Shown here: positions 1 through 64,000 of the stretch, one piece after another | Layout of the letters: every line of letters starts with the position of its first letter | Numbering within the stretch: position 1 is the stretch's first letter | Origin: Bacteroidales bacterium | GTDB lineage: Bacteria > Bacteroidota > Bacteroidia > Bacteroidales > P3 | Assembly (NCBI GenBank): GCA_024681475.1 | Contig: JAILAT010000013.1 | Coordinates: forward strand, 1 to 64,000 | Direction of reading: 5' to 3' | Length of the DNA: 64,000 nucleotides | Notes under the pieces: generated by a model | Seen by the model: the letters and a program-made list of their open reading frames with translations, nothing else | Database searches by the model: none | What the model was told of the DNA's origin: nothing | Made by a program: the position numbers and the translations under genes

Positions 1-2
1 GT

Positions 3-74
3 GGTGACAAATGCGATTTCTGCTTTGTCCGCCACCGCAAAGGCGAAGTCTGGGAACGCACAAAGAGCATTTAG
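3..74 (+). CDS. Possible C-terminal end of an unidentified gene (partial)
   Basis: An open frame enters the window from the left and stops at TAG 72-74, giving a 23-residue tail with a CxxC pair (CDFC) followed by a basic stretch ending RTKSI. The mix of charged, aromatic and cysteine residues looks more like a real C-terminus than the other frames here, but only 23 codons are visible and no family is recognisable. Its stop lies just before a minus-strand tail at 78-158. The upstream sequence is needed to confirm it. Confidence 0.25.
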   Translation, partial: GDKCDFCFVRHRKGEVWERTKSI

Positions 75-77
75 TAA

Positions 78-158
78 TTATTCTTTCGCGCTCTTGAACT
101 CGAAGCCTTCCTGTTCGACGGCGATACGAACGGTGGCCAAAAGGTGGCCAAAACTGGG
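78..158 (-). pseudogene. Short coding-like tail with an LLAxxxIAVEQxxFE motif
   Basis: Read on the minus strand, about 26 codons ending at TAA 78-80 contain LLATVRIAVEQEGFEF. A very similar peptide (LLANLNIAVEQDSFEY) ends an open frame at 16647-16715. The two DNA stretches differ mostly at third codon positions in the shared IAVEQ core, as expected for conserved protein rather than conserved DNA. There is no ATG in frame close upstream, and the frame runs into the tRNA gene, so this may be a remnant or a tiny gene with a non-ATG start. The function is unknown. Confidence 0.25.
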
Positions 159-217
159 ATATAAAAGAAAAAAGATTTTGCATTTTCGCTCATTTAGAGT
201 TACTTGCAAAATCTCTT

Positions 218-302
<85 letters not shown>

Positions 303-380
303 TGGTAGGATTCCTTCTTTTGGAACCGTGAACTTTTTCGTTCGAAAGCCTTTGTGGATACGCGACCCGCTTTGGCTTTG

Positions 381-467
381 TGGTGCCCAGGACAAGACTT
401 GAACTTGCACGCCTGAATCGGCACTACCCCCTCAAAGTAGCGTGTCTACCAATTCCACCACCTGGGC
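381..467 (-). tRNA. tRNA-Leu (anticodon GAG)
   Basis: This is a class II tRNA on the reverse strand. The acceptor GCCCAGG pairs with CCTGGGC, the anticodon stem CTACT/GGTAG encloses TTGAGGG (anticodon GAG), a long variable arm follows, and the T loop is TTCAAGTC. The 3' CCA is encoded at 381-383. It is the promoter-proximal member of a two-gene tRNA-Leu cluster transcribed from a consensus promoter at 492-522. Confidence 0.96.
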
Positions 468-491
468 TTTTTCCCTCACGGAAAAGTGGTG

Positions 492-522
492 CAAAAGTAC
501 TACTTTTTTCAATACCGACAAA
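492..522 (-). promoter_or_regulatory. Bacteroides-type promoter for the tRNA-Leu pair
   Basis: On the minus strand a TTTG (-33 box, 519-522) is followed after 19 bp by TACTTTTG, matching the -7 consensus TAnnTTTG (492-499), and the first tRNA starts 25 bp further on. Spacing and both boxes fit the known sigma-ABfr consensus. From here up to 770 I see no gene. Confidence 0.8.
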
Positions 523-770
523 ATATTTTTCACTCTTCAGACTTTTTTCATGCACAAATAAACTGTATTACAGGTTTATAAAGAGCGAAAAAAGTTTTTC
601 GCAAAAGGAATGGACAGGTATTTTTATTCTTGATTGGGAATGCAAAATCTCAAAAATCGGAGCTTTTTTTGCAACATACCTTCCCTCCGGTTGATTGCGC
701 ATCTCTTTGAGGCAATGACGGAATAGGGAATGTGGCGAACAACCATTCAAACAGATTTCACCGTGGTTTG

Positions 771-2600
771 TCAGAGCGTCACCCAGCGTAGCGGTTTGTG
801 GCCATCGGAGGTGCGTATGTAGTACACTCCCGGGGGCAGCTGCGACAGGGTGATGGTACTGACTCCCAGTGCGAGGTCGATGGTCTGGTGGCTGACGCAA
901 CGGCCTCTTGCATCGAAGATGTGTATCTCCAGCACGCCGCCATATTCGCTCTCATAGCAGAGTGTGGCGCCCGAACGGGAGGGGTTGGGGTAGAGCGTGG
1001 CGTTGACCTTGGAGATATCGGCATCCAGGAAGCGGGCATAATTGTCGACCACCCAGTCGGTGCGTTTCTGCAGGAACTGTCGCGTTTGGCGCACCCTAGC
1101 ACGCCAGTCGGCCTTGGATTTCGGCGAGCCGAAACGGTCGGACTGCCGCTTGACCTCGTCGCCCACTTGGTCGGCTATCTTGTCAAGCAGTGGTGCGGAA
1201 TGCCCATAGCCCCAATGGTGGTAGACCAACTTGGAGAACCTGTCGATGGAGGTCTTACGGAACGTCTCGTTGGCGAGCAAACGGCGGAAAAGCAGCGTGG
1301 AGTGGGGCGATGCGGGATAGTGCTGCGCCGGGTCGTCGCAGGTGATGTAGCTGAAGAGGGCCGACTGGTCCTTCCAGATGGAGAAGGCGGCGTCGCCGTC
1401 GAAGAATATCCACCGCCAGGGGCTTCCGTCGGCAGACCACTGACGGGCGTTGTTCGACGGCCAGTCGACATTGAGAATGAAGACTTGAAGCAACATATAG
1501 TCGAGCAGGGCGTCGACATCGATGCGGGCAGCGAGATAGGCATAGTCCTCTTCGCGCGTGAGGTCGGCCGTCTGGAGCCAATTGTAGAGGGCGTTCCATT
1601 CCTGGCCATTGCCGTTTTCCACCTCGTCGCCCCAATTCAATATCAGGTCGACATGATCCTTGTCGATGCCGTAACGGTCCTCAATATAATGCTCATCGGC
1701 CTTCTCCTCAAGAAAATAGATGCCCCAGTATTCGCCATTGAGGAAGAGGACGACAGGCCGTGTGGCCAAGTTGTCACACTTGGCGGGTTTGGCGAGCTGC
1801 TGGCTGAGCCAGTCCTCGATGCCGGCGCCTGTCCACGAGCCCATCCAGGGGCGCAGCACCAGACGCTTGAAACTGTCGGGACCGTCGGCACCAAAGAGAG
1901 GATAGGAGAAAGTCTTTTTGCCATACTCCTTGCGCGCATAGAGCGAGAATCCTTTCTGCATGTAACCGCGGGTGCGGTTGCCATGGATGCGGAGGCCGCA
2001 GTCCTGATTGACAATCGTGGCGCCATTCTCGATGAAGCAGAAGCTGGCCTTGCGTTCCCAGGCGGTGCCTTTCTGGCAATAGTTGCCGCTGTGGTCTATG
2101 TTGGTCTCGTCGAAATGGCGGCCAGGGACAAAGATGCCGCTATCGAAATCGAACAAATCAGCGGAGTCGACGCATAGCGACACCACCGGCAATTTGATTG
2201 TCCTGTCCAACAGGCTGCTGACCACGTATGCCTCGGTCTTCACCTCGGAACGGCACACGCCGGCATCGTCGAAAAGCGCAGCCCTGACGACGATAATCCT
2301 GTCGACGTCGTCGCACTGACGCCAGTTCTTCTCAGGGCAGTTGCGAAGCTGGTAGATGTTGGAACACGAATAGTGTTTCTCCGACAGTTTCAGTGGAGCG
2401 AGGAACGCGGCGTCGTTGGCTGTGGGGACGCTGCCATTGAGCGTATAGCGTACCGTGAGCCCGTTTGAGGACTGGATGGTGACGATGGGCGGGGTGTCGA
2501 AGCGGCCGCCTTGTGGCAAAATGGAAAGCGTCTGTCCTTGCGCCACGCCGCAGAGCAGCATGACAAGCAAGAGTACTGTTGACAGGCGCTTTTCATTCAT
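771..2600 (-). CDS. Secreted CotH-kinase-family protein with type IX sorting domain
   Basis: 609 residues. An N-terminal signal peptide (to about residue 22, ending VAQGQ) is followed by a chitobiase/HEX C-terminal-like domain (about 25-70, with VRYTLNGSVPT). A CotH kinase domain covers about 130-470, with the phosphate-transfer type motif FFDGDAAFS near residue 395. The last 80 residues start YPNPSRSG and end in a short basic strand typical of the type IX secretion type A sorting domain. CotH proteins are atypical protein kinases first described in spore coats; in Bacteroidota such exported forms are common with unknown targets. The protein is predicted to be exported and surface-attached or released. 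The gene stands alone on the minus strand, with no partner in the window. Confidence 0.88.
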   Translation of the reverse strand: MNEKRLSTVLLLVMLLCGVAQGQTLSILPQGGRFDTPPIVTIQSSNGLTVRYTLNGSVPTANDAAFLAPLKLSEKHYSCSNIYQLRNCPEKNWRQCDDVDRIIVVRAALFDDAGVCRSEVKTEAYVVSSLLDRTIKLPVVSLCVDSADLFDFDSGIFVPGRHFDETNIDHSGNYCQKGTAWERKASFCFIENGATIVNQDCGLRIHGNRTRGYMQKGFSLYARKEYGKKTFSYPLFGADGPDSFKRLVLRPWMGSWTGAGIEDWLSQQLAKPAKCDNLATRPVVLFLNGEYWGIYFLEEKADEHYIEDRYGIDKDHVDLILNWGDEVENGNGQEWNALYNWLQTADLTREEDYAYLAARIDVDALLDYMLLQVFILNVDWPSNNARQWSADGSPWRWIFFDGDAAFSIWKDQSALFSYITCDDPAQHYPASPHSTLLFRRLLANETFRKTSIDRFSKLVYHHWGYGHSAPLLDKIADQVGDEVKRQSDRFGSPKSKADWRARVRQTRQFLQKRTDWVVDNYARFLDADISKVNATLYPNPSRSGATLCYESEYGGVLEIHIFDARGRCVSHQTIDLALGVSTITLSQLPPGVYYIRTSDGHKPLRWVTL

Positions 2601-2746
2601 ATTCTATAGGTGGGTTCTATTTATTCATTGAGAGCGAGTCTCACCTAGACGCTTATTGTTCTTATCTTGTTACCCCACACTGCGTTCCATGTGCGGGGGT
2701 TTTTGAGAGTTAGCCTCTCCGGGGCTATTAATAGAAGGCCTCTTTA

Positions 2747-5700
2747 TCAATCATCTCCTTCGATGACGTCGTCTTCATCCACGTCCCAGTCGCCGGGGTC
2801 GTCTTCAGACTCTGCGTTGCCGCCCATGCGGAGCAGGAAGTTGGGCACCTCGACACGGCTGGGCGTGATGCGATAGCGGTAGTCGCCCTGGTTCGATTTG
2901 CCCGAGACGGTACGCTTGTCGGCAGGGAGGCTCTTGATCATGTCAACCCATTCGCCGACGCTCGACTGGATGAGCAGTTGCTGACTGTTGAACTCGTAGT
3001 TGAAATAGTACCAGTGGTCGGAAGCCACCTGGATGTAGAGGATGAGGTTGACGCTGTTGCCTTTCTTGAAGAGCTGTGCTTTGACGCGTGTGGAGAGGTG
3101 CAGCTGTTTCTTGCCCACCGATGCCAGAGAGGCCACGCCGTCGTAGTGGTAGCCGAGAGCGGCAGAGTATTCCCAGTTAAGGCCCTCGATGAGAAGGGTT
3201 GTCTCAAACTCCTTGGGAGTCTTTGAGTAGAAGCCGCTCTGCACATAGTCGCCATAGGCCTCGGCGCCCTGCTCGGCGCCCATGTAGTACATCATGGCAC
3301 GGCGCGTCACGTCGTTGTCGGGGCTGGAGGGCGAGAGACGCAGGTCGTCGGCGATGAGCTGCGACATGGTGCCCAACACCTTCTCGTCGATGGGGAAGGT
3401 GAATCCGAAGATGGTGTTCATCTCCAGTTCGTCGGCACGTGTGCCGCCCAGCGTGGCGTTGCCGAAGCAGAAGAGCGAGACGAGGTTCTGCTTCACCTGG
3501 AAATCGATGGGGCCTTCGCCGGTCATCTGACAGGTCTGTGTGTTCAGCGTCAGGTACTTGTCGACCACATTGTCGGGGTCGTTGATCTTCTCGGCGGAGC
3601 TTATCATGTATTCCTTCTTCTCGTTGTCATAGGTCACAAAGCCATAGGCGCCCATCAGCTCGTTGTCGGCGGCGCGGTCCTGGGTAAGGAAAGCCTGGTA
3701 GGGCTGCATGGTAATCTTGTTGAAGAGCAGCGAGGCGGTGATGCGGTTGCCTTTCCAGTCGGTGGGTATCTCGGGCACGGAGACCAATATCTGCTTGGGG
3801 TTCAAGTAGCTGGAGTAGGCCAACAGACCCAGGTTGTCGGTGTCGCCGCACTTGTGCAGCAGACGTACACCACCATCGAAGAAGAAGAACTCCTTGTCGG
3901 CTTCCACACGCACGTTGCCAGCGAAACCGAAGGCGCTGTTGAGCGTGAAGTGGGTGCTGTCGGAGATAAAGCCTTGGCCCACCGTGGTGCCGGCGGCATT
4001 GGGGGCTATCTCGGTGAGGTAGATCTTCTGTTTCTTGTCGTCCTCGTCGACATAGTCGATGTAGCCCTTGGCACTATATTGCTTGGCGCCCACCAGCATC
4101 ACGTCGGCGTCATAGATGAGATGGTAGCGGTTGGTGCGGTTGGCCAGAATCTGCGAATGCTTCAGCAGGTCGATGGTGCCGCCTTGACGGATGTGAAGTG
4201 TGTCGCCGCCGGGGGCGATGACGGCATCGGCCGAATGCACGGTGAATACCTGCTTGCATGTCAGCTGACCTTCGTCGTAGAGATAGGTAGAGCGGACGGC
4301 ATGGAAGTTGAGGCTGTCCTTGGTGGGGTCGGTGGAGACGAAGAGGGCGCCGGGCTGGTCCTTGTGGGCGAAGCGCTCACGCAGCGTGATGCCCTCCAGA
4401 CCTTGCGAGCTCTCGCTCTTGCTGTTGATGAGGTCCAGCTCCTTCTTGTCCATCTCCCACGAGAATTTGTCGACATAGGCCGCATATTTCACCAGCGGCA
4501 GCAGTGTGCGCTCCACCTCGCCGTTGGCCTGGAAGTCGGCACGGTGTTTGTCGTAGTCGACATGCGACTTCATGTCGCGGGCATAGAAGGCGACATTGTT
4601 GTGCACCGTGGACTGCAGGGTGAAGGTGCTGACGTTGGAGTTCATCTGGCGTGGTGCCAGGGCGAAAAGCCTCGACTCCAGCGAGCCTTCACCGATGGTC
4701 ACGGTGCCGCTGGCCGTGGCGCCGCCAGGCTTCAGCACGACATGGCCTGCCAGCAGCGCATCGCGCTTGTACATAGTGAACTGCGGTCCGTTGAGAAGCT
4801 GCGACACACGCATCGAGTCGGCATAGGGATACCAGCGTTGCATGGCACGGCTGTTCTGTATGTCGGGGAAGTTGCCGCCAGCCTTGACGTAGAAGGTGTC
4901 GGAGACAGAAATCATCGAGTCGGGCATGAAATAGATGGTCTTCGAGTCGATGACGGCGCTCAGATATTCCACCTTGCCCTCGCCGCGGAAGCCACGATAG
5001 CTCAGATCCACCTTGCTGGTGAAGCGGCCCTTGCCGCCATAGGCCTCGTAGCCCGTACGCGGTGTGCGGCGCACGAAGCCCAGCGAGTAGTCGGGCTGCA
5101 CCTTCAGGGGCTCCTCGATGTCGGGGAAGATGCCCGCCGACGTCAGCACACCGTTGAAACTCAGGCTGTCGGTAGTGATCTTAACCATGTCTTTGATGAC
5201 GAAAGGTTTCAGCGTGTAGTAGAACTTGTCGCGCACATAGGCACCGTTGTGTATATCTTTACGGTCATAGTATACATAGCTGTCTTTCTTGCTGTTGAAT
5301 ATAGGATAGCCCTTCGATTGCTTCAGGCCGCTGTGGTTGTCAGCCTGGTCGATCTGCAAGTCGCCCGTCAGGTTGTGCAGTGGGGTGTAAACGATGTGGT
5401 CCTCCTGCGGATTGTTGAACTTGGTGACATAGAAGACCATGGAGTCCACCTGTGGCATGTCGATGCGGAACGGCTCGTACTCGAAGGTAGCGCCGGAGAC
5501 AAAGAAGATGAACTTGCCGGCATGGACGCGGCCGTTGAACTCGATGTCGCGGTTGCGTTTCACCACCAGGTCACCGTTCCTCGGGAAGATGGCCACCTGC
5601 TGGCTGTCGCTCAGTACGAATTTTTCCACGCCGTGCACATCCAGGTTGTTGCTCGACAAGTCGAGGCGGGCATTGTTTCCCGTGCTCGACGACTCGAGTG

Positions 5701-7306
5701 TAATGGCGTCGTAGTCGACATTCTTGCTCTTGGCGCTGGCCCTGGCAAAATCCACCAACTTGTCGTTGACATAGATGCGCTGCTGCGACTCGTTGTAGGA
5801 GACGAGGCCCGACTGCGCCAGAAGGTGTATCATCGATTTGGCCTGCATGATGTCCATCTTGATGGCCGCGGCGAACTCGTCCATGTAGAAGTCGTAGACC
5901 ATCCCTCTGGCCTGCATATAGCGGTAGACGCGGATTACGGGGTTGATCTGGTCGATGCCTTGTATCTCACGGAATTTGCGTTCCGAATAGTAGCTGTTCG
6001 ATTCGAAAGTCGAGAAGGTCTGGTCGCCCGTGGCGCCGAGCATGGAGAAGTCGAGCAAATCGTCGTTCATCTTCCACACAATCTGCTCGCAGTACATATC
6101 CAAGTTGTGGTACGAGTTGGACCAGGGGCTGTAGTAGTTGCGGCGCGAATCGTTGATGAAGTTCACCTGCTTCTCAGAGGCGAGATAGCGCATCGTGATG
6201 CCGTTGTTCCAGATGGAGTCGCCGTCGACATACAGCTTCACGGCGGCATTTTCCGACACTATCTTGTTGCTCGTGATGGTGAATTTCACCGACTGAACCA
6301 GCGCGAACTCCTTGCCGCCGCGATAGAATATCAGCGTGGCGGGGTTCTTGGTGTCGGAGGTGATGAATTTGGAGCCGTTCATCATGAAGCTGCCGCGATA
6401 GTCCACGCCGGGCAGTATATCCTTCATTTGGAAGTCTTTCTGATAGCTGCGGAATTTGGGATAGGTGTATTTGTCGGGCTCCAGCTTCGCCGAGAGGGCC
6501 TCCTCCACCCTGCCGTAGATGGGCTTGGTGAAATAGGCCGTGTTGGTGAACTGCACCGAGTCGGCCGTAAATTTGGGGAACTTCGTGACGGCCACATATT
6601 TCGACAGCACCGCCCAGCAGGCCTGCGTAGGCAACCCGGTACGGTCCCAGTTCAGGCGGCCGCCGTCGCCAACCCACTTGTTGTCAAAGTAGTAGTAGAC
6701 GCCCTTGGTGCCGTAGATGGTGCCGTTGTCGGCCTCCGAGCTGTAGTAGAGCTCCATCGGCTTGTCGAAGTATATCTTGATGTCATTGTCCTCAAAAGCA
6801 AAACGATAGGAGGTCCCCGCCTGGGTCTGCCAGGTGCACGACCGTGAGCTGTAGAGCGTCCGGCTATTCACAAAGGAGCCCGTAAAGTCGACGAAATCGG
6901 TGAAGTCCTTCACCTTCTTGTTCCTGGCCTGTATGTATTCCACGCAGCGCACCCACTGCTCGAAGTTGCCGTTGGCGCCACCCTGGTTGGCCATCATGGT
7001 GTAGGTGGCCACAAAGTTGAAGACATCGGGATGCTGGCGCACACGCAGTTTCAGCATTGTGTTGCACATAGCCAGCGTGCGCTGCTTCATGTCGTTCGAC
7101 TGGGCGTCGTAGACCTGTGTGAAGCCGCGTATCAGATTGGCATCGGCGGCCTTCTGCTCCTTGTCCGACGTGGCCTCGTCGAGATAGGTCAGCAGCTCGG
7201 TAGGCAGCCCTCCGAAGGTGAACTCGGTGAAGCGCGTTTTCTGTGCCATGACGATATTGGCCATCAGCAGACTAACAATCAGCAATATAAAGTGTCGTGT
7301 TTTCAT
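2747..7306 (-). CDS. Very large exported protein of unknown function
   Basis: 1,519 residues. I chose the ATG at 7306 because it begins a clear signal peptide (MKTRHFILLIVSLLMANIVMAQ), whereas the longer open frame adds 35 residues that would spoil it. After the leader there are no further strong membrane segments. The chain is rich in alternating polar and hydrophobic beta-type stretches with repeated short phrases about fields that look like layered strands (for example around residues 780-860), and it ends in a strongly acidic tail (DWDVDEDD). That suggests a long beta-structured periplasmic or surface protein. I recognise no named domain; an elongated envelope scaffold is only a guess. 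It is divergent from rsmE. The 146 bp downstream of it (2601-2746) hold only a weak GC-rich hairpin-like stretch near 2672-2697. Confidence 0.75.
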   Translation of the reverse strand: MKTRHFILLIVSLLMANIVMAQKTRFTEFTFGGLPTELLTYLDEATSDKEQKAADANLIRGFTQVYDAQSNDMKQRTLAMCNTMLKLRVRQHPDVFNFVATYTMMANQGGANGNFEQWVRCVEYIQARNKKVKDFTDFVDFTGSFVNSRTLYSSRSCTWQTQAGTSYRFAFEDNDIKIYFDKPMELYYSSEADNGTIYGTKGVYYYFDNKWVGDGGRLNWDRTGLPTQACWAVLSKYVAVTKFPKFTADSVQFTNTAYFTKPIYGRVEEALSAKLEPDKYTYPKFRSYQKDFQMKDILPGVDYRGSFMMNGSKFITSDTKNPATLIFYRGGKEFALVQSVKFTITSNKIVSENAAVKLYVDGDSIWNNGITMRYLASEKQVNFINDSRRNYYSPWSNSYHNLDMYCEQIVWKMNDDLLDFSMLGATGDQTFSTFESNSYYSERKFREIQGIDQINPVIRVYRYMQARGMVYDFYMDEFAAAIKMDIMQAKSMIHLLAQSGLVSYNESQQRIYVNDKLVDFARASAKSKNVDYDAITLESSSTGNNARLDLSSNNLDVHGVEKFVLSDSQQVAIFPRNGDLVVKRNRDIEFNGRVHAGKFIFFVSGATFEYEPFRIDMPQVDSMVFYVTKFNNPQEDHIVYTPLHNLTGDLQIDQADNHSGLKQSKGYPIFNSKKDSYVYYDRKDIHNGAYVRDKFYYTLKPFVIKDMVKITTDSLSFNGVLTSAGIFPDIEEPLKVQPDYSLGFVRRTPRTGYEAYGGKGRFTSKVDLSYRGFRGEGKVEYLSAVIDSKTIYFMPDSMISVSDTFYVKAGGNFPDIQNSRAMQRWYPYADSMRVSQLLNGPQFTMYKRDALLAGHVVLKPGGATASGTVTIGEGSLESRLFALAPRQMNSNVSTFTLQSTVHNNVAFYARDMKSHVDYDKHRADFQANGEVERTLLPLVKYAAYVDKFSWEMDKKELDLINSKSESSQGLEGITLRERFAHKDQPGALFVSTDPTKDSLNFHAVRSTYLYDEGQLTCKQVFTVHSADAVIAPGGDTLHIRQGGTIDLLKHSQILANRTNRYHLIYDADVMLVGAKQYSAKGYIDYVDEDDKKQKIYLTEIAPNAAGTTVGQGFISDSTHFTLNSAFGFAGNVRVEADKEFFFFDGGVRLLHKCGDTDNLGLLAYSSYLNPKQILVSVPEIPTDWKGNRITASLLFNKITMQPYQAFLTQDRAADNELMGAYGFVTYDNEKKEYMISSAEKINDPDNVVDKYLTLNTQTCQMTGEGPIDFQVKQNLVSLFCFGNATLGGTRADELEMNTIFGFTFPIDEKVLGTMSQLIADDLRLSPSSPDNDVTRRAMMYYMGAEQGAEAYGDYVQSGFYSKTPKEFETTLLIEGLNWEYSAALGYHYDGVASLASVGKKQLHLSTRVKAQLFKKGNSVNLILYIQVASDHWYYFNYEFNSQQLLIQSSVGEWVDMIKSLPADKRTVSGKSNQGDYRYRITPSRVEVPNFLLRMGGNAESEDDPGDWDVDEDDVIEGDD

Positions 7307-7400
7307 CTTACCAAATAAATATGTTATATATAATAACGCATACCGCCACAAAATAGTATTCGTACACCAAAAAAAACAGGGCCATATCCCAAAAAAGCCG

Positions 7401-7408
7401 TATCTTTG
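7401..7408 (+). promoter_or_regulatory. -7 element for rsmE
   Basis: TATCTTTG matches the Bacteroides -7 consensus TAnnTTTG, 26 bp before the rsmE ATG. No clear TTTG is seen at the -33 distance, so only the -7 box is called. Confidence 0.55.
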
Positions 7409-7433
7409 CAATTGCTAAAAGAGACGCACAATC

Positions 7434-8132
7434 ATGCAACTATTCCTTGCAGAAGACATAGAATCAAGCACATACACGCTAAGCGAAGAGGAGTCGAAAC
7501 ACATTGTCCGCGTGCTGCGCATGGGTGCTGGCGACCCGCTCTGTCTGACCGACGGGCAGGGCACGCTCTGCCGCTGCCATATCCTCGAGGCGCACCCCAA
7601 ACGCTGCACCGTGGCCATCGACGAGCGTCAGCGCGAATATGGAAAGCCCGCCTTCCACCTCCATCTCGCCGTGGCACCCACCAAGAACACCGCACGCCTC
7701 GAATGGATCGTCGAAAAAGCCGTGGAGATGGGCGTAGGCCGCATCACCCCCATACGCTGCGACCACTCCGAACGCGCTGTGCTCAAGACCGATAGACTTG
7801 CCAAAATCATCGACAGCGCCATGAAGCAGTCGATCAAAGCCTACCGTCCACAACTTGACGAGCTGACACCGCTCAGCCAACTCATCGCCACCCCTTTCGA
7901 CGGTCAACGCCTCATTGCCTACTGCGACGGTGACCACCGCACCCCCTTGCGCGAGGCCTACCACGCAGGCAGCGACGTGCAGGTGCTCATCGGCCCCGAA
8001 GGCGATTTCAGCTCCGACGAGGTCGCCGCAGCCCTCGACGCCCGATTCATCCCCGTCACCCTCGGCAGCAGCCGTCTACGCACCGAGACAGCAGCCCTCG
8101 CGGCTCTCGCGTTCATCAACCTTGCCAACTAA
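7434..8132 (+). CDS. rsmE: 16S rRNA (uracil-1498-N3)-methyltransferase RsmE
   Basis: 232 residues, the normal size. It has an N-terminal PUA-like domain (about 1-70, with SKHIVRVLRMGAGD) and a C-terminal SPOUT methyltransferase knot. The SPOUT signature IGPEGDFSSDEV is at about 182-193, followed by LGSSRLRTETAALAAL, the S-adenosylmethionine-binding end of the knot. It methylates N3 of U1498 in 16S rRNA in the assembled 30S subunit. It starts 26 bp after a TAnnTTTG box and is followed after 9 bp by the DUF4159 gene, so the two are probably co-transcribed. Confidence 0.95.
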   Translation: MQLFLAEDIESSTYTLSEEESKHIVRVLRMGAGDPLCLTDGQGTLCRCHILEAHPKRCTVAIDERQREYGKPAFHLHLAVAPTKNTARLEWIVEKAVEMGVGRITPIRCDHSERAVLKTDRLAKIIDSAMKQSIKAYRPQLDELTPLSQLIATPFDGQRLIAYCDGDHRTPLREAYHAGSDVQVLIGPEGDFSSDEVAAALDARFIPVTLGSSRLRTETAALAALAFINLAN

Positions 8133-8141
8133 CACCACGCC

Positions 8142-8804
8142 ATGAAAAAACACCTCATAATCACAGCCTTACTTTTCCTCACCATCCTCTCCTTCGGGCA
8201 GGCACGTACACAGATAGCCCTGCTCAAATATGGTGGCGGCGGCGATTGGTACGCCAACCCCACCTCGCTCACCAACCTCATCGCCTTCTGCAACCAGGAT
8301 GCCAAAATGAACCTCGACCCACAATACGCCACCGTCGATGTAGGCTCCGCCGAGATTTTCAACTATCCCTTCCTCCACATCACCGGACACGGCAACATCG
8401 TGTTCACGGCCCAAGAGGCGCAGAACCTGCGCAACTACCTCATTGCCGGCGGATTCTTGCATATCGACGACAACTACGGCCTCAAGGAGTTCGTCATTCC
8501 CCAGATGAAGAAAGTGTTCCCCGAACTCGATTTCGTGGAGCTGCCCTTCACGCATCCCATATACCATCAGAAATACGACTTTCCCAACGGCCTGCCCAAA
8601 ATCCACGAGCACGACAACCTGCCTCCCAAAGGCTACGGCCTCATCTACGAAGGACGTCTTGTCTGCTTTTTCACCTGGGAGTGCGACCTGGGCGACGGCT
8701 GGGAAGACCAAGACGTGCACAACGACAGCCAGGAGACCCGCCTCAAAGCGTTCCGCATGGGCGAGAACATCCTCAGATATGTCTTCATGGGCTCGGAAAA
8801 CTGA
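8142..8804 (+). CDS. DUF4159 domain exported protein
   Basis: 220 residues with a signal peptide (to about residue 21, SFGQA). The rest matches the pattern of DUF4159: a glutamine-amidotransferase-like or von-Willebrand-neighbour fold with HITGHGN, GGFLHIDDNYG and a late FTWECDLGDGWED stretch. Members are common in Bacteroidota and Myxococcota, often near MoxR/vWA gene sets, which are absent here. No function is established. It is likely co-transcribed with rsmE and ends about 60 bp before a strong hairpin. Confidence 0.82.
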   Translation: MKKHLIITALLFLTILSFGQARTQIALLKYGGGGDWYANPTSLTNLIAFCNQDAKMNLDPQYATVDVGSAEIFNYPFLHITGHGNIVFTAQEAQNLRNYLIAGGFLHIDDNYGLKEFVIPQMKKVFPELDFVELPFTHPIYHQKYDFPNGLPKIHEHDNLPPKGYGLIYEGRLVCFFTWECDLGDGWEDQDVHNDSQETRLKAFRMGENILRYVFMGSEN

Positions 8805-8863
8805 AAGGTGTGACTGACAAAGCCAACAGTCCTGACTGCCTATCTGCCGACTAGCAGACAATA

Positions 8864-8897
8864 AGAGGGGGCGGCTGCCACGGCAGCCGCCCCCTCT
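8864..8897. terminator. Bidirectional terminator hairpin
   Basis: A perfect 16-bp GC-rich inverted repeat (AGAGGGGGCGGCTGCC and its complement, separated by 2 nt) lies between two convergent genes. It lacks a long T tract on either side, but its position and stability fit a shared terminator. Confidence 0.75.
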
Positions 8898-8918
8898 GCT
8901 ATAAGCGTCTTCGAAAGG

Positions 8919-11093
8919 TTATTTCACAATAACCATCTCGTCGATAAGGTTCTTTGCGCCAGCGTACTTGTCGATCACCCACAGGAAGTAGCGGGAGTCG
9001 AGGCAGATGCAGCGCTGCAGGTTTTCCTCAAAGTCGATGTCGCCCGACATGGCCTCGCTGTTGCCGTCGAAGGCCAAGCCAATGAGGTTACCCTCGGCAT
9101 CCATGACCGGCGAACCGCTGTTGCCGCCCGTGATGTCGTTGTTGGTGATGAAGCAGGTGACCAGCTCGCCCTTGCTGTTGGCGTAGGGGCCGAAATCTTT
9201 CTGCTCGTAGAGCATCTTCAGACGTGCGGGCACCTCAAACTCGCTGTTGGTGGGATCTTCCTTGGCAATGATACCCTTCATCGTGGTGTAGAACTTATAG
9301 GATACAGCGTCGCAGGGGTCGTAGGCCTTCACGTTGCCGTAGGTCAGACGGATGGTGCTGTTGGCGTCGGGGCAGAGCCACTTGACGTTCTTGTTGATTT
9401 GCAGGATACCGTCGGTGAAGTCGCGAATGCCGCGCTGCAGGCCATCAGCCGACTCCTTCGGAACCATGGCGCGCACCTCGGTGTACTTCATATACGAGCC
9501 CTGGCCTGCCAGGAAGAGAGGATCTTTCTCCAAAGCCTTCATGTTGGGTTTCTGCATGAATTTCATGAACGTCTCCTCGTTGGCGAAGACCGATTTCTTG
9601 AACATGTCTTCCACATACTTGTTCCAGTTGCCTTTGTATTTCTTGGCAGCGGCGGTGAGGAAGTCGGGCATGAACTGCATCTCCATGTTGTCGTAGACAT
9701 ATTTGTACATCTCGGCGACGAGACGCATCTCCGTAGCCTGGTCGTAGTCTTTATAGAACTCCTGAGCTTCCTTGACGAGCTCGGCGATGATTTCGTCGCG
9801 GTTCTCCTCGAAACGGGGGTTGGTCATCACCATATTCATGTTGAAGCCGATCTTGAAGCTCTGGAACGGCAGTTCGGGACCCGAGAGGAGGCCTTCGGCA
9901 AGATAGCTGATGGCCGACTCGTAAGGAGCGCGGTCGGCATAGCCCTGGCGAATGAGGTCGAGAGCCTTGCTGTACTTGGGATCTTTGCCCACAGCCCAGG
10001 CGCTGTACTGACGCTCGATGTCTCTCTTCACACCCATGGTGTTGAGGTTCTTCAGAGCCTTGTTCTGCTCGTTGCTGTATTTCCAGTAGTTGGAGCAGGA
10101 AGCATATTTGGAGGCATATTTGATTCTGATTGCCTGGCTGGAAGCCATCTGCTCACGGAGCACGTTGATTTTCACGGTGCGGATTTCGTAGCGCAGCTTG
10201 TTGGTGATGCCCATGGTCTCTTCAAGGCCGTAGGAAGTGAGGAAACGGTCGGTGGTGCCGGGGAAGCCCATCACCATGGCGAAGTCGCCGTCTTTCAACT
10301 CGCGGTTGCTGACGGGGAGGAAATGTTTGGGTTTCAGGGGGATGTTCTCGTCGCTGTAGGCAGCGGGGGTGCCATCGGGAGCGGTGTAGATGCGGAACAT
10401 CGAGAAGTCGCACGTGTGGCGCGGCCACGACCAGTTGTCGGTGTCGCCGCCGAATTTGCCCATCGACGAAGGAGGAGCACCCACGAGGCGCACATCCTTG
10501 TAGATGATATGCACGAAGAGGAAGAACTGGTTGCCGTTGAACATGGGCTTCACCTGAGCGTCGTAGACAGTGCCTTCGACAGCTTTCTTGGCGATCTTGT
10601 CGCACACCTCTTTGATGGCGCGGGCACGGTTGGCCTCGCTCATATCGTCAGAGAGGGCAGCCTGCACCTGGTCGGTGACATCTTCCATGCGCACCAGGAT
10701 GGATGCCGTCAGGCCGGGGTTGGGCAACTCCTGGTCTTTGCTGTAGGCCCAGAAGCCGTCGCGCAAGTAGTCGTGCTCCACGGTGCTGTGCTCCTGCAAC
10801 TTACCGTAGCCGCAGTGGTGGTTGGTGGACATCAGGCCCTGGTCGGAGATAATCTCGCCCGTGCAGAAATGCCAGAACGGCGAACCCTCGTTGCCAAGAC
10901 CCACGATGGCGTCCTTTATACAGTTTTGATTTACAGCGTAGATGTCTTCGGGTGTCAGCTTGAAGCCGGCCTTCTGCATCTCCTCGTAGTTCTTGCCGAG
11001 CAAGGAGAGGAGCCACATGCCCTCATCAGCACGCGTCACACCAGGAAGCAGCACACAGAGTGCCACAGCCAGAATAATACTTTTTACTTTCAT
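8919..11093 (-). CDS. S46 family dipeptidyl-peptidase, DPP7-like
   Basis: 724 residues. The ATG at 11093 starts a signal peptide (MKVKSIILAVALCVLLPG); the longer frame adds 15 residues without function. The catalytic residues are visible: His in STNHHCGY (about residue 85), Asp in the WPRHTCDFSMFRIY region, and Ser in GGNSGSPVM near residue 645. After the Ser, the segment LAFDGNSEAMSG carries Gly where DPP11 has the Arg that selects acidic P1 residues, so DPP7 specificity (hydrophobic P1) is expected. S46 enzymes release dipeptides in the periplasm of asaccharolytic or protein-fermenting Bacteroidales. The usual Trp after Asn in the FDGNWE motif is Ser here, a small departure. It stands alone on the minus strand. 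Confidence 0.92.
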   Translation of the reverse strand: MKVKSIILAVALCVLLPGVTRADEGMWLLSLLGKNYEEMQKAGFKLTPEDIYAVNQNCIKDAIVGLGNEGSPFWHFCTGEIISDQGLMSTNHHCGYGKLQEHSTVEHDYLRDGFWAYSKDQELPNPGLTASILVRMEDVTDQVQAALSDDMSEANRARAIKEVCDKIAKKAVEGTVYDAQVKPMFNGNQFFLFVHIIYKDVRLVGAPPSSMGKFGGDTDNWSWPRHTCDFSMFRIYTAPDGTPAAYSDENIPLKPKHFLPVSNRELKDGDFAMVMGFPGTTDRFLTSYGLEETMGITNKLRYEIRTVKINVLREQMASSQAIRIKYASKYASCSNYWKYSNEQNKALKNLNTMGVKRDIERQYSAWAVGKDPKYSKALDLIRQGYADRAPYESAISYLAEGLLSGPELPFQSFKIGFNMNMVMTNPRFEENRDEIIAELVKEAQEFYKDYDQATEMRLVAEMYKYVYDNMEMQFMPDFLTAAAKKYKGNWNKYVEDMFKKSVFANEETFMKFMQKPNMKALEKDPLFLAGQGSYMKYTEVRAMVPKESADGLQRGIRDFTDGILQINKNVKWLCPDANSTIRLTYGNVKAYDPCDAVSYKFYTTMKGIIAKEDPTNSEFEVPARLKMLYEQKDFGPYANSKGELVTCFITNNDITGGNSGSPVMDAEGNLIGLAFDGNSEAMSGDIDFEENLQRCICLDSRYFLWVIDKYAGAKNLIDEMVIVK

Positions 11094-11270
11094 TGTCAAT
11101 TGTGTTTTTTTGTTTTTTATGAATATTATAAACTTCACTCAGTTTTCTCGCTATATAAAGGCACAAGCACTATCACAAGTGCTTTATTATCAGCACTATC
11201 ACATACTAGCATTGCACCTGCAGCGCATTGCAAATGTACACACTTTTTTTGAATTCCACAAATAAATGTT

Positions 11271-12524
11271 TCATGCCCCGAAGTCGTCAAAGAGAATGTT
11301 CTCGGGTGGCACTCCGAGGCCGTCGAGCATAGAGACCACGGCGGCGGTCATGGGGCCTGGGCCACAAAGATAGTATTCCACCTCTTCAGGCTCGTTGTGG
11401 TGCGACAGATAGTTGTCGTAGATGACCTGATGGATGAAACCGGTGTAGCCCTGCCAGTTGTCGCCGGGCTGCGGGTCGGAGAGCGCCACGTGGAACTCGA
11501 AGTTGCTGTTCTGCTGTGCTATGGCCTCAAAATCATCGATATAGAACAACTCCTTCAGCGAGCGGCCGCCGTACCAGAAGGTGCATTTGCGCTGGGTGTG
11601 ACGGGTGTGGAAAAGATCGAAGATGTGCGAGCGCATCGGCGCCATTCCGGCGCCGCCGCCGATGAACATCATCTCCTTGCCGACACCGTCGGCGGGACTG
11701 GGTTCCTTGATGTGAAAATCGCCATAAGGGCCACTGACAAGCACCTTGTCGCCAGGCTTCAGCGACCAGATGTACGACGAGCTGATGCCAGGGTTCACCT
11801 TGGCGAAACCGCCGCGGTGACGGTCGAAAGGCGGCGTGGCGATGCGCACGTTGAGGGTCACGATGTCGCCCTCGGCGGGATGGTTGGCCATGGAGTAGGC
11901 GCGAGTGCAGGGGGTGTCGTTACGCATGGTGAGGTCGAAGAGGCCCATCCGCTGCCAGTCGTCGCGATAGGGCTCGTCGACAGCGATATCGCCATATTGC
12001 ACCTTGCAGGCGGGGATGTCGATCTGCACGTATTCGCCTGAGCGGAAACTGAGTCGTTCGCCTTCAGGCAGACGCACGGTGAATTCGCGGATAAAGGTAG
12101 CCACGTTGCGGCTGCTGACCACGGTGCATTCCCATTTCTTCACCGACAGGACCGACTCGGGCACCACGATGCTGAGGTCTTCCTTCACCTTCAGCTGGCA
12201 TCCGAGGCGCCACCCGTCGCGCTGTTCACGGCGCGAGAAGAAACCCACCTCGGTGGGCAGGATGGTGCCGCCGCCTTTCACCACACGGCAACGGCACTGG
12301 CCACAGGAGCCCTTGCCGCCACAGGCCGAAGGCAGATAGACACCGTGCTCCGACAGCGTGGAGATGAGGCTGTTGCCACTGTCGACAGTCAGCCGCTTGT
12401 CGTCATTGATTGTGATGGTGACCTTGCCCGAAGGCATCAGTTTGGCACGCAACACAAGCAGCAACGCCACCAGCAATGCCACGACGACGAAGAATACAGC
12501 TATAGAGGATATGAGTGTTGTCAT
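11271..12524 (-). CDS. nqrF: Na+-translocating NADH:quinone reductase subunit F
   Basis: 417 residues. It has one N-terminal membrane helix, a 2Fe-2S ferredoxin domain with ACGGKGSCGQC plus a fourth Cys at RLGCQL, then FAD-binding (TRAYSMANHP) and NADH-binding (IGGGAGMAPMRS and YLCGPGPM) domains. It takes electrons from NADH into the complex at the inner membrane. It lies 9 bp after nqrE and is the last gene of the operon. Because 3.6 kb is inserted upstream of nqrE, its transcription probably depends on read-through or on the promoters of the inserted genes. Confidence 0.97.
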   Translation of the reverse strand: MTTLISSIAVFFVVVALLVALLLVLRAKLMPSGKVTITINDDKRLTVDSGNSLISTLSEHGVYLPSACGGKGSCGQCRCRVVKGGGTILPTEVGFFSRREQRDGWRLGCQLKVKEDLSIVVPESVLSVKKWECTVVSSRNVATFIREFTVRLPEGERLSFRSGEYVQIDIPACKVQYGDIAVDEPYRDDWQRMGLFDLTMRNDTPCTRAYSMANHPAEGDIVTLNVRIATPPFDRHRGGFAKVNPGISSSYIWSLKPGDKVLVSGPYGDFHIKEPSPADGVGKEMMFIGGGAGMAPMRSHIFDLFHTRHTQRKCTFWYGGRSLKELFYIDDFEAIAQQNSNFEFHVALSDPQPGDNWQGYTGFIHQVIYDNYLSHHNEPEEVEYYLCGPGPMTAAVVSMLDGLGVPPENILFDDFGA

Positions 12525-12533
12525 AATGTTCTG

Positions 12534-13148
12534 TTACAGTTTTATACCCATAAACGACATAAAGGCTATGCCCATCAGGCCGGTGATGATAAAGGTGATG
12601 CCCACGCCCCGCAATGCCGGCGGCACGGCAGAGTAGCGCAGACGCTCGCGCAACGCGGCGATGCCCACGATGGCCAGCAGCCAGCCGATGCCCGAGCCCA
12701 GCGCGAAGCAGCTCACTTCGCCGATGTTGGCGTAGGCGCGCTGCTGCATGAACAACGACCCGCCAAGGATGGCGCAGTTCACGGCGATGAGGGGCAGGAA
12801 GATGCCCAAAGCATTGTAGAGCGCCGGCGAGAATTTCTCCACCACCATCTCCACCATCTGCACGATGGCGGCGATGACCGCGATGAAGAGTATGAGACTC
12901 AGGAAGCTCAAATCGACATCAGCCAGTTTCGGCGAGAGCCATACCAGCGCACCAGGTTGCAGGATATACTTATCCAACAGATAGTTGACCGGCACCGTTA
13001 TGACCAGCACAAAAGTCACCGCCACGCCCAGTCCCAGCGAAGTCTTCACCGTCTTCGACACGGCCAGGTAAGAGCACATGCCAAGGAAGAAGGCGAAAAT
13101 CATATTGTCGATGAAGACCGATTTGATGAAGATATTGACGTAGTCCAT
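12534..13148 (-). CDS. nqrE: Na+-translocating NADH:quinone reductase subunit E
   Basis: 204 residues with six predicted membrane helices, the usual size for NqrE. It starts [15 protein letters not shown] and contains the conserved MCSYLAVS (about 24-31) with the Cys that helps bind the iron at the NqrD/NqrE interface. It is normally immediately downstream of nqrD, but here the two are separated by an insertion of about 3.6 kb. The DNA around its start codon is repeated at 14583-14676, where a degraded copy of its first 15 codons survives. Confidence 0.96.
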
Positions 13149-13200
13149 GTTGCGAATGCGTTAATGTGTTAATGTGTGAATGCGTTAGTGTGTTATTATC
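13105..13200. repeat. Direct repeat, copy A (nqrE 5' end plus upstream spacer)
   Basis: About 95 bp covering the first 15 codons of nqrE and the spacer rich in ATGYGTTA units up to the stop of the downstream-facing ATPase gene. The same order is found at 14583-14676 with scattered substitutions; the 30 bp from the start codon into the spacer are nearly identical. The two copies flank the ATPase gene at 13199-14440. Confidence 0.85.
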
Positions 13201-14440
13201 ATAATTCTGTAATAGGGATGACCGTAATGGGGATGGGGTCGGTTAACGTTTCTTTCTCAGAGAAGGTCACAATACTCAGGTCGTCGCATTTCAACTCGTC
13301 ACCACACTCGACAAGGGCGCTTATTTCACGTTTGCGGGTTTTCGCCGAGTCGAGACTGTACGACACTTGTATCAGACGTTCGACTTTTGGTCCTTTCCGG
13401 GTGACGAAGTCGACTTCGCGGTTGTTGCGAGAACGATAGTAAAACAGTGTCTGCCCAGGCACATACCCCTTCCGCAGCAGCTCCACAAACACTTGGTTCT
13501 CCAACAGACGACCCAGGTTGTCGCTCAAATCGAATGCTGACGATTGGACGAAGCCGTTGTCGACAATGTAGGCTTTGCGGTCAGCTTTGGCCATCAGTTT
13601 CAGTTTGTTGTTGAATCGAGGCAAAAAGAAGAAGAGGTACGGCTCGTTGAGGTAATCGCAGTACTTTTTTGTTGTGGTGACACTTGCAATGTTCAACTCC
13701 TCGGCGAGGTCGTTGGCCGAGAATGGGTTGCAAAAGTTGGAAAGCAGATAGGTGGCCAGGCTGTAAAGGTCGGTGGTTTTTCTGATGTGGTGTCTTTGAG
13801 CCACATCTTTCAGTAGAATGGAGTCGAAGAGTGTAGAGAGGTAGTTCTTTGTGATGCCGCGAGCCAACACCGATTCTGGGAATCCTCCGTTGCGTAGATA
13901 GTCATCCACGAGAAGGTTTGCACGAGTTTGCTGCTCTTTTTCGATGGAGGCTATGTCGATTTTGTTTGTTGCCAGCACTTCGGCCAAGCTGAAAGGCAAC
14001 ATCTCGATTTGCAGATATCGGCCAGTGAGTACTGTGGCCATCTCGCTTGACAGCATGTTGGCGTTACTGCCAGTGATGACAATATTCTTGCCGTTGCGGT
14101 ACAGTTTGCTTACCCATAAATCCCAGCCCGGTAAGTTCTGCACCTCATCAAGCATCAAGTATTCATAGCTCGGATATACTTCTTCGAGCGTTTTTTCCAC
14201 AAGTTCGTCATCCCATTTTTCGAGCAGTTGTTTGTCGTCGAAATTGAGATAGGCAAAGTTGTGGCTTTTGAGCATAAGCAATGCAAATACCGATTTTCCA
14301 GCCCTGCGCGGCCCGGTAATCAGCTTTATCAGAGTACTCTTCAGTATCTCAGCAGTCTGATATTTCGTCTTGCGGTCGATGTATGGACGAGACACAATAG
14401 TGTCTCGTTCAGCGCGTTGTGTCAATATTATATTCTTCAT
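13199..14440 (-). CDS. AAA ATPase with C-terminal DUF4143 domain
   Basis: 413 residues. The Walker A motif GPRRAGKSVFAL is at about 42-53, Walker B LMLDEVQ near 96-102, and a sensor-like ITGSNA follows. A DUF4143 domain fills about 200-360, with a helix-turn-helix-like stretch and the nuclease-like RSRNNREVDFV near 345. Proteins of this class are numerous, variable and often mobile in Bacteroidales; their role is not settled and some resemble toxin-antitoxin or defence ATPases. The gene sits between nqrD and nqrE, has its own TAnnTTTG box, is less GC-rich than the nqr genes, and is flanked by a direct repeat, all pointing to a recent arrival. Confidence 0.88.
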   Translation of the reverse strand: MKNIILTQRAERDTIVSRPYIDRKTKYQTAEILKSTLIKLITGPRRAGKSVFALLMLKSHNFAYLNFDDKQLLEKWDDELVEKTLEEVYPSYEYLMLDEVQNLPGWDLWVSKLYRNGKNIVITGSNANMLSSEMATVLTGRYLQIEMLPFSLAEVLATNKIDIASIEKEQQTRANLLVDDYLRNGGFPESVLARGITKNYLSTLFDSILLKDVAQRHHIRKTTDLYSLATYLLSNFCNPFSANDLAEELNIASVTTTKKYCDYLNEPYLFFFLPRFNNKLKLMAKADRKAYIVDNGFVQSSAFDLSDNLGRLLENQVFVELLRKGYVPGQTLFYYRSRNNREVDFVTRKGPKVERLIQVSYSLDSAKTRKREISALVECGDELKCDDLSIVTFSEKETLTDPIPITVIPITEL

Positions 14441-14459
14441 GGCGATAATACTTTGACTG

Positions 14460-14467
14460 CAAATATA
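14460..14467 (-). promoter_or_regulatory. -7 element of the inserted ATPase gene
   Basis: On the minus strand TATATTTG matches TAnnTTTG, 20 bp before the ATPase start; a TTG lies about 17-19 bp further upstream. This suggests that the inserted gene, and possibly nqrE and nqrF behind it, is transcribed from here. Confidence 0.5.
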
Positions 14468-14581
14468 CGATTTTTATTCATTTCAACAATGTATAATGGA
14501 TAAAATTCATTTATTTTATCCATTACAGATGGTGCGAGTGTATATTGATGTGCTCACAGTTTGTGACAGCATGTTGTTTGT

Positions 14582-14626
14582 GTTGTCTACGGAAATCGAC
14601 TTGATGAATATGTTAATGTAGTTCAT
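14582..14626 (-). pseudogene. Remnant of the nqrE 5' end
   Basis: Fifteen codons starting at ATG 14626 read MNYINIFIKSISVDN against [15 protein letters not shown] in the intact nqrE. Beyond codon 15 the similarity is lost and the frame ends after about 20 unrelated codons. The sequence upstream of this ATG repeats the spacer in front of the real nqrE. It most likely marks the original nqrE start, disrupted when the ATPase gene arrived, or a by-product of the same event. Confidence 0.8.
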
Positions 14627-14676
14627 GTTGCGAATGCGTTAATGTGTTAATGTGTTAAAGCGTTAGTGTGTCATAA
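14583..14676. repeat. Direct repeat, copy B
   Basis: Second copy of the element at 13105-13200, placed directly after the stop of the second ATPase gene just as copy A lies directly after the stop of the first. Both copies contain the ATGYGTTA-type short repeats (GCGTTAATGTGTTAATGTGT). Confidence 0.85.
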
Positions 14677-15795
14677 TTATATTCTTCTTAGCCAAGGGGC
14701 CATAATCGGGTCGGTGAGGAAAATCTTTTTATCTTCTTCCAATATCAAGTCTTTTTCTAGGAGTAACTTCTTTATCGTTGCCACGTTGGCAGAAGAGCCG
14801 AGATTGTATCGCTGTATAGTTTTGCCTGCCGAAAGGCCACTGTTGATGCCGTCGGCAACGGCGCGCAGATAGTTCATCTGATAGGCTGTCAATCCCTCGG
14901 TTTTGGCTTCAAAAAAATCTGAACACTGATCTACCAATTCGGTAAAAGCTTCATGCAACGACGCCTCGTTGACCTTCTTATCCGTTCGTTGGAACACGTA
15001 CCACGATAGCTGCTGCACATATGATGAATTACCATCCACCTGAGCCACAATCCATTCCGATTGCTTTCTGGAAATATCTTTACCTTCCTGCTTGAACTTG
15101 CCGACGATATATTTCACCCAGTATTCTGTCGGTATGCGTTGCAGGTAGATAATGTCGCCAAATTTGTAGAAAGGCTTGGATGTATCGTCGAAGAGGGATT
15201 CCATCATGTGTTTTCGGCTGCCGAATAGGCAATAAGACACATGTTCCTGGTGCTGCCATATCGATCGGAGTTCAATCTGAAACTGTAGGGAGTCAGTGTA
15301 GTTGCCTATCTGCTGGAACTCATCAATACAGACCACCACCTGTATGCCTTTTTTCTTGGCTATGCTCTCGGGTAGTTGCAGTAGGTCATCCATTGACCGG
15401 TCGCGAGGCGAGAGTTCCAGTTTGATGCTCATTTCACCCATAGGGTCTGGCGATGCATTGACTCCGAAGCTGAAGCGACTGAGAAATGTGCGTGCATTTT
15501 CCAGCCACTCGTCCATCTTGCCCGCAGTCTGCGTGAGTACTGCCGAGGCGAAGCGTTCACAGAACTCCTCACGACTTCGGCAGCGTTGTACATCAACATA
15601 CACAATCCTCAACTTCGCGCTCTCCGCCTTCTCCTTGGCATTCTTCACAAGCGAGGTCTTCCCCCAACGCCGTGGAGATACAATAAATGTGTTTACACCA
15701 TATTTGAAGTTGGAAACCAGCTTTTTGGTCTCTTTCTCGCGGTCGGTGAAGGTGTCTCCACTTGCAGTTCTCCCGAATACAAACAACTTGTTCAT
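14677..15795 (-). CDS. AAA ATPase of the archaeal-ATPase (PF01637) type
   Basis: About 372 residues from the ATG giving MNKLFVFGRTA; a TTG four codons upstream is an alternative. The opening FTDREKE is the usual box before the P-loop, followed by Walker A SPRRWGKTSLV (about 40-50), Walker B VVCIDEFQQI (about 158-167), an FGSRKHMM sensor region, and a C-terminal winged-helix-like part (YLRAVADGINSG). It belongs to the large Bacteroidales family of stand-alone ATPases that often occur in many copies per genome; no substrate is known. It is in the insertion within the nqr operon, separated from the other ATPase gene by the nqrE remnant. Base use is more AT-rich than nqr. Confidence 0.85.
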   Translation of the reverse strand: MNKLFVFGRTASGDTFTDREKETKKLVSNFKYGVNTFIVSPRRWGKTSLVKNAKEKAESAKLRIVYVDVQRCRSREEFCERFASAVLTQTAGKMDEWLENARTFLSRFSFGVNASPDPMGEMSIKLELSPRDRSMDDLLQLPESIAKKKGIQVVVCIDEFQQIGNYTDSLQFQIELRSIWQHQEHVSYCLFGSRKHMMESLFDDTSKPFYKFGDIIYLQRIPTEYWVKYIVGKFKQEGKDISRKQSEWIVAQVDGNSSYVQQLSWYVFQRTDKKVNEASLHEAFTELVDQCSDFFEAKTEGLTAYQMNYLRAVADGINSGLSAGKTIQRYNLGSSANVATIKKLLLEKDLILEEDKKIFLTDPIMAPWLRRI

Positions 15796-15979
15796 TCCTA
15801 ACCTCAACTAATCGTTTTGTGACTAATAACGCACTTACTAATTGATTTATTATTTAATTCCAAAAAAATATTTATCCCAATATATTTGACTGCACCAAAG
15901 ACCTAATTATTCGCACTCCGAGTCGGTCGGTTTCTGTTCCGATTGACCTCGCCGCAACGTGCGGCGGGGCGCTGAAAAA

Positions 15980-16627
15980 TCAGTTGGCGTTCTTCACGGC
16001 GCGGACGTAGAAGGCATGGTATCGCTCACCTTCGTTGATGCTCAATTCCTGGAAGCGCGACTCTACGAAGAGGTTCCACGCCCATAATGGGTAGTCAGTG
16101 TAGAGCGAGGCAGACCAGTAGTAGCCGAAGGGCAGGAAGATGCTGTTGCCGTTGGCGGCAGTGAATTTGCGGCCTTCGACGCCGTTCTGCGATGTCGCTA
16201 CCACCGTGGTGTTGGCGAGGAGTTCGCGCCACTCGAAGTAAGTTGGGGTGCGGGCGCCATTGCCCAGATAGGCAGTGGCTGCATCGTCGCCGGGCTCGAG
16301 GGTGGTTAGATTGTCGGTATAGCCGTTGTAGCCGTAGTTGGTGTCTGTACAATATTTGGTCAGCTGGTAAGCGTCGCCGCCGTTACAGTATTGGTAGGTA
16401 CTCCAACTGTATTCGATTTTGGGCTGTGTCTCGCCCCACGCAAATACCTCGCCAGACTGTTCTGGCGCACTGGCACCCACGTTGTATGTGGCCCACAGCA
16501 GACCGCTCGGCAGGCCGAGGTCTACCCAGCCATCGGCAGTGCTGCTGCCGTTGTTTTCCTTCTCTGTGCAGGCTACCATCGCCGTCATTGCGAAAACAAC
16601 CATCAGGATTGAAAAAACTTTCTTCAT
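15980..16627 (-). CDS. Lipoprotein with a Fibrobacter-type major paralogous (DUF1566-like) domain
   Basis: 215 residues. The ATG at 16627 begins a lipoprotein signal (MKKVFSILMVVFAMTAMVAC, lipobox VAC); the longer frame adds 22 residues with no leader. The mature part starts with WVDLGLPSGLLWATYNVGA and holds VFAWGET, RTPTYFEWREL and a late YYWSASLY, the pattern of short exported Fib_succ_major/DUF1566-like proteins common in Bacteroidales. Its role is unknown and it is probably surface- or periplasm-anchored. It is the nqrD-proximal gene of the insertion. The 140-180 bp between its end and the second ATPase carry no gene. Confidence 0.8.
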   Translation of the reverse strand: MKKVFSILMVVFAMTAMVACTEKENNGSSTADGWVDLGLPSGLLWATYNVGASAPEQSGEVFAWGETQPKIEYSWSTYQYCNGGDAYQLTKYCTDTNYGYNGYTDNLTTLEPGDDAATAYLGNGARTPTYFEWRELLANTTVVATSQNGVEGRKFTAANGNSIFLPFGYYWSASLYTDYPLWAWNLFVESRFQELSINEGERYHAFYVRAVKNAN

Positions 16628-16646
16628 TATGCTAAGATTTAAGATA

Positions 16647-16715
16647 TTAAAAGAGTTCATTAACGTATTCAAAACTATCCTGCTCCACCGCAATATTGAG
16701 GTTGGCGAGGAGCAT
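16647..16715 (-). CDS. Possible 22-residue gene or remnant with IAVEQxxFE motif
   Basis: A short minus-strand frame from ATG 16715 to TAA 16647 encodes MLLANLNIAVEQDSFEYVNELF, between nqrD and the lipoprotein gene. Its core repeats the tail read at 78-158. The likeness at the protein level with mostly synonymous DNA changes hints that it is, or was, translated. It could be the cut-off end of an inserted gene. It has no named family. Confidence 0.3.
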   Translation of the reverse strand: MLLANLNIAVEQDSFEYVNELF

Positions 16716-16750
16716 GGTTCTCCGAAGGCAGGGGTTATTTGGGGCTGGTT

Positions 16751-17368
16751 TCATTTCTCGCAAAGGTCTTTGTTGCGGGAGCGGTGCCACCAGATGATGA
16801 GGCCGACGAGGATGAGGGCCATGGGGGGCATGATCATCAGGCCGTTGTTCTCGTAGCCGATGCCGTAGATGCCAAGCTTCTCCATGACGGGGTAACCCCA
16901 GAGAGTTCCGCTGCCGAAGAGTTCGCGGACGAAGCCCAGCGTGATGAGTATAACACTGTATCCGAGTCCATTGCCGAGTCCGTCAAGGAGACTGGGCCAC
17001 GGTTTCTGCTTCATGGCAAAGGCTTCGAGCCGGCCCATGACGATGCAGTTGGTGATGATGAGCCCCACGAAGACCGAGAGCTGCTTGCTGACATCGTAGA
17101 GATAGGCTTTCAGCACCTGGTCGACCAACACCACGAGTGCGGAGACCACAACGAGCTGAACAATGATGCGGATGCGCGGCGGGATGGTGTTGCGCAGCAG
17201 CGAGATGATGAGGTTGGCCAGCATCACCACCACGGTGACCGATGCCGCCATCACCACGGCGGGCTTCAGCTGTGCCGTCACGGCCAGACAGGAGCAGACG
17301 CCCAGCACCTGCACGAGGATGGGATTTTCCTTGCCGAGGGGGAGTTTGATGAGTTTCAGGTTTTTCAT
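16751..17368 (-). CDS. nqrD: Na+-translocating NADH:quinone reductase subunit D
   Basis: 205 residues, six predicted membrane helices, usual length. The conserved Cys is in GVCSCLAVT (about 24-32), matching the paired motif in NqrE, and TNCIVMGRLEAFAM is the family's second hallmark. The ATG overlaps the nqrC stop by 4 nt (ATGA), so translation is probably coupled. The gene ends where the inserted DNA begins. Confidence 0.96.
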   Translation of the reverse strand: MKNLKLIKLPLGKENPILVQVLGVCSCLAVTAQLKPAVVMAASVTVVVMLANLIISLLRNTIPPRIRIIVQLVVVSALVVLVDQVLKAYLYDVSKQLSVFVGLIITNCIVMGRLEAFAMKQKPWPSLLDGLGNGLGYSVILITLGFVRELFGSGTLWGYPVMEKLGIYGIGYENNGLMIMPPMALILVGLIIWWHRSRNKDLCEK

Positions 17369-17952
17369 TCTATGGCCTCCTTTCCATTTGTCGATGCTGC
17401 CTGACCGCCCAGGCTACAATAGTCTTCATAGGCTTTCTGCAGCATGGCGTTCACGCCGTTGCTGGTCATGGTGCCGCCACTGATGGCATCCACCTCGTAG
17501 CGCGACTTGGGGTCGGCGTTTTTCTTCAGGCTCAGCGGCAATTGCTTGCCTTTGAATTGCGAAGCGAACTTCTCGGAGGCTATCTCTCCTCCCAAGCCCG
17601 GCGTCTCGCCCTGGTGGTCGAAGACGGCGCCAATGACGATACCTTCTTGATCCACAGCCAGATAACCCCAGATGGGACCCCACAGTCCGGAGCCATGCAT
17701 CGGGACGACGGTGCCACCGTCGAAGAGATAGAAGCCGTCGACCTCCTTGATGTGCTGCGCAAAGAGTTCAGCGGCATCGTCTCGGCTGGATTCCACACCT
17801 ATAGCTTTCAGAATCATCTGTTTCTGTTCTGCCTCGTGGTTGTGCGTCTGCAGCGGCTTGAGGCTCACGCTTACCAGCGTCAGCACTACTGCCACTACCA
17901 ACGACACGCCGAGGGCATAGATGAACATATAGCGGTTGGAGAACGTTTTCAT
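17365..17952 (-). CDS. nqrC: Na+-translocating NADH:quinone reductase subunit C
   Basis: 195 residues from ATG 17952, which overlaps the nqrB stop by 4 nt; the upstream 24 codons of the open frame lie inside nqrB and are not needed. There is one N-terminal membrane helix, then a periplasmic FMN domain with GSGLWGPIWGY and SGGTMTSNG, where the Thr of SGGT receives FMN covalently through the ApbE transferase. It is shorter than the roughly 230-260 residues usual for NqrC, with the loss lying between the helix and GSGLWG, but the flavin site is intact. Confidence 0.95.
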   Translation of the reverse strand: MKTFSNRYMFIYALGVSLVVAVVLTLVSVSLKPLQTHNHEAEQKQMILKAIGVESSRDDAAELFAQHIKEVDGFYLFDGGTVVPMHGSGLWGPIWGYLAVDQEGIVIGAVFDHQGETPGLGGEIASEKFASQFKGKQLPLSLKKNADPKSRYEVDAISGGTMTSNGVNAMLQKAYEDYCSLGGQAASTNGKEAIE

Positions 17953-19178
17953 GCTCCCCTCCTTTCTGCCTCGGCGCGCTGCCAGCGGCGTTTGCGTTTG
18001 CGGATATGGCGTGCCAGCACACAATGGTCAATCAGCGGCGCGAAGCAGTTCATCAGCAAGATTGCCAGCATCATACCTTCGGGATAGGCGGGGTTGAGCA
18101 CGCGCAGCAACACGGCAAAAGCACCTATCAGCAGGCCGTAGACCCACTTGCCGGCGTTGGTGTGTGCAGCGGTGACAGGGTCGGTGGCCATAAAGACACA
18201 ACCAAACATGAATCCGCCCATCAGATAGTGCTGCCAGAAAGGCAGCTGCATATATTCGTTGGCACCTATTGCATTGAACAGCAGCCCGACTGCGCCGCCA
18301 CCCAGCACCACGCCAGCCATGATGCGCCAACTGGCGACACCTGTTGCCAGCAGCATCAAGCCACCCAGCAGGATAGCCACCACCGACGTCTCGCAGGTGC
18401 TGCCCGGCACAATGCCCAGCAACATGTCCAAAGGCGAAGCACTGACAGGCTGGCCGGCCATCAGCTGACCCAGCGGTGTGGCACCCGAAAGGGCGTCGGG
18501 GGCGGCATGGCTGCCGAAAGGCGGTGCCACCCACACCTGCGAGCCCGACATGTGCGTAGGATAGCTGAAGAAGAGGAAGGCACGCGCCAGCAGGGCGGGG
18601 TTCATGAAGTTGTAGCCCGAGCCGCCGAAGACTTCCTTGCCCACCACCACGGCGAAAGCCGTAGCCAACGCCAGTTGCCACAGCGGCACCGTCACGGGGA
18701 CTATCATGGCGATGAGCATACCCGTGCCTATGAAGCCCTCGCTGACCTCCTCATGACGCAGCTCGGCAAAGAGGAACTCAATGAAAAGTCCTGTAGCATA
18801 AGCCACTGCGATGATAGGCAGCATCCGAAGCAAGCCGAAGAAGAAGCAGTGCACAAAGCTCCAGGCGAGGCCGTAGGCCAACGAGGTCTGGTAGCCGATG
18901 TTCCACATGCCGAAGAGCAACGCCGGCATGAGCGCCAACACCATGGTGATGATGGTGCGCTTGAGATCCACTGCGTCACGGATATGCGCGCCGCGGTAGG
19001 CCACAGGTCGCGCGGGATGTGCCGTGCCGGGAGCACCTCCGATGGCCTGGCCCGTCACACTGTTGGGCGTGAAGGCGAAGGTCTCGAAAGCCTCGAATGT
19101 CGAGGAGAGCCGCTCAAAACGGCCACCACGGCTGAAGCTCGGCTTCATTTTGTCCAGTATATTGCGTATAATATTCAT
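17949..19178 (-). CDS. nqrB: Na+-translocating NADH:quinone reductase subunit B
   Basis: 409 residues from ATG 19178, 2 bp after the nqrA stop; a TTG two codons earlier would overlap nqrA by 4 nt. It is a polytopic membrane subunit with the covalent FMN site DALSGATPLGQL near residue 215 (Thr of SGAT) and the quinone- and Na+-pathway helices after it (MFGCVFMATDPVTAAH). The N-terminal region FTPNSVTGQAIGGAPG is typical. It forms the membrane core with NqrD and NqrE. Confidence 0.96.
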   Translation of the reverse strand: MNIIRNILDKMKPSFSRGGRFERLSSTFEAFETFAFTPNSVTGQAIGGAPGTAHPARPVAYRGAHIRDAVDLKRTIITMVLALMPALLFGMWNIGYQTSLAYGLAWSFVHCFFFGLLRMLPIIAVAYATGLFIEFLFAELRHEEVSEGFIGTGMLIAMIVPVTVPLWQLALATAFAVVVGKEVFGGSGYNFMNPALLARAFLFFSYPTHMSGSQVWVAPPFGSHAAPDALSGATPLGQLMAGQPVSASPLDMLLGIVPGSTCETSVVAILLGGLMLLATGVASWRIMAGVVLGGGAVGLLFNAIGANEYMQLPFWQHYLMGGFMFGCVFMATDPVTAAHTNAGKWVYGLLIGAFAVLLRVLNPAYPEGMMLAILLMNCFAPLIDHCVLARHIRKRKRRWQRAEAERRGA

Positions 19179-19180
19179 AA

Positions 19181-20599
19181 TCAACTATCCAATCTAATCT
19201 TTTCCAGTCCGTCACGGATGATGGCCTGAATCTCGGTCTTCGAGGTGTCGGCAAATTCGCATAAGGCCAGATCCTCGGGCTCCACCTCGTAGATGCCCAG
19301 CGCCTCCATCTGCTCAATATCACCTATAATACAAGCCTTTATCAGCTGTAGCGGATAGATATCGAGCGGCACCAGCGGCTCAAACTGGCCGGTGACGAAG
19401 AGGGGACGACGCGAGCCGTGGTGACCCGTGTCGATGGTGCTACGCCTGGCAGCGAATGGGAAGATGCCACTGAGGAAGGTGCGCGAAGCGCTGAATTTCT
19501 TCACATTGGGACGCAGCCACCCCATCATGTCGTAGTGGTCACCTTCGGGCAGCACAGAGAGCTTGTCGGCAGCCGCTGAAAGGAAACCGTCGGGCTGCAA
19601 CTGTGTGCCGCTCAGCACGTTGCCGCTGACGACACGGCATTCGTCGGTAGCGATGGCGAGTCCTGCCGCTGCGAGCAGCGGAGCCACGCAGGCACCAGCG
19701 AAGGTACTGAAATACTGCGGCTTGCAGACCACAGGGCCACATACCGCCACCCTGCGTTGGGGACAGTAGCTGCCTGTGCGGAAGAGGTGACCAATGGTAG
19801 CCACATCCTGCACATTGAGCGTCCAGACGGTAGCGTCGTGGTGGGCGCCGGTGCCACGGGCCTCATAGTCAGGACGGTCGATGGGGGCAATCTTGGCAAT
19901 CTGCGTGCCCACCAGTCCTGCAGGATGAGGACCTGCGAAGGTGTGTATCGACGCATGGCGCACCATGGAGAAAAAGGCATTGTTCAGCTTCTTATCATTC
20001 TGGGCAACAGAGAGATGCACCTCGCCGACAAGACGATGCAGCACCTCGACACCCCACTGGAAATCCTCCTCCCTACCCTGCAGGGCAAAGGCCAGGTCCA
20101 CTGGCAGTGGCGACGTGTCGAAGCAGCTGACAAACACCGCTTTGGGGCGTGCGTCGGCAGCAGGAATGATGCCAAAAGGCCGCTGCACGAGGGTGGTCCA
20201 CAGACCCGAATTGATGAGCATGGCGCGGATATCCTCCTGCGAGAGCTGTTCCAGGGAGTTCTGCAGCGCGGGACGGAAAACGACACTGGTGTGGGTGCCG
20301 TCGCAAGCCACGACGACAGCCTCGATGCGGCGTTTTTCGCCTCGCACCACGCGGAGCACGGTGCCGCTGACAGGCGACACAAAGCGCGCCGCAGCATTGT
20401 TCTTGTCCTCGAAAAGGGGTGTGCCCGCCAGCACGGTGTCGCCTTCGGCGACCAGCAGCCGCGCCACAACGCCAACATAGTCAGTGGGCTTCAAGGCATA
20501 CTCCGTGATGTGCGGAGTCTTGCCGAGTGTCTGCCCGGCGCTGCCGCGCAGCGGAATGTCGAGTCCCTTGCCAATCTTGATAACTTCCTTGCGTGCCAT
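19181..20599 (-). CDS. nqrA: Na+-translocating NADH:quinone reductase subunit A
   Basis: 472 residues, normal length. It is a cytoplasmic subunit opening with GLDIPLRGSAGQ, related to the RnfC N-terminus, with no cofactor of its own; family data place a ubiquinone site here. It is the first gene of nqrABCD-(insertion)-EF, a respiratory complex that couples NADH oxidation to Na+ export. About 350 bp separate it from the divergent gene at 20960; I find no perfect TAnnTTTG box for nqrA on its side, only TATTTTTC near 20627-20640. Confidence 0.97.
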   Translation of the reverse strand: MARKEVIKIGKGLDIPLRGSAGQTLGKTPHITEYALKPTDYVGVVARLLVAEGDTVLAGTPLFEDKNNAAARFVSPVSGTVLRVVRGEKRRIEAVVVACDGTHTSVVFRPALQNSLEQLSQEDIRAMLINSGLWTTLVQRPFGIIPAADARPKAVFVSCFDTSPLPVDLAFALQGREEDFQWGVEVLHRLVGEVHLSVAQNDKKLNNAFFSMVRHASIHTFAGPHPAGLVGTQIAKIAPIDRPDYEARGTGAHHDATVWTLNVQDVATIGHLFRTGSYCPQRRVAVCGPVVCKPQYFSTFAGACVAPLLAAAGLAIATDECRVVSGNVLSGTQLQPDGFLSAAADKLSVLPEGDHYDMMGWLRPNVKKFSASRTFLSGIFPFAARRSTIDTGHHGSRRPLFVTGQFEPLVPLDIYPLQLIKACIIGDIEQMEALGIYEVEPEDLALCEFADTSKTEIQAIIRDGLEKIRLDS

Positions 20600-20793
20600 A
20601 TTGTTTTCTACCCTCGTTTCCTTGTGAAAAATATTATTAAGAATATTGCCCTACCCCCAAACTCGACACAATGACATAAAAGCAACTAGCAATCAACGTG
20701 CTGAATGGAAGTAGCAGCATTCCTAACGAGATACAAAAATACGAAAACCTTTCTAAAAAAAGGGGCAAAAAATTGCAATTTGTTTATTTTTAT

Positions 20794-20801
20794 TATCTTT
20801 G
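20794..20801 (+). promoter_or_regulatory. -7 element upstream of the PKD-domain protein
   Basis: TATCTTTG fits TAnnTTTG, with TTGC about 21 bp upstream. It implies a 5' leader of roughly 150 nt before the ATG at 20960, in which I see no riboswitch-like fold or other gene. Confidence 0.55.
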
Positions 20802-20959
20802 TAGAGGAAACCCGATCCCTTCAATAAGTTTATTACGCTGATTTTTAGAACAATTAGTATAGTCAATCAATTTACAGAAACAAAAAAAACAAGATAAAAG
20901 AACAGCAAGACAACAAATCCGAAAAAGCAACACAGTCAAAATTAATACTATTGAAAAAA

Positions 20960-23857
20960 ATGAAACGTTCACTGCTGACACTCGCCATTTTGCTACTCAC
21001 AGCATTCAGTGCCTTAGGGCAAAGCCTGACCTGCTGGGGTTGGAAAAACCCGCTCCACTTTTCTTTCTACAACGACACCGTGTCGGGCCAATACTCGGGC
21101 TACACCGGCAACAAGCTGGGGCTTAGCTGCACCAGTTGTGCCGACAACTCTTGCTATGACTGGGTCGACTCCACTTTTCTGGACTCTAACTCATATCACA
21201 TAATACATCACTATTCCTCATACGACATAACAATTCCTAATTATACGGGTGCGCCGCTGACACTATACGGTGCCGACATGGACACCATCGAGACACGCTC
21301 AACAGACACCTTGTCAGGAAGATACTGTGTCCATCACGGCTATGGGATGCTGGAAGACTCGCTGCGCTGGCGCATCATGAACCACACCGAAGGTCCTGGC
21401 ACAGGTGCTCTCATAGGCCTGGACCCCCTGACAGACTTCAACCTGCCCTACTGCCCGCCAGGCTTCGAACGGTCGATACGCATCGGCCAATGCCGCTATG
21501 GTGCCCAATCCGAGGCGGTGAACTACACCTTCCGCGTGACCAACAACAGCCGGTTGCTGACCATCTGGTATGCCATTGTGGCCCAGGCTCCCGGGCACGG
21601 TATCGCTCGCGACCCTATCTTCAAGATACGTGTGATGCACCGCAACGCCGTAGGCGAATGGCAACCCATGACCGACACACTGTGCTACACCGTGTCGACC
21701 ACACCGGCCACCATTCTTGGCGGCAATGTGGTCATCGGAGAAAACGGCTGGCACAACTTGTACGACACCGTGCTCGACATTTACGGCAACCCTCATCGCT
21801 ACGAAGTGTACTACCGCGACTGGAACAAGGCAGTCATCAATCTCTCACGATACCTGTACGAGACAGTGCGCATTGAGGTGAGTATGACTGACTGCGCCTA
21901 TGTCAACGGCCACTATGGCTACTGCTACATCGCCGGCGAATGTGGTCCTATCACCATCACCAGCGAAGGCTGCGTGGGTGGCGGCAGTGACACGGTGGGC
22001 CGCATCAACGCCACACCAGGACTACAGGGCTACGAATGGTACTACAGCCATGACGGACTGCTGCTGCTGAACGAGCGCACCGTCGAGTCGCACTACACAC
22101 GCGTCGAAGGTGCCGACGACTCGATATTCTATTCCATGCAGCAACATTTCTTCACCGACGCAGGCGAACAGGTGGACTACAACACCTTCAAATGTGTCAT
22201 GATTTCATACATCGACCCCGACAAACCCATCCGCACCGACGTGTACGTCGACATGCAGAACAACAAACCACGACAAAGGGCCGACTCGGCGCTCTACTGC
22301 GACGGACGTATCTGGCTGAAAGAGAGCAGTATGATCCCCTACGACATGGGCGGCGCCATCGTGGTGGACAGCAGCCGCACAGAGTGGACCTTCTACGACA
22401 CCGTAGTACCGATACAGGGACATGTTGTGGAAAGGGACACTGGCGTGGTGGGCACCCACCTTTTCGACTCATCGGGCTACTACTGCGTGACACAGCGGAC
22501 CTTCAACAGTGCCGGCGGATGCTGGAGCCAACGCACTATTCCTGTGCATGCCCTGACACCTCCAGATGCCGCCATCGGCCTGAGCGACAATAATGTCTGC
22601 AAAGGTTCCATGGTAACCCTCACCGACCTGACGCCGGGTGCAGTATTCCGCCGATGGACATTCCACACCGCATCGGGCGACCGAACCGTGGAGAGTTTCA
22701 GCCCTGTCGTGCAATTCATTGCCGACGAGGAGACACACGTCACGCTCGAGACACACACCGACGAGCTTTTCCTGCAAGACACCAACGACGACGGCACACC
22801 CGACTCGCTATATTGCTACGGAACGGCGGACACGGTGATAAGCCTGCTGCCTTACGTCGTGGTGAGCTACACCGGCGACGTAATCTGCTGCAGCGGAGTG
22901 CCTTCCATGGTGACCGCCGTCACCGATTTGCAGGGCTGCCACTTCGACTGGTACAACTACCGCAATGAAACCACTCCCATCGAGAGCAACAGCGCCACGC
23001 TGCATTTCACCACGACCACCGACCGATGGTATTATGTGAAAATCACCACGCCGGCGCTCTGCACGCAATGGGACAGCGTGAGGGTTCACGTGGCGCTGCC
23101 TACCATAAGCACCTCGCGACAGCAGATCTGCACCGGCGACTCCACCACACTCTGGACTCAGCACGATCTGCCGCACAGTTGGAGCTCACAGCCCGCCGAC
23201 CCCTCGCTGGCAGGACAGGAATCGGCCGACACCGTCATCGTGGCACCCTCAGTAACAACGACATACAAGGTCGGCATCCTGGGCGTGACAGCCTGCACGC
23301 CGACAGCAGTCACCACCATCAACGTGGTGCCCTACCCCATCATGGAGGTGGAATTGAAACCCGACTACATCGACTTGGAGAATCCGATGGTGCAATTCTC
23401 CGACAACTCGCAATACGGTGCCACTTCGCTGTGGGACTTCGGCGACGGCACCACTTCGACAGCACGGACTGTAGTTCACCAATACAGCGACTTCAGCCAG
23501 GACTCGCTGCTGGTAGCCCTTCAGACGGGCAACGTGCTGGGCTGCACCAGCGACACCAGCTTCTGGCTGCAGGTGGGCAAGTTCGCCGTATGGTTCCCCA
23601 ATGTCATCACACCCGACCAAGGCACCAACCGTGAGTTTATGCCCTACACCGTCAACACGCTGTACAACTACGAGTTGTACATCTACGACCGTGGCGGCGA
23701 TCTCGTCTTCTCCAGCTCCGACCCTAACGAAGCATGGGACGGCACGCACAACGGCCGCAAATGTCCCCAGGCTGCCTACGTGTGGGTGCTGCGCTACTGC
23801 CGTGTGAAGGACGGCAACCCAACGGTGAACAAAGGAACAGTGATGGTTCTACGGTGA
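20960..23857 (+). CDS. Secreted PKD-domain protein with type IX type B (gliding-type) sorting domain
   Basis: 965 residues. The ATG at 20960 is preferred over the TTG three codons upstream. A signal peptide ends near FSALGQ. The middle is a string of beta-rich segments with several Cys pairs; a PKD domain lies at about 800-870 with the WDFGDGTTS motif. The last 90 residues (FPNVITPDQGTN, LYIYDRGGDLVFSS, WDGTHNG) are the CHU_C/gliding-motility type C-terminal domain, the type B signal for the type IX secretion system. It is therefore probably exported to the cell surface, perhaps as an adhesin, though no ligand can be named. It is divergent from nqrA. Confidence 0.88.
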   Translation: MKRSLLTLAILLLTAFSALGQSLTCWGWKNPLHFSFYNDTVSGQYSGYTGNKLGLSCTSCADNSCYDWVDSTFLDSNSYHIIHHYSSYDITIPNYTGAPLTLYGADMDTIETRSTDTLSGRYCVHHGYGMLEDSLRWRIMNHTEGPGTGALIGLDPLTDFNLPYCPPGFERSIRIGQCRYGAQSEAVNYTFRVTNNSRLLTIWYAIVAQAPGHGIARDPIFKIRVMHRNAVGEWQPMTDTLCYTVSTTPATILGGNVVIGENGWHNLYDTVLDIYGNPHRYEVYYRDWNKAVINLSRYLYETVRIEVSMTDCAYVNGHYGYCYIAGECGPITITSEGCVGGGSDTVGRINATPGLQGYEWYYSHDGLLLLNERTVESHYTRVEGADDSIFYSMQQHFFTDAGEQVDYNTFKCVMISYIDPDKPIRTDVYVDMQNNKPRQRADSALYCDGRIWLKESSMIPYDMGGAIVVDSSRTEWTFYDTVVPIQGHVVERDTGVVGTHLFDSSGYYCVTQRTFNSAGGCWSQRTIPVHALTPPDAAIGLSDNNVCKGSMVTLTDLTPGAVFRRWTFHTASGDRTVESFSPVVQFIADEETHVTLETHTDELFLQDTNDDGTPDSLYCYGTADTVISLLPYVVVSYTGDVICCSGVPSMVTAVTDLQGCHFDWYNYRNETTPIESNSATLHFTTTTDRWYYVKITTPALCTQWDSVRVHVALPTISTSRQQICTGDSTTLWTQHDLPHSWSSQPADPSLAGQESADTVIVAPSVTTTYKVGILGVTACTPTAVTTINVVPYPIMEVELKPDYIDLENPMVQFSDNSQYGATSLWDFGDGTTSTARTVVHQYSDFSQDSLLVALQTGNVLGCTSDTSFWLQVGKFAVWFPNVITPDQGTNREFMPYTVNTLYNYELYIYDRGGDLVFSSSDPNEAWDGTHNGRKCPQAAYVWVLRYCRVKDGNPTVNKGTVMVLR

Positions 23858-23913
23858 GAGGGGTGTATTCTCCCGCTTGACAACATTCTCTTTCCCAGTG
23901 CAATTTTTTTTCT

Positions 23914-23921
23914 TATCTTTG
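23914..23921 (+). promoter_or_regulatory. -7 element for the EamA transporter gene
   Basis: TATCTTTG (TAnnTTTG) 62 bp before the ATG at 23984, after a T-rich run that could also serve as the end of the preceding transcript. Confidence 0.55.
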
Positions 23922-23983
23922 CAATTCGCCACGCGCCACGCGTGACAGCGATAACTCATTATCTATAAGAGCAATACGAAAGA

Positions 23984-24895
23984 ATGAACAAGAAGATATT
24001 GGGCACAATTTGTAGCATTGGTGCTGCGGTGTGCTACGGAACCAACCTCCTGGGAGCGCTGAAACTATACGCCGTCGGAATGAATACTGGCAGTGTGCTG
24101 CTTTTGCGTTTCGGGCTGGCATGGTGCATCATCGCCATCGTGATGCTGGTGCGCAAAGAGAAGCTGAAGGTCACCCGAAGCGAACTCCGCAGCCTGACAG
24201 GCCTGGGACTGCTGTTCGTGGTGTCGTCGTTGACGCTCTACCTCAGTTTTCACTTCATCGAGGCCGGCGTGGCCTCCACCATCCTCTTTGTTTACCCCGT
24301 CATGACAGCCATCATCATGCGCCTCTTCTTCCATGAACGCCAAGGTTGGGTCACCATCATCTCCATCGTGCTCTCTTTCATCGGGGTGGTACTGCTCTAT
24401 TGGAACGGTTCAGGCCAGCGGCTCAACACGCTGGGTGTCGTCCTCGTGCTGCTGTCTGCACTCTCCTATGCGCTATATATCATCGTCATGAACCGTGCCG
24501 ACCTACGGATGTCATCGTTCAAAATCAACTTCTACGTGCTCATCTTCTGCGCTGTCGGCAATGGGATCTATCTGCTTGGTACCCGGATGATTATGGGTCC
24601 TGACAACGGCCTCACGCTGCCGCCCGACGCCACAGCATGGTTTTGGGCCGGATGGCTCGCCGTGGTGCCCGCCATCTTGGCGCTGGTGATGATGGTGTAC
24701 GCCGCCAAATACATCGGTTCCACGCCCACAGCCATCATGGGAGCCCTCGAACCCCTCACCGCCGTGCTTCTCGGCATACTCGTCTTCGGAGAGCATTTCA
24801 GCGCCAACCTCGCCATAGGCATCGTACTCATCCTTTCGGCGGTGATACTCATTGCCTTAAGGCCAATTATCGCCAGACATACAATAAAAAAATAA
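23984..24895 (+). CDS. EamA (DMT) family membrane transporter
   Basis: 303 residues with ten predicted membrane helices in two EamA repeats (about 5-135 and 155-295). The second ends with the typical STPTAIMGALEPLTAVLLG stretch. Such proteins export or import small metabolites or amino acids at the inner membrane; the substrate cannot be told from sequence. It is followed after 35 bp by the CNNM-like gene on the same strand. Confidence 0.88.
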   Translation: MNKKILGTICSIGAAVCYGTNLLGALKLYAVGMNTGSVLLLRFGLAWCIIAIVMLVRKEKLKVTRSELRSLTGLGLLFVVSSLTLYLSFHFIEAGVASTILFVYPVMTAIIMRLFFHERQGWVTIISIVLSFIGVVLLYWNGSGQRLNTLGVVLVLLSALSYALYIIVMNRADLRMSSFKINFYVLIFCAVGNGIYLLGTRMIMGPDNGLTLPPDATAWFWAGWLAVVPAILALVMMVYAAKYIGSTPTAIMGALEPLTAVLLGILVFGEHFSANLAIGIVLILSAVILIALRPIIARHTIKK

Positions 24896-24930
24896 AGCAA
24901 ACGTTATACCCCCATAATTGATAGCATACA

Positions 24931-26037
24931 ATGTCGCATTTAGCCATACTGATACTCTTTCTGCTGGGAGCCATGGGAATCTCCTTCCTTTGCTCTATCC
25001 TAGAGTCAGTTCTGATGTCCACGCCCTTGTCGTACATCACCTTGCGTGAAGAGGAGGGCTACAAGCCAGCCACACTCTTCAAAGCCTACAAGACCGACAA
25101 CAGCAAGGCCATCGCTGCCATCCTGTCGCTCAACACCATCGCCAACACCGTCGGCGCTGCCGGCGTGGGCGCGCAGGCAGGCTTCATGGGTGGCGCCGCC
25201 GTGGGCATCTGGTCGGCAGTCACCACCTTGCTCATCCTCATCTTCTCGGAAATCATACCCAAGACCATCGGCACCAACAATTGGCGCCATCTGATGGGCT
25301 TCACCGCTAAAAGCATCCAGCTGCTCATCATCATCCTCTACCCCTTTGTCTTCACCATCAATATCATAACTCGCCTGCTGACCTCCAAAAAAGAGGAAGA
25401 GAGCGCCGTGAGCCGCGAAGAGGTGGCCGCCATGGCCGACGTGGGCGAGGACGAAGGCGTACTCGACGAGGACGAGAACAAAATCATACAGAACGTCATC
25501 AAGCTGGACAACATCAAGGCCTACGACGTGATGACACCACGCGTGGTGGCCGCCACGGCACCCGAAAGCATGACACTGCGCGAATTCTACAAAGCCGAGG
25601 AGCTGAGCCATTTCTCGCGCATACCCGTCTACGCCGACAATCCTGAGTTCATCACAGGCTACATCCTCCGCAACGACGCCCTTGAAGAGCTCACCGAAGA
25701 CCAGTTCAACAAGAAACTGAAAGCCATACGCCGCGACATATCGCTCTTCAACGAGGAGCTGTCTGTCAGCGAGATATGGGACGCGCTGCTGAAGAAAAAG
25801 GAGCAGATAGCGCTCATCATCGACGAATACGGCTGCTTCCAAGGAATCCTCACACTGGAGGACATCATTGAAACCATCCTGGGTCTGGAGATTATCGACG
25901 AAAGCGACGAAGTGTCCGACATGCAACAATATGCCCGCGAACGTTGGCAGAAACGTCAGCGCAAATACAAATCCATCCACCTTCCCGAAATAGACAGCAC
26001 GGAAGAAAGCACTACGGAGGAAAAGAAAGAGGGATAA
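24931..26037 (+). CDS. CNNM/HlyC-type membrane protein with CBS pair
   Basis: 368 residues. An N-terminal DUF21 (CNNM) membrane domain (about 1-180, with TIANTVGAAGVGAQAG and SEIIPKTIG) is followed by an acidic link and a CBS pair (about 200-315, with YDVMTPRVV, FSRIPVYADN and IIDEYGCFQGILTLED). The CorC_HlyC domain usually found at the C-terminus is absent; instead there is a short charged tail. CNNM proteins are linked to Mg2+ or Co2+ efflux in the inner membrane, with the CBS pair sensing Mg-ATP. It lies between the EamA transporter gene and mnmA. Confidence 0.88.
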   Translation: MSHLAILILFLLGAMGISFLCSILESVLMSTPLSYITLREEEGYKPATLFKAYKTDNSKAIAAILSLNTIANTVGAAGVGAQAGFMGGAAVGIWSAVTTLLILIFSEIIPKTIGTNNWRHLMGFTAKSIQLLIIILYPFVFTINIITRLLTSKKEEESAVSREEVAAMADVGEDEGVLDEDENKIIQNVIKLDNIKAYDVMTPRVVAATAPESMTLREFYKAEELSHFSRIPVYADNPEFITGYILRNDALEELTEDQFNKKLKAIRRDISLFNEELSVSEIWDALLKKKEQIALIIDEYGCFQGILTLEDIIETILGLEIIDESDEVSDMQQYARERWQKRQRKYKSIHLPEIDSTEESTTEEKKEG

Positions 26038-26069
26038 CCGCATCAACCCATTAACATACAAACCCTTAC

Positions 26070-27146
26070 ATGGAAATAGCAGCATTAGTATCAGGCGGTG
26101 TGGACAGCTCGGTAGTGGTCCACCTCCTCAAAGAGCAGGGCTACGACCCCACCATCTTCTATATCCGCATCGGCATGGAATACGAGGAGGGATACATCGA
26201 CTGCCCCGCGGAGGAGGATATCGAGATAACCACCTATATTGCCAAGAAATACGGCTGCCGTTTCGAGGAGGTCAACCTCCACAAGGAATATTGGGAAAAC
26301 GTGGTGAGCTACACCATTGAGTCGGTACGCAAGGGACTGACGCCCAACCCCGACATGATGTGCAACAAGCTTATCAAATTCGGCGCCTTCGAGCAGCGCT
26401 GGGGCAAGGATTTCGACAAGATTGCCACTGGCCACTACGCCACCACCGACACCGTCGACGGTGTCACCTTCCTGGCCACCGCCAAAGACCCCGTCAAGGA
26501 CCAGACCGACTTCCTGGCACAGCTGGAATACAAGCAGATAGCCAAAATCATGTTTCCCATCGGCCACCTGATGAAGCAGGAGGTGCGCGACATCGCCCAT
26601 GCCGCCCATCTGCCCTCAGCCGACCGCAAGGACAGCCAAGGCATCTGTTTCCTCGGCAAGATCAACTATAACGACTTCATACGCCGCTATTTAGGCGAGA
26701 AAGAGGGTCCTATTGTCGAATTGGAGACGGGCAAAGTGCTGGGCACCCACCGCGGCTACTGGTTTCACACCATAGGACAGCGCAAAGGACTGTTTCTCAG
26801 TGGCGGACCCTGGTTCGTGGTGAAGAAAGACATAGCCGAAAACGTGCTCTACGTGTCGCAAGGCTACGACCCCGCCACGCAATACGGCGACACCATCAAT
26901 CTCACTGGTTTCCAATACCTGTCGAAAGACATTTGGGGTGACTTCGACACTGTCGACGTGAAGTTCAAGATCCGCCATACCCCCGATTTTGCCCAAGGGC
27001 ACCTCACTCGTGTCCCCGACCCAGTCTACGGCACTGTCTACCAGATAAAAAGCGACAAACGTATCCAAGGCATCGCCGCAGGACAATACGGTGTAATCTA
27101 CGACAACGATGCTCATCTCGTCGTGGCGTCAGGCATGATTATCTGA
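26070..27146 (+). CDS. mnmA: tRNA-specific 2-thiouridylase MnmA
   Basis: 358 residues. The PP-loop SGGVDSSV is at about 8-15. The two catalytic cysteines are in [13 protein letters not shown] (near 100) and [10 protein letters not shown] (near 195), and GHYATT and DRKDSQG are intact. The enzyme thiolates C2 of U34 in tRNAs for Lys, Glu and Gln using sulfur from IscS/Tus or an equivalent. It ends 26 bp from the convergent gene at 27173, without an obvious terminator between. Confidence 0.95.
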
Positions 27147-27172
27147 CCAAACAGCACACACACTTTTTGCCT

Positions 27173-28690
27173 TTACCATCCCGCTTGGATGATAATGAAT
27201 CCCATCAGGTTGCCCAATGCGGCCATGATGGCTGTCAGCAGCAGTATGGTAAAAGGGCGCACCTTGCGCTCGTCGGTGATAGAACGACGCTTGATGATGC
27301 AGAACGGCACGGTAATGATGCAAAGAAAAAGGATGATGATGTACACCACCTCAGGAGCCACTTTGGGCTGCATGGCTTGCATGAAGAGGTAGCCCGTGGC
27401 GCAGAAGAGGAATGGCATCACGATGCCCAACGCCAAAAGTACCAGACGAAATCCTGACGGATGGCGTTGCCTGCTGTTTCTCGACCGCGAAGCAAACTGG
27501 ATAGCGACGTAGGCGGCAGCAGCAGCTATGAGGAGCGGCACGGAACGAATGACTACACCCACGACAGCGCAAACAATAACAAGCAGCAGTGTTACAATCA
27601 AAGCGATACCCTCTTTTTCAGTGACAAAGAAATAAACTGGAGGCTGTTGTGGCTGCGAAGAGGGCTCTGCTGGTGCTTTGGGCTTGGGTTTCTCTTCCGG
27701 CCGGGACTCTGTTTTCGGATTGGCCTCAAACTGAGGCTCCTGTTTTTGTTTAGGCACAGGACTTGATTCTGGTTTAGGAGCCGTCTCCACGGTGCCAACA
27801 AAAGTTATCTTTTTCAAGAGCTGCTGGGGCGTTTCCTGGTGTATTCCTAAGGAGCGCCGCCGGAGGCGTTCTTCATCTTTTTTGCTTTTCTGCGTGTAGC
27901 TGACGGGCTCAAACAGGCCTCTTTTATCTCGCCTATCATTTTTGTGGACCTCGGTACCCTGCCGCCAGTTGAGATTGTTGAGGACAAACATGGCATACTG
28001 TTTCAGCTCTGAGACATAACCACTTATATGCGCGTCAAGCTCTTTCTGAGGAATGCCGTAAGCCTGCAGTTCTCTCCACAAAGTGGCCTGGTCGAACAGT
28101 CCGGCATTGTGCAGGATGTGCAGTTCGTTGGCCTCGTCGTAGAACATCTGCCTGACAGTCTGCAGACGCCCGTACCACGACGTCGTCGACAACTGACCCT
28201 GTTGCATAAATTCCAACACCCCATTCAGTGCCTTCATAAAGCTATCGCCTGTATATGGAAACACTGGAGGTTCTGTGTAAATTTTCGACATCACTTTCTG
28301 CAGCTTCGGGCCAGAGGCAGCATCCTGATAACGATAATACTCCAGCTGAGGGTATTCATCTCCGCCGGTGGGGTATTCAAACGTGCCGAAAACCGTATCA
28401 TACGTATCATCGTCCGACGAATCGTCGACAACATAATAATGGTTCAGTATCAATGCCTCACAATTAAGCATTTGCGTATCGTAGTGGATACTCAAATCCT
28501 CCCCGGGAAACACGAAAAACAATTTTCCATTATTGGGGTCCTGCTGCCTGTCTTTTTGGAACGAATCGAAAAGGTCGTTGCTGGGAATACTATCTCCCTT
28601 ATACTTATATTTAAAAAAGCAGGTCACCATCCAATACAGTGGCCAGTCGACATCGGTGGTCTTGATGGGGAAAAGGGTGTACTCTTTCAT
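27173..28690 (-). CDS. Unknown membrane protein with Pro/Glu/Lys linker
   Basis: 505 residues. A soluble N-terminal part (1 to about 280) with aromatic-rich stretches leads to a charged segment (KKDEERLRRRS) and a low-complexity linker of Pro, Glu, Lys and Gln (about 295-345). The C-terminus has about five membrane helices (350-505) with an Arg/Ser-rich loop. No signal peptide. I do not recognise a family. It begins 3 bp after the stop of the upstream unknown gene at 28694-29494, so the two form a unit, perhaps a soluble partner plus a membrane anchor. Confidence 0.7.
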   Translation of the reverse strand: MKEYTLFPIKTTDVDWPLYWMVTCFFKYKYKGDSIPSNDLFDSFQKDRQQDPNNGKLFFVFPGEDLSIHYDTQMLNCEALILNHYYVVDDSSDDDTYDTVFGTFEYPTGGDEYPQLEYYRYQDAASGPKLQKVMSKIYTEPPVFPYTGDSFMKALNGVLEFMQQGQLSTTSWYGRLQTVRQMFYDEANELHILHNAGLFDQATLWRELQAYGIPQKELDAHISGYVSELKQYAMFVLNNLNWRQGTEVHKNDRRDKRGLFEPVSYTQKSKKDEERLRRRSLGIHQETPQQLLKKITFVGTVETAPKPESSPVPKQKQEPQFEANPKTESRPEEKPKPKAPAEPSSQPQQPPVYFFVTEKEGIALIVTLLLVIVCAVVGVVIRSVPLLIAAAAAYVAIQFASRSRNSRQRHPSGFRLVLLALGIVMPFLFCATGYLFMQAMQPKVAPEVVYIIILFLCIITVPFCIIKRRSITDERKVRPFTILLLTAIMAALGNLMGFIIIQAGW

Positions 28691-28693
28691 AGT

Positions 28694-29494
28694 TCAGCAA
28701 TTGTTTATGGCATACATCAGTGCTTTGCTTTGTTCGGCCAGATACCTGTTGGTGACCAACTTGAACTCACTGGTCCCTGCCATCGGCAGGTCGAACCAGG
28801 AGCCCATTCCCGAGCCCGTCTTGGCGGTTTGGGCGGCAAGAAGATATTTGAAATAGGGCTTGGGGATGGGGAACACATCATCCTGACCGGAATATTCCAC
28901 ATCATCCTTTTCCAAGATCGCCACTCCCTCCTCGAAACGTCCTTGCCACTCCCAAAGGTTGACATCGCGGGCCAGGTCTGCCATGCCTTGCAGCGCCACC
29001 CTGAACGTTTGGTAGTTTTCTGTAAATTCAGGCTTGCGATAGTCTGCTTGCGTCATCTCCACCTGTAGGATCACTGGCACCTGCACTCCGTCTTTGTCCT
29101 CCTGACTAGGCACATAGCCGGCCGCTCGGCCGTCAGCATACCAGCAAACCATACAAAAACGCGTGGTATCTTTCTTGATATGCTCTGCATCCTCGCCGTG
29201 CAGAAAAGCGATTTCTTTGATACCCTGATTTTTCTGTTCTTCATACCACGAAATGCACAACGTGTGATAGAGATCGTCAGGCCATTCAAAAGGAACCGAG
29301 CCGTCCAGGTCTTTGCGCACCTTCACTGTCAGCTCCATAATGACATCCAAGGCAGAACGATAGCCCCTCGTCGGGGTATGTAGACGAGGGTCAGTTCCAA
29401 TAATTGTCACGACCGATTCAGGCCGATTGAAAAGAGTTTGCTTCTTCACATCATTCTCCAGCGCGTACCACGGTGTCAAAACATCAGGTTCCAT
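28694..29494 (-). CDS. Unknown cytoplasmic protein
   Basis: 266 residues from ATG 29494 (MEPDVLTPWYALENDV). The longer frame adds 17 codons of hydrophobic residues that overlap the likely leader. No signal peptide, no membrane helix and no nucleotide-binding motif are seen; the chain is acidic with many Trp and Tyr. It is the first gene of a two-gene unit with the membrane protein at 27173-28690. The pairing and the lack of homologous features suggest lineage-specific genes. The function is unknown. Confidence 0.65.
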   Translation of the reverse strand: MEPDVLTPWYALENDVKKQTLFNRPESVVTIIGTDPRLHTPTRGYRSALDVIMELTVKVRKDLDGSVPFEWPDDLYHTLCISWYEEQKNQGIKEIAFLHGEDAEHIKKDTTRFCMVCWYADGRAAGYVPSQEDKDGVQVPVILQVEMTQADYRKPEFTENYQTFRVALQGMADLARDVNLWEWQGRFEEGVAILEKDDVEYSGQDDVFPIPKPYFKYLLAAQTAKTGSGMGSWFDLPMAGTSEFKLVTNRYLAEQSKALMYAINNC

Positions 29495-29584
29495 ATTATA
29501 TAGATTATTAACGTCAAAAAAGGAGTGCAATGAGAAGAGTGGCAAACGGCAGAAAAAGCAAATAGTGCTATTTCAGATGAATTG

Positions 29585-30655
29585 TCATCCTACGGAGGCT
29601 TTCAGCTTCTCGGCGTTCTCGGCCAGCTGGAGGGCATCGATGCAATCTTCGATGTCGCCATCCATAAAGGCTGGGAGGTTGTGCATCGACCAACCGATGC
29701 GGTGGTCTGTCACGCGGCTCTGAGGATAGTTGTAGGTGCGCACCTTCTCGCTACGGTCGCCCGTGGCCACCATAGTCTTGCGCTTGCTGCTCATCTCCTC
29801 CATATATTTGTTGTACTCAAGCTCATAGAGACGGGTGCGCAGCACCACCATAGCCTTCTCGAGGTTCTTGATCTGCGACTTCTGGTCCTGACACGAAACG
29901 ACGATACCCGTAGGGATATGCGTCAGTCGCACAGCGGAGTATGTGGTGTTCACACACTGACCGCCAGGGCCGCTGGCACAGAAAGTGTCCTTGCGCACGT
30001 CGGCCATATTGAGCTCCACGTCGAACTCCTCGGCCTCAGGAAGCACCACGACGCCAGCAGCGGAGGTATGGATGCGGCCTTGCGTCTCGGTGGCCGGCAC
30101 ACGCTGCACACGGTGCACGCCGCTCTCGTATTTCAGGGTGCGGTAAACCATCTCACCACTCACATTAAACGTGATATCCTTGTATCCGCCTGCTGTACCT
30201 TCATTAAAATCAATCACTTCCACTTTCCAGTGTTTCTTCTCGCAGAAGCGTGTATACATACGGAACAGGTCGCCGGCAAAGATGCAGGCCTCGTCGCCAC
30301 CCGTGCCGCCACGGATTTCAACCACAGCATTCTTGGAGTCTGTCGGGTCGGCAGGTATCAGCATGATGCGTATTTCCTCCTCCATCTTCTCCTTGCGGCT
30401 CTGGCTCTCAGACAATTCCTCCTTGGCCATCTCGCGCAGCTCTTCGTCTTTCTCGCTGGCCAACAGCTCTTTGCACTCGGCAATGGAGTCCAGCAAAGCC
30501 TTGTAGTCGTGGTAGGCTTTCACCACGGGCTGCAAATCCTTGTAGTCCTTGCTGATTTTCACATAGCGCTTCATGTCCGAGGTAATCTCGGGGTCGTTCA
30601 TCTGCGCTTCGATCTCTTGGTAGCGGGCATAGATAGCCTCTAATTTATCCAACAT
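29585..30655 (-). CDS. prfA: Peptide chain release factor 1
   Basis: 356 residues, normal size. The codon-recognition tripeptide PAT lies in HRVQRVPATETQGRIHTSA (about 180-198), reading UAA and UAG, and the GGQ loop SGPGGQCVNT is at about 225-234, where the Gln is methylated by PrmC. It releases the finished peptide on the ribosome. The gene is downstream of lpxA on the same strand (42 bp). Confidence 0.97.
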   Translation of the reverse strand: MLDKLEAIYARYQEIEAQMNDPEITSDMKRYVKISKDYKDLQPVVKAYHDYKALLDSIAECKELLASEKDEELREMAKEELSESQSRKEKMEEEIRIMLIPADPTDSKNAVVEIRGGTGGDEACIFAGDLFRMYTRFCEKKHWKVEVIDFNEGTAGGYKDITFNVSGEMVYRTLKYESGVHRVQRVPATETQGRIHTSAAGVVVLPEAEEFDVELNMADVRKDTFCASGPGGQCVNTTYSAVRLTHIPTGIVVSCQDQKSQIKNLEKAMVVLRTRLYELEYNKYMEEMSSKRKTMVATGDRSEKVRTYNYPQSRVTDHRIGWSMHNLPAFMDGDIEDCIDALQLAENAEKLKASVG

Positions 30656-30697
30656 AGTATTAATCCTTTACAATTCATTATGCTCGAGCACATGCCA

Positions 30698-31489
30698 TCA
30701 TTCGGCAGCAGCGCCCTTGGTGTAGCCACGCATGATGCCTGTTGTCGAGGCTCCGATGAAACTCAGAACCACCTTGCCTTCGTCGGTGTTGCCATATTTC
30801 TCTTTCACAATCTCGACAGCCTGTGAGACAGTGTGGTCGCCTTGGTAGATAATGCGGTAAATATCAATGATATTGTTGATTACCTCCTGCGAGAAACCAC
30901 GACGTTTCAGCCCCAGGGTGTTGACGCCGGTGTAGGAGATGGGATAGCGTGCCGCACGCACAAAGGGAGGAACGTCCTTGTTGATGAGCGAGCCTCCTTG
31001 CGTGATGACGTGGGAGCCGATGTGGCAGAACTGCGAGATAGCCGTTTTGCCGCCCAGGATGGCCCAGTCGCCAACGGTGATGTGTCCGGCCAGAGTAGCA
31101 TTGTTGGCCATCACACAATAGTTGCCCACCACACAATCGTGGGCGATGTGGACGTAGGCCATGATCAGGTTGTCGTGCCCCACTACGGTCTTGCCCGAGG
31201 CTGCCGTACCACGATTGATGGTGCAGCACTCGCGGATGACATTGTTGTCGCCTATCTCCACGGTGGTATATTCGCCATTGAATTTCAAATCTTGAGGGAT
31301 GGCAGCAATGACGGTGCCAGGGAATATTTTGCAGTTGTTGCCGATACGGGCACCAGGAAAGATGGTCACATTGGGTCCAATCCAGCAGTTGTCGCCAATC
31401 ACCACGTCGTCATAGATGGTGGTAAAGTTACATATCGTCACATTCTTACCGATGTGAGCATCGGGATGCAGGTCGTATAATGCAGTCAT
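30698..31489 (-). CDS. lpxA: UDP-N-acetylglucosamine acyltransferase LpxA
   Basis: 263 residues forming a left-handed beta-helix of hexapeptide repeats (INxTIG-like steps from about 5 to 180) and a C-terminal helical part (NTLGLKRRGFS and on). The catalytic His is in YVHIAHDC near residue 120. It adds a hydroxyacyl chain to UDP-GlcNAc from ACP, the first step of lipid A synthesis. It is 34 bp downstream of lpxC, the next enzyme of the pathway. Confidence 0.96.
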   Translation of the reverse strand: MTALYDLHPDAHIGKNVTICNFTTIYDDVVIGDNCWIGPNVTIFPGARIGNNCKIFPGTVIAAIPQDLKFNGEYTTVEIGDNNVIRECCTINRGTAASGKTVVGHDNLIMAYVHIAHDCVVGNYCVMANNATLAGHITVGDWAILGGKTAISQFCHIGSHVITQGGSLINKDVPPFVRAARYPISYTGVNTLGLKRRGFSQEVINNIIDIYRIIYQGDHTVSQAVEIVKEKYGNTDEGKVVLSFIGASTTGIMRGYTKGAAAE

Positions 31490-31523
31490 TTTGTTTTGTA
31501 ATATAGATATATATAGTTTATTG

Positions 31524-32480
31524 TTAATCGGTCAATTTCACACGTTTCTCCAACAGTTCGGGAGCTTCTTGTATCAGCAGTCTTCGGATATCCAAGGCCA
31601 AGGCTGCGTTGGCGCGATGGCCGGGGCAACGCAGTGTGAAGCGGGCGTGCACAGGGACACCCACAAGGGCAATGTCGCCCACAAAGTCCAACAGTTTGTG
31701 ACGTGCCGGCTCGTTGGGGAAGTATGGCTCCACGGTGTTGAGCACGCCGTTGTGGCTCTCGATGCTGGCAGCGTCGCGGTTGTACACGCGAGCCAGATGC
31801 TGGCGCGACTCCTCGCTCAGGGGCTTGTCGACGAACACCAGCGCGTTGTCGAGGGCACCGCCCTTGATGAGGTTGGCAGCAAGCAACATCTCCACTTCAT
31901 GCAGGAAGACAAAGGTGCGGCAGGGAGCGAAATCGCTGACATACTGGTCGTAGCCGACCATTTTGGCCGACTGCGAACCGATGAGTGCGCTTTCGAAAAC
32001 GATGGTGGAGTCCACCTCAAAATGATCGGCGGGCTCGGCGACGAGTTCGATACCGGCATCGCTGTCGGTCCAACGGACTGTCTGATTGAGATTGAAATAG
32101 CAACGTTCTTCCTCCTGCTCCACGATGCCGGCCTGACACAGTTTCTCCACCCAGATGCGGGCGCTGCCGTCGAGGATAGGCACCTCAGGGCCATTGAGCT
32201 CCACCAACACATTGTCGACACGCAGACCGTGCAGAGCCGACATCAGATGCTCGATGGTGGAGATGCTGGCCTCGTCGCGGCACAGCGTGGTGCCATGGTT
32301 GGTGCCAGCCACATAGTCGGCCACGGCAGGCACAAAGACGTGCTGCTGCAGGTCGGTGCGGCAAAAGGTCACGCCGCTGTTGGCGGGGGCAGGCATCACC
32401 TTGACAGTGATGAAGCCTCCCGTGTGAAGCCCTGGGCCTTCAACTGTAAATGGTTGCTTTATAGTGGTTTGTAATTCCAT
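31524..32480 (-). CDS. lpxC: UDP-3-O-acyl-N-acetylglucosamine deacetylase LpxC, without FabZ domain
   Basis: 318 residues from ATG 32480 (a GTG two codons upstream is possible). Zinc ligands are visible: His in STIEHLMSALHG (about 75-86) and His/Asp in RHKLLDFVGDIALVG (about 260-275). The late GHRANAALA carries the catalytic-region His. It removes acetate from the LpxA product, the committed step of lipid A. In many Bacteroidota LpxC is fused at its C-terminus to FabZ (about 460 residues in total). Here the protein stops right after the LpxC domain and lpxA follows after 34 bp, so the fused dehydratase is missing. Confidence 0.95.
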   Translation of the reverse strand: MELQTTIKQPFTVEGPGLHTGGFITVKVMPAPANSGVTFCRTDLQQHVFVPAVADYVAGTNHGTTLCRDEASISTIEHLMSALHGLRVDNVLVELNGPEVPILDGSARIWVEKLCQAGIVEQEEERCYFNLNQTVRWTDSDAGIELVAEPADHFEVDSTIVFESALIGSQSAKMVGYDQYVSDFAPCRTFVFLHEVEMLLAANLIKGGALDNALVFVDKPLSEESRQHLARVYNRDAASIESHNGVLNTVEPYFPNEPARHKLLDFVGDIALVGVPVHARFTLRCPGHRANAALALDIRRLLIQEAPELLEKRVKLTD

Positions 32481-32497
32481 TTTCACTTATTAATTGT

Positions 32498-34918
32498 TCA
32501 ATAGTTTATAGATTGCAATCGGTAATTCTGCATCTGGTACAATTTGGCGCACTGGTTCTCATAGCCTCCTGTGGGCGAGCACTGTTTCAGCTGCAACGGG
32601 AACAGGAGGTTCGTGGGCATGGCAAAAGCTTCAGGATGGCGCCAGAATTCGGCACCATTCTCCGACAGCGCCGAAACAAAATAGTACATGATGTCGTGGG
32701 CAACACCGGCATAGAGCCCATTGGGTTCAGTCTTGAACTTACTCTTGTAGGTGTCAATGAACTGCTTATGGCGTGGGTTGTAGTAATCCAGATAGCAGGT
32801 GGTCAACGGAGTGTAGTTAAGGTGCTGCAGTTGCTCGAAGTCCAAAGTTTGGTAGTCTACCAGCCAGTTGCTGGTAGTCATCAGTACCGGCACATTGGTG
32901 TTGAGTGTCGACAGCCTGTTGAGTATCGTGGTAGCAAAGACGGTGTTACGGTTGTTGTCCTGATTATAGATGCTGATGATCACGTTATCATCTGTCGACT
33001 TCAGCGTCGGCACCAACTTGGAGTTGACCGACCAGTCGAAGAGCGTGTATTTGATGTCCTTGCGGTTAGCCAGCTGGCGCTGGAACTCATCGAAATACTC
33101 TTTTTCATTGCTGGAGACACTCTTGTTGTTGGAATGTAGCAGATAGAGGTTGCCACCCTTGTAGCGTTTGGACATCACATCCAGCATACTCTTCACAACA
33201 CCCTCAGTGGAAGGCATATACTTCACCACGTAGGGGTTGCTCTTCACCACGTCGCTACGCAACGAGAAGGGATTGATGACAAACACCTGATTGGCGCGAG
33301 CCAACTCGGAGAGCTTGTCGAAAGGTTTCTTGACAAGCAACGCAATCACCAAATCGGAGTTGCCGATGTTATAGTCTTCCCAAGTCTTGACGACATCGGC
33401 ATCCTGCTCCGATGAGAGGTCTACCACATTGAGTACCACATTGTAGCCTCTATCCTGAAGCTCGTCGAGAGCGATGAGCAGGCCTTCGTAAAACTGCACG
33501 AACTCAAATATCTTGTATTCCTTCTTGCCGCGCTGTTCGATGTCGAACTTGGAGGTCGATATCTCATTGATTTTGTCTAAATTGAGAGGCATCACCACGG
33601 TGATGTATACCTTGTTCTTGCTATGAAGCTCACGCACTTGGTATCCGAACGACGACGGAGTGGTAAAATTATAGTATGCTGCCTGTTGTGTCGGGAAATC
33701 GCCAGGGACTTCATCGAAGGGATAGGGATTCTGCACAGGACGGGTTGGAAAAGGAATCTTGGCGTAAGGGTCGTATTCCATCTCGAGGGGTGCCGTCTGC
33801 GACACCGTTATTACTGTCGGATTCTGTTTTGCAGGCTGCGCACTGGGTTGGGGCTCAGCCACAGAGGCTTGGGGTTGCTGTACAGCAGGCTTGCTGGGCG
33901 CCGGAGTCGTCACATTGGTGATGAGCGTAGCACCTGGCGTTATGGTTGACTCCTCGGCAGGTTGTATCTTTTCTTCTGTTTTGGGCATTTCAGCTTTTGC
34001 AGGCTCCACAGCGGGCTTCACCGGTTCAGCTGATTCTGCAGGTTTGGCTGGAGCAAAAACAGGCTTGGCGGTTTCCGGTTTCTTGGGTTCTGCCACGGGT
34101 TTCGCTGGCTCGGCTGCCGGTTTTGCTGTTTCTGCAGGCTTGGCAGGTGCTGCTACAGCCTTGGCGGGCTCTGGTTTCTTAGGTTCCGTCACAAGTTTGG
34201 CAGGCTCGGCTGCCGGTTTTGCTGTTTCCGCAGGCTTGCTGGGCTCTGCAGCGGGCTTGGCGGGCTCTGGTTTCTTAGGTTCCGTCACAGGTTTGGCAGG
34301 CTCGGCTGCCGGTTTTGCTGTTTCTGCAGGCTTGGCAGGTGCTGCTATAGTCTTGGCGGGCTCTGATTTCTTGGGCTCTGCCACGGGTTTCGCAGGCTCT
34401 ATCGGTTTGGCAGGTTCTGCCTTCTCTTCCTGTTTTTCAACGTTTTTGTAGGATGTCTGGCGAGGAGGGATTCGCAGCATCTGACCAGCCTTAAGCTGTT
34501 CATGGCGAAGCTCAGGATTGGCCTCCACGATGGCCTCCACAGTGGTGCCGTATTCGCGTGCCAGCCCGTAAAGGGTCTGACCTGCATTGACTTTGATATA
34601 ATGCACGGTGGATGTCGACATCTGGGCTTCAGCGGCGGCCGACACGGCAGCCACACTATACTCGTTGAAGGGCAGCCACACGGTGTCACCCACCTTCAGC
34701 TGGTGGATATCCGACTTGATGACAGCATCGTAATATTTCAGTCCATAGGCACGGGCGATGGAAAAGACCGTCTGTCCCTGCTCCACGATATGGATGTAAT
34801 ATTTCTTGTTGTTCATCACTTGTGTTTTGTCCGAGATACGTACTGCCGAGGTTTGAGTGCCCTGGGCATAGAGCACCTGAACGAAACACATGAGCATTAT
34901 GAATAGCAGCTTTTTCAT
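32498..34918 (-). CDS. LysM protein fused to a type I periplasmic-binding domain
   Basis: 806 residues. A signal peptide ends near VLYAQG. Two LysM domains cover about 39-84 (HIVEQGQTVFSIARAYG) and 105-150 (IKVNAGQTLYGLAREYG). A long Pro-Ala-Lys-Glu tract (about 165-375) contains four near-copies of a 32-residue unit. From about 430 to the end is a type I periplasmic ligand-binding fold (YITVVMPLNLDK, and VIALLVKKPFDK with INPFSLRSD). Proteins of this design are widespread in Bacteroidota, where LysM binds peptidoglycan and the C-terminal domain resembles amino-acid-binding receptors; the ligand is unknown. The gene is 17 bp upstream of lpxC and 44 bp downstream of guaA. Confidence 0.85.
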   Translation of the reverse strand: MKKLLFIMLMCFVQVLYAQGTQTSAVRISDKTQVMNNKKYYIHIVEQGQTVFSIARAYGLKYYDAVIKSDIHQLKVGDTVWLPFNEYSVAAVSAAAEAQMSTSTVHYIKVNAGQTLYGLAREYGTTVEAIVEANPELRHEQLKAGQMLRIPPRQTSYKNVEKQEEKAEPAKPIEPAKPVAEPKKSEPAKTIAAPAKPAETAKPAAEPAKPVTEPKKPEPAKPAAEPSKPAETAKPAAEPAKLVTEPKKPEPAKAVAAPAKPAETAKPAAEPAKPVAEPKKPETAKPVFAPAKPAESAEPVKPAVEPAKAEMPKTEEKIQPAEESTITPGATLITNVTTPAPSKPAVQQPQASVAEPQPSAQPAKQNPTVITVSQTAPLEMEYDPYAKIPFPTRPVQNPYPFDEVPGDFPTQQAAYYNFTTPSSFGYQVRELHSKNKVYITVVMPLNLDKINEISTSKFDIEQRGKKEYKIFEFVQFYEGLLIALDELQDRGYNVVLNVVDLSSEQDADVVKTWEDYNIGNSDLVIALLVKKPFDKLSELARANQVFVINPFSLRSDVVKSNPYVVKYMPSTEGVVKSMLDVMSKRYKGGNLYLLHSNNKSVSSNEKEYFDEFQRQLANRKDIKYTLFDWSVNSKLVPTLKSTDDNVIISIYNQDNNRNTVFATTILNRLSTLNTNVPVLMTTSNWLVDYQTLDFEQLQHLNYTPLTTCYLDYYNPRHKQFIDTYKSKFKTEPNGLYAGVAHDIMYYFVSALSENGAEFWRHPEAFAMPTNLLFPLQLKQCSPTGGYENQCAKLYQMQNYRLQSINY
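34004..34396. repeat. Tandem coding repeat, 96-bp unit, about four copies
   Basis: Within the LysM gene (residues about 175-305) the unit PAKPVAEPKKPEPAK... of 32 residues is repeated about four times, each ending in AETAKPAAE or a close variant. Copies differ by a few substitutions, and the last is slightly longer. It acts as an extended, flexible spacer between the cell-wall-binding and ligand-binding parts; copy number could vary by slippage or recombination. Confidence 0.88.
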
Positions 34919-34962
34919 CTTCTGACGTTCATTGCAAGGTTATGATTACAAAACGATAGGCA

Positions 34963-36489
34963 TCATTCCCACTCGATGGTTGCTGGCGGTTTGGAACTGA
35001 TGTCGTAGACCACACGGTTCACACCCTTCACCCGGTTGATGATATCGTTGGAGACGCGAGCCATAAAATCGTAGGGCAGATGCGACCAGTCGGCCGTCAT
35101 GCCGTCCACCGACTCCACAGCGCGTAGCGCCACAACGCTCTCGTAGGTGCGCTCATCGCCCATCACGCCCACCGACTGCACGGGCAGCAGCATGGCTCCA
35201 GCCTGCCAGACCTTGTCGTAGAGGTCATTGTCGCGCAGGCCACGGATGAAGATGTCGTCCACCTCTTGCAGGATACGAACCTTCTCGGGGGTCACATCGC
35301 TGAGGATACGGATGGCCAGGCCAGGACCTGGGAAAGGATGACGGCCTATAAGCTCCTGTTTGATACCCAGTTGGCGACCCACACGACGCACCTCGTCCTT
35401 GAAGAGGCTGCGCATGGGTTCCACAAGCTTCAGCTTCATATAGTCGGGCAGGCCACCTACATTGTGGTGACTCTTGATGGTCTGCGATGGTCCCTTCACC
35501 GAGCTGCTCTCGATGACATCGGGATAGATGGTGCCTTGTGCCAGCCATTTGGCGTCGGTCACCTCCTTGGAGGCATCGTCGAAGACGTCGATGAAGGTCT
35601 TGCCTATGGCCTTGCGTTTCTTTTCGGGGTCGGTGACGCCAGCCAGCACACTGTAGAAGCGCTCCTTGGCGTCAACACCTTTCACATTGAGGCCCATGTC
35701 TTTATACGACTCCAGCACACTCTCGAACTCGTTTTTGCGGAGCAGACCGTTGTCGACGAAAATGCAGTGCAGATTATGGCCGATAGCCTTGTTGAGCAGC
35801 ACTGCCGCCACGCTGGAATCAACGCCGCCGGAGAGGCCCAAAATCACTTTGTCGTCGCCCACCTGTTCACGTATCTGTCTGACGGTCATATCGATGAACG
35901 ACTCGGGAGTCCAGCTCTGCTGGCAATGACAAATGCCGACGGCAAAGTTCTTGAGCAGCGTCAAACCTTCGGAGGAATGATGTACCTCGGGGTGGAACTG
36001 GATGGCGTAAGTCTCCTCGCCTTCAATCTGATAGCCGGCATACTTCACATTATCTGTGGAGCAGATGCAACGATAGTTGGCGGGCACCGACTCGATGGTG
36101 TCGCCGTGGCTCATCCACACCTGCGAGCCCAGCGTCATCCCTTTCATCAGGGGCGACTGGGTATCAATGTATTGCAGGTTGGCACGGCCATACTCGCGGA
36201 TTTTGGACTGCTGCACCGAGCCGCCGCCCCACTTGGCCAGATACTGGGCGCCATAGCACACGGCCAGCAACGGCAATTTGCCCTTGATGTTGCTCATGTC
36301 GGGGACAGGAGCATCGGGGGCGTTGCACGAGAACGGAGAACCCGAGAAAACGACGCCCTTAACGTCCTTATTCAGCTCGGGAATCTTGTTGAAAGGATGA
36401 ATTTCACAATAAATATTCAGCTCGCGAATCTTACGCGCTATGAGCTGAGTATATTGAGAACCAAAGTCTAAGACAATAATGGTATCCAT
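34963..36489 (-). CDS. guaA: GMP synthase (glutamine-hydrolysing)
   Basis: 508 residues from ATG 36489 ([16 protein letters not shown]); the open frame extends 49 codons upstream into non-coding DNA. The glutaminase domain has its nucleophile Cys in LLAVCYGAQ (about 80) and a His/Glu pair in QFHPEVHHS. The ATP-pyrophosphatase domain has [11 protein letters not shown] (about 228-238), and the dimerisation domain carries [10 protein letters not shown]. The enzyme converts XMP to GMP. A likely promoter is at 36512-36542. Confidence 0.97.
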
Positions 36490-36511
36490 AAATGAGCAGT
36501 GTTTTAAAATG

Positions 36512-36542
36512 CAAAAATAATAAAAAATATTGTAACCACCAA
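36512..36542 (-). promoter_or_regulatory. Promoter of guaA
   Basis: On the minus strand TATTTTTG (TAnnTTTG, at 36512-36519) is preceded at 19 bp by TTGG (36539-36542), close to the TTTG -33 box. The -7 box lies 22 bp before the guaA ATG. Confidence 0.55.
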
Positions 36543-36688
36543 TTTTATCTTTGAAAATATATAAAAAGAGCAAACAAAGGCCCACAACAGGGCATCGCTG
36601 AACCCTGACAACCCCGAAAAAAAAGATGCCAATCACATACTAAAAAAGCTTCGAAAAGCGTTATCAAGAATTAATTATATAAAAAATA

Positions 36689-36720
36689 TTTGCACCATTG
36701 CAAAAATATATATACTTTTG
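36689..36720 (+). promoter_or_regulatory. Promoter of the bamD operon
   Basis: TTTG at 36689-36692, 20 bp spacer, then TACTTTTG (TAnnTTTG) at 36713-36720, 6 bp before the bamD ATG. Both boxes match the Bacteroides consensus. With so short a distance the mRNA would be almost leaderless. Confidence 0.75.
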
Positions 36721-36726
36721 CACACC

Positions 36727-37542
36727 ATGAAAAGAACGATAAGACTAGCGATAACCCTCCTGACTGTCAGCATTTTATGCAGTTGCGGAGGGTATAACAA
36801 ATTGTTGAAAAGCACCGATAACGAGGCCAAATTCCAGGCCGCTATCGATGCTTACAACAATGGTAGCTACCATCGCGCTAAAGATTTGTTTGAAAATTTA
36901 TTGCTGAACTACCACAACAAGGAGCACGATGAGGACATTGCCTGGTACTACGGCCAGACGCTCTATCATACAGGCGATTACTATACTGGTGCCTACCAGA
37001 TGAAGACTTTCACACGCCGCTTTCCCTACAGCCCCCATGCCGAAGAGGCTGCATTCATGTCGGCCTACTGCAAATACCTTGACTCGCCTGTCCATACGCT
37101 GGATCAGCGCATTACGAAAGAAGCCATCGCCGAATTCGAACAATTCGCCGAGCGCTACCCCCAAAGCGTGCACATGCCCGAGGTGCACCAGTATCTCGAT
37201 GAGATGCACAACAAGCTGATGATGAAAGACTACGAGAATGCCGTTCTCTACTACAAAACCGAGTCGTACAACGCCGCCGTCGTTGCGTTGGGCAACTTCC
37301 TAAACGACTATCCCGAGTCGCCCCGCCGCGAAGATGCCATGTACTACATCATCAAGGCAGGCTACGAATACGCCATCAACAGCCGGGAAGACAAAGTCAA
37401 GGAGCGCCTGCAGCAGGTAATCAACAACTTCGACAAATTCGCCACGCTGTTCTCCAACTCGAAATATTTGGCGGAATGCCAGAATATATACGACAAATGC
37501 AAGGCCCAGATAGCCAAAACCGACGAGGCAGCAAAACAATAA
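36727..37542 (+). CDS. bamD: Outer membrane assembly lipoprotein BamD
   Basis: 271 residues from the ATG at 36727. A lipoprotein signal has the lipobox CSC (about residue 17-19), followed by TPR-like helical repeats throughout (AIDAYNNGSYHRAKDLFENLL, AAFMSAYCKY, EAIAEFEQFAERYP). It anchors to the inner leaflet of the outer membrane and helps BamA insert beta-barrel proteins. It is the first gene of the run bamD, rpoZ-like, two lipoproteins and coaBC. Confidence 0.93.
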   Translation: MKRTIRLAITLLTVSILCSCGGYNKLLKSTDNEAKFQAAIDAYNNGSYHRAKDLFENLLLNYHNKEHDEDIAWYYGQTLYHTGDYYTGAYQMKTFTRRFPYSPHAEEAAFMSAYCKYLDSPVHTLDQRITKEAIAEFEQFAERYPQSVHMPEVHQYLDEMHNKLMMKDYENAVLYYKTESYNAAVVALGNFLNDYPESPRREDAMYYIIKAGYEYAINSREDKVKERLQQVINNFDKFATLFSNSKYLAECQNIYDKCKAQIAKTDEAAKQ

Positions 37543-37575
37543 TTCACAATCCGAACAAATAAAAAAAACAATAAT

Positions 37576-37965
37576 ATGGACGCAAAGAAAAACCGCGCAG
37601 CAAACACCACCATTACACGCAACACCGCTGAATTCAGCAAAACCACCGGCAACATCTATGAGACCGTCGCCATGCTCTCGAAACGTTCCAACCAGATTTC
37701 GTCGGACATGAAACGCGAACTGCATAAGAAAATCGAGGAGTTCGCCACCAACATCGACACTATGGAGGAAATCTACGAGAACCGCGAACAGATTGAAATC
37801 GTGAAGCACTACGAGCAGATGCCCAAGCCCACACTGCAGGCCATACAGGAATACCTCGACGACGACATCTACTATCGCAATCCCGCCAAAGAGGATCCCA
37901 ACATGAGACGCCTCGAAGCCATGGAGAACGAGACCATAGCACAAAACGCCGCTGAAGAAAAATAG
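37576..37965 (+). CDS. rpoZ: RNA polymerase omega-like (Rpb6 family) subunit
   Basis: 129 residues. The core GNIYETVAMLSKRSNQIS is the omega/Rpb6 signature, followed by a helical charged region. In Bacteroidota this small protein is found between bamD and coaBC, as here, and is annotated as the omega subunit that helps assemble RNA polymerase. It is 33 bp after bamD and lacks a signal peptide. Confidence 0.85.
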   Translation: MDAKKNRAANTTITRNTAEFSKTTGNIYETVAMLSKRSNQISSDMKRELHKKIEEFATNIDTMEEIYENREQIEIVKHYEQMPKPTLQAIQEYLDDDIYYRNPAKEDPNMRRLEAMENETIAQNAAEEK

Positions 37966-37989
37966 TGTCAGCGCACAACCTCAACCAAT

Positions 37990-38259
37990 ATGAAAACCAG
38001 ATACCTGAAACTCAGCACTGCCGTTCTTGTCACACTGATGGGAGTCTGCGGCCTGTCGGCCTGCAAGAACGACAAGACAAGTCTTCCCTGGGATTCCGAA
38101 GACATTGATGGAATGATGGTACCCGAGTATGGATGCCCCATAAGACCAAAGGAGTATCAAGCGCTGGACTCCCTCCGCAATGTCATTCAAGAAAAGGCTC
38201 AGGGGGACAGCGTTGTAAGTGAAAAAGGACAGCTCGAAAGTCAGGAATTGGAATCGTAA
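37990..38259 (+). CDS. Short lipoprotein with EYGCP motif (copy 1)
   Basis: 89 residues. A lipoprotein signal (MKTRYLKLSTAVLVTLMGVCGLSAC, lipobox SAC) is followed by an acidic segment, the motif PEYGCPIRP near residue 47-55 and a charged helix. It shares its opening MKT(R/K)Y(L/I)K and the EYGCP motif with the next gene. The build recalls the Bacteroidales lipoproteins that accompany radical SAM enzymes and carry an EYG(T/V)P box, but no radical SAM gene is beside it here. It sits between rpoZ and coaBC. Confidence 0.7.
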   Translation: MKTRYLKLSTAVLVTLMGVCGLSACKNDKTSLPWDSEDIDGMMVPEYGCPIRPKEYQALDSLRNVIQEKAQGDSVVSEKGQLESQELES

Positions 38260-38270
38260 CAAACAAGTTT

Positions 38271-38498
38271 ATGAAAACCAAGTATATCAAGTTCCAAACA
38301 TGGGTAATCATCTCGGCCATGAACATTCTGGGGTTGGCAGCCTGTCAACTCCAAGACCCTGATGAGGATTTATATTGTGCCGAGTATGGATGCCCTATTT
38401 GGGAGGAGACAGACTCTGCCTACACTGCACAGCATGAGAAAGACAGTTCCCTAAAAGCTGTCATCCAGAAACTTGAACAGGAGGCCCAAGAACAATGA
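38271..38498 (+). CDS. Short lipoprotein with EYGCP motif (copy 2)
   Basis: 75 residues. A lipoprotein-type leader ends at LAAC, then DPDEDLYC, then AEYGCPIWE (about 38-46) and a charged helix (SLKAVIQKLEQE). It is a paralogue of the preceding gene, 11 bp downstream of it. Its TGA overlaps the coaBC ATG by 4 nt, so coaBC translation may be coupled to it. The function is unknown. Confidence 0.7.
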   Translation: MKTKYIKFQTWVIISAMNILGLAACQLQDPDEDLYCAEYGCPIWEETDSAYTAQHEKDSSLKAVIQKLEQEAQEQ

Positions 38499-39724
38499 AC
38501 TATTCCGTCGACGCCCTGAAGGGCAAACATATCATCGTGGGTATCAGCGGCGGCATCGCTGCCTACAAAGCGCCCCTGCTGGTGCGGCTGCTGGTGAAAG
38601 CCGGCGCCGAGGTGCGCTGCGCCACCACGGAACATGCCCTGCAGTTTGTGACGACGTTGACACTCGAGACGGTATCGAACAACGCCGTCTACAGCGATTT
38701 GTTTGCACCTCACAACGAGCACAGCACTGAGCACATCTCGCTGAAAGACTGGGGCGATATGATGGTGGTGGCACCCGCCACAGCCAACATTATCGGCAAG
38801 TTGGCAAATGGCATCGCCGACGACGCGCTGAGCACGCTGCTGGTATCGTTCCGCAAGCCCCTGTTCCTCTGCCCCGCCATGAACACGCAGATGCTGGAAT
38901 GCCATTCCGTCCAACGCAATATCGACTACTTGCGCTCACAGGGTGTCCACTTCGTGGAGAGTACCTCCGGAGCGCTGGCTTGCGGCACCGAGGGCAAAGG
39001 GCGCATGGAAGAGCCCGAGAACATCGTGGCACAGATGGTCGACCAGCTCAATCACGACGATGGACAACAGGACTACGACGGCAAGCGGGTACTGATAACC
39101 GCAGGACCCACCTACGAGCGCATTGACGCTGTCCGTTTCATCGGCAACTACTCGTCGGGCAAGATGGGCTTTGCCCTGGCCGAAGAGCTGGCTGGACGTG
39201 GAGCCAAGGTGGTGCTGGTGACAGGACCTACGCATCTGACGACACACCACACCAACATTGAGCGCATCGACATTGAGTCGGCCGAAGAGATGTATCGTGC
39301 CGCCACAGGGCACTTTGCGCAGTGCGATGCCGCCATCCTTTCGGCAGCAGTGGCCGACTATCGCCCTGCCGAACGCGCCGACTACAAACTGAAGAAACAG
39401 GGCGACAGCGACATGACCCTGCGTCTTGTGCAAAACCCCGACATCCTGGCCACCCTGGGGCAACAAAAACAACAGGGGCAACGTCTGGTGGGCTTCGCCT
39501 TGGAAACCAACGACGAGGAGCAAAATGCACTAAAAAAACTGGAAAAGAAGAATTTGGACTTCATCGTGCTGAACTCGCTGCAAGACGCAGGCGCAGGATT
39601 CGGCCACAACACCAACAAGGTGACCATCCTGGACCGCGACGGCGGCAAGACCGTAGGCACACTGAAGAGCAAAGCCGCCGTAGCCAAAGACATTGCCGAC
39701 CACTTGCGCAGCCTGCTCGACTGA
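38495..39724 (+). CDS. coaBC: Bifunctional phosphopantothenoylcysteine decarboxylase / phosphopantothenate-cysteine ligase
   Basis: 409 residues. The N-terminal flavin-dependent CoaC domain has GISGGIAAYKAP and the catalytic His region EHISLKDWGD, with PAMNTQM near 128-134. The C-terminal CoaB domain (from about 190) has TAGPTYERIDAVRFIGNYSSG and AAVADYRP. It makes 4'-phosphopantetheine from phosphopantothenate and Cys for coenzyme A. The start overlaps the preceding lipoprotein gene by ATGA. Confidence 0.96.
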   Translation: MNYSVDALKGKHIIVGISGGIAAYKAPLLVRLLVKAGAEVRCATTEHALQFVTTLTLETVSNNAVYSDLFAPHNEHSTEHISLKDWGDMMVVAPATANIIGKLANGIADDALSTLLVSFRKPLFLCPAMNTQMLECHSVQRNIDYLRSQGVHFVESTSGALACGTEGKGRMEEPENIVAQMVDQLNHDDGQQDYDGKRVLITAGPTYERIDAVRFIGNYSSGKMGFALAEELAGRGAKVVLVTGPTHLTTHHTNIERIDIESAEEMYRAATGHFAQCDAAILSAAVADYRPAERADYKLKKQGDSDMTLRLVQNPDILATLGQQKQQGQRLVGFALETNDEEQNALKKLEKKNLDFIVLNSLQDAGAGFGHNTNKVTILDRDGGKTVGTLKSKAAVAKDIADHLRSLLD

Positions 39725-39815
39725 TTGCTGACAAGCAGAGCCATCATGCCGCCAACAAGTTGCAGCACATGGCGAAAGACGATTATTTGACAACCTTAAT
39801 CAAAAGCATCTTATA

Positions 39816-40862
39816 ATGAAAAAGCTAAGCATAATAGCCATCATCCTTTCTTCCATAGCCATCCTTGGAGAGATAATCCTAATGGTCAATTCCAACTCCA
39901 AGAGCCCTGCCTCCTGTCTCACCAACGAGGTGGCATCCAAGCAGATGGTACAAAGCCTGAAAAACAAAGGGAACAGCAACGAGACGAAAGAGCTGCCACG
40001 CATGATGGCCACGGTGATGGCGCCCACCATCCCCGACTCGATGGATTTCTGCGGCGAGCGAGTGCCCTTGGAGCTGTACTACGTGCGTGAGTCGCTGGAC
40101 AGAGAGCTGATAGTCAACACCTACGGACACTCCTCCACCCTACTCTATTTCAAACGCGCCAACCGCTACTTCCCTATCATAGAGCCCATTCTGAAACGCA
40201 ACGGAGTGCCCGAGGATTTCAAATACCTGTGTGTCATCGAGAGCAGTCTGACCAACGCCACTTCGCCCGCCAAAGCGCAAGGCTTCTGGCAGTTCATGAA
40301 GACGACAGGCGAATCCTACGGATTGGAGGTGACGACGGAGATCGATATGCGCAACGATCTGGAGGCTTCGACCGAGGCAGCCTGCAAATTCCTGAAGAAA
40401 CTGCACAACGACCTGGGCAGCTGGACAGCAGCGGCGGCGGCCTACAACTGCGGCGGTGGCGGCATGAGCTCGAACATGACCAAGCAGGGTGTGAAAAGCT
40501 ACTACAACACCCGTCTTAACGCCGAGACGACGCGCTACATATACCGCATCCTGGCTGTGAAGCAAATCATGCAACATCCCCAGGAGTATGGCTTCTACAT
40601 CCGCCAGTGCGACCTTTACCCCGAAATACCTTACCGCACCGCGACTCTGGAAGGTCAAAACGTGGACCTCTACGCCTTCGCTAAGGCCAACAACACCTCA
40701 TACAAGATGCTGCGCGAGATGAATCCCTGGCTAATTACGGACAAACTGACCAACCGGGCCAACAAAAAATACACCGTGAAACTCCCCGCGGAGAAAGGAC
40801 TGAAACTGAGAGACATCCTCAAGGACAAAGACAAATCGAAGGAATTTGTGAAAAGCATGTAA
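39816..40862 (+). CDS. Membrane-anchored lytic transglycosylase (MltD-like)
   Basis: 348 residues. An N-terminal signal anchor (about 1-25) is followed by a GH23 SLT domain (about 105-250). The catalytic Glu is in CVIESSLTNATSPAKAQGFWQFM, and AAAAAYNCGGG is the family's third motif. A weak LysM-like region follows (about 285-335, LYAFAKANNTSYKML with NPWLI). It cleaves peptidoglycan glycan strands in the periplasm with a 1,6-anhydro product. It lies between coaBC and uvrA. Confidence 0.9.
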   Translation: MKKLSIIAIILSSIAILGEIILMVNSNSKSPASCLTNEVASKQMVQSLKNKGNSNETKELPRMMATVMAPTIPDSMDFCGERVPLELYYVRESLDRELIVNTYGHSSTLLYFKRANRYFPIIEPILKRNGVPEDFKYLCVIESSLTNATSPAKAQGFWQFMKTTGESYGLEVTTEIDMRNDLEASTEAACKFLKKLHNDLGSWTAAAAAYNCGGGGMSSNMTKQGVKSYYNTRLNAETTRYIYRILAVKQIMQHPQEYGFYIRQCDLYPEIPYRTATLEGQNVDLYAFAKANNTSYKMLREMNPWLITDKLTNRANKKYTVKLPAEKGLKLRDILKDKDKSKEFVKSM

Positions 40863-40917
40863 GGGCTCGGGGAACTGATTATAAAAGAGGCTCCAAAAAC
40901 AGACTAACTTTTGACTC

Positions 40918-43812
40918 ATGAAGGACTCGAAGAAACAAAGAGAAAATATCGCTGAGGCAGTGCCTCAGATAGAGATACTCGGAGCACGGGAACACAACCT
41001 GCAGAATGTGGACCTGGACATTCCGCGCAACGAGCTGGTGGTATTCACCGGACTGAGCGGCAGCGGCAAATCGTCGCTGGCTTTCGACACCATCTACTCC
41101 GAAGGGCAACGCCGCTACATGGAGACTTTCTCGGCCTACGCCCGCCATTTCATCGGCAACATCGAGCGTCCCGACGTGGACAGTATCAACGGCTTGAGCC
41201 CTGTCATCTCCATCGAACAAAAGACGACAAACAAGAACCCACGCTCTACGGTGGGCACGGTGACAGAAATCTACGACTTTGTCCGTTTGCTCTACGCCCG
41301 CGTGGCCGACGCCTTTTCGATGACCAGCGGCAAGAAGATGGTGAAATACTCCGACGCACAGATCTTCAACATCATCAGCGAAGACTATGACGGCAAGGAC
41401 ATCCTGATACTGGCCCCCCTGGTGCGCAGCCGCAAAGGTCACTACCGCGAACTGTTCCTGCAGGTGGCAAAAAAAGGATACCTGCGCGTGCGCGTCGATG
41501 GCGAAATCAAAGAGCTGACCTACAATATGCAGGTCGACCGCTACAAAACGCACGACATCGAGCTGGTGGTAGACCGAGTCCGGGTGAACGACAAGAACCG
41601 TCACCGCCTGGAAGAAGCCGCCAAGACAGCATTCCGACAAGGTAAAGGGATGTTGATGATACTGGACAACAGCACCTTCGAGGGCAAGGTACGCTACTTC
41701 AGCCGCATGCTGATGGACCCCGACACCAACGTCTCCTACCCCGAACCCGAGCCCAACACATTCTCGTTCAACTCGCCCTATGGCGCCTGCCCGAAGTGCA
41801 ACGGCCTTGGCGAGATTACCGAAGTGGATATCAAGAAGATAATACCAGACCCCAAAAAGAGCATCCGCGAAGGAGGCCTGGAGGTGCTGGGAAAATATAG
41901 CGCCACAAACTACATCTACCGCCAGCTGGAGATGCTGGGGCAGCGCATGGGATTCACCCTCGACGAGCCGCTGGAGAACCTGTCGGAAGAGTTGCTGAAC
42001 ATAATACTCTACGGCACAAGCGACTACATGGGCATTGACATGCACAGCGAAGAGGGAGGATACCGCAGCGGCTTTGGAGGCATCATCAACTATATCCGCG
42101 AGATGGCCTCGGAAGAGAGTCCCGCAAGCCTGCAGAAATGGGCCGCCAGCTTCATGAACACCATCGCATGCCCCGAATGCCACGGCAAAAGACTGAAAAA
42201 AGAGTCGCTGTGTTTCCGTATCGCCGGCAAGGACATCGGCGAGGTAGCCTCCATGGACCTCACGGAGTTCTACACATGGGTGAGCGGAGTGGAAGAACAG
42301 CTGGAACCGCAGAAAAAGACTGTGGCCCATGAGATTATACGTGAAATATTGACACGGACACAGTTCATGCTGAACGTCGGCGTGGGCTACCTGTCGCTGA
42401 ATCGCGCCACCAAGACACTCAGCGGCGGCGAGTCGCAACGCATCCGCCTGGCCACCCAGATTGGCGCCAAGCTGGTCAACGTGCTCTACATCCTCGACGA
42501 ACCCTCGATAGGGTTACACCAGCGCGACAACGACAGACTCATCAACGCCTTGAAGGAACTGCGCGACCTGGGCAACTCCGTCATCGTGGTGGAGCATGAC
42601 CGCGACATGATAATGAGCGCCGACTACGTGGTGGACATCGGCCCTGGCGCAGGAGTGCGAGGAGGCAAGATAGTGGCCGCAGGCCCAAAAAGCACATTCC
42701 TGAAGAACAAGACCCTCACATGCGACTACCTGAACCGGGTGAAAGACATCGAGCTGCCCGCACGGCGTAGTGTCGAGGGGCGCGAACATCTGGTATTGAA
42801 AGGTGCTCGCGGCAACAACCTGAAAAGCATCACTTTCGACATTCCTCTCGGACTGTTTGTCTGTGTGACAGGTGTCAGTGGCAGCGGCAAATCGTCGCTG
42901 GTCAACGAAACCTTGCACCCCATTCTGAACCAATATTTCTATCACTCGCAGAAACGTCCCCTACCCTATGACAGTATCGAAGGCATAGAGCATATCGACA
43001 AAGTGATAGAGATAGACCAGAGCCCTATCGGACGCACACCGCGTTCCAATCCAGCTACCTATGTGGGCATCTTCGACGAGATACGCCAACTCTACGCACA
43101 GCTGCCCAGCGCCCGCATACGCGGCTACAAGCCTGGACGTTTCAGCTTCAACGTCAGCGGAGGCCGTTGCGAGACCTGCAAGGGTGCCGGCGTGAGAACC
43201 ATAGAGATGAACTTCCTGCCCGACGTGTACATCAACTGCGAAGTGTGCAACGGCAAACGATACAACCGTGAGACGCTGGAGATCCGCTACAAAGGCAAGA
43301 CCATCGCCGATGTGCTGAATATGCCCATCAGCGAAGCGGTGGAATTCTTCGATGCATACCCCAAACTGAAACGCAAACTGGAGACCCTGCGCAACGTGGG
43401 ACTGGGATACATCACCTTGGGCCAGCCCTCCACCACGCTCAGCGGCGGCGAGGCACAACGTATCAAGCTGGCCACAGAACTCAGCAAGAGCGACACAGGC
43501 AAGACACTGTATATTCTCGACGAGCCGACGACAGGTCTGCATTTCGAAGATGTGCGAGTACTGCTCGAGGTGCTGCAGCAGCTGGTGGACAAAGGCAACA
43601 CGGTGCTGGTGATAGAGCACAACATGGATGTCATCAAAGTGGCCGACTGGATTGTTGACGTAGGACCCGAGGGAGGCGTGAGCGGCGGCCTTATCACCTT
43701 TGCCGGCACACCAGAAGCGCTGGCAGCCGAGAAAGACAACCTTACAGGCCAATACCTGAAAGCGGAGCTGGAAACCACCCGCAAAGGGGCTGAAAAGAGA
43801 AACAAATCGTAG
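40918..43812 (+). CDS. uvrA: Excinuclease ABC subunit A
   Basis: 964 residues. There are two ABC ATPase modules: Walker [13 protein letters not shown] (about 41-52) and [13 protein letters not shown] (about 650), and signatures [12 protein letters not shown] and [12 protein letters not shown]. Zinc sites include [17 protein letters not shown] and CETCKGAG...[10 protein letters not shown]. It scans DNA for damage and loads UvrB in nucleotide excision repair. It is 55 bp after the transglycosylase gene. Confidence 0.98.
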
Positions 43813-43859
43813 AGATACTATTCCCCGTTGTAAGCCAGGCGGTCACAAACCATTGACTC

Positions 43860-44318
43860 CTAATCGATTTTATCCCAATAGATGCTCTCGCCGACACCAA
43901 ACAGGGTGCCTTTGATGCGCAAACTCCCGTCTTTGGTAAACTCGGCAGTCATATTGACACGCAAACCATGCCGTGAGTCATACATCTTGGTGTTGCCCCA
44001 ACGATGCTTCTGGCTGTCGTAGCGCAAACCCGAAAAGAGGACGATGCGATCGACGGGAGTGTTGCGGAGCTTTTTGTCAGGATTCTTGGTATCCAGCAAC
44101 TTGTTGCCATGAGCGTCGCGGTCGTGTTCGACCCAAATCACCTGGCCACGATACGTGCCGTCGTCCAGACGAACAATCTGCACCTTGTATGATTCACCCT
44201 GGTAGACACTGAGATAGGTGCCCACAATATTATCAGCGCTATTGTTCAGCACATTCTGCGCCATAGACACCAGCGCGAAGCCAAACAGCATAATAAACAG
44301 AAAAAGAATTCGTTTCAT
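43860..44318 (-). CDS. DUF2147 exported protein
   Basis: 152 residues with a signal peptide (to about SMAQN). It follows the DUF2147 plan: IVGTYLSV, YRGQVIWVEHDRDAHGNKLLD, then DRIVLFSGLRYD and YDSRHGLRV. The family is small, periplasmic, lipocalin-like and of unknown function, and often appears in fatty-acid-rich or envelope contexts. It ends 47 bp from the convergent uvrA. Confidence 0.88.
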   Translation of the reverse strand: MKRILFLFIMLFGFALVSMAQNVLNNSADNIVGTYLSVYQGESYKVQIVRLDDGTYRGQVIWVEHDRDAHGNKLLDTKNPDKKLRNTPVDRIVLFSGLRYDSQKHRWGNTKMYDSRHGLRVNMTAEFTKDGSLRIKGTLFGVGESIYWDKID

Positions 44319-44344
44319 ATCATATCCGCAATCAAATCATATTG

Positions 44345-44352
44345 CAAAGATA
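44345..44352 (-). promoter_or_regulatory. -7 element of the DUF2147 gene
   Basis: On the minus strand TATCTTTG matches TAnnTTTG, 26 bp before the DUF2147 ATG. No TTTG at the expected -33 position. Confidence 0.5.
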
Positions 44353-44404
44353 CAAAAAAAAGACATATACCGACTATTAATAATCGATAATCAGCAATAA
44401 AAAG

Positions 44405-44434
44405 CAGGAGGGGCATCCAAGGATGCCCCTCCTG
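44405..44434 (-). terminator. Rho-independent terminator
   Basis: A perfect 14-bp hairpin (CAGGAGGGGCATCC, 2-nt loop, complement) followed on the minus strand by CTTTTTATT. It ends transcripts coming from the thioesterase and sorting-domain remnant side. Confidence 0.85.
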
Positions 44435-44485
44435 TGCTCATAGAGTAGTCCCGGCGCATTCTGAGCCCGAACAGAATAGGCGTTA

Positions 44486-44640
44486 TTATTTCACCACCAG
44501 TTTCCTGACCTGGCTGATGCCGTTGCTGATGATGCGGAGGAAGCAGGCGCCTGATACGAGGTCGGCGGTGCCGTCACAGTTGCTGCCTTCTACGATACCA
44601 GCCTCCACATTGCCCATAGCGAAGTAGATGATGGTAGATC
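44486..44640 (-). pseudogene. Remnant of a type IX secretion C-terminal domain
   Basis: The minus-strand frame ending at TAA 44486-44488 reads ...GNVEAGIVEG...LVSGACFLRIISNG followed by a basic end KLVVK, the typical last strands of a type IX type A sorting domain (compare the end of the CotH protein). No complete gene precedes it; the frame runs into the end of the thioesterase gene in another reading frame. It is therefore the 3' stump of a lost secreted-protein gene, still followed by its terminator. Confidence 0.7.
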
Positions 44641-44648
44641 GGCGGCTA

Positions 44649-45053
44649 TCAGGAAGCGGAATAGCTCAGCACGCGTTCTTTCACCTCTTCGGGTATCACG
44701 GCACTGCTGCGCGTGGCACGGCTATAGCCAGATAGAATCGTTTTGCACTCTGCTGCAACCTGCCCTGTGTTGCTGTTCACCACTCGCTGCTCCACCTCCA
44801 CACTCTTGGTGCCAAAGCGCGACACCTGCGTCTGCACCTCTATGCTGTCGTGGTACTGTATCTGCGCCAGGAAGTTGACCTCCACGTGCACCACCATGAC
44901 GGCAAAGTCGCCCTCATCGGGAGTGACAGGAAGCCCTGCGGCTTTGAAATAGTAGGACTTGCCCAGGTCGAAAAACTCCATGATGACCGCGTTGTTGACG
45001 TGTCCCATCATGTCAATATCGTTGAAGCGTATCTGCAATGGCAATATGTGCAT
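44649..45053 (-). CDS. Acyl-CoA thioesterase (4-hydroxybenzoyl-CoA thioesterase fold)
   Basis: 134 residues from ATG 45053; the longer frame runs through the tRNA-Phe gene and is rejected. The hot-dog fold hallmark FNDIDMMGHVNNAVIMEFFD lies at about 11-30, its Asp being the catalytic residue type of the YbgC/4HBT group. It probably hydrolyses short-chain acyl-CoA. It lies just downstream of tRNA-Phe, 58 bp away, and may be transcribed with it. Confidence 0.88.
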   Translation of the reverse strand: MHILPLQIRFNDIDMMGHVNNAVIMEFFDLGKSYYFKAAGLPVTPDEGDFAVMVVHVEVNFLAQIQYHDSIEVQTQVSRFGTKSVEVEQRVVNSNTGQVAAECKTILSGYSRATRSSAVIPEEVKERVLSYSAS

Positions 45054-45111
45054 CTCTCTTGGTGTTTGTTTGCGACAACAAAAAAGGGAAGCGCATTTGT
45101 CTTCCCCTTTG

Positions 45112-45184
<73 letters not shown>

Positions 45185-45247
45185 AACTCTTGACTTCTTG
45201 GAGCGAACTGTATCGTTCAACCGATGTTTTCGCTTGGAAATCGGCTG

Positions 45248-45278
45248 CAAAATTACAACATTTCCCCCAATCGGCAAA
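45248..45278 (-). promoter_or_regulatory. Promoter for tRNA-Phe
   Basis: TTTG (45275-45278), 19 bp, TAATTTTG (45248-45255) on the minus strand. The tRNA starts about 64 bp downstream. Both boxes match the Bacteroides consensus. Confidence 0.7.
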
Positions 45279-45355
45279 ATATTTTTTCATTTTCCTCCCC
45301 AAATATACTGCAACACAATCATTGTCAGTCTATTGGATGAGGAAATATTTTTCCG

Positions 45356-46081
45356 TCATCCCTGCTTGGCAGCAGCTTCTGCCACCCCACCAGCGGCCTC
45401 GTTCTGCTCTTTTTGCTCCTCTTCCGGCGCAGTTTCGCCCACATTCTTTGTATTGGTGTTAATATCAGGCTTTTTGGCAAAAAATTCGTGGATAATGAGG
45501 ATCGTGACGCCCACTGTGACCGCCGAGTCGGCAATGTTGAAGATGGCATCGAAGAACTGGTAGGTGGTGCCGCCCACAATGGGTACCCACTGCGGCCAAT
45601 GGATGTCGAACAGGTGCACGCTGAACATGTCCACCACCTTGCCCAGCATGAAGCGGGAATATCCGCCGCCGTCGGGGAACATCACTGCCGCCGCCTCGGG
45701 CGTGCTCGCCGAAAAAAACATGCCATAGAAAAAGCTGTCAACCAGGTTGCCGAGCGCACCGACGATGATGAGGGCCATGCTCACCACAAAAACCCACGAG
45801 GCACCTTTGTTGATGCGTTTCACCAGCAGGAAGCCGAAGGCCCCCACGGCCAGCAGCCGGAAGACTGTCAGCAGATATTTGCCCCACGAGCCACCGAACG
45901 ACATGCCGAAGGCAATGCCGATATTCTCTACGAAATGCAATGAAAGCCAATCGCCTAACACCGCAATGTCATCGCCTAGCGCCATGTGCGTCTTGACCCA
46001 TATCTTCAGACACTGGTCCATCACCAGAACCAGCGCCACGATGCAGCAAAATAACCAATATTGTTTTTTCCGTCTATTCAT
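45356..46081 (-). CDS. lspA: Lipoprotein signal peptidase LspA
   Basis: 241 residues from ATG 46081. Four membrane helices. The active-site motifs are present: ENIGIAFG (about 50), GALGNLVDSFFYGM (about 110) and FNIADSAVT (about 180), the Asp residues of the last two being catalytic. It removes signal peptides from prolipoproteins after Lgt has acted. A Gln/Glu/Ala-rich tail of about 40 residues after the last helix makes it longer than most LspA proteins. Confidence 0.94.
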   Translation of the reverse strand: MNRRKKQYWLFCCIVALVLVMDQCLKIWVKTHMALGDDIAVLGDWLSLHFVENIGIAFGMSFGGSWGKYLLTVFRLLAVGAFGFLLVKRINKGASWVFVVSMALIIVGALGNLVDSFFYGMFFSASTPEAAAVMFPDGGGYSRFMLGKVVDMFSVHLFDIHWPQWVPIVGGTTYQFFDAIFNIADSAVTVGVTILIIHEFFAKKPDINTNTKNVGETAPEEEQKEQNEAAGGVAEAAAKQG

Positions 46082-46136
46082 ATAATGGCATAATAAACAA
46101 TGCAATAGAAGGGTCTTCCCTTCCGGTTTGCATCTG

Positions 46137-46144
46137 CAAAGTTA
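46137..46144 (-). promoter_or_regulatory. -7 element of lspA
   Basis: TAACTTTG on the minus strand fits TAnnTTTG, about 55 bp before the lspA start. Confidence 0.5.
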
Positions 46145-46211
46145 CACATTTTTTTGAAATACGCCCCGCGGCCTTCGAAAAAAGCCTGCCTTTATTATGG
46201 TATTTCTTTTT

Positions 46212-46781
46212 TCATCGATCCCGACGCGCGGCAATCTCTTCGCACAGCTCTTCGTACCACGCTTCTCCGAATCGTCGTATCAGCGGCTCTTTCAGGTATT
46301 GATAGAGAGGCACACCTGTCTCGCGGCCTTTCTGCACGGCACAGCGACAGATGTCCCACCGGTGATAGTTCACAGCTCGGAACTCGCCAAAATCTTCGAC
46401 CCTGACGGGATAGAGATGGCACGACACAGGCTTCTGATAATCAATCACTCCGTCGCGGAATGCCTTCTCGATGGCACAGAGGGTCAGTCCGTTCTCCTGG
46501 ATGGCGTAGGCGCATTCACGGCTCTCTACCAGCGGTGTGCAGAGACTGCCCTCTTCGTCGCGAACCGCGACACCTTGCTGCTCCACTACGGCGATGCCGG
46601 CCTCGGCCATATAGGGCCTCACCTTCGGGAGAATGCTCTCGAGTGTGGCTAGCTCTTCCTCATCGAGCGGCGCGCCAGAGTCGCCTTCCACACAGCAGGC
46701 TCCCTGACACTGTTGCAGGTCGCAACAGAAACAGGCCATTGCCAAATCGTCGGAAACGATACTATCTTCTACTATCAACAT
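46212..46781 (-). CDS. DUF3109 family cysteine-rich protein
   Basis: 189 residues. Cysteine-rich start ACFCCDLQQCQGACC (about 16-30) followed by EDE-rich helices and CHLYPVRV and NYHRWDICRCA later, the DUF3109 pattern. The cysteines probably bind a metal or Fe-S cluster; the role is unknown. It is about 100 bp after the 2-hydroxyacid dehydrogenase gene and about 130 bp before lspA, on the same strand as both. Confidence 0.86.
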   Translation of the reverse strand: MLIVEDSIVSDDLAMACFCCDLQQCQGACCVEGDSGAPLDEEELATLESILPKVRPYMAEAGIAVVEQQGVAVRDEEGSLCTPLVESRECAYAIQENGLTLCAIEKAFRDGVIDYQKPVSCHLYPVRVEDFGEFRAVNYHRWDICRCAVQKGRETGVPLYQYLKEPLIRRFGEAWYEELCEEIAARRDR

Positions 46782-46881
46782 ATCTCTTTTTTTTATCAGT
46801 CAGTGCTCCGGTACAGGGGTAAGGCAATCAGTGTCAGCGGACTCAAGCAACAGCGACAACCGCAGCATATTCTGTTTATTT

Positions 46882-47871
46882 TCACACTGTTGTATTATTA
46901 TGGCATGCACTCCCTTCTCCGTCATGATCCTGCAGGCAGGCCACAATCTTGTCGGCCAGCACGGCGGCCAGCTTGTATTTCGACTCTACGGTCCACCCCG
47001 CCACATGCGGCGTCAGCACCGTATGCTTCGACGCGCGGAGCCAGCGCAGCGGCTCGGGGACTGCAGCGCCGCCCATGCCGTCTTTCGTCATATCCTCATA
47101 TTCAATCACATCCAGCGCAGCACCCAGCACGCTCCCGCCTTGCATGGCACGCACCAGGGCCGCCGTGTCGACCACGGCACCACGCGAGGTGTTGATAAGA
47201 TAGAATGGCTTGCCCATGCCGGCCACGAAGTCGTCGCCAAAGAGGTAATGGGTCTCGTCGGTGAGCGGCACGTGCAGGCTGACCACGTCAGCGCACGACT
47301 GCAACTCAGCCAGCGTCACTTCGCGGACATACCGCGGCGCATAGCCGGAAGGCTTGTATTTGTCGTAGGCAACAATCTCGCAGCCAAAGCCTTGCAGCCG
47401 CATGGCAAAGGCGCCTCCCATGTTGCCGAATCCGATGATACCTATCGTATGTCCCTGGACCTCAAGGCCTCGGTTGGCCTCACGCTGCCACAAGCCTTGA
47501 CGCACCTCGCTGTCGGCTCGGGCTATGTTGTCGAACAGCGCCAACAGCAGCCCTACGGCATGCTCGCCGACGGCGTCGCGGTTGCCTTCGGGTGAGTTGA
47601 GGCAGCGTATGCCGCGCCGCTCGGCATAGTCGACATCGATGGTCTCCATGCCGGCACCCACGCGCCCTATGCAGCACAGATGGCTGGCATGGTCGATGAA
47701 GTTCCTGTCTATCACTATCTTGCTGCGCACCACCAGCGCGTCGTAGTCCTGCACAGCGGCCAGCACGCTGTCGTAGTCGCACGGCTCCATCACATGGCAG
47801 CCGTAGCCGGCCGCCTCGATACGCTCACTCAGCACGGGATGGGCGTTGTCGGTAATCAACACTCTTCGCAT
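46882..47871 (-). CDS. D-isomer-specific 2-hydroxyacid dehydrogenase
   Basis: 329 residues. The catalytic Arg is in NTSRGAVVD and a late His in HVAGWTVES. The Rossmann part GIIGFGNMGGAFA (about 144-156) binds NAD. The start LITDNAHPVLSERIEAAG and the GRVGAGMETIDVDY segment fit the phosphoglycerate-dehydrogenase (SerA-like) branch, but it lacks the regulatory ACT domain. Substrate cannot be fixed. It begins 3 bp after the DUF4249 gene ends. Confidence 0.88.
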   Translation of the reverse strand: MRRVLITDNAHPVLSERIEAAGYGCHVMEPCDYDSVLAAVQDYDALVVRSKIVIDRNFIDHASHLCCIGRVGAGMETIDVDYAERRGIRCLNSPEGNRDAVGEHAVGLLLALFDNIARADSEVRQGLWQREANRGLEVQGHTIGIIGFGNMGGAFAMRLQGFGCEIVAYDKYKPSGYAPRYVREVTLAELQSCADVVSLHVPLTDETHYLFGDDFVAGMGKPFYLINTSRGAVVDTAALVRAMQGGSVLGAALDVIEYEDMTKDGMGGAAVPEPLRWLRASKHTVLTPHVAGWTVESKYKLAAVLADKIVACLQDHDGEGSACHNNTTV

Positions 47872-47874
47872 GGT

Positions 47875-48900
47875 CTATCTCTTCTTGGGTTGCTGCTTGA
47901 AAATGGTGCCGCCGTTGTCGAAGTGGAAATGCTCGTAGCGCACCGTCGAGATTCTTCGCTCTGCCTTGCTCAAGGCTCCAAAGATGCCCAGGCCGCCATC
48001 GACATTGCAGTAGACCTGCACGGGCTCCATGAAGATGGTCTGCACCGTCGACTGCCCGTCGCGGGTCACCTCGTAGCGGTAGTAGTCGTAGCTCATGGCG
48101 GTCATCTTGACCTTGAAAGGCGCCACCATCATGACATCTTCTACGTAATACCCCAGGCCGGTAGAATATTGCGTGAACTCCACATTGAACTCGTAGGAGT
48201 CGCCCACAAAATGTTCGCTGGTGAACATAAATTCCCGACCATTGAAGCCATCGTCGTCCGACAACGCTTCGATGGCCGAAGCATCGGTCAGCACGGGGTC
48301 TTTCACCCTGATATAGGTAGAGTACGAGTAGCTCGAGTCTATGGTCGGCTGGCTCCAGTCGTAACTGCCCAGGCTGTCAACCCACGGGAAAGTCCAGTCG
48401 GATGGGAACACCATCAACTTGTAGAAGCCGTGGTGGCTGGGGTCGGTGACCTTGATTCTCATGCGATAGTAGACGTCGCCATAAGGGCTGGTGGTGTCGG
48501 CCACCAACTCCACGATGTCGAAATCGGGCTTCAGCGGCACACGGGCACCCGCCGTCAGCGTGCGGTCGCCGTCAGGCACGTAGGCTGTCAGCGTCATGGT
48601 GTCGCCAGGCTGCGGCAAAACGGCAAAACGATAGTTGCCATCACTCAAATTACTGGACGACACCGCGGTACCGTTCAGCTCCAGGCTCACCGTGGCATCG
48701 GTGATGGGGCGGAACGGGTGGTTGTCCAGCGTGTAGCGGCTCCAGGTCATCCGCACCGTCAGCAGCGAGTCGGGCTCGGCACGCGACATCAGCACGGCAT
48801 AGGGGTCGATATCTTCGGTGTCCACATCAATGATGGTCTCGCAAGCCGTGAGCACGACGACCAGCGGAAGCAGCAGACTATATTTTATTATATGTTTCAT
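47875..48900 (-). CDS. DUF4249 lipoprotein
   Basis: 341 residues. A lipoprotein signal with lipobox LTAC (about 19-22) is followed by an Ig/CNA-like beta domain (about 30-130) and a long beta-rich C-terminus, as in DUF4249. In Bacteroidota such genes usually sit beside a TonB-dependent receptor, as here (receptor stop 43 bp upstream), and the pair probably acts together at the outer membrane. Confidence 0.87.
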   Translation of the reverse strand: MKHIIKYSLLLPLVVVLTACETIIDVDTEDIDPYAVLMSRAEPDSLLTVRMTWSRYTLDNHPFRPITDATVSLELNGTAVSSSNLSDGNYRFAVLPQPGDTMTLTAYVPDGDRTLTAGARVPLKPDFDIVELVADTTSPYGDVYYRMRIKVTDPSHHGFYKLMVFPSDWTFPWVDSLGSYDWSQPTIDSSYSYSTYIRVKDPVLTDASAIEALSDDDGFNGREFMFTSEHFVGDSYEFNVEFTQYSTGLGYYVEDVMMVAPFKVKMTAMSYDYYRYEVTRDGQSTVQTIFMEPVQVYCNVDGGLGIFGALSKAERRISTVRYEHFHFDNGGTIFKQQPKKR

Positions 48901-48943
48901 ATTATTTATATTATTATTCGTTCAACAATGGTTCCCTTCAGGC

Positions 48944-51406
48944 CTAGAATTTGAAGCTGTATGAAATGGAAGGCATGATGGGGAACAGCGCAAGCTGCAC
49001 AAACGAGGCCCCGTAGTGGGTGCCGTCGTCGGCAATATAGGGCTTGCCGCTGCGATAGGCGATGAAGGGGTTCTTCCGGTTGTATAGGTTGTAGACGCTG
49101 AGGCTGATGGTCTGGAGCCCGTGGCGACGCTCCTTGTGGAAGTTGACACCCACATCCAGACGGTGATAGGCCGGCAGACGGAAGTTGTTGCGGCTCTCCA
49201 CATAGTCAATCGCCTCGCCTTTGCTCTTTTCTTCGTAGTAATAGCTGTCGCCACGCCAGGGATCTTCAAACTGCTGCATGGCCACCGTAGCCACATTGCC
49301 TGAGCTGAACACCCACGTGGCGCTGCAGTCGAAACGTTTGTTGGGCTTATAGCTGATAACCAGCGACAAGTCGTGACGCCGGTCGTATTTGGCCGGGAAC
49401 GGCTCGCCGTTGTTCAGCTCCATGCCTTCGCGGTCGAACTGACGCATGGTGTGGCTCCACGTGTAGCCCAGCCAACCCGTCACCTCCCCGATGGTGCGCT
49501 GCAGAAGGAACTCCACGCCGTACGACCAGCCGTCGCCGATAGCCACCTTCTGCTGCCAGTCGGTGGTGGAGAAAAAGGTGGAGCCATCCTTGTATTCCAG
49601 CATATTGTGCATAGATTTGTAGTAGCCTTCCACCGAGGCGTCGAAGAGGCCGCGGAAATTGTAGAACAGGCCTGCGGCCACCTGATGGGCCTTCATGGGC
49701 TCGATCTGTGCCGTCACGGGAACCCACAGGTCGCTGGGCAAGCTCAGCGACGAGTTGGACAGCAGGTGCATATATTGCGTCATCTTCGAATAGCCGACCT
49801 TCAGCGACAGGTCGTCGCTCAGCAACACACGGCCACTCACTCGCGGCTGCAACGACGGGTAGAACGCTCCCTGCACGGCAAAGCCTGCCAGGTTGACACC
49901 CGCGTTGATTTTGAAGACATCGTTGATGGTCCAGTCGTCTTCCACATAGGCTGTCAGCTCATTGGCGTGAACGCGGGAGTCACCGATGATGGTGTCATAA
50001 ATGACATGATACGGCGTCTCGCCATATTCCTCTTCGGATTCCTCCATGCGCATTCCTGCAGTGTGGGGCGTGAAGATGTGGTGCACCGCTGTGCCTCCGA
50101 ACTTCACCGTGTGGTCGGGGTTGGGATGGTAGGCAAAGTCGGCCATGACCTGGATATCCTGTATGCCAGAGTTATACGACATATCATACTGGTACGAGTA
50201 GTTGCTCCTCGAGTCAGACATCATCTCTTCGACACCCAAGTCAATGTCGTTGCGATAGCGCGTGTAGGCTCCCGTGATGTCCATGAAGAGCTTGGGGTTG
50301 ATGACGTAGTTCCACCGCAACGAGGTGACGATATTGCCCCAGTTGTAGCCCAGCTTCATGTATTCCTTGTCGTCGCCATCCGTGTCGAAGAACCCCAACG
50401 AAGATTTGAAACGGGCATATATGACATCGTCGCCCATGTAGAAACTGCCTATCAAACGGCTGTCTTCGTTGAACTTATGTGTCACCTTGCCATTGAGGTC
50501 GTAGAAGTAGTAGCCCAGATTGGTCACCATACCTTCGCTGGCGCCCAGCGACATCACCAGGGGCTGGATCAGTATGTCGCCATAGGTGCGGCGGCCACTG
50601 ACATTGAAGGTGGTCTTGTTCTTCACAATGGGGCCCTCAAGGTTGAACTTGGCAGCGATGATGCCAACGCTGGCGCTTCCATGTATCTCATTGAAATTAC
50701 CGTCGTTGGTGGTCAAATCAAGCACCGACGATAGGCGGCCGCCAAAGTGGGCGGGGAAACTGCCTTTGTAGAGCGTGATGCTCTTCACGGCGTCGGCATT
50801 GAAGGCCGAGAAAAAACCTCCCAAGTGGTTCACATTGTAGAGCGGCACACCGTCGAGCAGAAAGAGGTTCTGGTCGGGTCCGCCGCCACGCACATACATG
50901 CCCGCCATTCCTTCGGTGCCCGACTGCACTCCTGGCAGCAACTGCAAGGCTTTCAGCACGTCGGTCTCGCCAAAGAGCACCGGCACCGCTTTGATCTGCT
51001 CCACGGGCATCTCTATCGCACTGATTTGCGACGACATGTACGAGGGTGTCTTCTCGGCTCTCACCTGCACTGCCTGCAGCGTGGTACTGCGCTGCATCGT
51101 GACGTTGTATTCGCGGTTCTCCACCAGCAGAAAGGTGTCCAAGTGCAGCGCGAAACCCACATAGGAGACGCGCAGCCGCACCTCGCCTCGGGGCAACGTC
51201 AACGAGAAACGCCCGTAGTTATTGGTCCTCGCACCTTTGCCGGAGGCCATGTCGTAGATGGTGGCACCTATGAGCGTCTCGCCGCTATGCCCGTCGCGCA
51301 CCGTTCCGCTGAGGGTATAGCTCTGTGCCACAGCACCTAGCGTGGCCATCAGACACACCAGCAAAAAGCCCCAGCGTTGCAGTGTTTTGTAGGTTTGTCG
51401 AGTCAT
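48944..51406 (-). CDS. TonB-dependent receptor with carboxypeptidase-like regulatory domain
   Basis: 820 residues. A signal peptide is followed by a carboxypeptidase-D-like domain (about 30-110), a plug with VLKALQLLPGVQSG and YVRGGGPDQNLFLLDG (about 145-190), and a 22-strand barrel ending in a terminal aromatic (SYSFKF). It imports a ligand across the outer membrane using TonB energy. The partner is the DUF4249 lipoprotein downstream; no SusD-like gene is present, so a glycan substrate is not supported. Confidence 0.94.
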   Translation of the reverse strand: MTRQTYKTLQRWGFLLVCLMATLGAVAQSYTLSGTVRDGHSGETLIGATIYDMASGKGARTNNYGRFSLTLPRGEVRLRVSYVGFALHLDTFLLVENREYNVTMQRSTTLQAVQVRAEKTPSYMSSQISAIEMPVEQIKAVPVLFGETDVLKALQLLPGVQSGTEGMAGMYVRGGGPDQNLFLLDGVPLYNVNHLGGFFSAFNADAVKSITLYKGSFPAHFGGRLSSVLDLTTNDGNFNEIHGSASVGIIAAKFNLEGPIVKNKTTFNVSGRRTYGDILIQPLVMSLGASEGMVTNLGYYFYDLNGKVTHKFNEDSRLIGSFYMGDDVIYARFKSSLGFFDTDGDDKEYMKLGYNWGNIVTSLRWNYVINPKLFMDITGAYTRYRNDIDLGVEEMMSDSRSNYSYQYDMSYNSGIQDIQVMADFAYHPNPDHTVKFGGTAVHHIFTPHTAGMRMEESEEEYGETPYHVIYDTIIGDSRVHANELTAYVEDDWTINDVFKINAGVNLAGFAVQGAFYPSLQPRVSGRVLLSDDLSLKVGYSKMTQYMHLLSNSSLSLPSDLWVPVTAQIEPMKAHQVAAGLFYNFRGLFDASVEGYYKSMHNMLEYKDGSTFFSTTDWQQKVAIGDGWSYGVEFLLQRTIGEVTGWLGYTWSHTMRQFDREGMELNNGEPFPAKYDRRHDLSLVISYKPNKRFDCSATWVFSSGNVATVAMQQFEDPWRGDSYYYEEKSKGEAIDYVESRNNFRLPAYHRLDVGVNFHKERRHGLQTISLSVYNLYNRKNPFIAYRSGKPYIADDGTHYGASFVQLALFPIMPSISYSFKF

Positions 51407-51460
51407 TGTATTTCTTTATTATGTTTGTTATTTCGTTTTGTATACGTCACACATCAATTC

Positions 51461-52621
51461 TTATTCATCATCATCTTCTTCCTCTTCAAAATGTCCGTCA
51501 GGGCCTGAGAAAAAGTTTGTTATCCAGTTGCGCTCGCTGTTTTTTGCCAGACGCGCCCCACAGTAGCAGCAGTAGCGTGCTTTGGGATTCTCCTCGTTGT
51601 GGCCACAGTGCGGACAGTAGCGGGCCTCGTTGCTGTCGTCGTCATCGTCATCCTCCTCGTGATGCGCTTCACCTCGGTATTCGCGGATGGTCTCTCCCGT
51701 GATGATACCCGTGGGCACAGCAATGATGGAATAACCCAGCAACATCACGCAGCTGCTCAGTATCTGGCCCAGCGTCGTGACTGGTGTAATATCACCATAA
51801 CCAACTGTGCTGATGGTCATTACCGCCCAGTAGATAGCCCTGGGAATGCTCGTCAGCGCAGGGTTCACATCGCCCTCCAGCATATAGAGCATGGCACCGA
51901 TGATGATGGCTGCCACCAGCATGAAGAGCATGAATATGACAATCTTCTTGGCGCTGCGCCGCAAGGCGTTGAGCAGATGGAAACTCTCCTGCATGAACTT
52001 CTGCATATTGAAAATGCGGAAGATACGCAGTGTTCGCAACACACGCAACACCGATAGCGTATGCGTTGCCGGGACCAGAATGCTCAGGTAGGCCGGGAAT
52101 ATGGAGAGAAAATCGATGATGCCGTAGAACGAGAAGATGTATTGCCGCTTGTTCGGCGAACAGTAGATGCGCAGATAGTATTCCAAAGTGAAGATGAACG
52201 TCAGCAGCCACTCCAGTATGACCAGCACCACGCGCAGATTGTTGTGTATCATGGCAAAACTGTCGAGCATGATGATCAACAGGTTGACGCCAATCAATAT
52301 CAGCAGCCAGATGTCGAAACGTCGGCCTGCCGGCGTATCGGAGTTGAAAATGACACTGTAGATTTCCCGCTTCGTGGCATGGCGGTATTTCTTGGGCAGT
52401 ATCACTTTGAATATCAGCCAGTGGAAAAACTTGTTCAGTATCTTGATGACACGCCAGGCTATTCCCTTATAGTCCAAATCGCGGAAAAAAGTATACACCT
52501 TCTTCCACAGCCACTTGAAAGGATGGTGCAACTTTTTGTCAATCCACCGGAACGGCTTGGCGATGAAGCGGCCTATCACGATGAGCAACTTCACGAAGGT
52601 ATTGGGTTCTTTCTGTTTCAT
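51461..52621 (-). CDS. Voltage-gated-type potassium channel with C-terminal zinc ribbon
   Basis: 386 residues. A basic N-terminal region precedes six membrane helices (about 100-300), with an S4-like run of Arg (VLRVLRTLRIFRIFNM) and the selectivity filter TISTVGYGDITP near residue 270. After helix six an acidic tail is followed by a zinc-ribbon-like YCPHCGHN...RYCCYCGARL (about 335-360). It conducts K+ in the inner membrane; the zinc ribbon may be regulatory. It ends 55 bp before the TonB receptor gene begins and starts 2 bp after the M16 gene ends. Confidence 0.9.
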   Translation of the reverse strand: MKQKEPNTFVKLLIVIGRFIAKPFRWIDKKLHHPFKWLWKKVYTFFRDLDYKGIAWRVIKILNKFFHWLIFKVILPKKYRHATKREIYSVIFNSDTPAGRRFDIWLLILIGVNLLIIMLDSFAMIHNNLRVVLVILEWLLTFIFTLEYYLRIYCSPNKRQYIFSFYGIIDFLSIFPAYLSILVPATHTLSVLRVLRTLRIFRIFNMQKFMQESFHLLNALRRSAKKIVIFMLFMLVAAIIIGAMLYMLEGDVNPALTSIPRAIYWAVMTISTVGYGDITPVTTLGQILSSCVMLLGYSIIAVPTGIITGETIREYRGEAHHEEDDDDDDSNEARYCPHCGHNEENPKARYCCYCGARLAKNSERNWITNFFSGPDGHFEEEEDDDE

Positions 52622-52623
52622 TG

Positions 52624-53862
52624 TCAGTTGTTTGGTTCATAGTATAGTGCATTCTGCCGCTGGGGTGCGAAGAGTTGCGCAGCCACGTGCCGCACATCGT
52701 CGGCCGTCACACGGCGATAGTTTTGGGGTTCGCTGTTGGCCCAGTCGGTATGCCCCAGCGAATGGTAGTAACAAAGCGACATTGCGCAGTCTAGGCCCTT
52801 ATACTGTGAAAAAACAAAGGTGTTCTCAAACTTGTTCTTCACCTTTTCCAGCTCCATGTCAGGCACCGCCTCCTCGGCCAAACGCAGCAGCTCCGCCTCC
52901 ACCGCAGCCTGCGCCCTGGCCATCTCCACGCCACGCTGCAGTTTGCCGGTCACCACGAAAAGACCGGGATCGGCACTGCCCGTCACACAGGCATCAATCT
53001 CCACAAAGAGCTGTTTTTCTTTCACAAGTCTGTTGTACAGTCGCGACGAACGCCCATTGCTCAGTATGTCACTGATAAGGTCTGTGGCAGGGAAGTCTGC
53101 CGAAGTGCGCCCACACATAGGATAGGCCAAATACATCGCCGCCGCGGGCACATCGCGTCGTAGCGTCAGCTGCCGTCTCTCCTGCTGCTCAGGCTCTTCC
53201 GGATAGCAAGCCGAAGGACGTTGCCGGCCCTCAATGTCGCCATACCACTTCTCCACCAAAGCGACCACCTCGTCGGCATGCACATCGCCAGCCACAGCAA
53301 TGATGGCATTATCAGGCGTATAATAATCTGCAAAGAAAGCCTTTACGTCATCCAACGTAGCCTCCTGCACATGACGTATGTCGGCACCGATAGTGCTCCA
53401 GCGATAAGGATGTCGCGTGTATGCCAAAGGCCGCAGCTGCAGCCAAGCATCGCCATAAGGCTGATTCAGATAGCGATAGTGATACTCCTCGGTCACAACC
53501 TTCTGCTGCACTGCCAGACTCTGCGGCGAGAACGTCAAGCCATGCATACGGTCCGACTCCAGCCACAACGCCGTCTCCAGAAACTGCTTAGGCACAGTGA
53601 TATGATAATCAGTAACATCCTCATTAGTGAAAGCATTGTTCTCAGCGCCCACCTGCGAAGCCACCGCATCATAGTCAGGCACCCGCGGCGTACCGCCAAA
53701 CATCAGATGTTCAAACAGATGCGCAAAGCCCGTGCGGTCCTCGCGTTCATCTCGCGACCCCACACAGTACAAAGTATTCACCGACACCAGCGGCGTACTA
53801 GCATCCTCCACCACCATGAGCATCAGCCCATTATCCAATCTATGCTGCGTATATTCAATCAT
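52624..53862 (-). CDS. M16 family zinc peptidase
   Basis: 412 residues, no signal peptide. The inverted zinc motif HLFEH is in GFAHLFEHLMFGGTP (about 46-60), with a downstream Glu in the NEDVTDYH region, and the second domain covers about 190-410. It cleaves peptides, like the mitochondrial processing and pitrilysin group, usually in a complex with an inactive partner, of which none is seen here. It sits just upstream of the potassium channel (2 bp). Confidence 0.9.
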   Translation of the reverse strand: MIEYTQHRLDNGLMLMVVEDASTPLVSVNTLYCVGSRDEREDRTGFAHLFEHLMFGGTPRVPDYDAVASQVGAENNAFTNEDVTDYHITVPKQFLETALWLESDRMHGLTFSPQSLAVQQKVVTEEYHYRYLNQPYGDAWLQLRPLAYTRHPYRWSTIGADIRHVQEATLDDVKAFFADYYTPDNAIIAVAGDVHADEVVALVEKWYGDIEGRQRPSACYPEEPEQQERRQLTLRRDVPAAAMYLAYPMCGRTSADFPATDLISDILSNGRSSRLYNRLVKEKQLFVEIDACVTGSADPGLFVVTGKLQRGVEMARAQAAVEAELLRLAEEAVPDMELEKVKNKFENTFVFSQYKGLDCAMSLCYYHSLGHTDWANSEPQNYRRVTADDVRHVAAQLFAPQRQNALYYEPNN

Positions 53863-54091
53863 CCTTCAAAAATCAAAGTCCACGGCATCCCCCCGCCACA
53901 CCCAAACACACCAACACCGTAAACAATAAAGTAACGCAACCAAACACATTTTATTATATCCCCCAGAAAAAATCCCGAGCCATAGATTCAGCCACGAAGA
54001 AAAACATCGAGATGCAAAGACACACATTTTCCATCTCTGTTGTGCATTTCTTCTTGCGCCAGCACAAAAATCCTTGAAATCTGTAAAACAA

Positions 54092-54119
54092 AATAAGGCC
54101 AGCTCACGCTGGCCTTATT
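54092..54119 (-). terminator. Terminator hairpin
   Basis: Perfect 12-bp stem AATAAGGCCAGC with loop TCAC, followed on the minus strand by TTATTTTGTTTT. It lies in the long gap before the M16 gene; the 228 bp from 53863 to 54091 contain nothing I can call. Confidence 0.8.
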
Positions 54120-54186
54120 GTTCGCTAAAGTTCTTTAGGGTTAAAAAAAACATCTTCCAATCCAAATTCTTCCCCTTCTCCTCGTG

Positions 54187-54337
54187 TTAAAAATTCGGGA
54201 TGAACTCCTTGATGGCTGCCACTACTAGTGCGTTGGCCTGAATGTCGAACTCAAGCAATTATCTCTTCCACATCGCACCCAAGAAAATCTTCAAGACTCA
54301 CACCGCCAGTACCGAACTGCTTACGGATGTATTCCAT
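54187..54337 (-). pseudogene. Frameshifted remnant of a small gene
   Basis: On the minus strand a start at ATG 54337 gives 28 residues (MEYIRKQFGTGGVSLEDFLG and on, ending EEIIA) before TGA. A second frame then reads LEFDIQANALVVAAIKEFIPNF to TAA 54187. One frame shift near 54255 would join them into a small protein of about 50 residues. The second half is coding-like and ends cleanly, so this looks like a decayed gene rather than chance. It has no recognised family. Confidence 0.35.
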
Positions 54338-54443
54338 ACACACCCATTTTGAATCAATTACTTACTCAATTCCGTTTGTAATTTTATTCATATCACACTG
54401 CAAGATTACTCAATCAACTTAACATTCTGATATTTTTCAAAAA

Positions 54444-54473
54444 AAGGCCGAATGCCCGAAGGCATCCGACCTT
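54444..54473 (-). terminator. Terminator of the polysaccharide operon
   Basis: A 13-position hairpin with two mismatches and a TTCG tetraloop (on the minus strand), followed by a run of seven T. It ends transcription coming from the epimerase side and lies just beyond the epimerase remnant, so it was probably the terminator of the older copy. Confidence 0.85.
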
Positions 54474-54512
54474 AAACTGTTAGCGGTAAACAGTTAGCAC
54501 CTAAACCGTAAG

Positions 54513-54624
54513 CTAACCATAATACTCCTTATACCATTCCGCAAACTTCCTCAGCCCTTCCAGTAAAGTGATTTTAGGCGTAAAGCCGAAATCTCTTTCG
54601 AGAGCGGTACTGTCTGCGTAGGTG
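54513..54624 (-). pseudogene. 3' remnant of a second epimerase gene
   Basis: About 37 codons ending at TAG 54513 read YADSTALERDFGFTP...LLEGLRKFAEWYKEYYG, matching the last part of the intact epimerase just upstream (ADSSALEKDFGFTP...LREGLRRFAEWYKQYYR). The frame breaks at about 54624 and the next 100 bp are unrelated AT-rich DNA. It is the end of an older or related copy, left behind by recombination or replacement. Confidence 0.85.
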
Positions 54625-54731
54625 GTCTTTTATTCTCCGATATTTGTCCGTTCTACTACCAAATTTTCTCTTTGAGAAACCACTATCAAAAGTCACTGGA
54701 CTTTCTTCACATCGCCAGGTATACAGTAGAT

Positions 54732-55769
54732 TTACCTGTAGTATTGTTTGTACCATTCTGCGAATCTGCGGAGACCCTCACGAAGCGGTATTCTGGGTGT
54801 AAAACCGAAGTCCTTCTCAAGGGCAGAAGAATCAGCGTAGGTTACGGGTACATCTCCTGCTTGCATAGGCACTAACTCTTTGTGTGCTTCGAAGTCGTAA
54901 TCCTGTGGCAGCACACCAGCACGGAGCAATTCTTCTTGCAGGATGTTGATGAAATCCAACAGGTTCTCAGGCTGTCCACCACCGATATTATAGACGGCGT
55001 AGGGTGCCAGAGGTAGGCCATCCTCACCGTTGCGCTTTTCGGGAGCTTTGGCCATCACGCGAACAATGCCTTCCACAATGTCGTCCACGTAGGTGAAGTC
55101 GCGGCGGCAGTTGCCGTAATTGTAGATCTGGATGGTCTGGCCTTTCAGCAACTTGTTGGTGAAGCCGAAGTAGGCCATATCGGGCCTTCCGGCAGGGCCA
55201 TATACGGTAAAAAAGCGTAATCCAGTAGATGGAATATTATACAACTTCGAGTAGCAATGTGCAAACAGCTCGTTGCTCTTCTTGGTGGCGGCATACAGTG
55301 ACACAGGGTTATCTACCCTATCCTCCACTGCAAACGGCACCTTCTTGTTGCCACCATACACGCTCGATGACGATGCATACACAAGATGTTCCACGGGGTT
55401 GTGGCGGCAGGCTTCGAGGATGTTATAGAACCCTATCACGTTGCTCAGGATGTACGCATCGGGGTTTTCAATTGAGTAGCGAACGCCAGCCTGGGCTGCT
55501 AAGTTCACTACGATGTTGAACTTATATTCAGCAAAGAGGCTGTCAACAAGTTCCTTGTCGGCAATGTCGCCTTTCACAAACTTATAGTTTATCCCTTTGG
55601 GAACCATCGTTTCAAGTTCCTTCAGGCGATATTCCTTTAAGGAAACATCGTAATAGGCATTCATATTGTCGATGTTCACAATAGTTGCGCCTTTCACATC
55701 CGCAAACAAGCGCTTTATCAGGTTCGAGCCGATGAAACCGGCACCACCTGTCACAAGAATGTTCTTCAT
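54732..55769 (-). CDS. NAD-dependent epimerase, UDP-glucuronate 4-epimerase-like
   Basis: 345 residues from ATG 55769; the open frame extends 38 codons upstream into the neighbouring gene. The SDR motif VTGGAGFIGSNL is at about 6-17, SSSSVYG supplies Ser, and YAATKKSNE is the catalytic Tyr-Lys pair. RFFTVYGPAGRPDMA is typical of UDP-glucuronate epimerases. It would make UDP-galacturonate for surface polysaccharide. It is followed by the stump of a second copy and a terminator. Confidence 0.88.
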   Translation of the reverse strand: MKNILVTGGAGFIGSNLIKRLFADVKGATIVNIDNMNAYYDVSLKEYRLKELETMVPKGINYKFVKGDIADKELVDSLFAEYKFNIVVNLAAQAGVRYSIENPDAYILSNVIGFYNILEACRHNPVEHLVYASSSSVYGGNKKVPFAVEDRVDNPVSLYAATKKSNELFAHCYSKLYNIPSTGLRFFTVYGPAGRPDMAYFGFTNKLLKGQTIQIYNYGNCRRDFTYVDDIVEGIVRVMAKAPEKRNGEDGLPLAPYAVYNIGGGQPENLLDFINILQEELLRAGVLPQDYDFEAHKELVPMQAGDVPVTYADSSALEKDFGFTPRIPLREGLRRFAEWYKQYYR

Positions 55770-55810
55770 TATATATGAAATTAATAAATCAATTTTTAAC
55801 ACCAATTTAA

Positions 55811-56806
55811 TTATCTGAAATACATTGAAATAGGCGAAAATGTTTCCTTCAGCATATTCCATTCCGTAACTTTTTTCAACCAACCATCTATTGGCTCTAC
55901 CTTCTCAAATGAAACATAGTCAAAAGCATCTTGGTAAAAGACATTCTCTACATATATTTCAACATCTACACCAAACAGCTCTAATCCATTTAACATGCAC
56001 AATAATGATTGAGGAACATTGGTTAAGTTGGGCGTAACCAAAAGTTTTGTTTTATGACAATGCCACTGCTTATACGATTGCAATTCGGCAAGTTCTGTTG
56101 ACAGAATCAGCAAACTGTTTTTCTTTTTGGCATTACTAAACTTTTCGGTAATCGCATCATAAATAATACGGTCTAATTCATCATCAGGATATTCTTCTTG
56201 TGGTGTTCCCTTAATGAGCCTTTCCAAGCGTTCTCTTTCATCAACCACCTCTTTCTGCTTCATCCTATATTCAGACGACATTTTGCGCAAGTAAAGAACT
56301 TCTGCTTGTTGCCTACGACCCTTTTCAATAGACCTGCTGAATACTATCCTCTTCATCACATGTAAATCATCCAAAGAAAGTACTCTTATAACCTCATCCA
56401 TTGATTTAATTAACTGCAAGCATAATCCAGATGTTTTTTCATTCAATATCCTCAATTCAAAATCCCTATATATCTGTGGTTTCCCATAACGCCAGCCCAC
56501 GAGAAAACCTACTTTTGCAACTTCGGTTTCTTCGTTAACATACAATAAAATAATGGGTATTCTGTTGCTTCTTTCAGAAAGATCCAGCCCATTTATTTTG
56601 GCAATTAGAGAACCCATGTTCAAAGGCACATCCTTTTGCCTTTTTACCTCCACTCCGAATTTTAATTCCGTGCCATCATTATAAGAAACCAACAAATCAT
56701 AAAGCTGATTTGTTGAACCTGATATTGAAATATTGCCAAAATACCTGTATAAGATAGTCGCGGCTATCTGTTCAGCACGCAGGTCTCTACTAACATCATT
56801 ATTCAT
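55811..56806 (-). CDS. Putative PD-(D/E)XK nuclease-like protein, member 4 of the four-gene block
   Basis: 331 residues. The N-terminal 60 residues carry Glu in RAEQIAAT (residue 12), Asp in YDLLV (37) and GVEVKR (Glu53, Lys55), the spacing of a PD-(D/E)XK nuclease active site and close to that of the next gene. The rest is charged and helical (coiled-coil-like at about 165-215), with no named domain. It overlaps the preceding gene by 4 nt. A nuclease function is inferred from the motif alone; a protein-binding role is possible. Confidence 0.6.
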   Translation of the reverse strand: MNNDVSRDLRAEQIAATILYRYFGNISISGSTNQLYDLLVSYNDGTELKFGVEVKRQKDVPLNMGSLIAKINGLDLSERSNRIPIILLYVNEETEVAKVGFLVGWRYGKPQIYRDFELRILNEKTSGLCLQLIKSMDEVIRVLSLDDLHVMKRIVFSRSIEKGRRQQAEVLYLRKMSSEYRMKQKEVVDERERLERLIKGTPQEEYPDDELDRIIYDAITEKFSNAKKKNSLLILSTELAELQSYKQWHCHKTKLLVTPNLTNVPQSLLCMLNGLELFGVDVEIYVENVFYQDAFDYVSFEKVEPIDGWLKKVTEWNMLKETFSPISMYFR

Positions 56807-57285
56807 AAACTGCTCTTGAACTTTTTCTTGTACGATTTTGTTTTAGAGTTTTCCCAATATGTAATCACATCCTGTTTTAATAGTTCCAAAGTTTTCTTCG
56901 AAGTTGCTTTCTTACTTTGTTTTAGGACATGTTTGATTGGCATACTGTTCAAAGATTTCTTATCGCCAAACGCAGAACATAGATAAACCGTCTCGCTATT
57001 GTTATCAACCCCTGCAACATATGTTGGCATCGGTCGTTTTAGCAATTCGCCATATTTTCTTTTAGATACTTTAACCTTCAAATTCCCACTGCTGTCATAG
57101 CCTTTTTCTGTACTTTTCACTTGTACCATGAAGAAATAAGACTTTTTCGAATCTATAATCTCCAAAAGAAAGTCCACTATAGGAGCCTTTTCACCAAGAA
57201 AATACACATTGAATAGATAATGTTCTGTTATCCTTGAATGGAAAATGCTTTCACCACGGTCTCCTATTGCATTATTGTCAGCCAT
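56803..57285 (-). CDS. DUF4365-like protein, PD-(D/E)XK fold, member 3 of the four-gene block
   Basis: 160 residues from ATG 57285 (MADNNAIGDRGES); 15 codons of the open frame upstream overlap the end of the DUF1848 gene. Glu12 (GDRGESIFH), Asp38 (APIVDFL) and Gln55/Lys57 (MVQVKST) match the DUF4365 arrangement, a restriction-endonuclease-like fold in which Gln often replaces the Glu. The end is Lys-rich. It lies 14 bp from the DUF1848 gene and overlaps the next gene (ATGA). Confidence 0.68.
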   Translation of the reverse strand: MADNNAIGDRGESIFHSRITEHYLFNVYFLGEKAPIVDFLLEIIDSKKSYFFMVQVKSTEKGYDSSGNLKVKVSKRKYGELLKRPMPTYVAGVDNNSETVYLCSAFGDKKSLNSMPIKHVLKQSKKATSKKTLELLKQDVITYWENSKTKSYKKKFKSSL

Positions 57286-57299
57286 AAACCTTTCCCGTT

Positions 57300-58652
57300 T
57301 TAAATCATAAACTCGTTTATCTTCAACCAATCATTATGGAACTTTTTGCGGAGATAGTGCTGTATCTCGTGTACATATACCAAATGTTCTTTCTTAACCA
57401 ACTCTTTGAACGTCTTTTTCCCTTCATAGTTCCGCTCAAAAGACTCCATATAATATGAATAATCAGTGCGATGAACAGGTGTTGGTTCACCAGGGAACAC
57501 AATGGAAGCCACAACTATAGGGTCATAATAAATCCAGCGGTCTTCAACACCATCCATCACCACTGGTATTAATTCATTCAATGTCAACACTTGTTCCACA
57601 TCCTCTAGCACTATCTTATCACCATTAATAGACGCGATTCTATATAGGTTAATACCATGTCCTAAAACATCACAACTTTTCTTATAATTTTCAGGATGTT
57701 TTAATTGCACAATATCACCTTTTGTAAATGGCTCTGGTATTTTGATAAATGTGAATAGTTTTCTTTCCTTAACCACATCCTTCTCGCCAATCTCGCCTAT
57801 TAGCAATGGTGAATTTGGATTGTGTATGGAACGATTGCGCGCCACAACTCCCTCCCTAAAATTGGCGTAACAATACTTACAGCCATGGGCACAAGTATTG
57901 TATTCACCAATGTCTATACTCTGTACACATCCACATTCCTTGCGCTGATTTGGATCTTTGCTCACCACCAACTTTACGTTAAGTAAATCCTCTATCAAGG
58001 CATTGTCAATACACTTACCGTGTTTCACACCAACCGACTCCAATGCAATTTCCTCGGCACAGGTTTGTATCTTCATCCCATGCTTCATTGCAATAACGCA
58101 CATCTTGGCGGCCAGTTCTAACATTTCTTTGAGTGATGGCTCACGAGCATCAGTGTCTTTAAGATTATTTTGAGTCTTTTTATAAAGGTCAACAAAGCTA
58201 ATGACACAAGTATTGGTATAACCCTCAAGCCGTTTCGCTATTTCCTCAAAATAACGTAGATGATAATCAATGCCCATCTGTTCGGTAAGCAAAATAGGGT
58301 CATACCGCCATATAACTCTTTTCGGCCCTATGATTTCTGATAGTTGTCTGAACGTATTTATTACACCATCTTTCTTAGGCACATCTACTTCCAATCCTTT
58401 GTCGTATGCGTTTATTGTGTATTGGAAGTAATACATATAACCTTTCAACTCATCGAGTCGCGACAGCATCGGTTGAGGATTCTTACTCCAAAACACCATA
58501 CAATCTATTACCTCAGGCGAAAGCACAATCTTGCTCACCTGATGAATATTCAGCGGGTTACGCACATACACAAACCCTTCCCTCAGACGGTTGAAAAACC
58601 ACTCTGAGTAAAAAGCTGGTATATCAGTTCGACGGCTAACACTGAGAATCAT
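57300..58652 (-). CDS. DUF1848 protein with C-terminal extra domain, member 2 of the four-gene block
   Basis: 450 residues. The DUF1848 part (1 to about 275) opens SVSRRTDIPAFYSEWF, has FWSKNPQPML and RYDPILL, and ends with CGCVQSIDIGEYNTC and CAHGCKYCYANF, a CxxxCxxC set typical of radical SAM Fe-S sites though at the domain's end. About 175 residues then follow with FTKGDIVQLKHPENY and a long basic tail, beyond the usual DUF1848 length. The reaction is unknown. It is 14 bp after the methyltransferase-like gene and 14 bp before the DUF4365-like one. Confidence 0.75.
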   Translation of the reverse strand: MILSVSRRTDIPAFYSEWFFNRLREGFVYVRNPLNIHQVSKIVLSPEVIDCMVFWSKNPQPMLSRLDELKGYMYYFQYTINAYDKGLEVDVPKKDGVINTFRQLSEIIGPKRVIWRYDPILLTEQMGIDYHLRYFEEIAKRLEGYTNTCVISFVDLYKKTQNNLKDTDAREPSLKEMLELAAKMCVIAMKHGMKIQTCAEEIALESVGVKHGKCIDNALIEDLLNVKLVVSKDPNQRKECGCVQSIDIGEYNTCAHGCKYCYANFREGVVARNRSIHNPNSPLLIGEIGEKDVVKERKLFTFIKIPEPFTKGDIVQLKHPENYKKSCDVLGHGINLYRIASINGDKIVLEDVEQVLTLNELIPVVMDGVEDRWIYYDPIVVASIVFPGEPTPVHRTDYSYYMESFERNYEGKKTFKELVKKEHLVYVHEIQHYLRKKFHNDWLKINEFMI

Positions 58653-58666
58653 AAATAATACAAAGG

Positions 58667-59548
58667 TTATTGAAACAAAGCAAGCATAAGGATGCTACCA
58701 CATGTGGGGAAAGGACTAAAAGTTTGCACAGATTTTTCGACTATAGGAAAAGTCAAATCTTCCGAACCTTTATATTTGCCATATATAGGCTGCCCTGGCT
58801 TGGGCGTGGCAAAATGTCCACGGCCTATCTTTTCATTTATGTTTTTATTGAGTTGGAGTTTCCTTGCCAATTCTTCCATAAGTACATATCCTGTTTTTTC
58901 AGCATAGCATAGATACACGTCATTGATAGCAATTGATGATATTCTTTTCTGCTCGCATAATGCTACCACATTATCAATGAAAGTGGAACAAATATCAGGA
59001 GATTTATATCTAGCCAAATCCGATAACATATAATTTAAAATCAGAATATCCGCATGATCGTCGCAATTTGCCATGTATTTAAAAAAATCTTCCAAATAGA
59101 ATTGAATATCCCTATTAGGAAACAAACCTTTCTCAAAGTCATTTATTTGCTTCCATAAAGGATTAAGATCGAATCCCTTGAAATGGATTAACTGGCTACC
59201 AAACTGATTAACGACCCCAAATAACTCCGTACAAGGTCCACAACCCACAGAGTATATGTTTATTTCATTGGGGAATTGAACACTATGTTTTAATAAACCT
59301 AGAACTTGATCCATCTCAGAAGCATAACGATGGCCATGTTTCAATACATAGTTATAAGTAATTCGATCACATTGATATTTCAAATCCTCATTGCGATAAT
59401 AATGTATTTTGTTCAAACACGCATAACAATTTTGACCATCCATGCTTGGACAGGGATGAATACATTGTCCATAAGGACAATTCTGGCATACAACTGTATT
59501 TTTGAATTGTTGTTCACAGTAATTTATGTATGCTGAAAACTCTTTCAT
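58667..59548 (-). CDS. Cys-rich SAM-methyltransferase-like protein, member 1 of the four-gene block
   Basis: 293 residues. Seven cysteines in the first 45 residues (including CQNCPYGQC, CP and CYAC) suggest a metal- or Fe-S-binding module. A Rossmann-type motif I IYSVGCGPCTELF (about 98-110) and GFDLNP (125-130) with DILILNYMLSDL follow, as in class I S-adenosylmethionine methyltransferases. The substrate is unknown; the Cys module hints at nucleic acid. It is the first gene of the block and begins 114 bp after the small gene at 59663. Confidence 0.65.
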   Translation of the reverse strand: MKEFSAYINYCEQQFKNTVVCQNCPYGQCIHPCPSMDGQNCYACLNKIHYYRNEDLKYQCDRITYNYVLKHGHRYASEMDQVLGLLKHSVQFPNEINIYSVGCGPCTELFGVVNQFGSQLIHFKGFDLNPLWKQINDFEKGLFPNRDIQFYLEDFFKYMANCDDHADILILNYMLSDLARYKSPDICSTFIDNVVALCEQKRISSIAINDVYLCYAEKTGYVLMEELARKLQLNKNINEKIGRGHFATPKPGQPIYGKYKGSEDLTFPIVEKSVQTFSPFPTCGSILMLALFQ

Positions 59549-59662
59549 ATTTACATTTTAATCACAAGCCATACGGTTATCACCACCTCGGCCGAAACAA
59601 ATACCTGCAAAACTGCAATACGACTTATGGTAAGCCGTAAGCATCTAAGCACCTAAGCTAAA

Positions 59663-59827
59663 TCAAGCCTTCACCTCCTTCATCGCCTCCTCAATCTCCT
59701 CCAACCTTACACTTCCTCCCCACATCCTATACACATACTCAGGCGTGATACACCCAAAATCCATTGAACAAGACTTGGCTTCGTTGTCCATAAATTCCCG
59801 CAAGCGGGTTACTATATCTTTTTCCAT
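59663..59827 (-). CDS. Small protein of 54 residues
   Basis: Open frame from ATG 59827 to TGA 59663 encoding MEKDIVTRLREFMDNEAKSC and on, ending in an acidic-basic helix (EEIEEAMKEVKA). The amino-acid mix and clean stop are coding-like. No signal peptide or known domain. It lies between the cupin gene (32 bp) and the four-gene block. It may be lineage-specific. Confidence 0.5.
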   Translation of the reverse strand: MEKDIVTRLREFMDNEAKSCSMDFGCITPEYVYRMWGGSVRLEEIEEAMKEVKA

Positions 59828-59859
59828 TTCTTTAACCTTTAAACAATAAACATTAACCT

Positions 59860-60258
59860 TTACAAAGTCAGAACATCCACTGGGCTCTGCGGCTCATACG
59901 GGCCGTCCTTGCACTCAATAATCACCGAGCCTGATTCCAAGGCTTTCACAGTATGCCACTGGCCTTGGGGGACGTTCAATGCCACAATGGGGCCATTCGG
60001 TGACAGTTCTATCCTCTCAGTACAGATTCTCTCCAGCTCATCATAGAACTCCCAAACCAATCTACCTCGCAGACACACTACCGTTTCTGAGGTCTTCTGA
60101 TGACGATGTATAGGCAATGGGCTGCCTGGTTCTATGGCGTTGAGCATACGCTGGGATTGGTCTTCTGCTGAGTTGCGAAGATCCATATTCATGCGTAAGC
60201 GGGGAGAGGCTTTAGCTTGAGCCGTGAGGTTATCTAATATCTTATTATCAATAATCAT
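59860..60258 (-). CDS. WbuC family cupin-fold metalloprotein
   Basis: 132 residues. The single cupin domain has PLPIHRHQKTSETVVCLRG (metal-binding His pair and Glu, about 50-68) and GQWHTVKALESG (about 98-110). WbuC-type proteins are encoded in O-antigen loci, as here, but their exact step is not settled. The gene lies between the terminator that follows the SGNH gene and the small gene at 59663. Confidence 0.86.
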   Translation of the reverse strand: MIIDNKILDNLTAQAKASPRLRMNMDLRNSAEDQSQRMLNAIEPGSPLPIHRHQKTSETVVCLRGRLVWEFYDELERICTERIELSPNGPIVALNVPQGQWHTVKALESGSVIIECKDGPYEPQSPVDVLTL

Positions 60259-60323
60259 ATATATGTGCAGCTTTTGTAATTATTCTCCAAAAGATTTCTG
60301 CAGACGGTTCAAAATCGCAAAAA

Positions 60324-60345
60324 GCCCTTGCCGAGCGGCAAGGGC
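60324..60345 (-). terminator. Rho-independent terminator after the SGNH gene
   Basis: Perfect 9-bp stem GCCCTTGCC / GGCAAGGGC with a 4-nt loop, followed on the minus strand by TTTTTGCGATTTT. It closes the acyltransferase/MBOAT/SGNH operon. Confidence 0.85.
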
Positions 60346-60445
60346 CCCTATTGCATTCCAGTTTTACTTCTTTAGGCAAACCATAACTGGTATTATGACC
60401 TATACCTAAACGGATTAATTCAAGCATACGCCACCATATGCTTAT

Positions 60446-61345
60446 TCATAAACATGTTCGGATGCGTTGAATTAAATCCTTTGTGAAAACCTTTGCTCCT
60501 TCGTCATTCAAGTGCATTCTGTCTGCAAACCAATCTGGATTGTTTTGAATCTCAGAATCAGAGTAGTCTACAAACAAAACATCGTGATCCTTTGCCAACT
60601 TTACAATGGGACTCATATCAACCTTTCTATAACCTTTCCAGTAAGGAGACGAAACCAATACTACATTGATACCCTTTCCTTTTGCTTCTGTTATCAACTT
60701 AATAAGGCAATTCAATTTTACCGGATCAATCTGAGACATCTTAATCGGTTCTTCGTCTGAAACTTCATTAATCATTTCCTCTCGAATGTGTCCATAATTA
60801 GCTTTATAACCTTTATTTACATCACTAGGACGTACACAATCCGACATAATTTCAAAGAACTTATAGTTGTACCTATACATCTTTGACTGTAGTTTCAGCC
60901 TCTCCATCGGAAACAAATCGGCAATATACCCTATTACATCCTTATCATCTGCAAAAGGTTTCAGACGGTCAATATATCGTGTATTATCATCCCCAGACAG
61001 GTCAAACGATGGCTCAATATCATAAATAATCATTTTAGGCAGATGATGTTTTGAAATCATCTTCCATCTACCATATTGCATCACAATACCGTTGCCATCT
61101 TGACCACCATTATAGCAACTTAATCCTATACTATCTTCAAATAACTGAGTAACATAATGATGAGCGGCACGCGACGAACCCATTATCAAGACATCCTCTT
61201 GCAGTTCATTACAGATATAGTACTCGGATCCAGTTCCTCCTTTAGCTTTGTTTGCCTGCAGATAATGGAACATATAACCAGCCGCGAAATCCACAACTGC
61301 CACAATAGCAAAGAATGTCAAAATATGCAGTATAAACTTTTTCAT
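60446..61345 (-). CDS. SGNH-type protein paired with MBOAT (O-acylation partner)
   Basis: 299 residues from ATG 61345, 1 bp after the MBOAT stop; the open frame adds 15 residues inside that gene. An N-terminal membrane anchor (about 1-22) precedes a periplasmic domain with IMGSSRAAHHY (Ser of the GDSL-like block) and DRMHLNDEG (Asp/His, about 275-283). This is the DltD/AlgX-like partner that moves an acyl group from the MBOAT protein to an extracytoplasmic glycan. Confidence 0.85.
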   Translation of the reverse strand: MKKFILHILTFFAIVAVVDFAAGYMFHYLQANKAKGGTGSEYYICNELQEDVLIMGSSRAAHHYVTQLFEDSIGLSCYNGGQDGNGIVMQYGRWKMISKHHLPKMIIYDIEPSFDLSGDDNTRYIDRLKPFADDKDVIGYIADLFPMERLKLQSKMYRYNYKFFEIMSDCVRPSDVNKGYKANYGHIREEMINEVSDEEPIKMSQIDPVKLNCLIKLITEAKGKGINVVLVSSPYWKGYRKVDMSPIVKLAKDHDVLFVDYSDSEIQNNPDWFADRMHLNDEGAKVFTKDLIQRIRTCL

Positions 61346-61346
61346 A

Positions 61347-62771
61347 TCAGAAGCTTCCATAAATAAATGATCCACTATCCAAGGCACCACATAGCAATAT
61401 CAAGCAGAAGATCACCACATATTCAATCCAACGAACATACTGTTGATCCAAGAAACGCAATCCGTTTGGAAAGAATTCCTCCCTTGTTTCTTTAAATGCC
61501 ACCAAAGCTATGGCCACTAAATATATAGCAAAATTGGTCACAGATAGGACCTCTGGAACACTAATATCTTTAATCCCATGGCCTATTAACTGAATAGCAT
61601 CGTCCAATGTCGGCATCCGGAAGAACACCCATGCAAGCGTAACTAGCACAAATGTGGTCACAATTCTAAGTAGTCTAACAAATCCCGTGGACTTCTTATT
61701 ATTCAAGCCTAATGCTTTTTCAATTATCTGGGCGAAACCGTGAATCAGCCCCCAAACTATGAACGTCCAATTTGCGCCATGCCAGATGCCGCTTACAAGG
61801 AAAGTCACAAAAATATTCCAGTAGTTTCTCCGTTTCGAGCAGCGGCTACCACCTAATGGAATATACACATAATCTTTCAACCATCTTGACAGTGAAATAT
61901 GCCATCTCCTCCAGAAGTCTGTAATACTTACTGAGAAATACGGACGGTTGAAGTTGTTGATTAAATCAAAACCCAGAGTCTTCGCAACACCAACAGCCAT
62001 CAGTGAATAACCTGCAAAATCGCCATATATCTGTAAGGAGTAGAACACAGCTGATAGCATACACGTTCCGCCATTGTACATCCCATAATCCGCAACGACC
62101 TTATCCACATAGAGTCCCAGGCGATCTGCCAGCACTAATTTCAGGAACATACCCCATAGTAGGTACTTGAGGCCTTGTACCCCCTGCTGATAGTCAAACC
62201 TGTGCCCTTTCTTTATTTGAGGAAGCAATTCGTCTGCTTTACTAATGGGACCGGAGAAAATCTGTGGGAAGAAACAAACAAATAGTGTATAGTCAACAAT
62301 TGATTTTTCCGCTTTTGTTCGCTGAAAGTAAACATCAAACAAATATCCTACAGCTTGGAATGTAAAGAATGAAATACCAACGGGTATTGCCCAATTCAAC
62401 CCATGTAGCTCATACCGTAATCCAACAATAGTTAACAACCGCCATATACTCTCATTTACAAAATTAAAATACTTGAACACCAATAGCGGCAATAATGACA
62501 TCAAAGCAAAAAACCAAATATACCCTTTTCTTTTTTTTTCATTCACTGTTGCCGCTTCGCCATCAACTCGTAAAACTTGCCCCCCAAAGAATGTCACCAT
62601 GGTAATACCAAGAAGCACAAGCGCAAAAGCAGGTTTCCAGTTCAAATAGAGCAAATAGCTCGTCAGTATAAGGAAAACCTTGCGCCACAGGTTGTATTTA
62701 GTGGGAATCAACCAGTAAAACCCAAATATGAAAGGGAAAACGAGCCAAAAAATAAAGGAATTAAAAGTCAT
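61347..62771 (-). CDS. MBOAT family O-acyltransferase
   Basis: 474 residues with about 11 membrane helices. The conserved [14 protein letters not shown] with its catalytic His is at about 325-338, and [20 protein letters not shown] is the family's second hallmark. It transfers acyl (often acetyl) groups across the inner membrane onto a surface polysaccharide or teichoic-like glycan, as in AlgI and DltB. It overlaps the acyltransferase gene upstream by 4 nt and is followed directly by its SGNH partner. Confidence 0.93.
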
Positions 62772-63334
62772 TTGCTAATCCCTTTCTTATTTAATAATGT
62801 TTTATGTTCAAGGATTTGTTCATCTGTAAAACGCATCTTTATGACTTTTGCTGGAGATCCTACAACAACTGAATAAGCTGGGACATCTTTGGTCACAACA
62901 GAACCTGCACCCACGACACATCCTTCCCCTAATTTAATACCATGGGAACCTCCCAAGATAATTGCGTTAGAGCCAACCCAGACATCATCTTCTATCAATA
63001 CTACCCCATCTTGTCCTTCTTCTTTATGGACTTCATCCATATACACTCCTACTTGGTTATAGATATGATTACCTCCATGAATGTGAACACCCGCCCCAAA
63101 CATAACATGATTGCCTATGATAATCTCTCCGTGAGCACTCTGTAGGACACACTTAGAACCTATATAGGTATGATAACCTATGGAGATATTTGAGTAAGAA
63201 AATATACAGTCATGTCCGATATATGAATTATTGCCATAAGATTTAAATAGCGTAACTTCATATTTTCTAATTAAATACTCGGACAAAGATTTCATCTTCT
63301 TACCTACTCTTCCAATAAATAAAAGCAATGCCAT
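62768..63334 (-). CDS. Hexapeptide-repeat acyltransferase
   Basis: 188 residues from ATG 63334 (a second ATG at 63295 is an alternative start). A left-handed beta-helix covers about 35-165, with a Met/His-containing middle (VHIHGGNH) and the closing [26 protein letters not shown]. This is the maltose/galactoside O-acetyltransferase (WcaF-like) group that acetylates sugars from acetyl-CoA. It overlaps MBOAT by 4 nt (ATGA). Confidence 0.9.
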
Positions 63335-63368
63335 AAATCAATAAGATTACATTGTTTATACATTTACG

Positions 63369-64000
63369 TTATTGAGACGTTTTAACTCTACAGTTTATCA
63401 AACTATTAGAACCCTTATTATCAGTTGACTTGCAATTGATATCACAGCCCACAAACCTAATACCCCTTGGTTTTAAAACATAGCTTCTTGAATCTATTTC
63501 ACAGCATTTAAAAGAGCAGTCCAAATGAATAAATCCTGCCGCAATAATATTGTTGTTGGGTAATTCAGGTTGTATCCTTATCTGACAATTATCGAAGACT
63601 AATTTGGCGTATACATTATCCAAATCTGTCCCCCAAATAAAACCAGGTATTGATTTATTAATTGTAGTTGTTGAAATATCGCAATTAGTAAATAAATAAT
63701 AAGGAGTATGTGCATTAATGTCAATACGCTTACGGCCATCAAATTGTATTCCATTTCCTCCTGAAATAGTGCATTGATTGAAGATAATATTACCAGGTTC
63801 GCCTGTAGGAACGTTTGAAGTGTATAAGACCAACTGTTTCATTGTTGACCTATTGATAGTTATTCCTCCCGATGCTATTCCTACACCCTTATCAAAAATA
63901 CAATCCTCTAACGCGATATTCTCCCTATTTGATATATTGTCTTGTAATTGATAGCCACCTGAAGAGAAACAATAGTCTGGATAAGAATTTGACGTCTTGA
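63369..64000 (-). CDS. Partial protein of right-handed beta-helix type (5' end beyond the window)
   Basis: The minus-strand frame stays open from 63369 to the window edge at 64000, about 210 codons, so an internal Met at 63842 is unlikely to be the start. It has repeated short strands of the parallel beta-helix kind (IIFNQCTISGGNG, FDNCQIRIQPE, IRFVGCDINC), as in pectate-lyase-like polysaccharide proteins. The position beside glycan-modifying enzymes suggests a surface-glycan role. The substrate and the true start are unknown. Confidence 0.7.
   Translation of the reverse strand, partial: KTSNSYPDYCFSSGGYQLQDNISNRENIALEDCIFDKGVGIASGGITINRSTMKQLVLYTSNVPTGEPGNIIFNQCTISGGNGIQFDGRKRIDINAHTPYYLFTNCDISTTTINKSIPGFIWGTDLDNVYAKLVFDNCQIRIQPELPNNNIIAAGFIHLDCSFKCCEIDSRSYVLKPRGIRFVGCDINCKSTDNKGSNSLINCRVKTSQ

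What the first reader, a model, noticed from the sequence alone, without database searches (positions are those of the whole stretch)
55811..59548. Candidate undescribed four-gene system: methyltransferase-like, DUF1848 fusion and two PD-(D/E)XK-fold proteins
Four minus-strand genes are packed with gaps of 14 bp, 14 bp and a 4-nt overlap, in AT-rich DNA placed inside a surface-polysaccharide region. Together they combine a Cys-rich SAM-methyltransferase-like protein, a DUF1848 protein with a CxxxCxxC motif and extra domain, and two proteins with E12/D37-38/(Q or E)xK55-57 spacing of the restriction-endonuclease fold. A modification-like enzyme beside nuclease-fold proteins is a common plan for defence systems, but I know of no described system with this set. 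The function is inference.
Basis: partly seen in the sequence, partly recalled or inferred. Interest (0 to 1): 0.72.

Follow-up and report, generated by a model that had tools for sequence, protein, structure and literature searches.

The report
Two gene pairs, not one system
A run of four bacterial genes that looked like one new antiviral system is better read as two separate gene pairs lying side by side: a radical-SAM-like enzyme with a cysteine-rich methyltransferase-like partner, and a likely nucleic-acid-cutting enzyme with its own partner; relatives of both pairs also occur near known phage-defence genes, but no function has been tested.

The parts
58667..59548 (-). MT: 293-aa Cys-rich class I methyltransferase-fold protein (N-terminal C11, C21, C24, C29, C41, C44, C60; motif I SVGCGPCTE)
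57300..58652 (-). DUF1848 protein, 450 aa: radical-SAM-like core (about residues 1-290) with CxxxCxxC 254/258/261 plus invariant C198, C214, C240, C242
57300..57731 (-). C-terminal extension domain of the DUF1848 protein (about residues 308-450), also found alone and at the N terminus of N6-adenine methylase-family proteins
56803..57285 (-). N3: 160-aa DUF4365 (PD-(D/E)XK) nuclease-family protein, E12/D38/Q55xK57
   Evidence: (PF14280 E 2.2e-6)
55811..56806 (-). N4: 331-aa PF27006-family protein; N-terminal part distantly DUF4365-like with a degenerate active site
59860..60258 (-). Flanking cupin-like gene (132 aa; cupin label is my own reading)
54732..55769 (-). Flanking sugar-nucleotide epimerase-like gene (label is my own reading); 81% identical to the one that, with a cupin homologue, brackets the same segment in genome G069

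Best explanation
The stretch is variable, defence-type cargo in a polysaccharide locus and consists of two independent two-gene modules. (A) MT-DUF1848: the MT, a Cys-rich, METTL17-like methyltransferase-fold protein that probably carries a metal or Fe-S centre, selects and binds a structured nucleic acid (RNA most likely); the adjoining DUF1848 protein, a radical-SAM-type enzyme with a likely second Fe-S cluster, does the chemistry (modification or repair) on that target, in response to or as protection from phage or effector damage. The MT is the exchangeable, fast-evolving recognition part. (B) N3-N4: N3 is a DUF4365 nuclease; N4, a distant and catalytically degenerate relative, is its regulator or sensor; on a trigger N3 cleaves nucleic acid. 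Shown: gene order, conservation of each pair, absence of N3 from the other MT-bearing genomes searched, MT fold (model), conservation of the cysteines and nuclease residues, defence genes near several relatives, clade mismatch of the MT. Inferred: co-transcription, the target, the chemistry, the trigger, the defence role.
For: Pair A: 18 of 21 loci found through the MT have DUF1848 directly downstream; spacing -29 to +16 nt, -4 in 9 of 18 measured rows. C198, C214, C240 and C242 are invariant in 34 of 34 DUF1848 rows, the CxxxCxxC in 33 of 33 with sequence. Weak radical-SAM profile hits recur (PA0069 family in 9 of 12). MT fold; METTL17 is a [4Fe-4S] MTase-fold protein that binds mitoribosomal RNA (passages). 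Pair B: same order and 4-nt overlap in L071 at 36% and 26% identity; 7 longest-contig lengths besides the own contig are shared by the N3 and N4 homologue lists, none by the MT list (read by eye). The QxK pair was put forward as the DUF4365 active site in TmuRE (Q62, K64; passages). Setting: Qat directly upstream in L049, a type II MTase directly upstream in L052, TPR family upstream and HNH nearby in L053, type IIG two genes away in L074, AbiH downstream in L055, PDC-S31 upstream in L054; CBASS and methylase-S-PtuAB on either side of N3-N4 in L071. Same cupin-epimerase segment with other cargo in G069. MT clade mismatch: AU p 5.5e-35.
Against: No function is tested anywhere. The defence association rests on few, chosen neighbours and a small, unmatched control (2 of 10 neighbours of unpaired DUF1848 also hit PADLOC). 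Several pairs lie among what reads like housekeeping genes (L032/L048, L044). DUF1848 is often found without an MT: 20 genus places and 5 plasmid or phage-type loci had none near, so its chemistry does not need the MT in general. The METTL17 match is 8% identical, and METTL17's cluster cysteines (333-404) are not where the MT's are (11-60); in distant MTs the cysteine pattern is only partly kept. Unrelated Pfam families hit single DUF1848 members at E as low as 0.0055, better than the radical SAM hits. The circular-permutation reading gains no alignment score beyond the cysteine motif. DUF1848 and N4 folds were not modelled. Beyond the window, N3-N4 adjacency was read directly in one locus only; surveys of Bacteroidales genomes gave almost no other hits. 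In both the window and L071, N3-N4 lies beside a protein with the same extension domain, which could mean a link between the modules.
Confidence: 0.55

Rival explanations
1. One four-gene defence system: a modification enzyme and a DUF1848 partner mark self, and two nucleases attack non-self.
For: Tight packing on one strand; in both the window and L071 the N3-N4 pair lies next to a protein with the shared extension domain.
Against: N3 not found in 15 of 15 other MT-bearing genomes; the other four long-form DUF1848 loci (L049-L052) have no N3/N4 match in the fetched stretch; N4 active site not conserved.
Confidence: 0.1
2. MT-DUF1848 is not a defence system but a nucleic-acid or translation repair/maintenance pair (or a metabolite- or peptide-modifying pair) that is merely mobile and lands in defence islands and polysaccharide loci.
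For: Weak matches of DUF1848 to PA0069-type radical SAM families; DUF1848 beside Sir2 and protein-ADP-ribose hydrolase genes on a Roseburia plasmid and near AlkB on a Planktothrix plasmid; housekeeping-like contexts; METTL17-like fold.
Against: Defence-family neighbours in 6 of the 10 paired loci whose chosen neighbours were scanned; PADLOC lists both families.
Confidence: 0.35
3. N3-N4 is an added effector of neighbouring systems (for example of CBASS in L071) rather than a stand-alone module.
For: N3 follows the CBASS JAB gene within about 35 nt in L071, all on one strand.
Against: In the window no PADLOC-recognised system was found among the four genes beyond the MT and DUF1848 profiles, and no CBASS gene lies beside N3-N4 by my reading of the ORFs.
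Confidence: 0.2

Closest known systems
PADLOC families C3a159 (methyl transferase) and RTasDUF1848
   Same: The MT (E 3e-10) and DUF1848 (E 1.2e-55) match these profiles; the MT of L053 matches C3a159 too
   Different: PADLOC lists them singly; a pattern scan showed no reverse-transcriptase-like gene in the loci scanned (not a profile search). What the labels stand for (RT-associated; perhaps type III CRISPR-associated) is recalled: the papers were not held
METTL17/Rsm22, [4Fe-4S] methyltransferase-fold mitoribosome assembly factors
   Different: 8% identity; no Rsm22 Pfam hit listed at E up to 1; conserved cysteines at another place; bacterial, paired with DUF1848
Radical SAM enzymes of the PA0069/SplB-like group
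   Same: CxxxCxxC and flanking YNTCxHGCxYCYAN
   Different: The motif lies at the C-terminal end of the domain rather than the N-terminal end; four additional invariant cysteines
DUF4365 nuclease of short-Argonaute (SPARDA-type) systems
   Same: N3 has the QxK active-site pair and the E and D residues
   Different: Only DUF4365 was matched in N3 and no Argonaute is evident beside it; the partner is N4 (PF27006)
Qat, Septu (PtuAB), CBASS, RADAR
   Same: Occur beside homologues of these genes or of the flanking cupin
   Different: None of their profiles matched the four genes

Membership tests
Radical SAM superfamily (DUF1848) | CxxxCxxC for the [4Fe-4S] cluster | tested here: met
   Invariant in 33 of 33 rows with sequence; cluster binding itself not testable
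Radical SAM superfamily (DUF1848) | TIM-barrel-type radical SAM fold | not tested
   Structure job for A4 was never accepted
Radical SAM superfamily (DUF1848) | Sequence-profile match beyond the cysteine motif | tested here: inconclusive
   Radical_SAM Pfam in 2 of 12 members, best E 0.029, with unrelated families at E 0.0055-0.03; PA0069 in 9 of 12, best E 0.017; hhalign extension gives no score gain
METTL17/Rsm22 | MTase fold over the whole chain | tested here: met
METTL17/Rsm22 | Rsm22 family sequence profile | tested here: not met
   Only DUF7217 (E 0.26) listed among Pfam hits up to E 1
METTL17/Rsm22 | Four cluster cysteines equivalent to human C333, C339, C347, C404 | tested here: not met
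   Conserved MT cysteines lie at 11-60; METTL17 positions
DUF4365 / PD-(D/E)XK nuclease (N3) | Conserved E, D and (E/Q)xK | tested here: met
   E12, D38, Q55, K57 in 24 of 24 rows; PF14280 28.2 bits, cut-off 24.3
PD-(D/E)XK nuclease (N4) | Conserved catalytic acids and K | tested here: not met
   E53 11/28, E12 9/28, K55 25/28, D37 26/28
PD-(D/E)XK nuclease (N4) | Nuclease fold | tested here: inconclusive
   hhalign to N3 profile probability 52, E 1.5e-4; no model
Single four-gene defence system | Conserved co-occurrence of the four genes | tested here: not met
   N3 in 0 of 15 other MT-bearing genomes (draft genomes, N4 not sought there)
DRT (reverse-transcriptase) systems | Reverse transcriptase gene beside the pair | tested here: inconclusive
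   Only a pattern scan for [YF]xDD in ORFs of 200 aa or more
PADLOC C3a159 | Profile match | tested here: met
   E 3e-10, residues 49-165 of 293

The most novel reading that the evidence does not exclude
MT-DUF1848 is an unrecognised two-gene phage-defence system of Bacteroidota and Bacillota: a bacterial, Fe-S-dependent, METTL17-like protein docks on a structured RNA (or DNA) target and a circularly permuted radical SAM enzyme with a second cluster carries out radical chemistry on it; the MT part is exchanged between systems to change the target.
Probability: 0.25. Interest if true: 0.78.

Novelty: new variant of a known kind. Interest (0 to 1): 0.48.

Why it matters
If the pair acts together, it couples a METTL17-type methyltransferase fold, known from mitoribosome assembly, to a radical-SAM-like family that carries only a 'domain of unknown function' name in Pfam, in a mobile bacterial setting that can be tested. 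It gives DUF1848 a partner in one branch of the family, two likely cluster sites and a place to start. It also shows that a tight four-gene run can be two modules side by side, a caution for operon-based discovery of defence systems.

Tried and rejected
Rejected: a single four-gene system; restriction-modification logic for the MT (best fold match METTL17, then a mix of RNA, protein, lipid and small-molecule MTases; I saw no DNA methylase among the 50 rows shown, which does not exclude one); N4 as an active PD-(D/E)XK nuclease. Led nowhere: MT in viral contigs and plasmids; N3 and N4 in plasmids and phages; N3 in viral contigs (N4 gave one contig); PDB sequence searches (nothing or weak rows such as threonyl-tRNA synthetase, ApcC, Bcs3 and adiponectin, taken as chance); a stand-alone copy of the extension domain in phages; N3 in 319 genomes of the family of G514. 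Papers: 'DUF1848' 0 papers; 'DUF4365' 10 papers (one read in passages); radical SAM with photolyase or defence terms and Rsm22/anti-phage terms showed no paper on this pair in the rows listed (one search listed 5 of 988). The library holds open-licence papers only, so this does not show absence from print.

Weak or dropped rows: L077 (E 7e-4, no DUF1848 near) is probably another methyltransferase; L058 and L076 end at contig ends; L056 has MT and DUF1848 in one ORF lacking the DUF1848 N terminus; the L047 MT is split into two ORFs; L082 was found through DUF1848 and has only a weak MT match (28.6 bits), so it is left out of the 18 of 21 but is in the spacing table; L057 was left out of the profile (cut by the contig end); P0089 in A2 looks chimeric and lowers the N4 counts slightly; L045 and L046 are near copies; L003, L032 and L048 are the same place in G076; L004-L009 are the same places as L033-L038. 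In one search the epimerase and a small-ORF query were translated out of frame; one search repeats the epimerase comparison in frame, and the small-ORF hit is dropped.
Full report
Observation. The four genes are as described: MT 58667-59548, DUF1848 57300-58652, N3 56803-57285 (ATG start) and N4 55811-56806, minus strand, spaced 14 nt, 14 nt and -4 nt. GC is 0.37-0.40, but this low GC runs on through the adjacent polysaccharide genes. Pfam finds DUF1848 (E 2.2e-112) in gene 2 and DUF4365 (E 2.2e-6) in gene 3; nothing significant in genes 1 and 4. PADLOC profiles match gene 1 (C3a159 methyl transferase, E 3e-10) and gene 2 (RTasDUF1848, E 1.2e-55), but not genes 3 and 4. Homologues of gene 4 carry the precomputed Pfam label PF27006 in 61 of 61 proteins, the window's own included.

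Pair A. A scan of genome contigs with an MT-family alignment gave 15 loci; in 14 a DUF1848 match lies directly downstream, in one of them (L056) within the same ORF. The fifteenth (L058) stops at a contig end. Of four further genomes found in the order (393 searched), two have the pair, one hit (L076) lies at a contig end and one weak hit (L077) has no DUF1848. The one phage-collection record with an MT match has the pair. With the window this makes 18 of 21 loci; L045 and L046 are near copies. Spacing was measured in 18 rows (the window, 16 of these loci and L082, which was found through DUF1848): -29 to +16 nt, -4 in 9. The reverse does not hold: 20 DUF1848 places in the window's genus (1.5 kb flanks) and five plasmid, phage or viral loci had no MT match near; in the 25 of 120 genus genomes with a DUF1848 or extension match an MT lies beside it only in the own genome and G076. 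In the tree the unpaired genus rows fall in two fully supported groups on long branches (1.46 and 1.87), the paired rows lie outside both, and the tool warns about long branches.

Pair B. N3 was sought in 15 other genomes carrying the MT: 0 of 15 (drafts, and without a positive control in that call, though the N3 protein search does find its own genome). In 119 genus genomes N3 and N4 each occur only in the own genome. The N3 and N4 homologue lists share seven longest-contig lengths besides the own contig (12516, 3421, 18508, 4314, 10312, 12147, 2523), and neither shares one with the MT list besides the own (read by eye, a proxy). In one genome of the Prevotella group of L047 (L071, G710) N3 and N4 lie in the same order with the same 4-nt overlap at 36% and 26% identity, between a CBASS operon (patatin effector, cyclase, E1-E2, JAB) and an N6-methylase / specificity / PtuA / PtuB set. 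N4 was otherwise found only as partial matches in G303 and G828 and on one viral contig.

An unexpected thread is the extension domain at the C terminus of the window's DUF1848 protein. It is present in five of the paired DUF1848 proteins (window, L049-L052), which form one group (99/82). The same domain forms single 146-147-aa proteins (L039-L041) and the N terminus of the methylase-family protein in L071 and its 61%-identical counterpart in L042, where the same gene set (53-63% identity) follows RdrA/RdrB-like (RADAR) genes. Its role is unknown; a shared docking or sensing domain is my inference.

Gene 2. Seven cysteines are invariant across 34 DUF1848 rows, paired and unpaired: C198, C214, C240, C242 (34 of 34) and C254, C258, C261 (33 of 33 with sequence). 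The last three form CxxxCxxC; the other four could bind a second cluster (inference). The region around the motif gives weak but recurring hits to radical SAM families (PA0069 in 9 of 12 members, mob_pairB in 6 of 12); in Pfam, Radical_SAM reaches E 0.029 in 2 of 12 while unrelated families reach 0.0055 in single members. Against two PA0069-like proteins from one genome (L119, L120, below that family's cut-off) the profile aligns at E 2.9e-6, but over 25 motif columns only; when the profile is rotated or doubled the alignment runs on through the junction over 128 columns without extra score (reversed control E 0.22). A circular permutation is thus suggested, not shown.

Partner exchange. By DUF1848 the window groups with L049-L052. 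By MT it does not: its MT groups with P0002, P0004, P0005, P0010 and P0022, nearer to L044 and L045 than to L049-L052, and one clade of the five is rejected (AU p 5.5e-35). I chose that group after noticing the identity mismatch, long branches are present elsewhere in the tree, and the DUF1848 partners of the P rows are unknown, so duplication and loss would also fit. MT identities to the window are 29-36% for L049-L052 while DUF1848 identities are 63-74%. This fits an exchangeable, fast-evolving recognition part.

Setting. I scanned chosen neighbours of 10 paired loci with PADLOC. Clear neighbours in six: Qat A, C, D (weak B) upstream in L049, with PDC-S27; a type II MTase in L052; TPR, HNH and PDC-S41 families in L053 (with a TIR match, E 2.6e-10); type IIG in L074; AbiH in L055; PDC-S31 in L054. 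L051 gave a WYL hit and, like L045, mixed hits of an AlbA-type-looking gene (best pAgo model, E about 1e-12 to 1e-13); L050 gave only a weak hit and the one gene scanned in L075 none. The other paired loci were not scanned. As a small control, 2 of 10 neighbours of unpaired DUF1848 genes matched (a mad1 hit and a restriction enzyme). The window's flanking cupin was followed into four relatives. In G069 a cupin homologue (73% identity) and an 81%-identical epimerase bracket the same segment, which holds other genes, one with a TIR-effector match (E 8e-11) and one with a weak PDC-S02 match; on the other side of the cupin lie QatC, QatD, PtuA and PtuB. G115 has a like arrangement on that other side (read from ORFs, not scanned), G025 a PDC-S27 gene there, and in G076 I noticed none. 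In G042 the RADAR and methylase-PtuAB genes lie on the same side of a cupin homologue as the window's four genes. So this locus swaps cargo, part of it defence-type.

Verdict. Most likely the stretch holds a conserved MT-DUF1848 modification or repair pair and a conserved nuclease pair, N3-N4. Both functions remain inference. Sources: only passages were read of PMC10810196, PMC11046306, PMC12375894 and PMC9892005; names such as cupin and epimerase for unscanned genes are my own reading.

Noticed in passing
L071 5660-7420, L042 7145-8875, L039 8686-9126, L040 8535-8978, L041 8801-9241: A domain of about 140 aa ending in YVHE(V/I)Q(H/R)xL occurs at the C terminus of DUF1848, at the N terminus of methylase-family proteins in methylase-S-PtuA-PtuB sets, and as single proteins.
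   Followed up: partly
L042 4212-14115: RdrA/RdrB-like (RADAR) genes directly before an extension-domain methylase-S-PtuA-PtuB set, in a polysaccharide region beside a cupin homologue.
   Followed up: partly
L117 703-14128, L115 1-5821, L116 3858-5219: Near the flanking cupin, relatives carry Qat and PtuAB-like genes or a PDC-S27 gene: a candidate defence hotspot inside the polysaccharide locus.
   Followed up: partly
L078 6322-8942: Roseburia plasmid: DUF1848 directly after a protein-ADP-ribose hydrolase and a Sir2 gene, with no MT match in the 17-kb stretch.
   Followed up: no
L079 8001-10547: Planktothrix plasmid: DUF1848 near an AlkB dioxygenase gene, no MT match.
   Followed up: no
L053 7431-8855: The Natronincola MT carries an N-terminal extension of about 185 aa and follows a TPR/cold-shock family gene.
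   Followed up: no
L056 4562-5989: MT and DUF1848 lie in one ORF that lacks about the first 109 residues of DUF1848: a deletion fusion or decay.
   Followed up: no
L081 1-2569: A phage-labelled scaffold carries MT-DUF1848 next to what reads like a transposase fragment (own reading).
   Followed up: no
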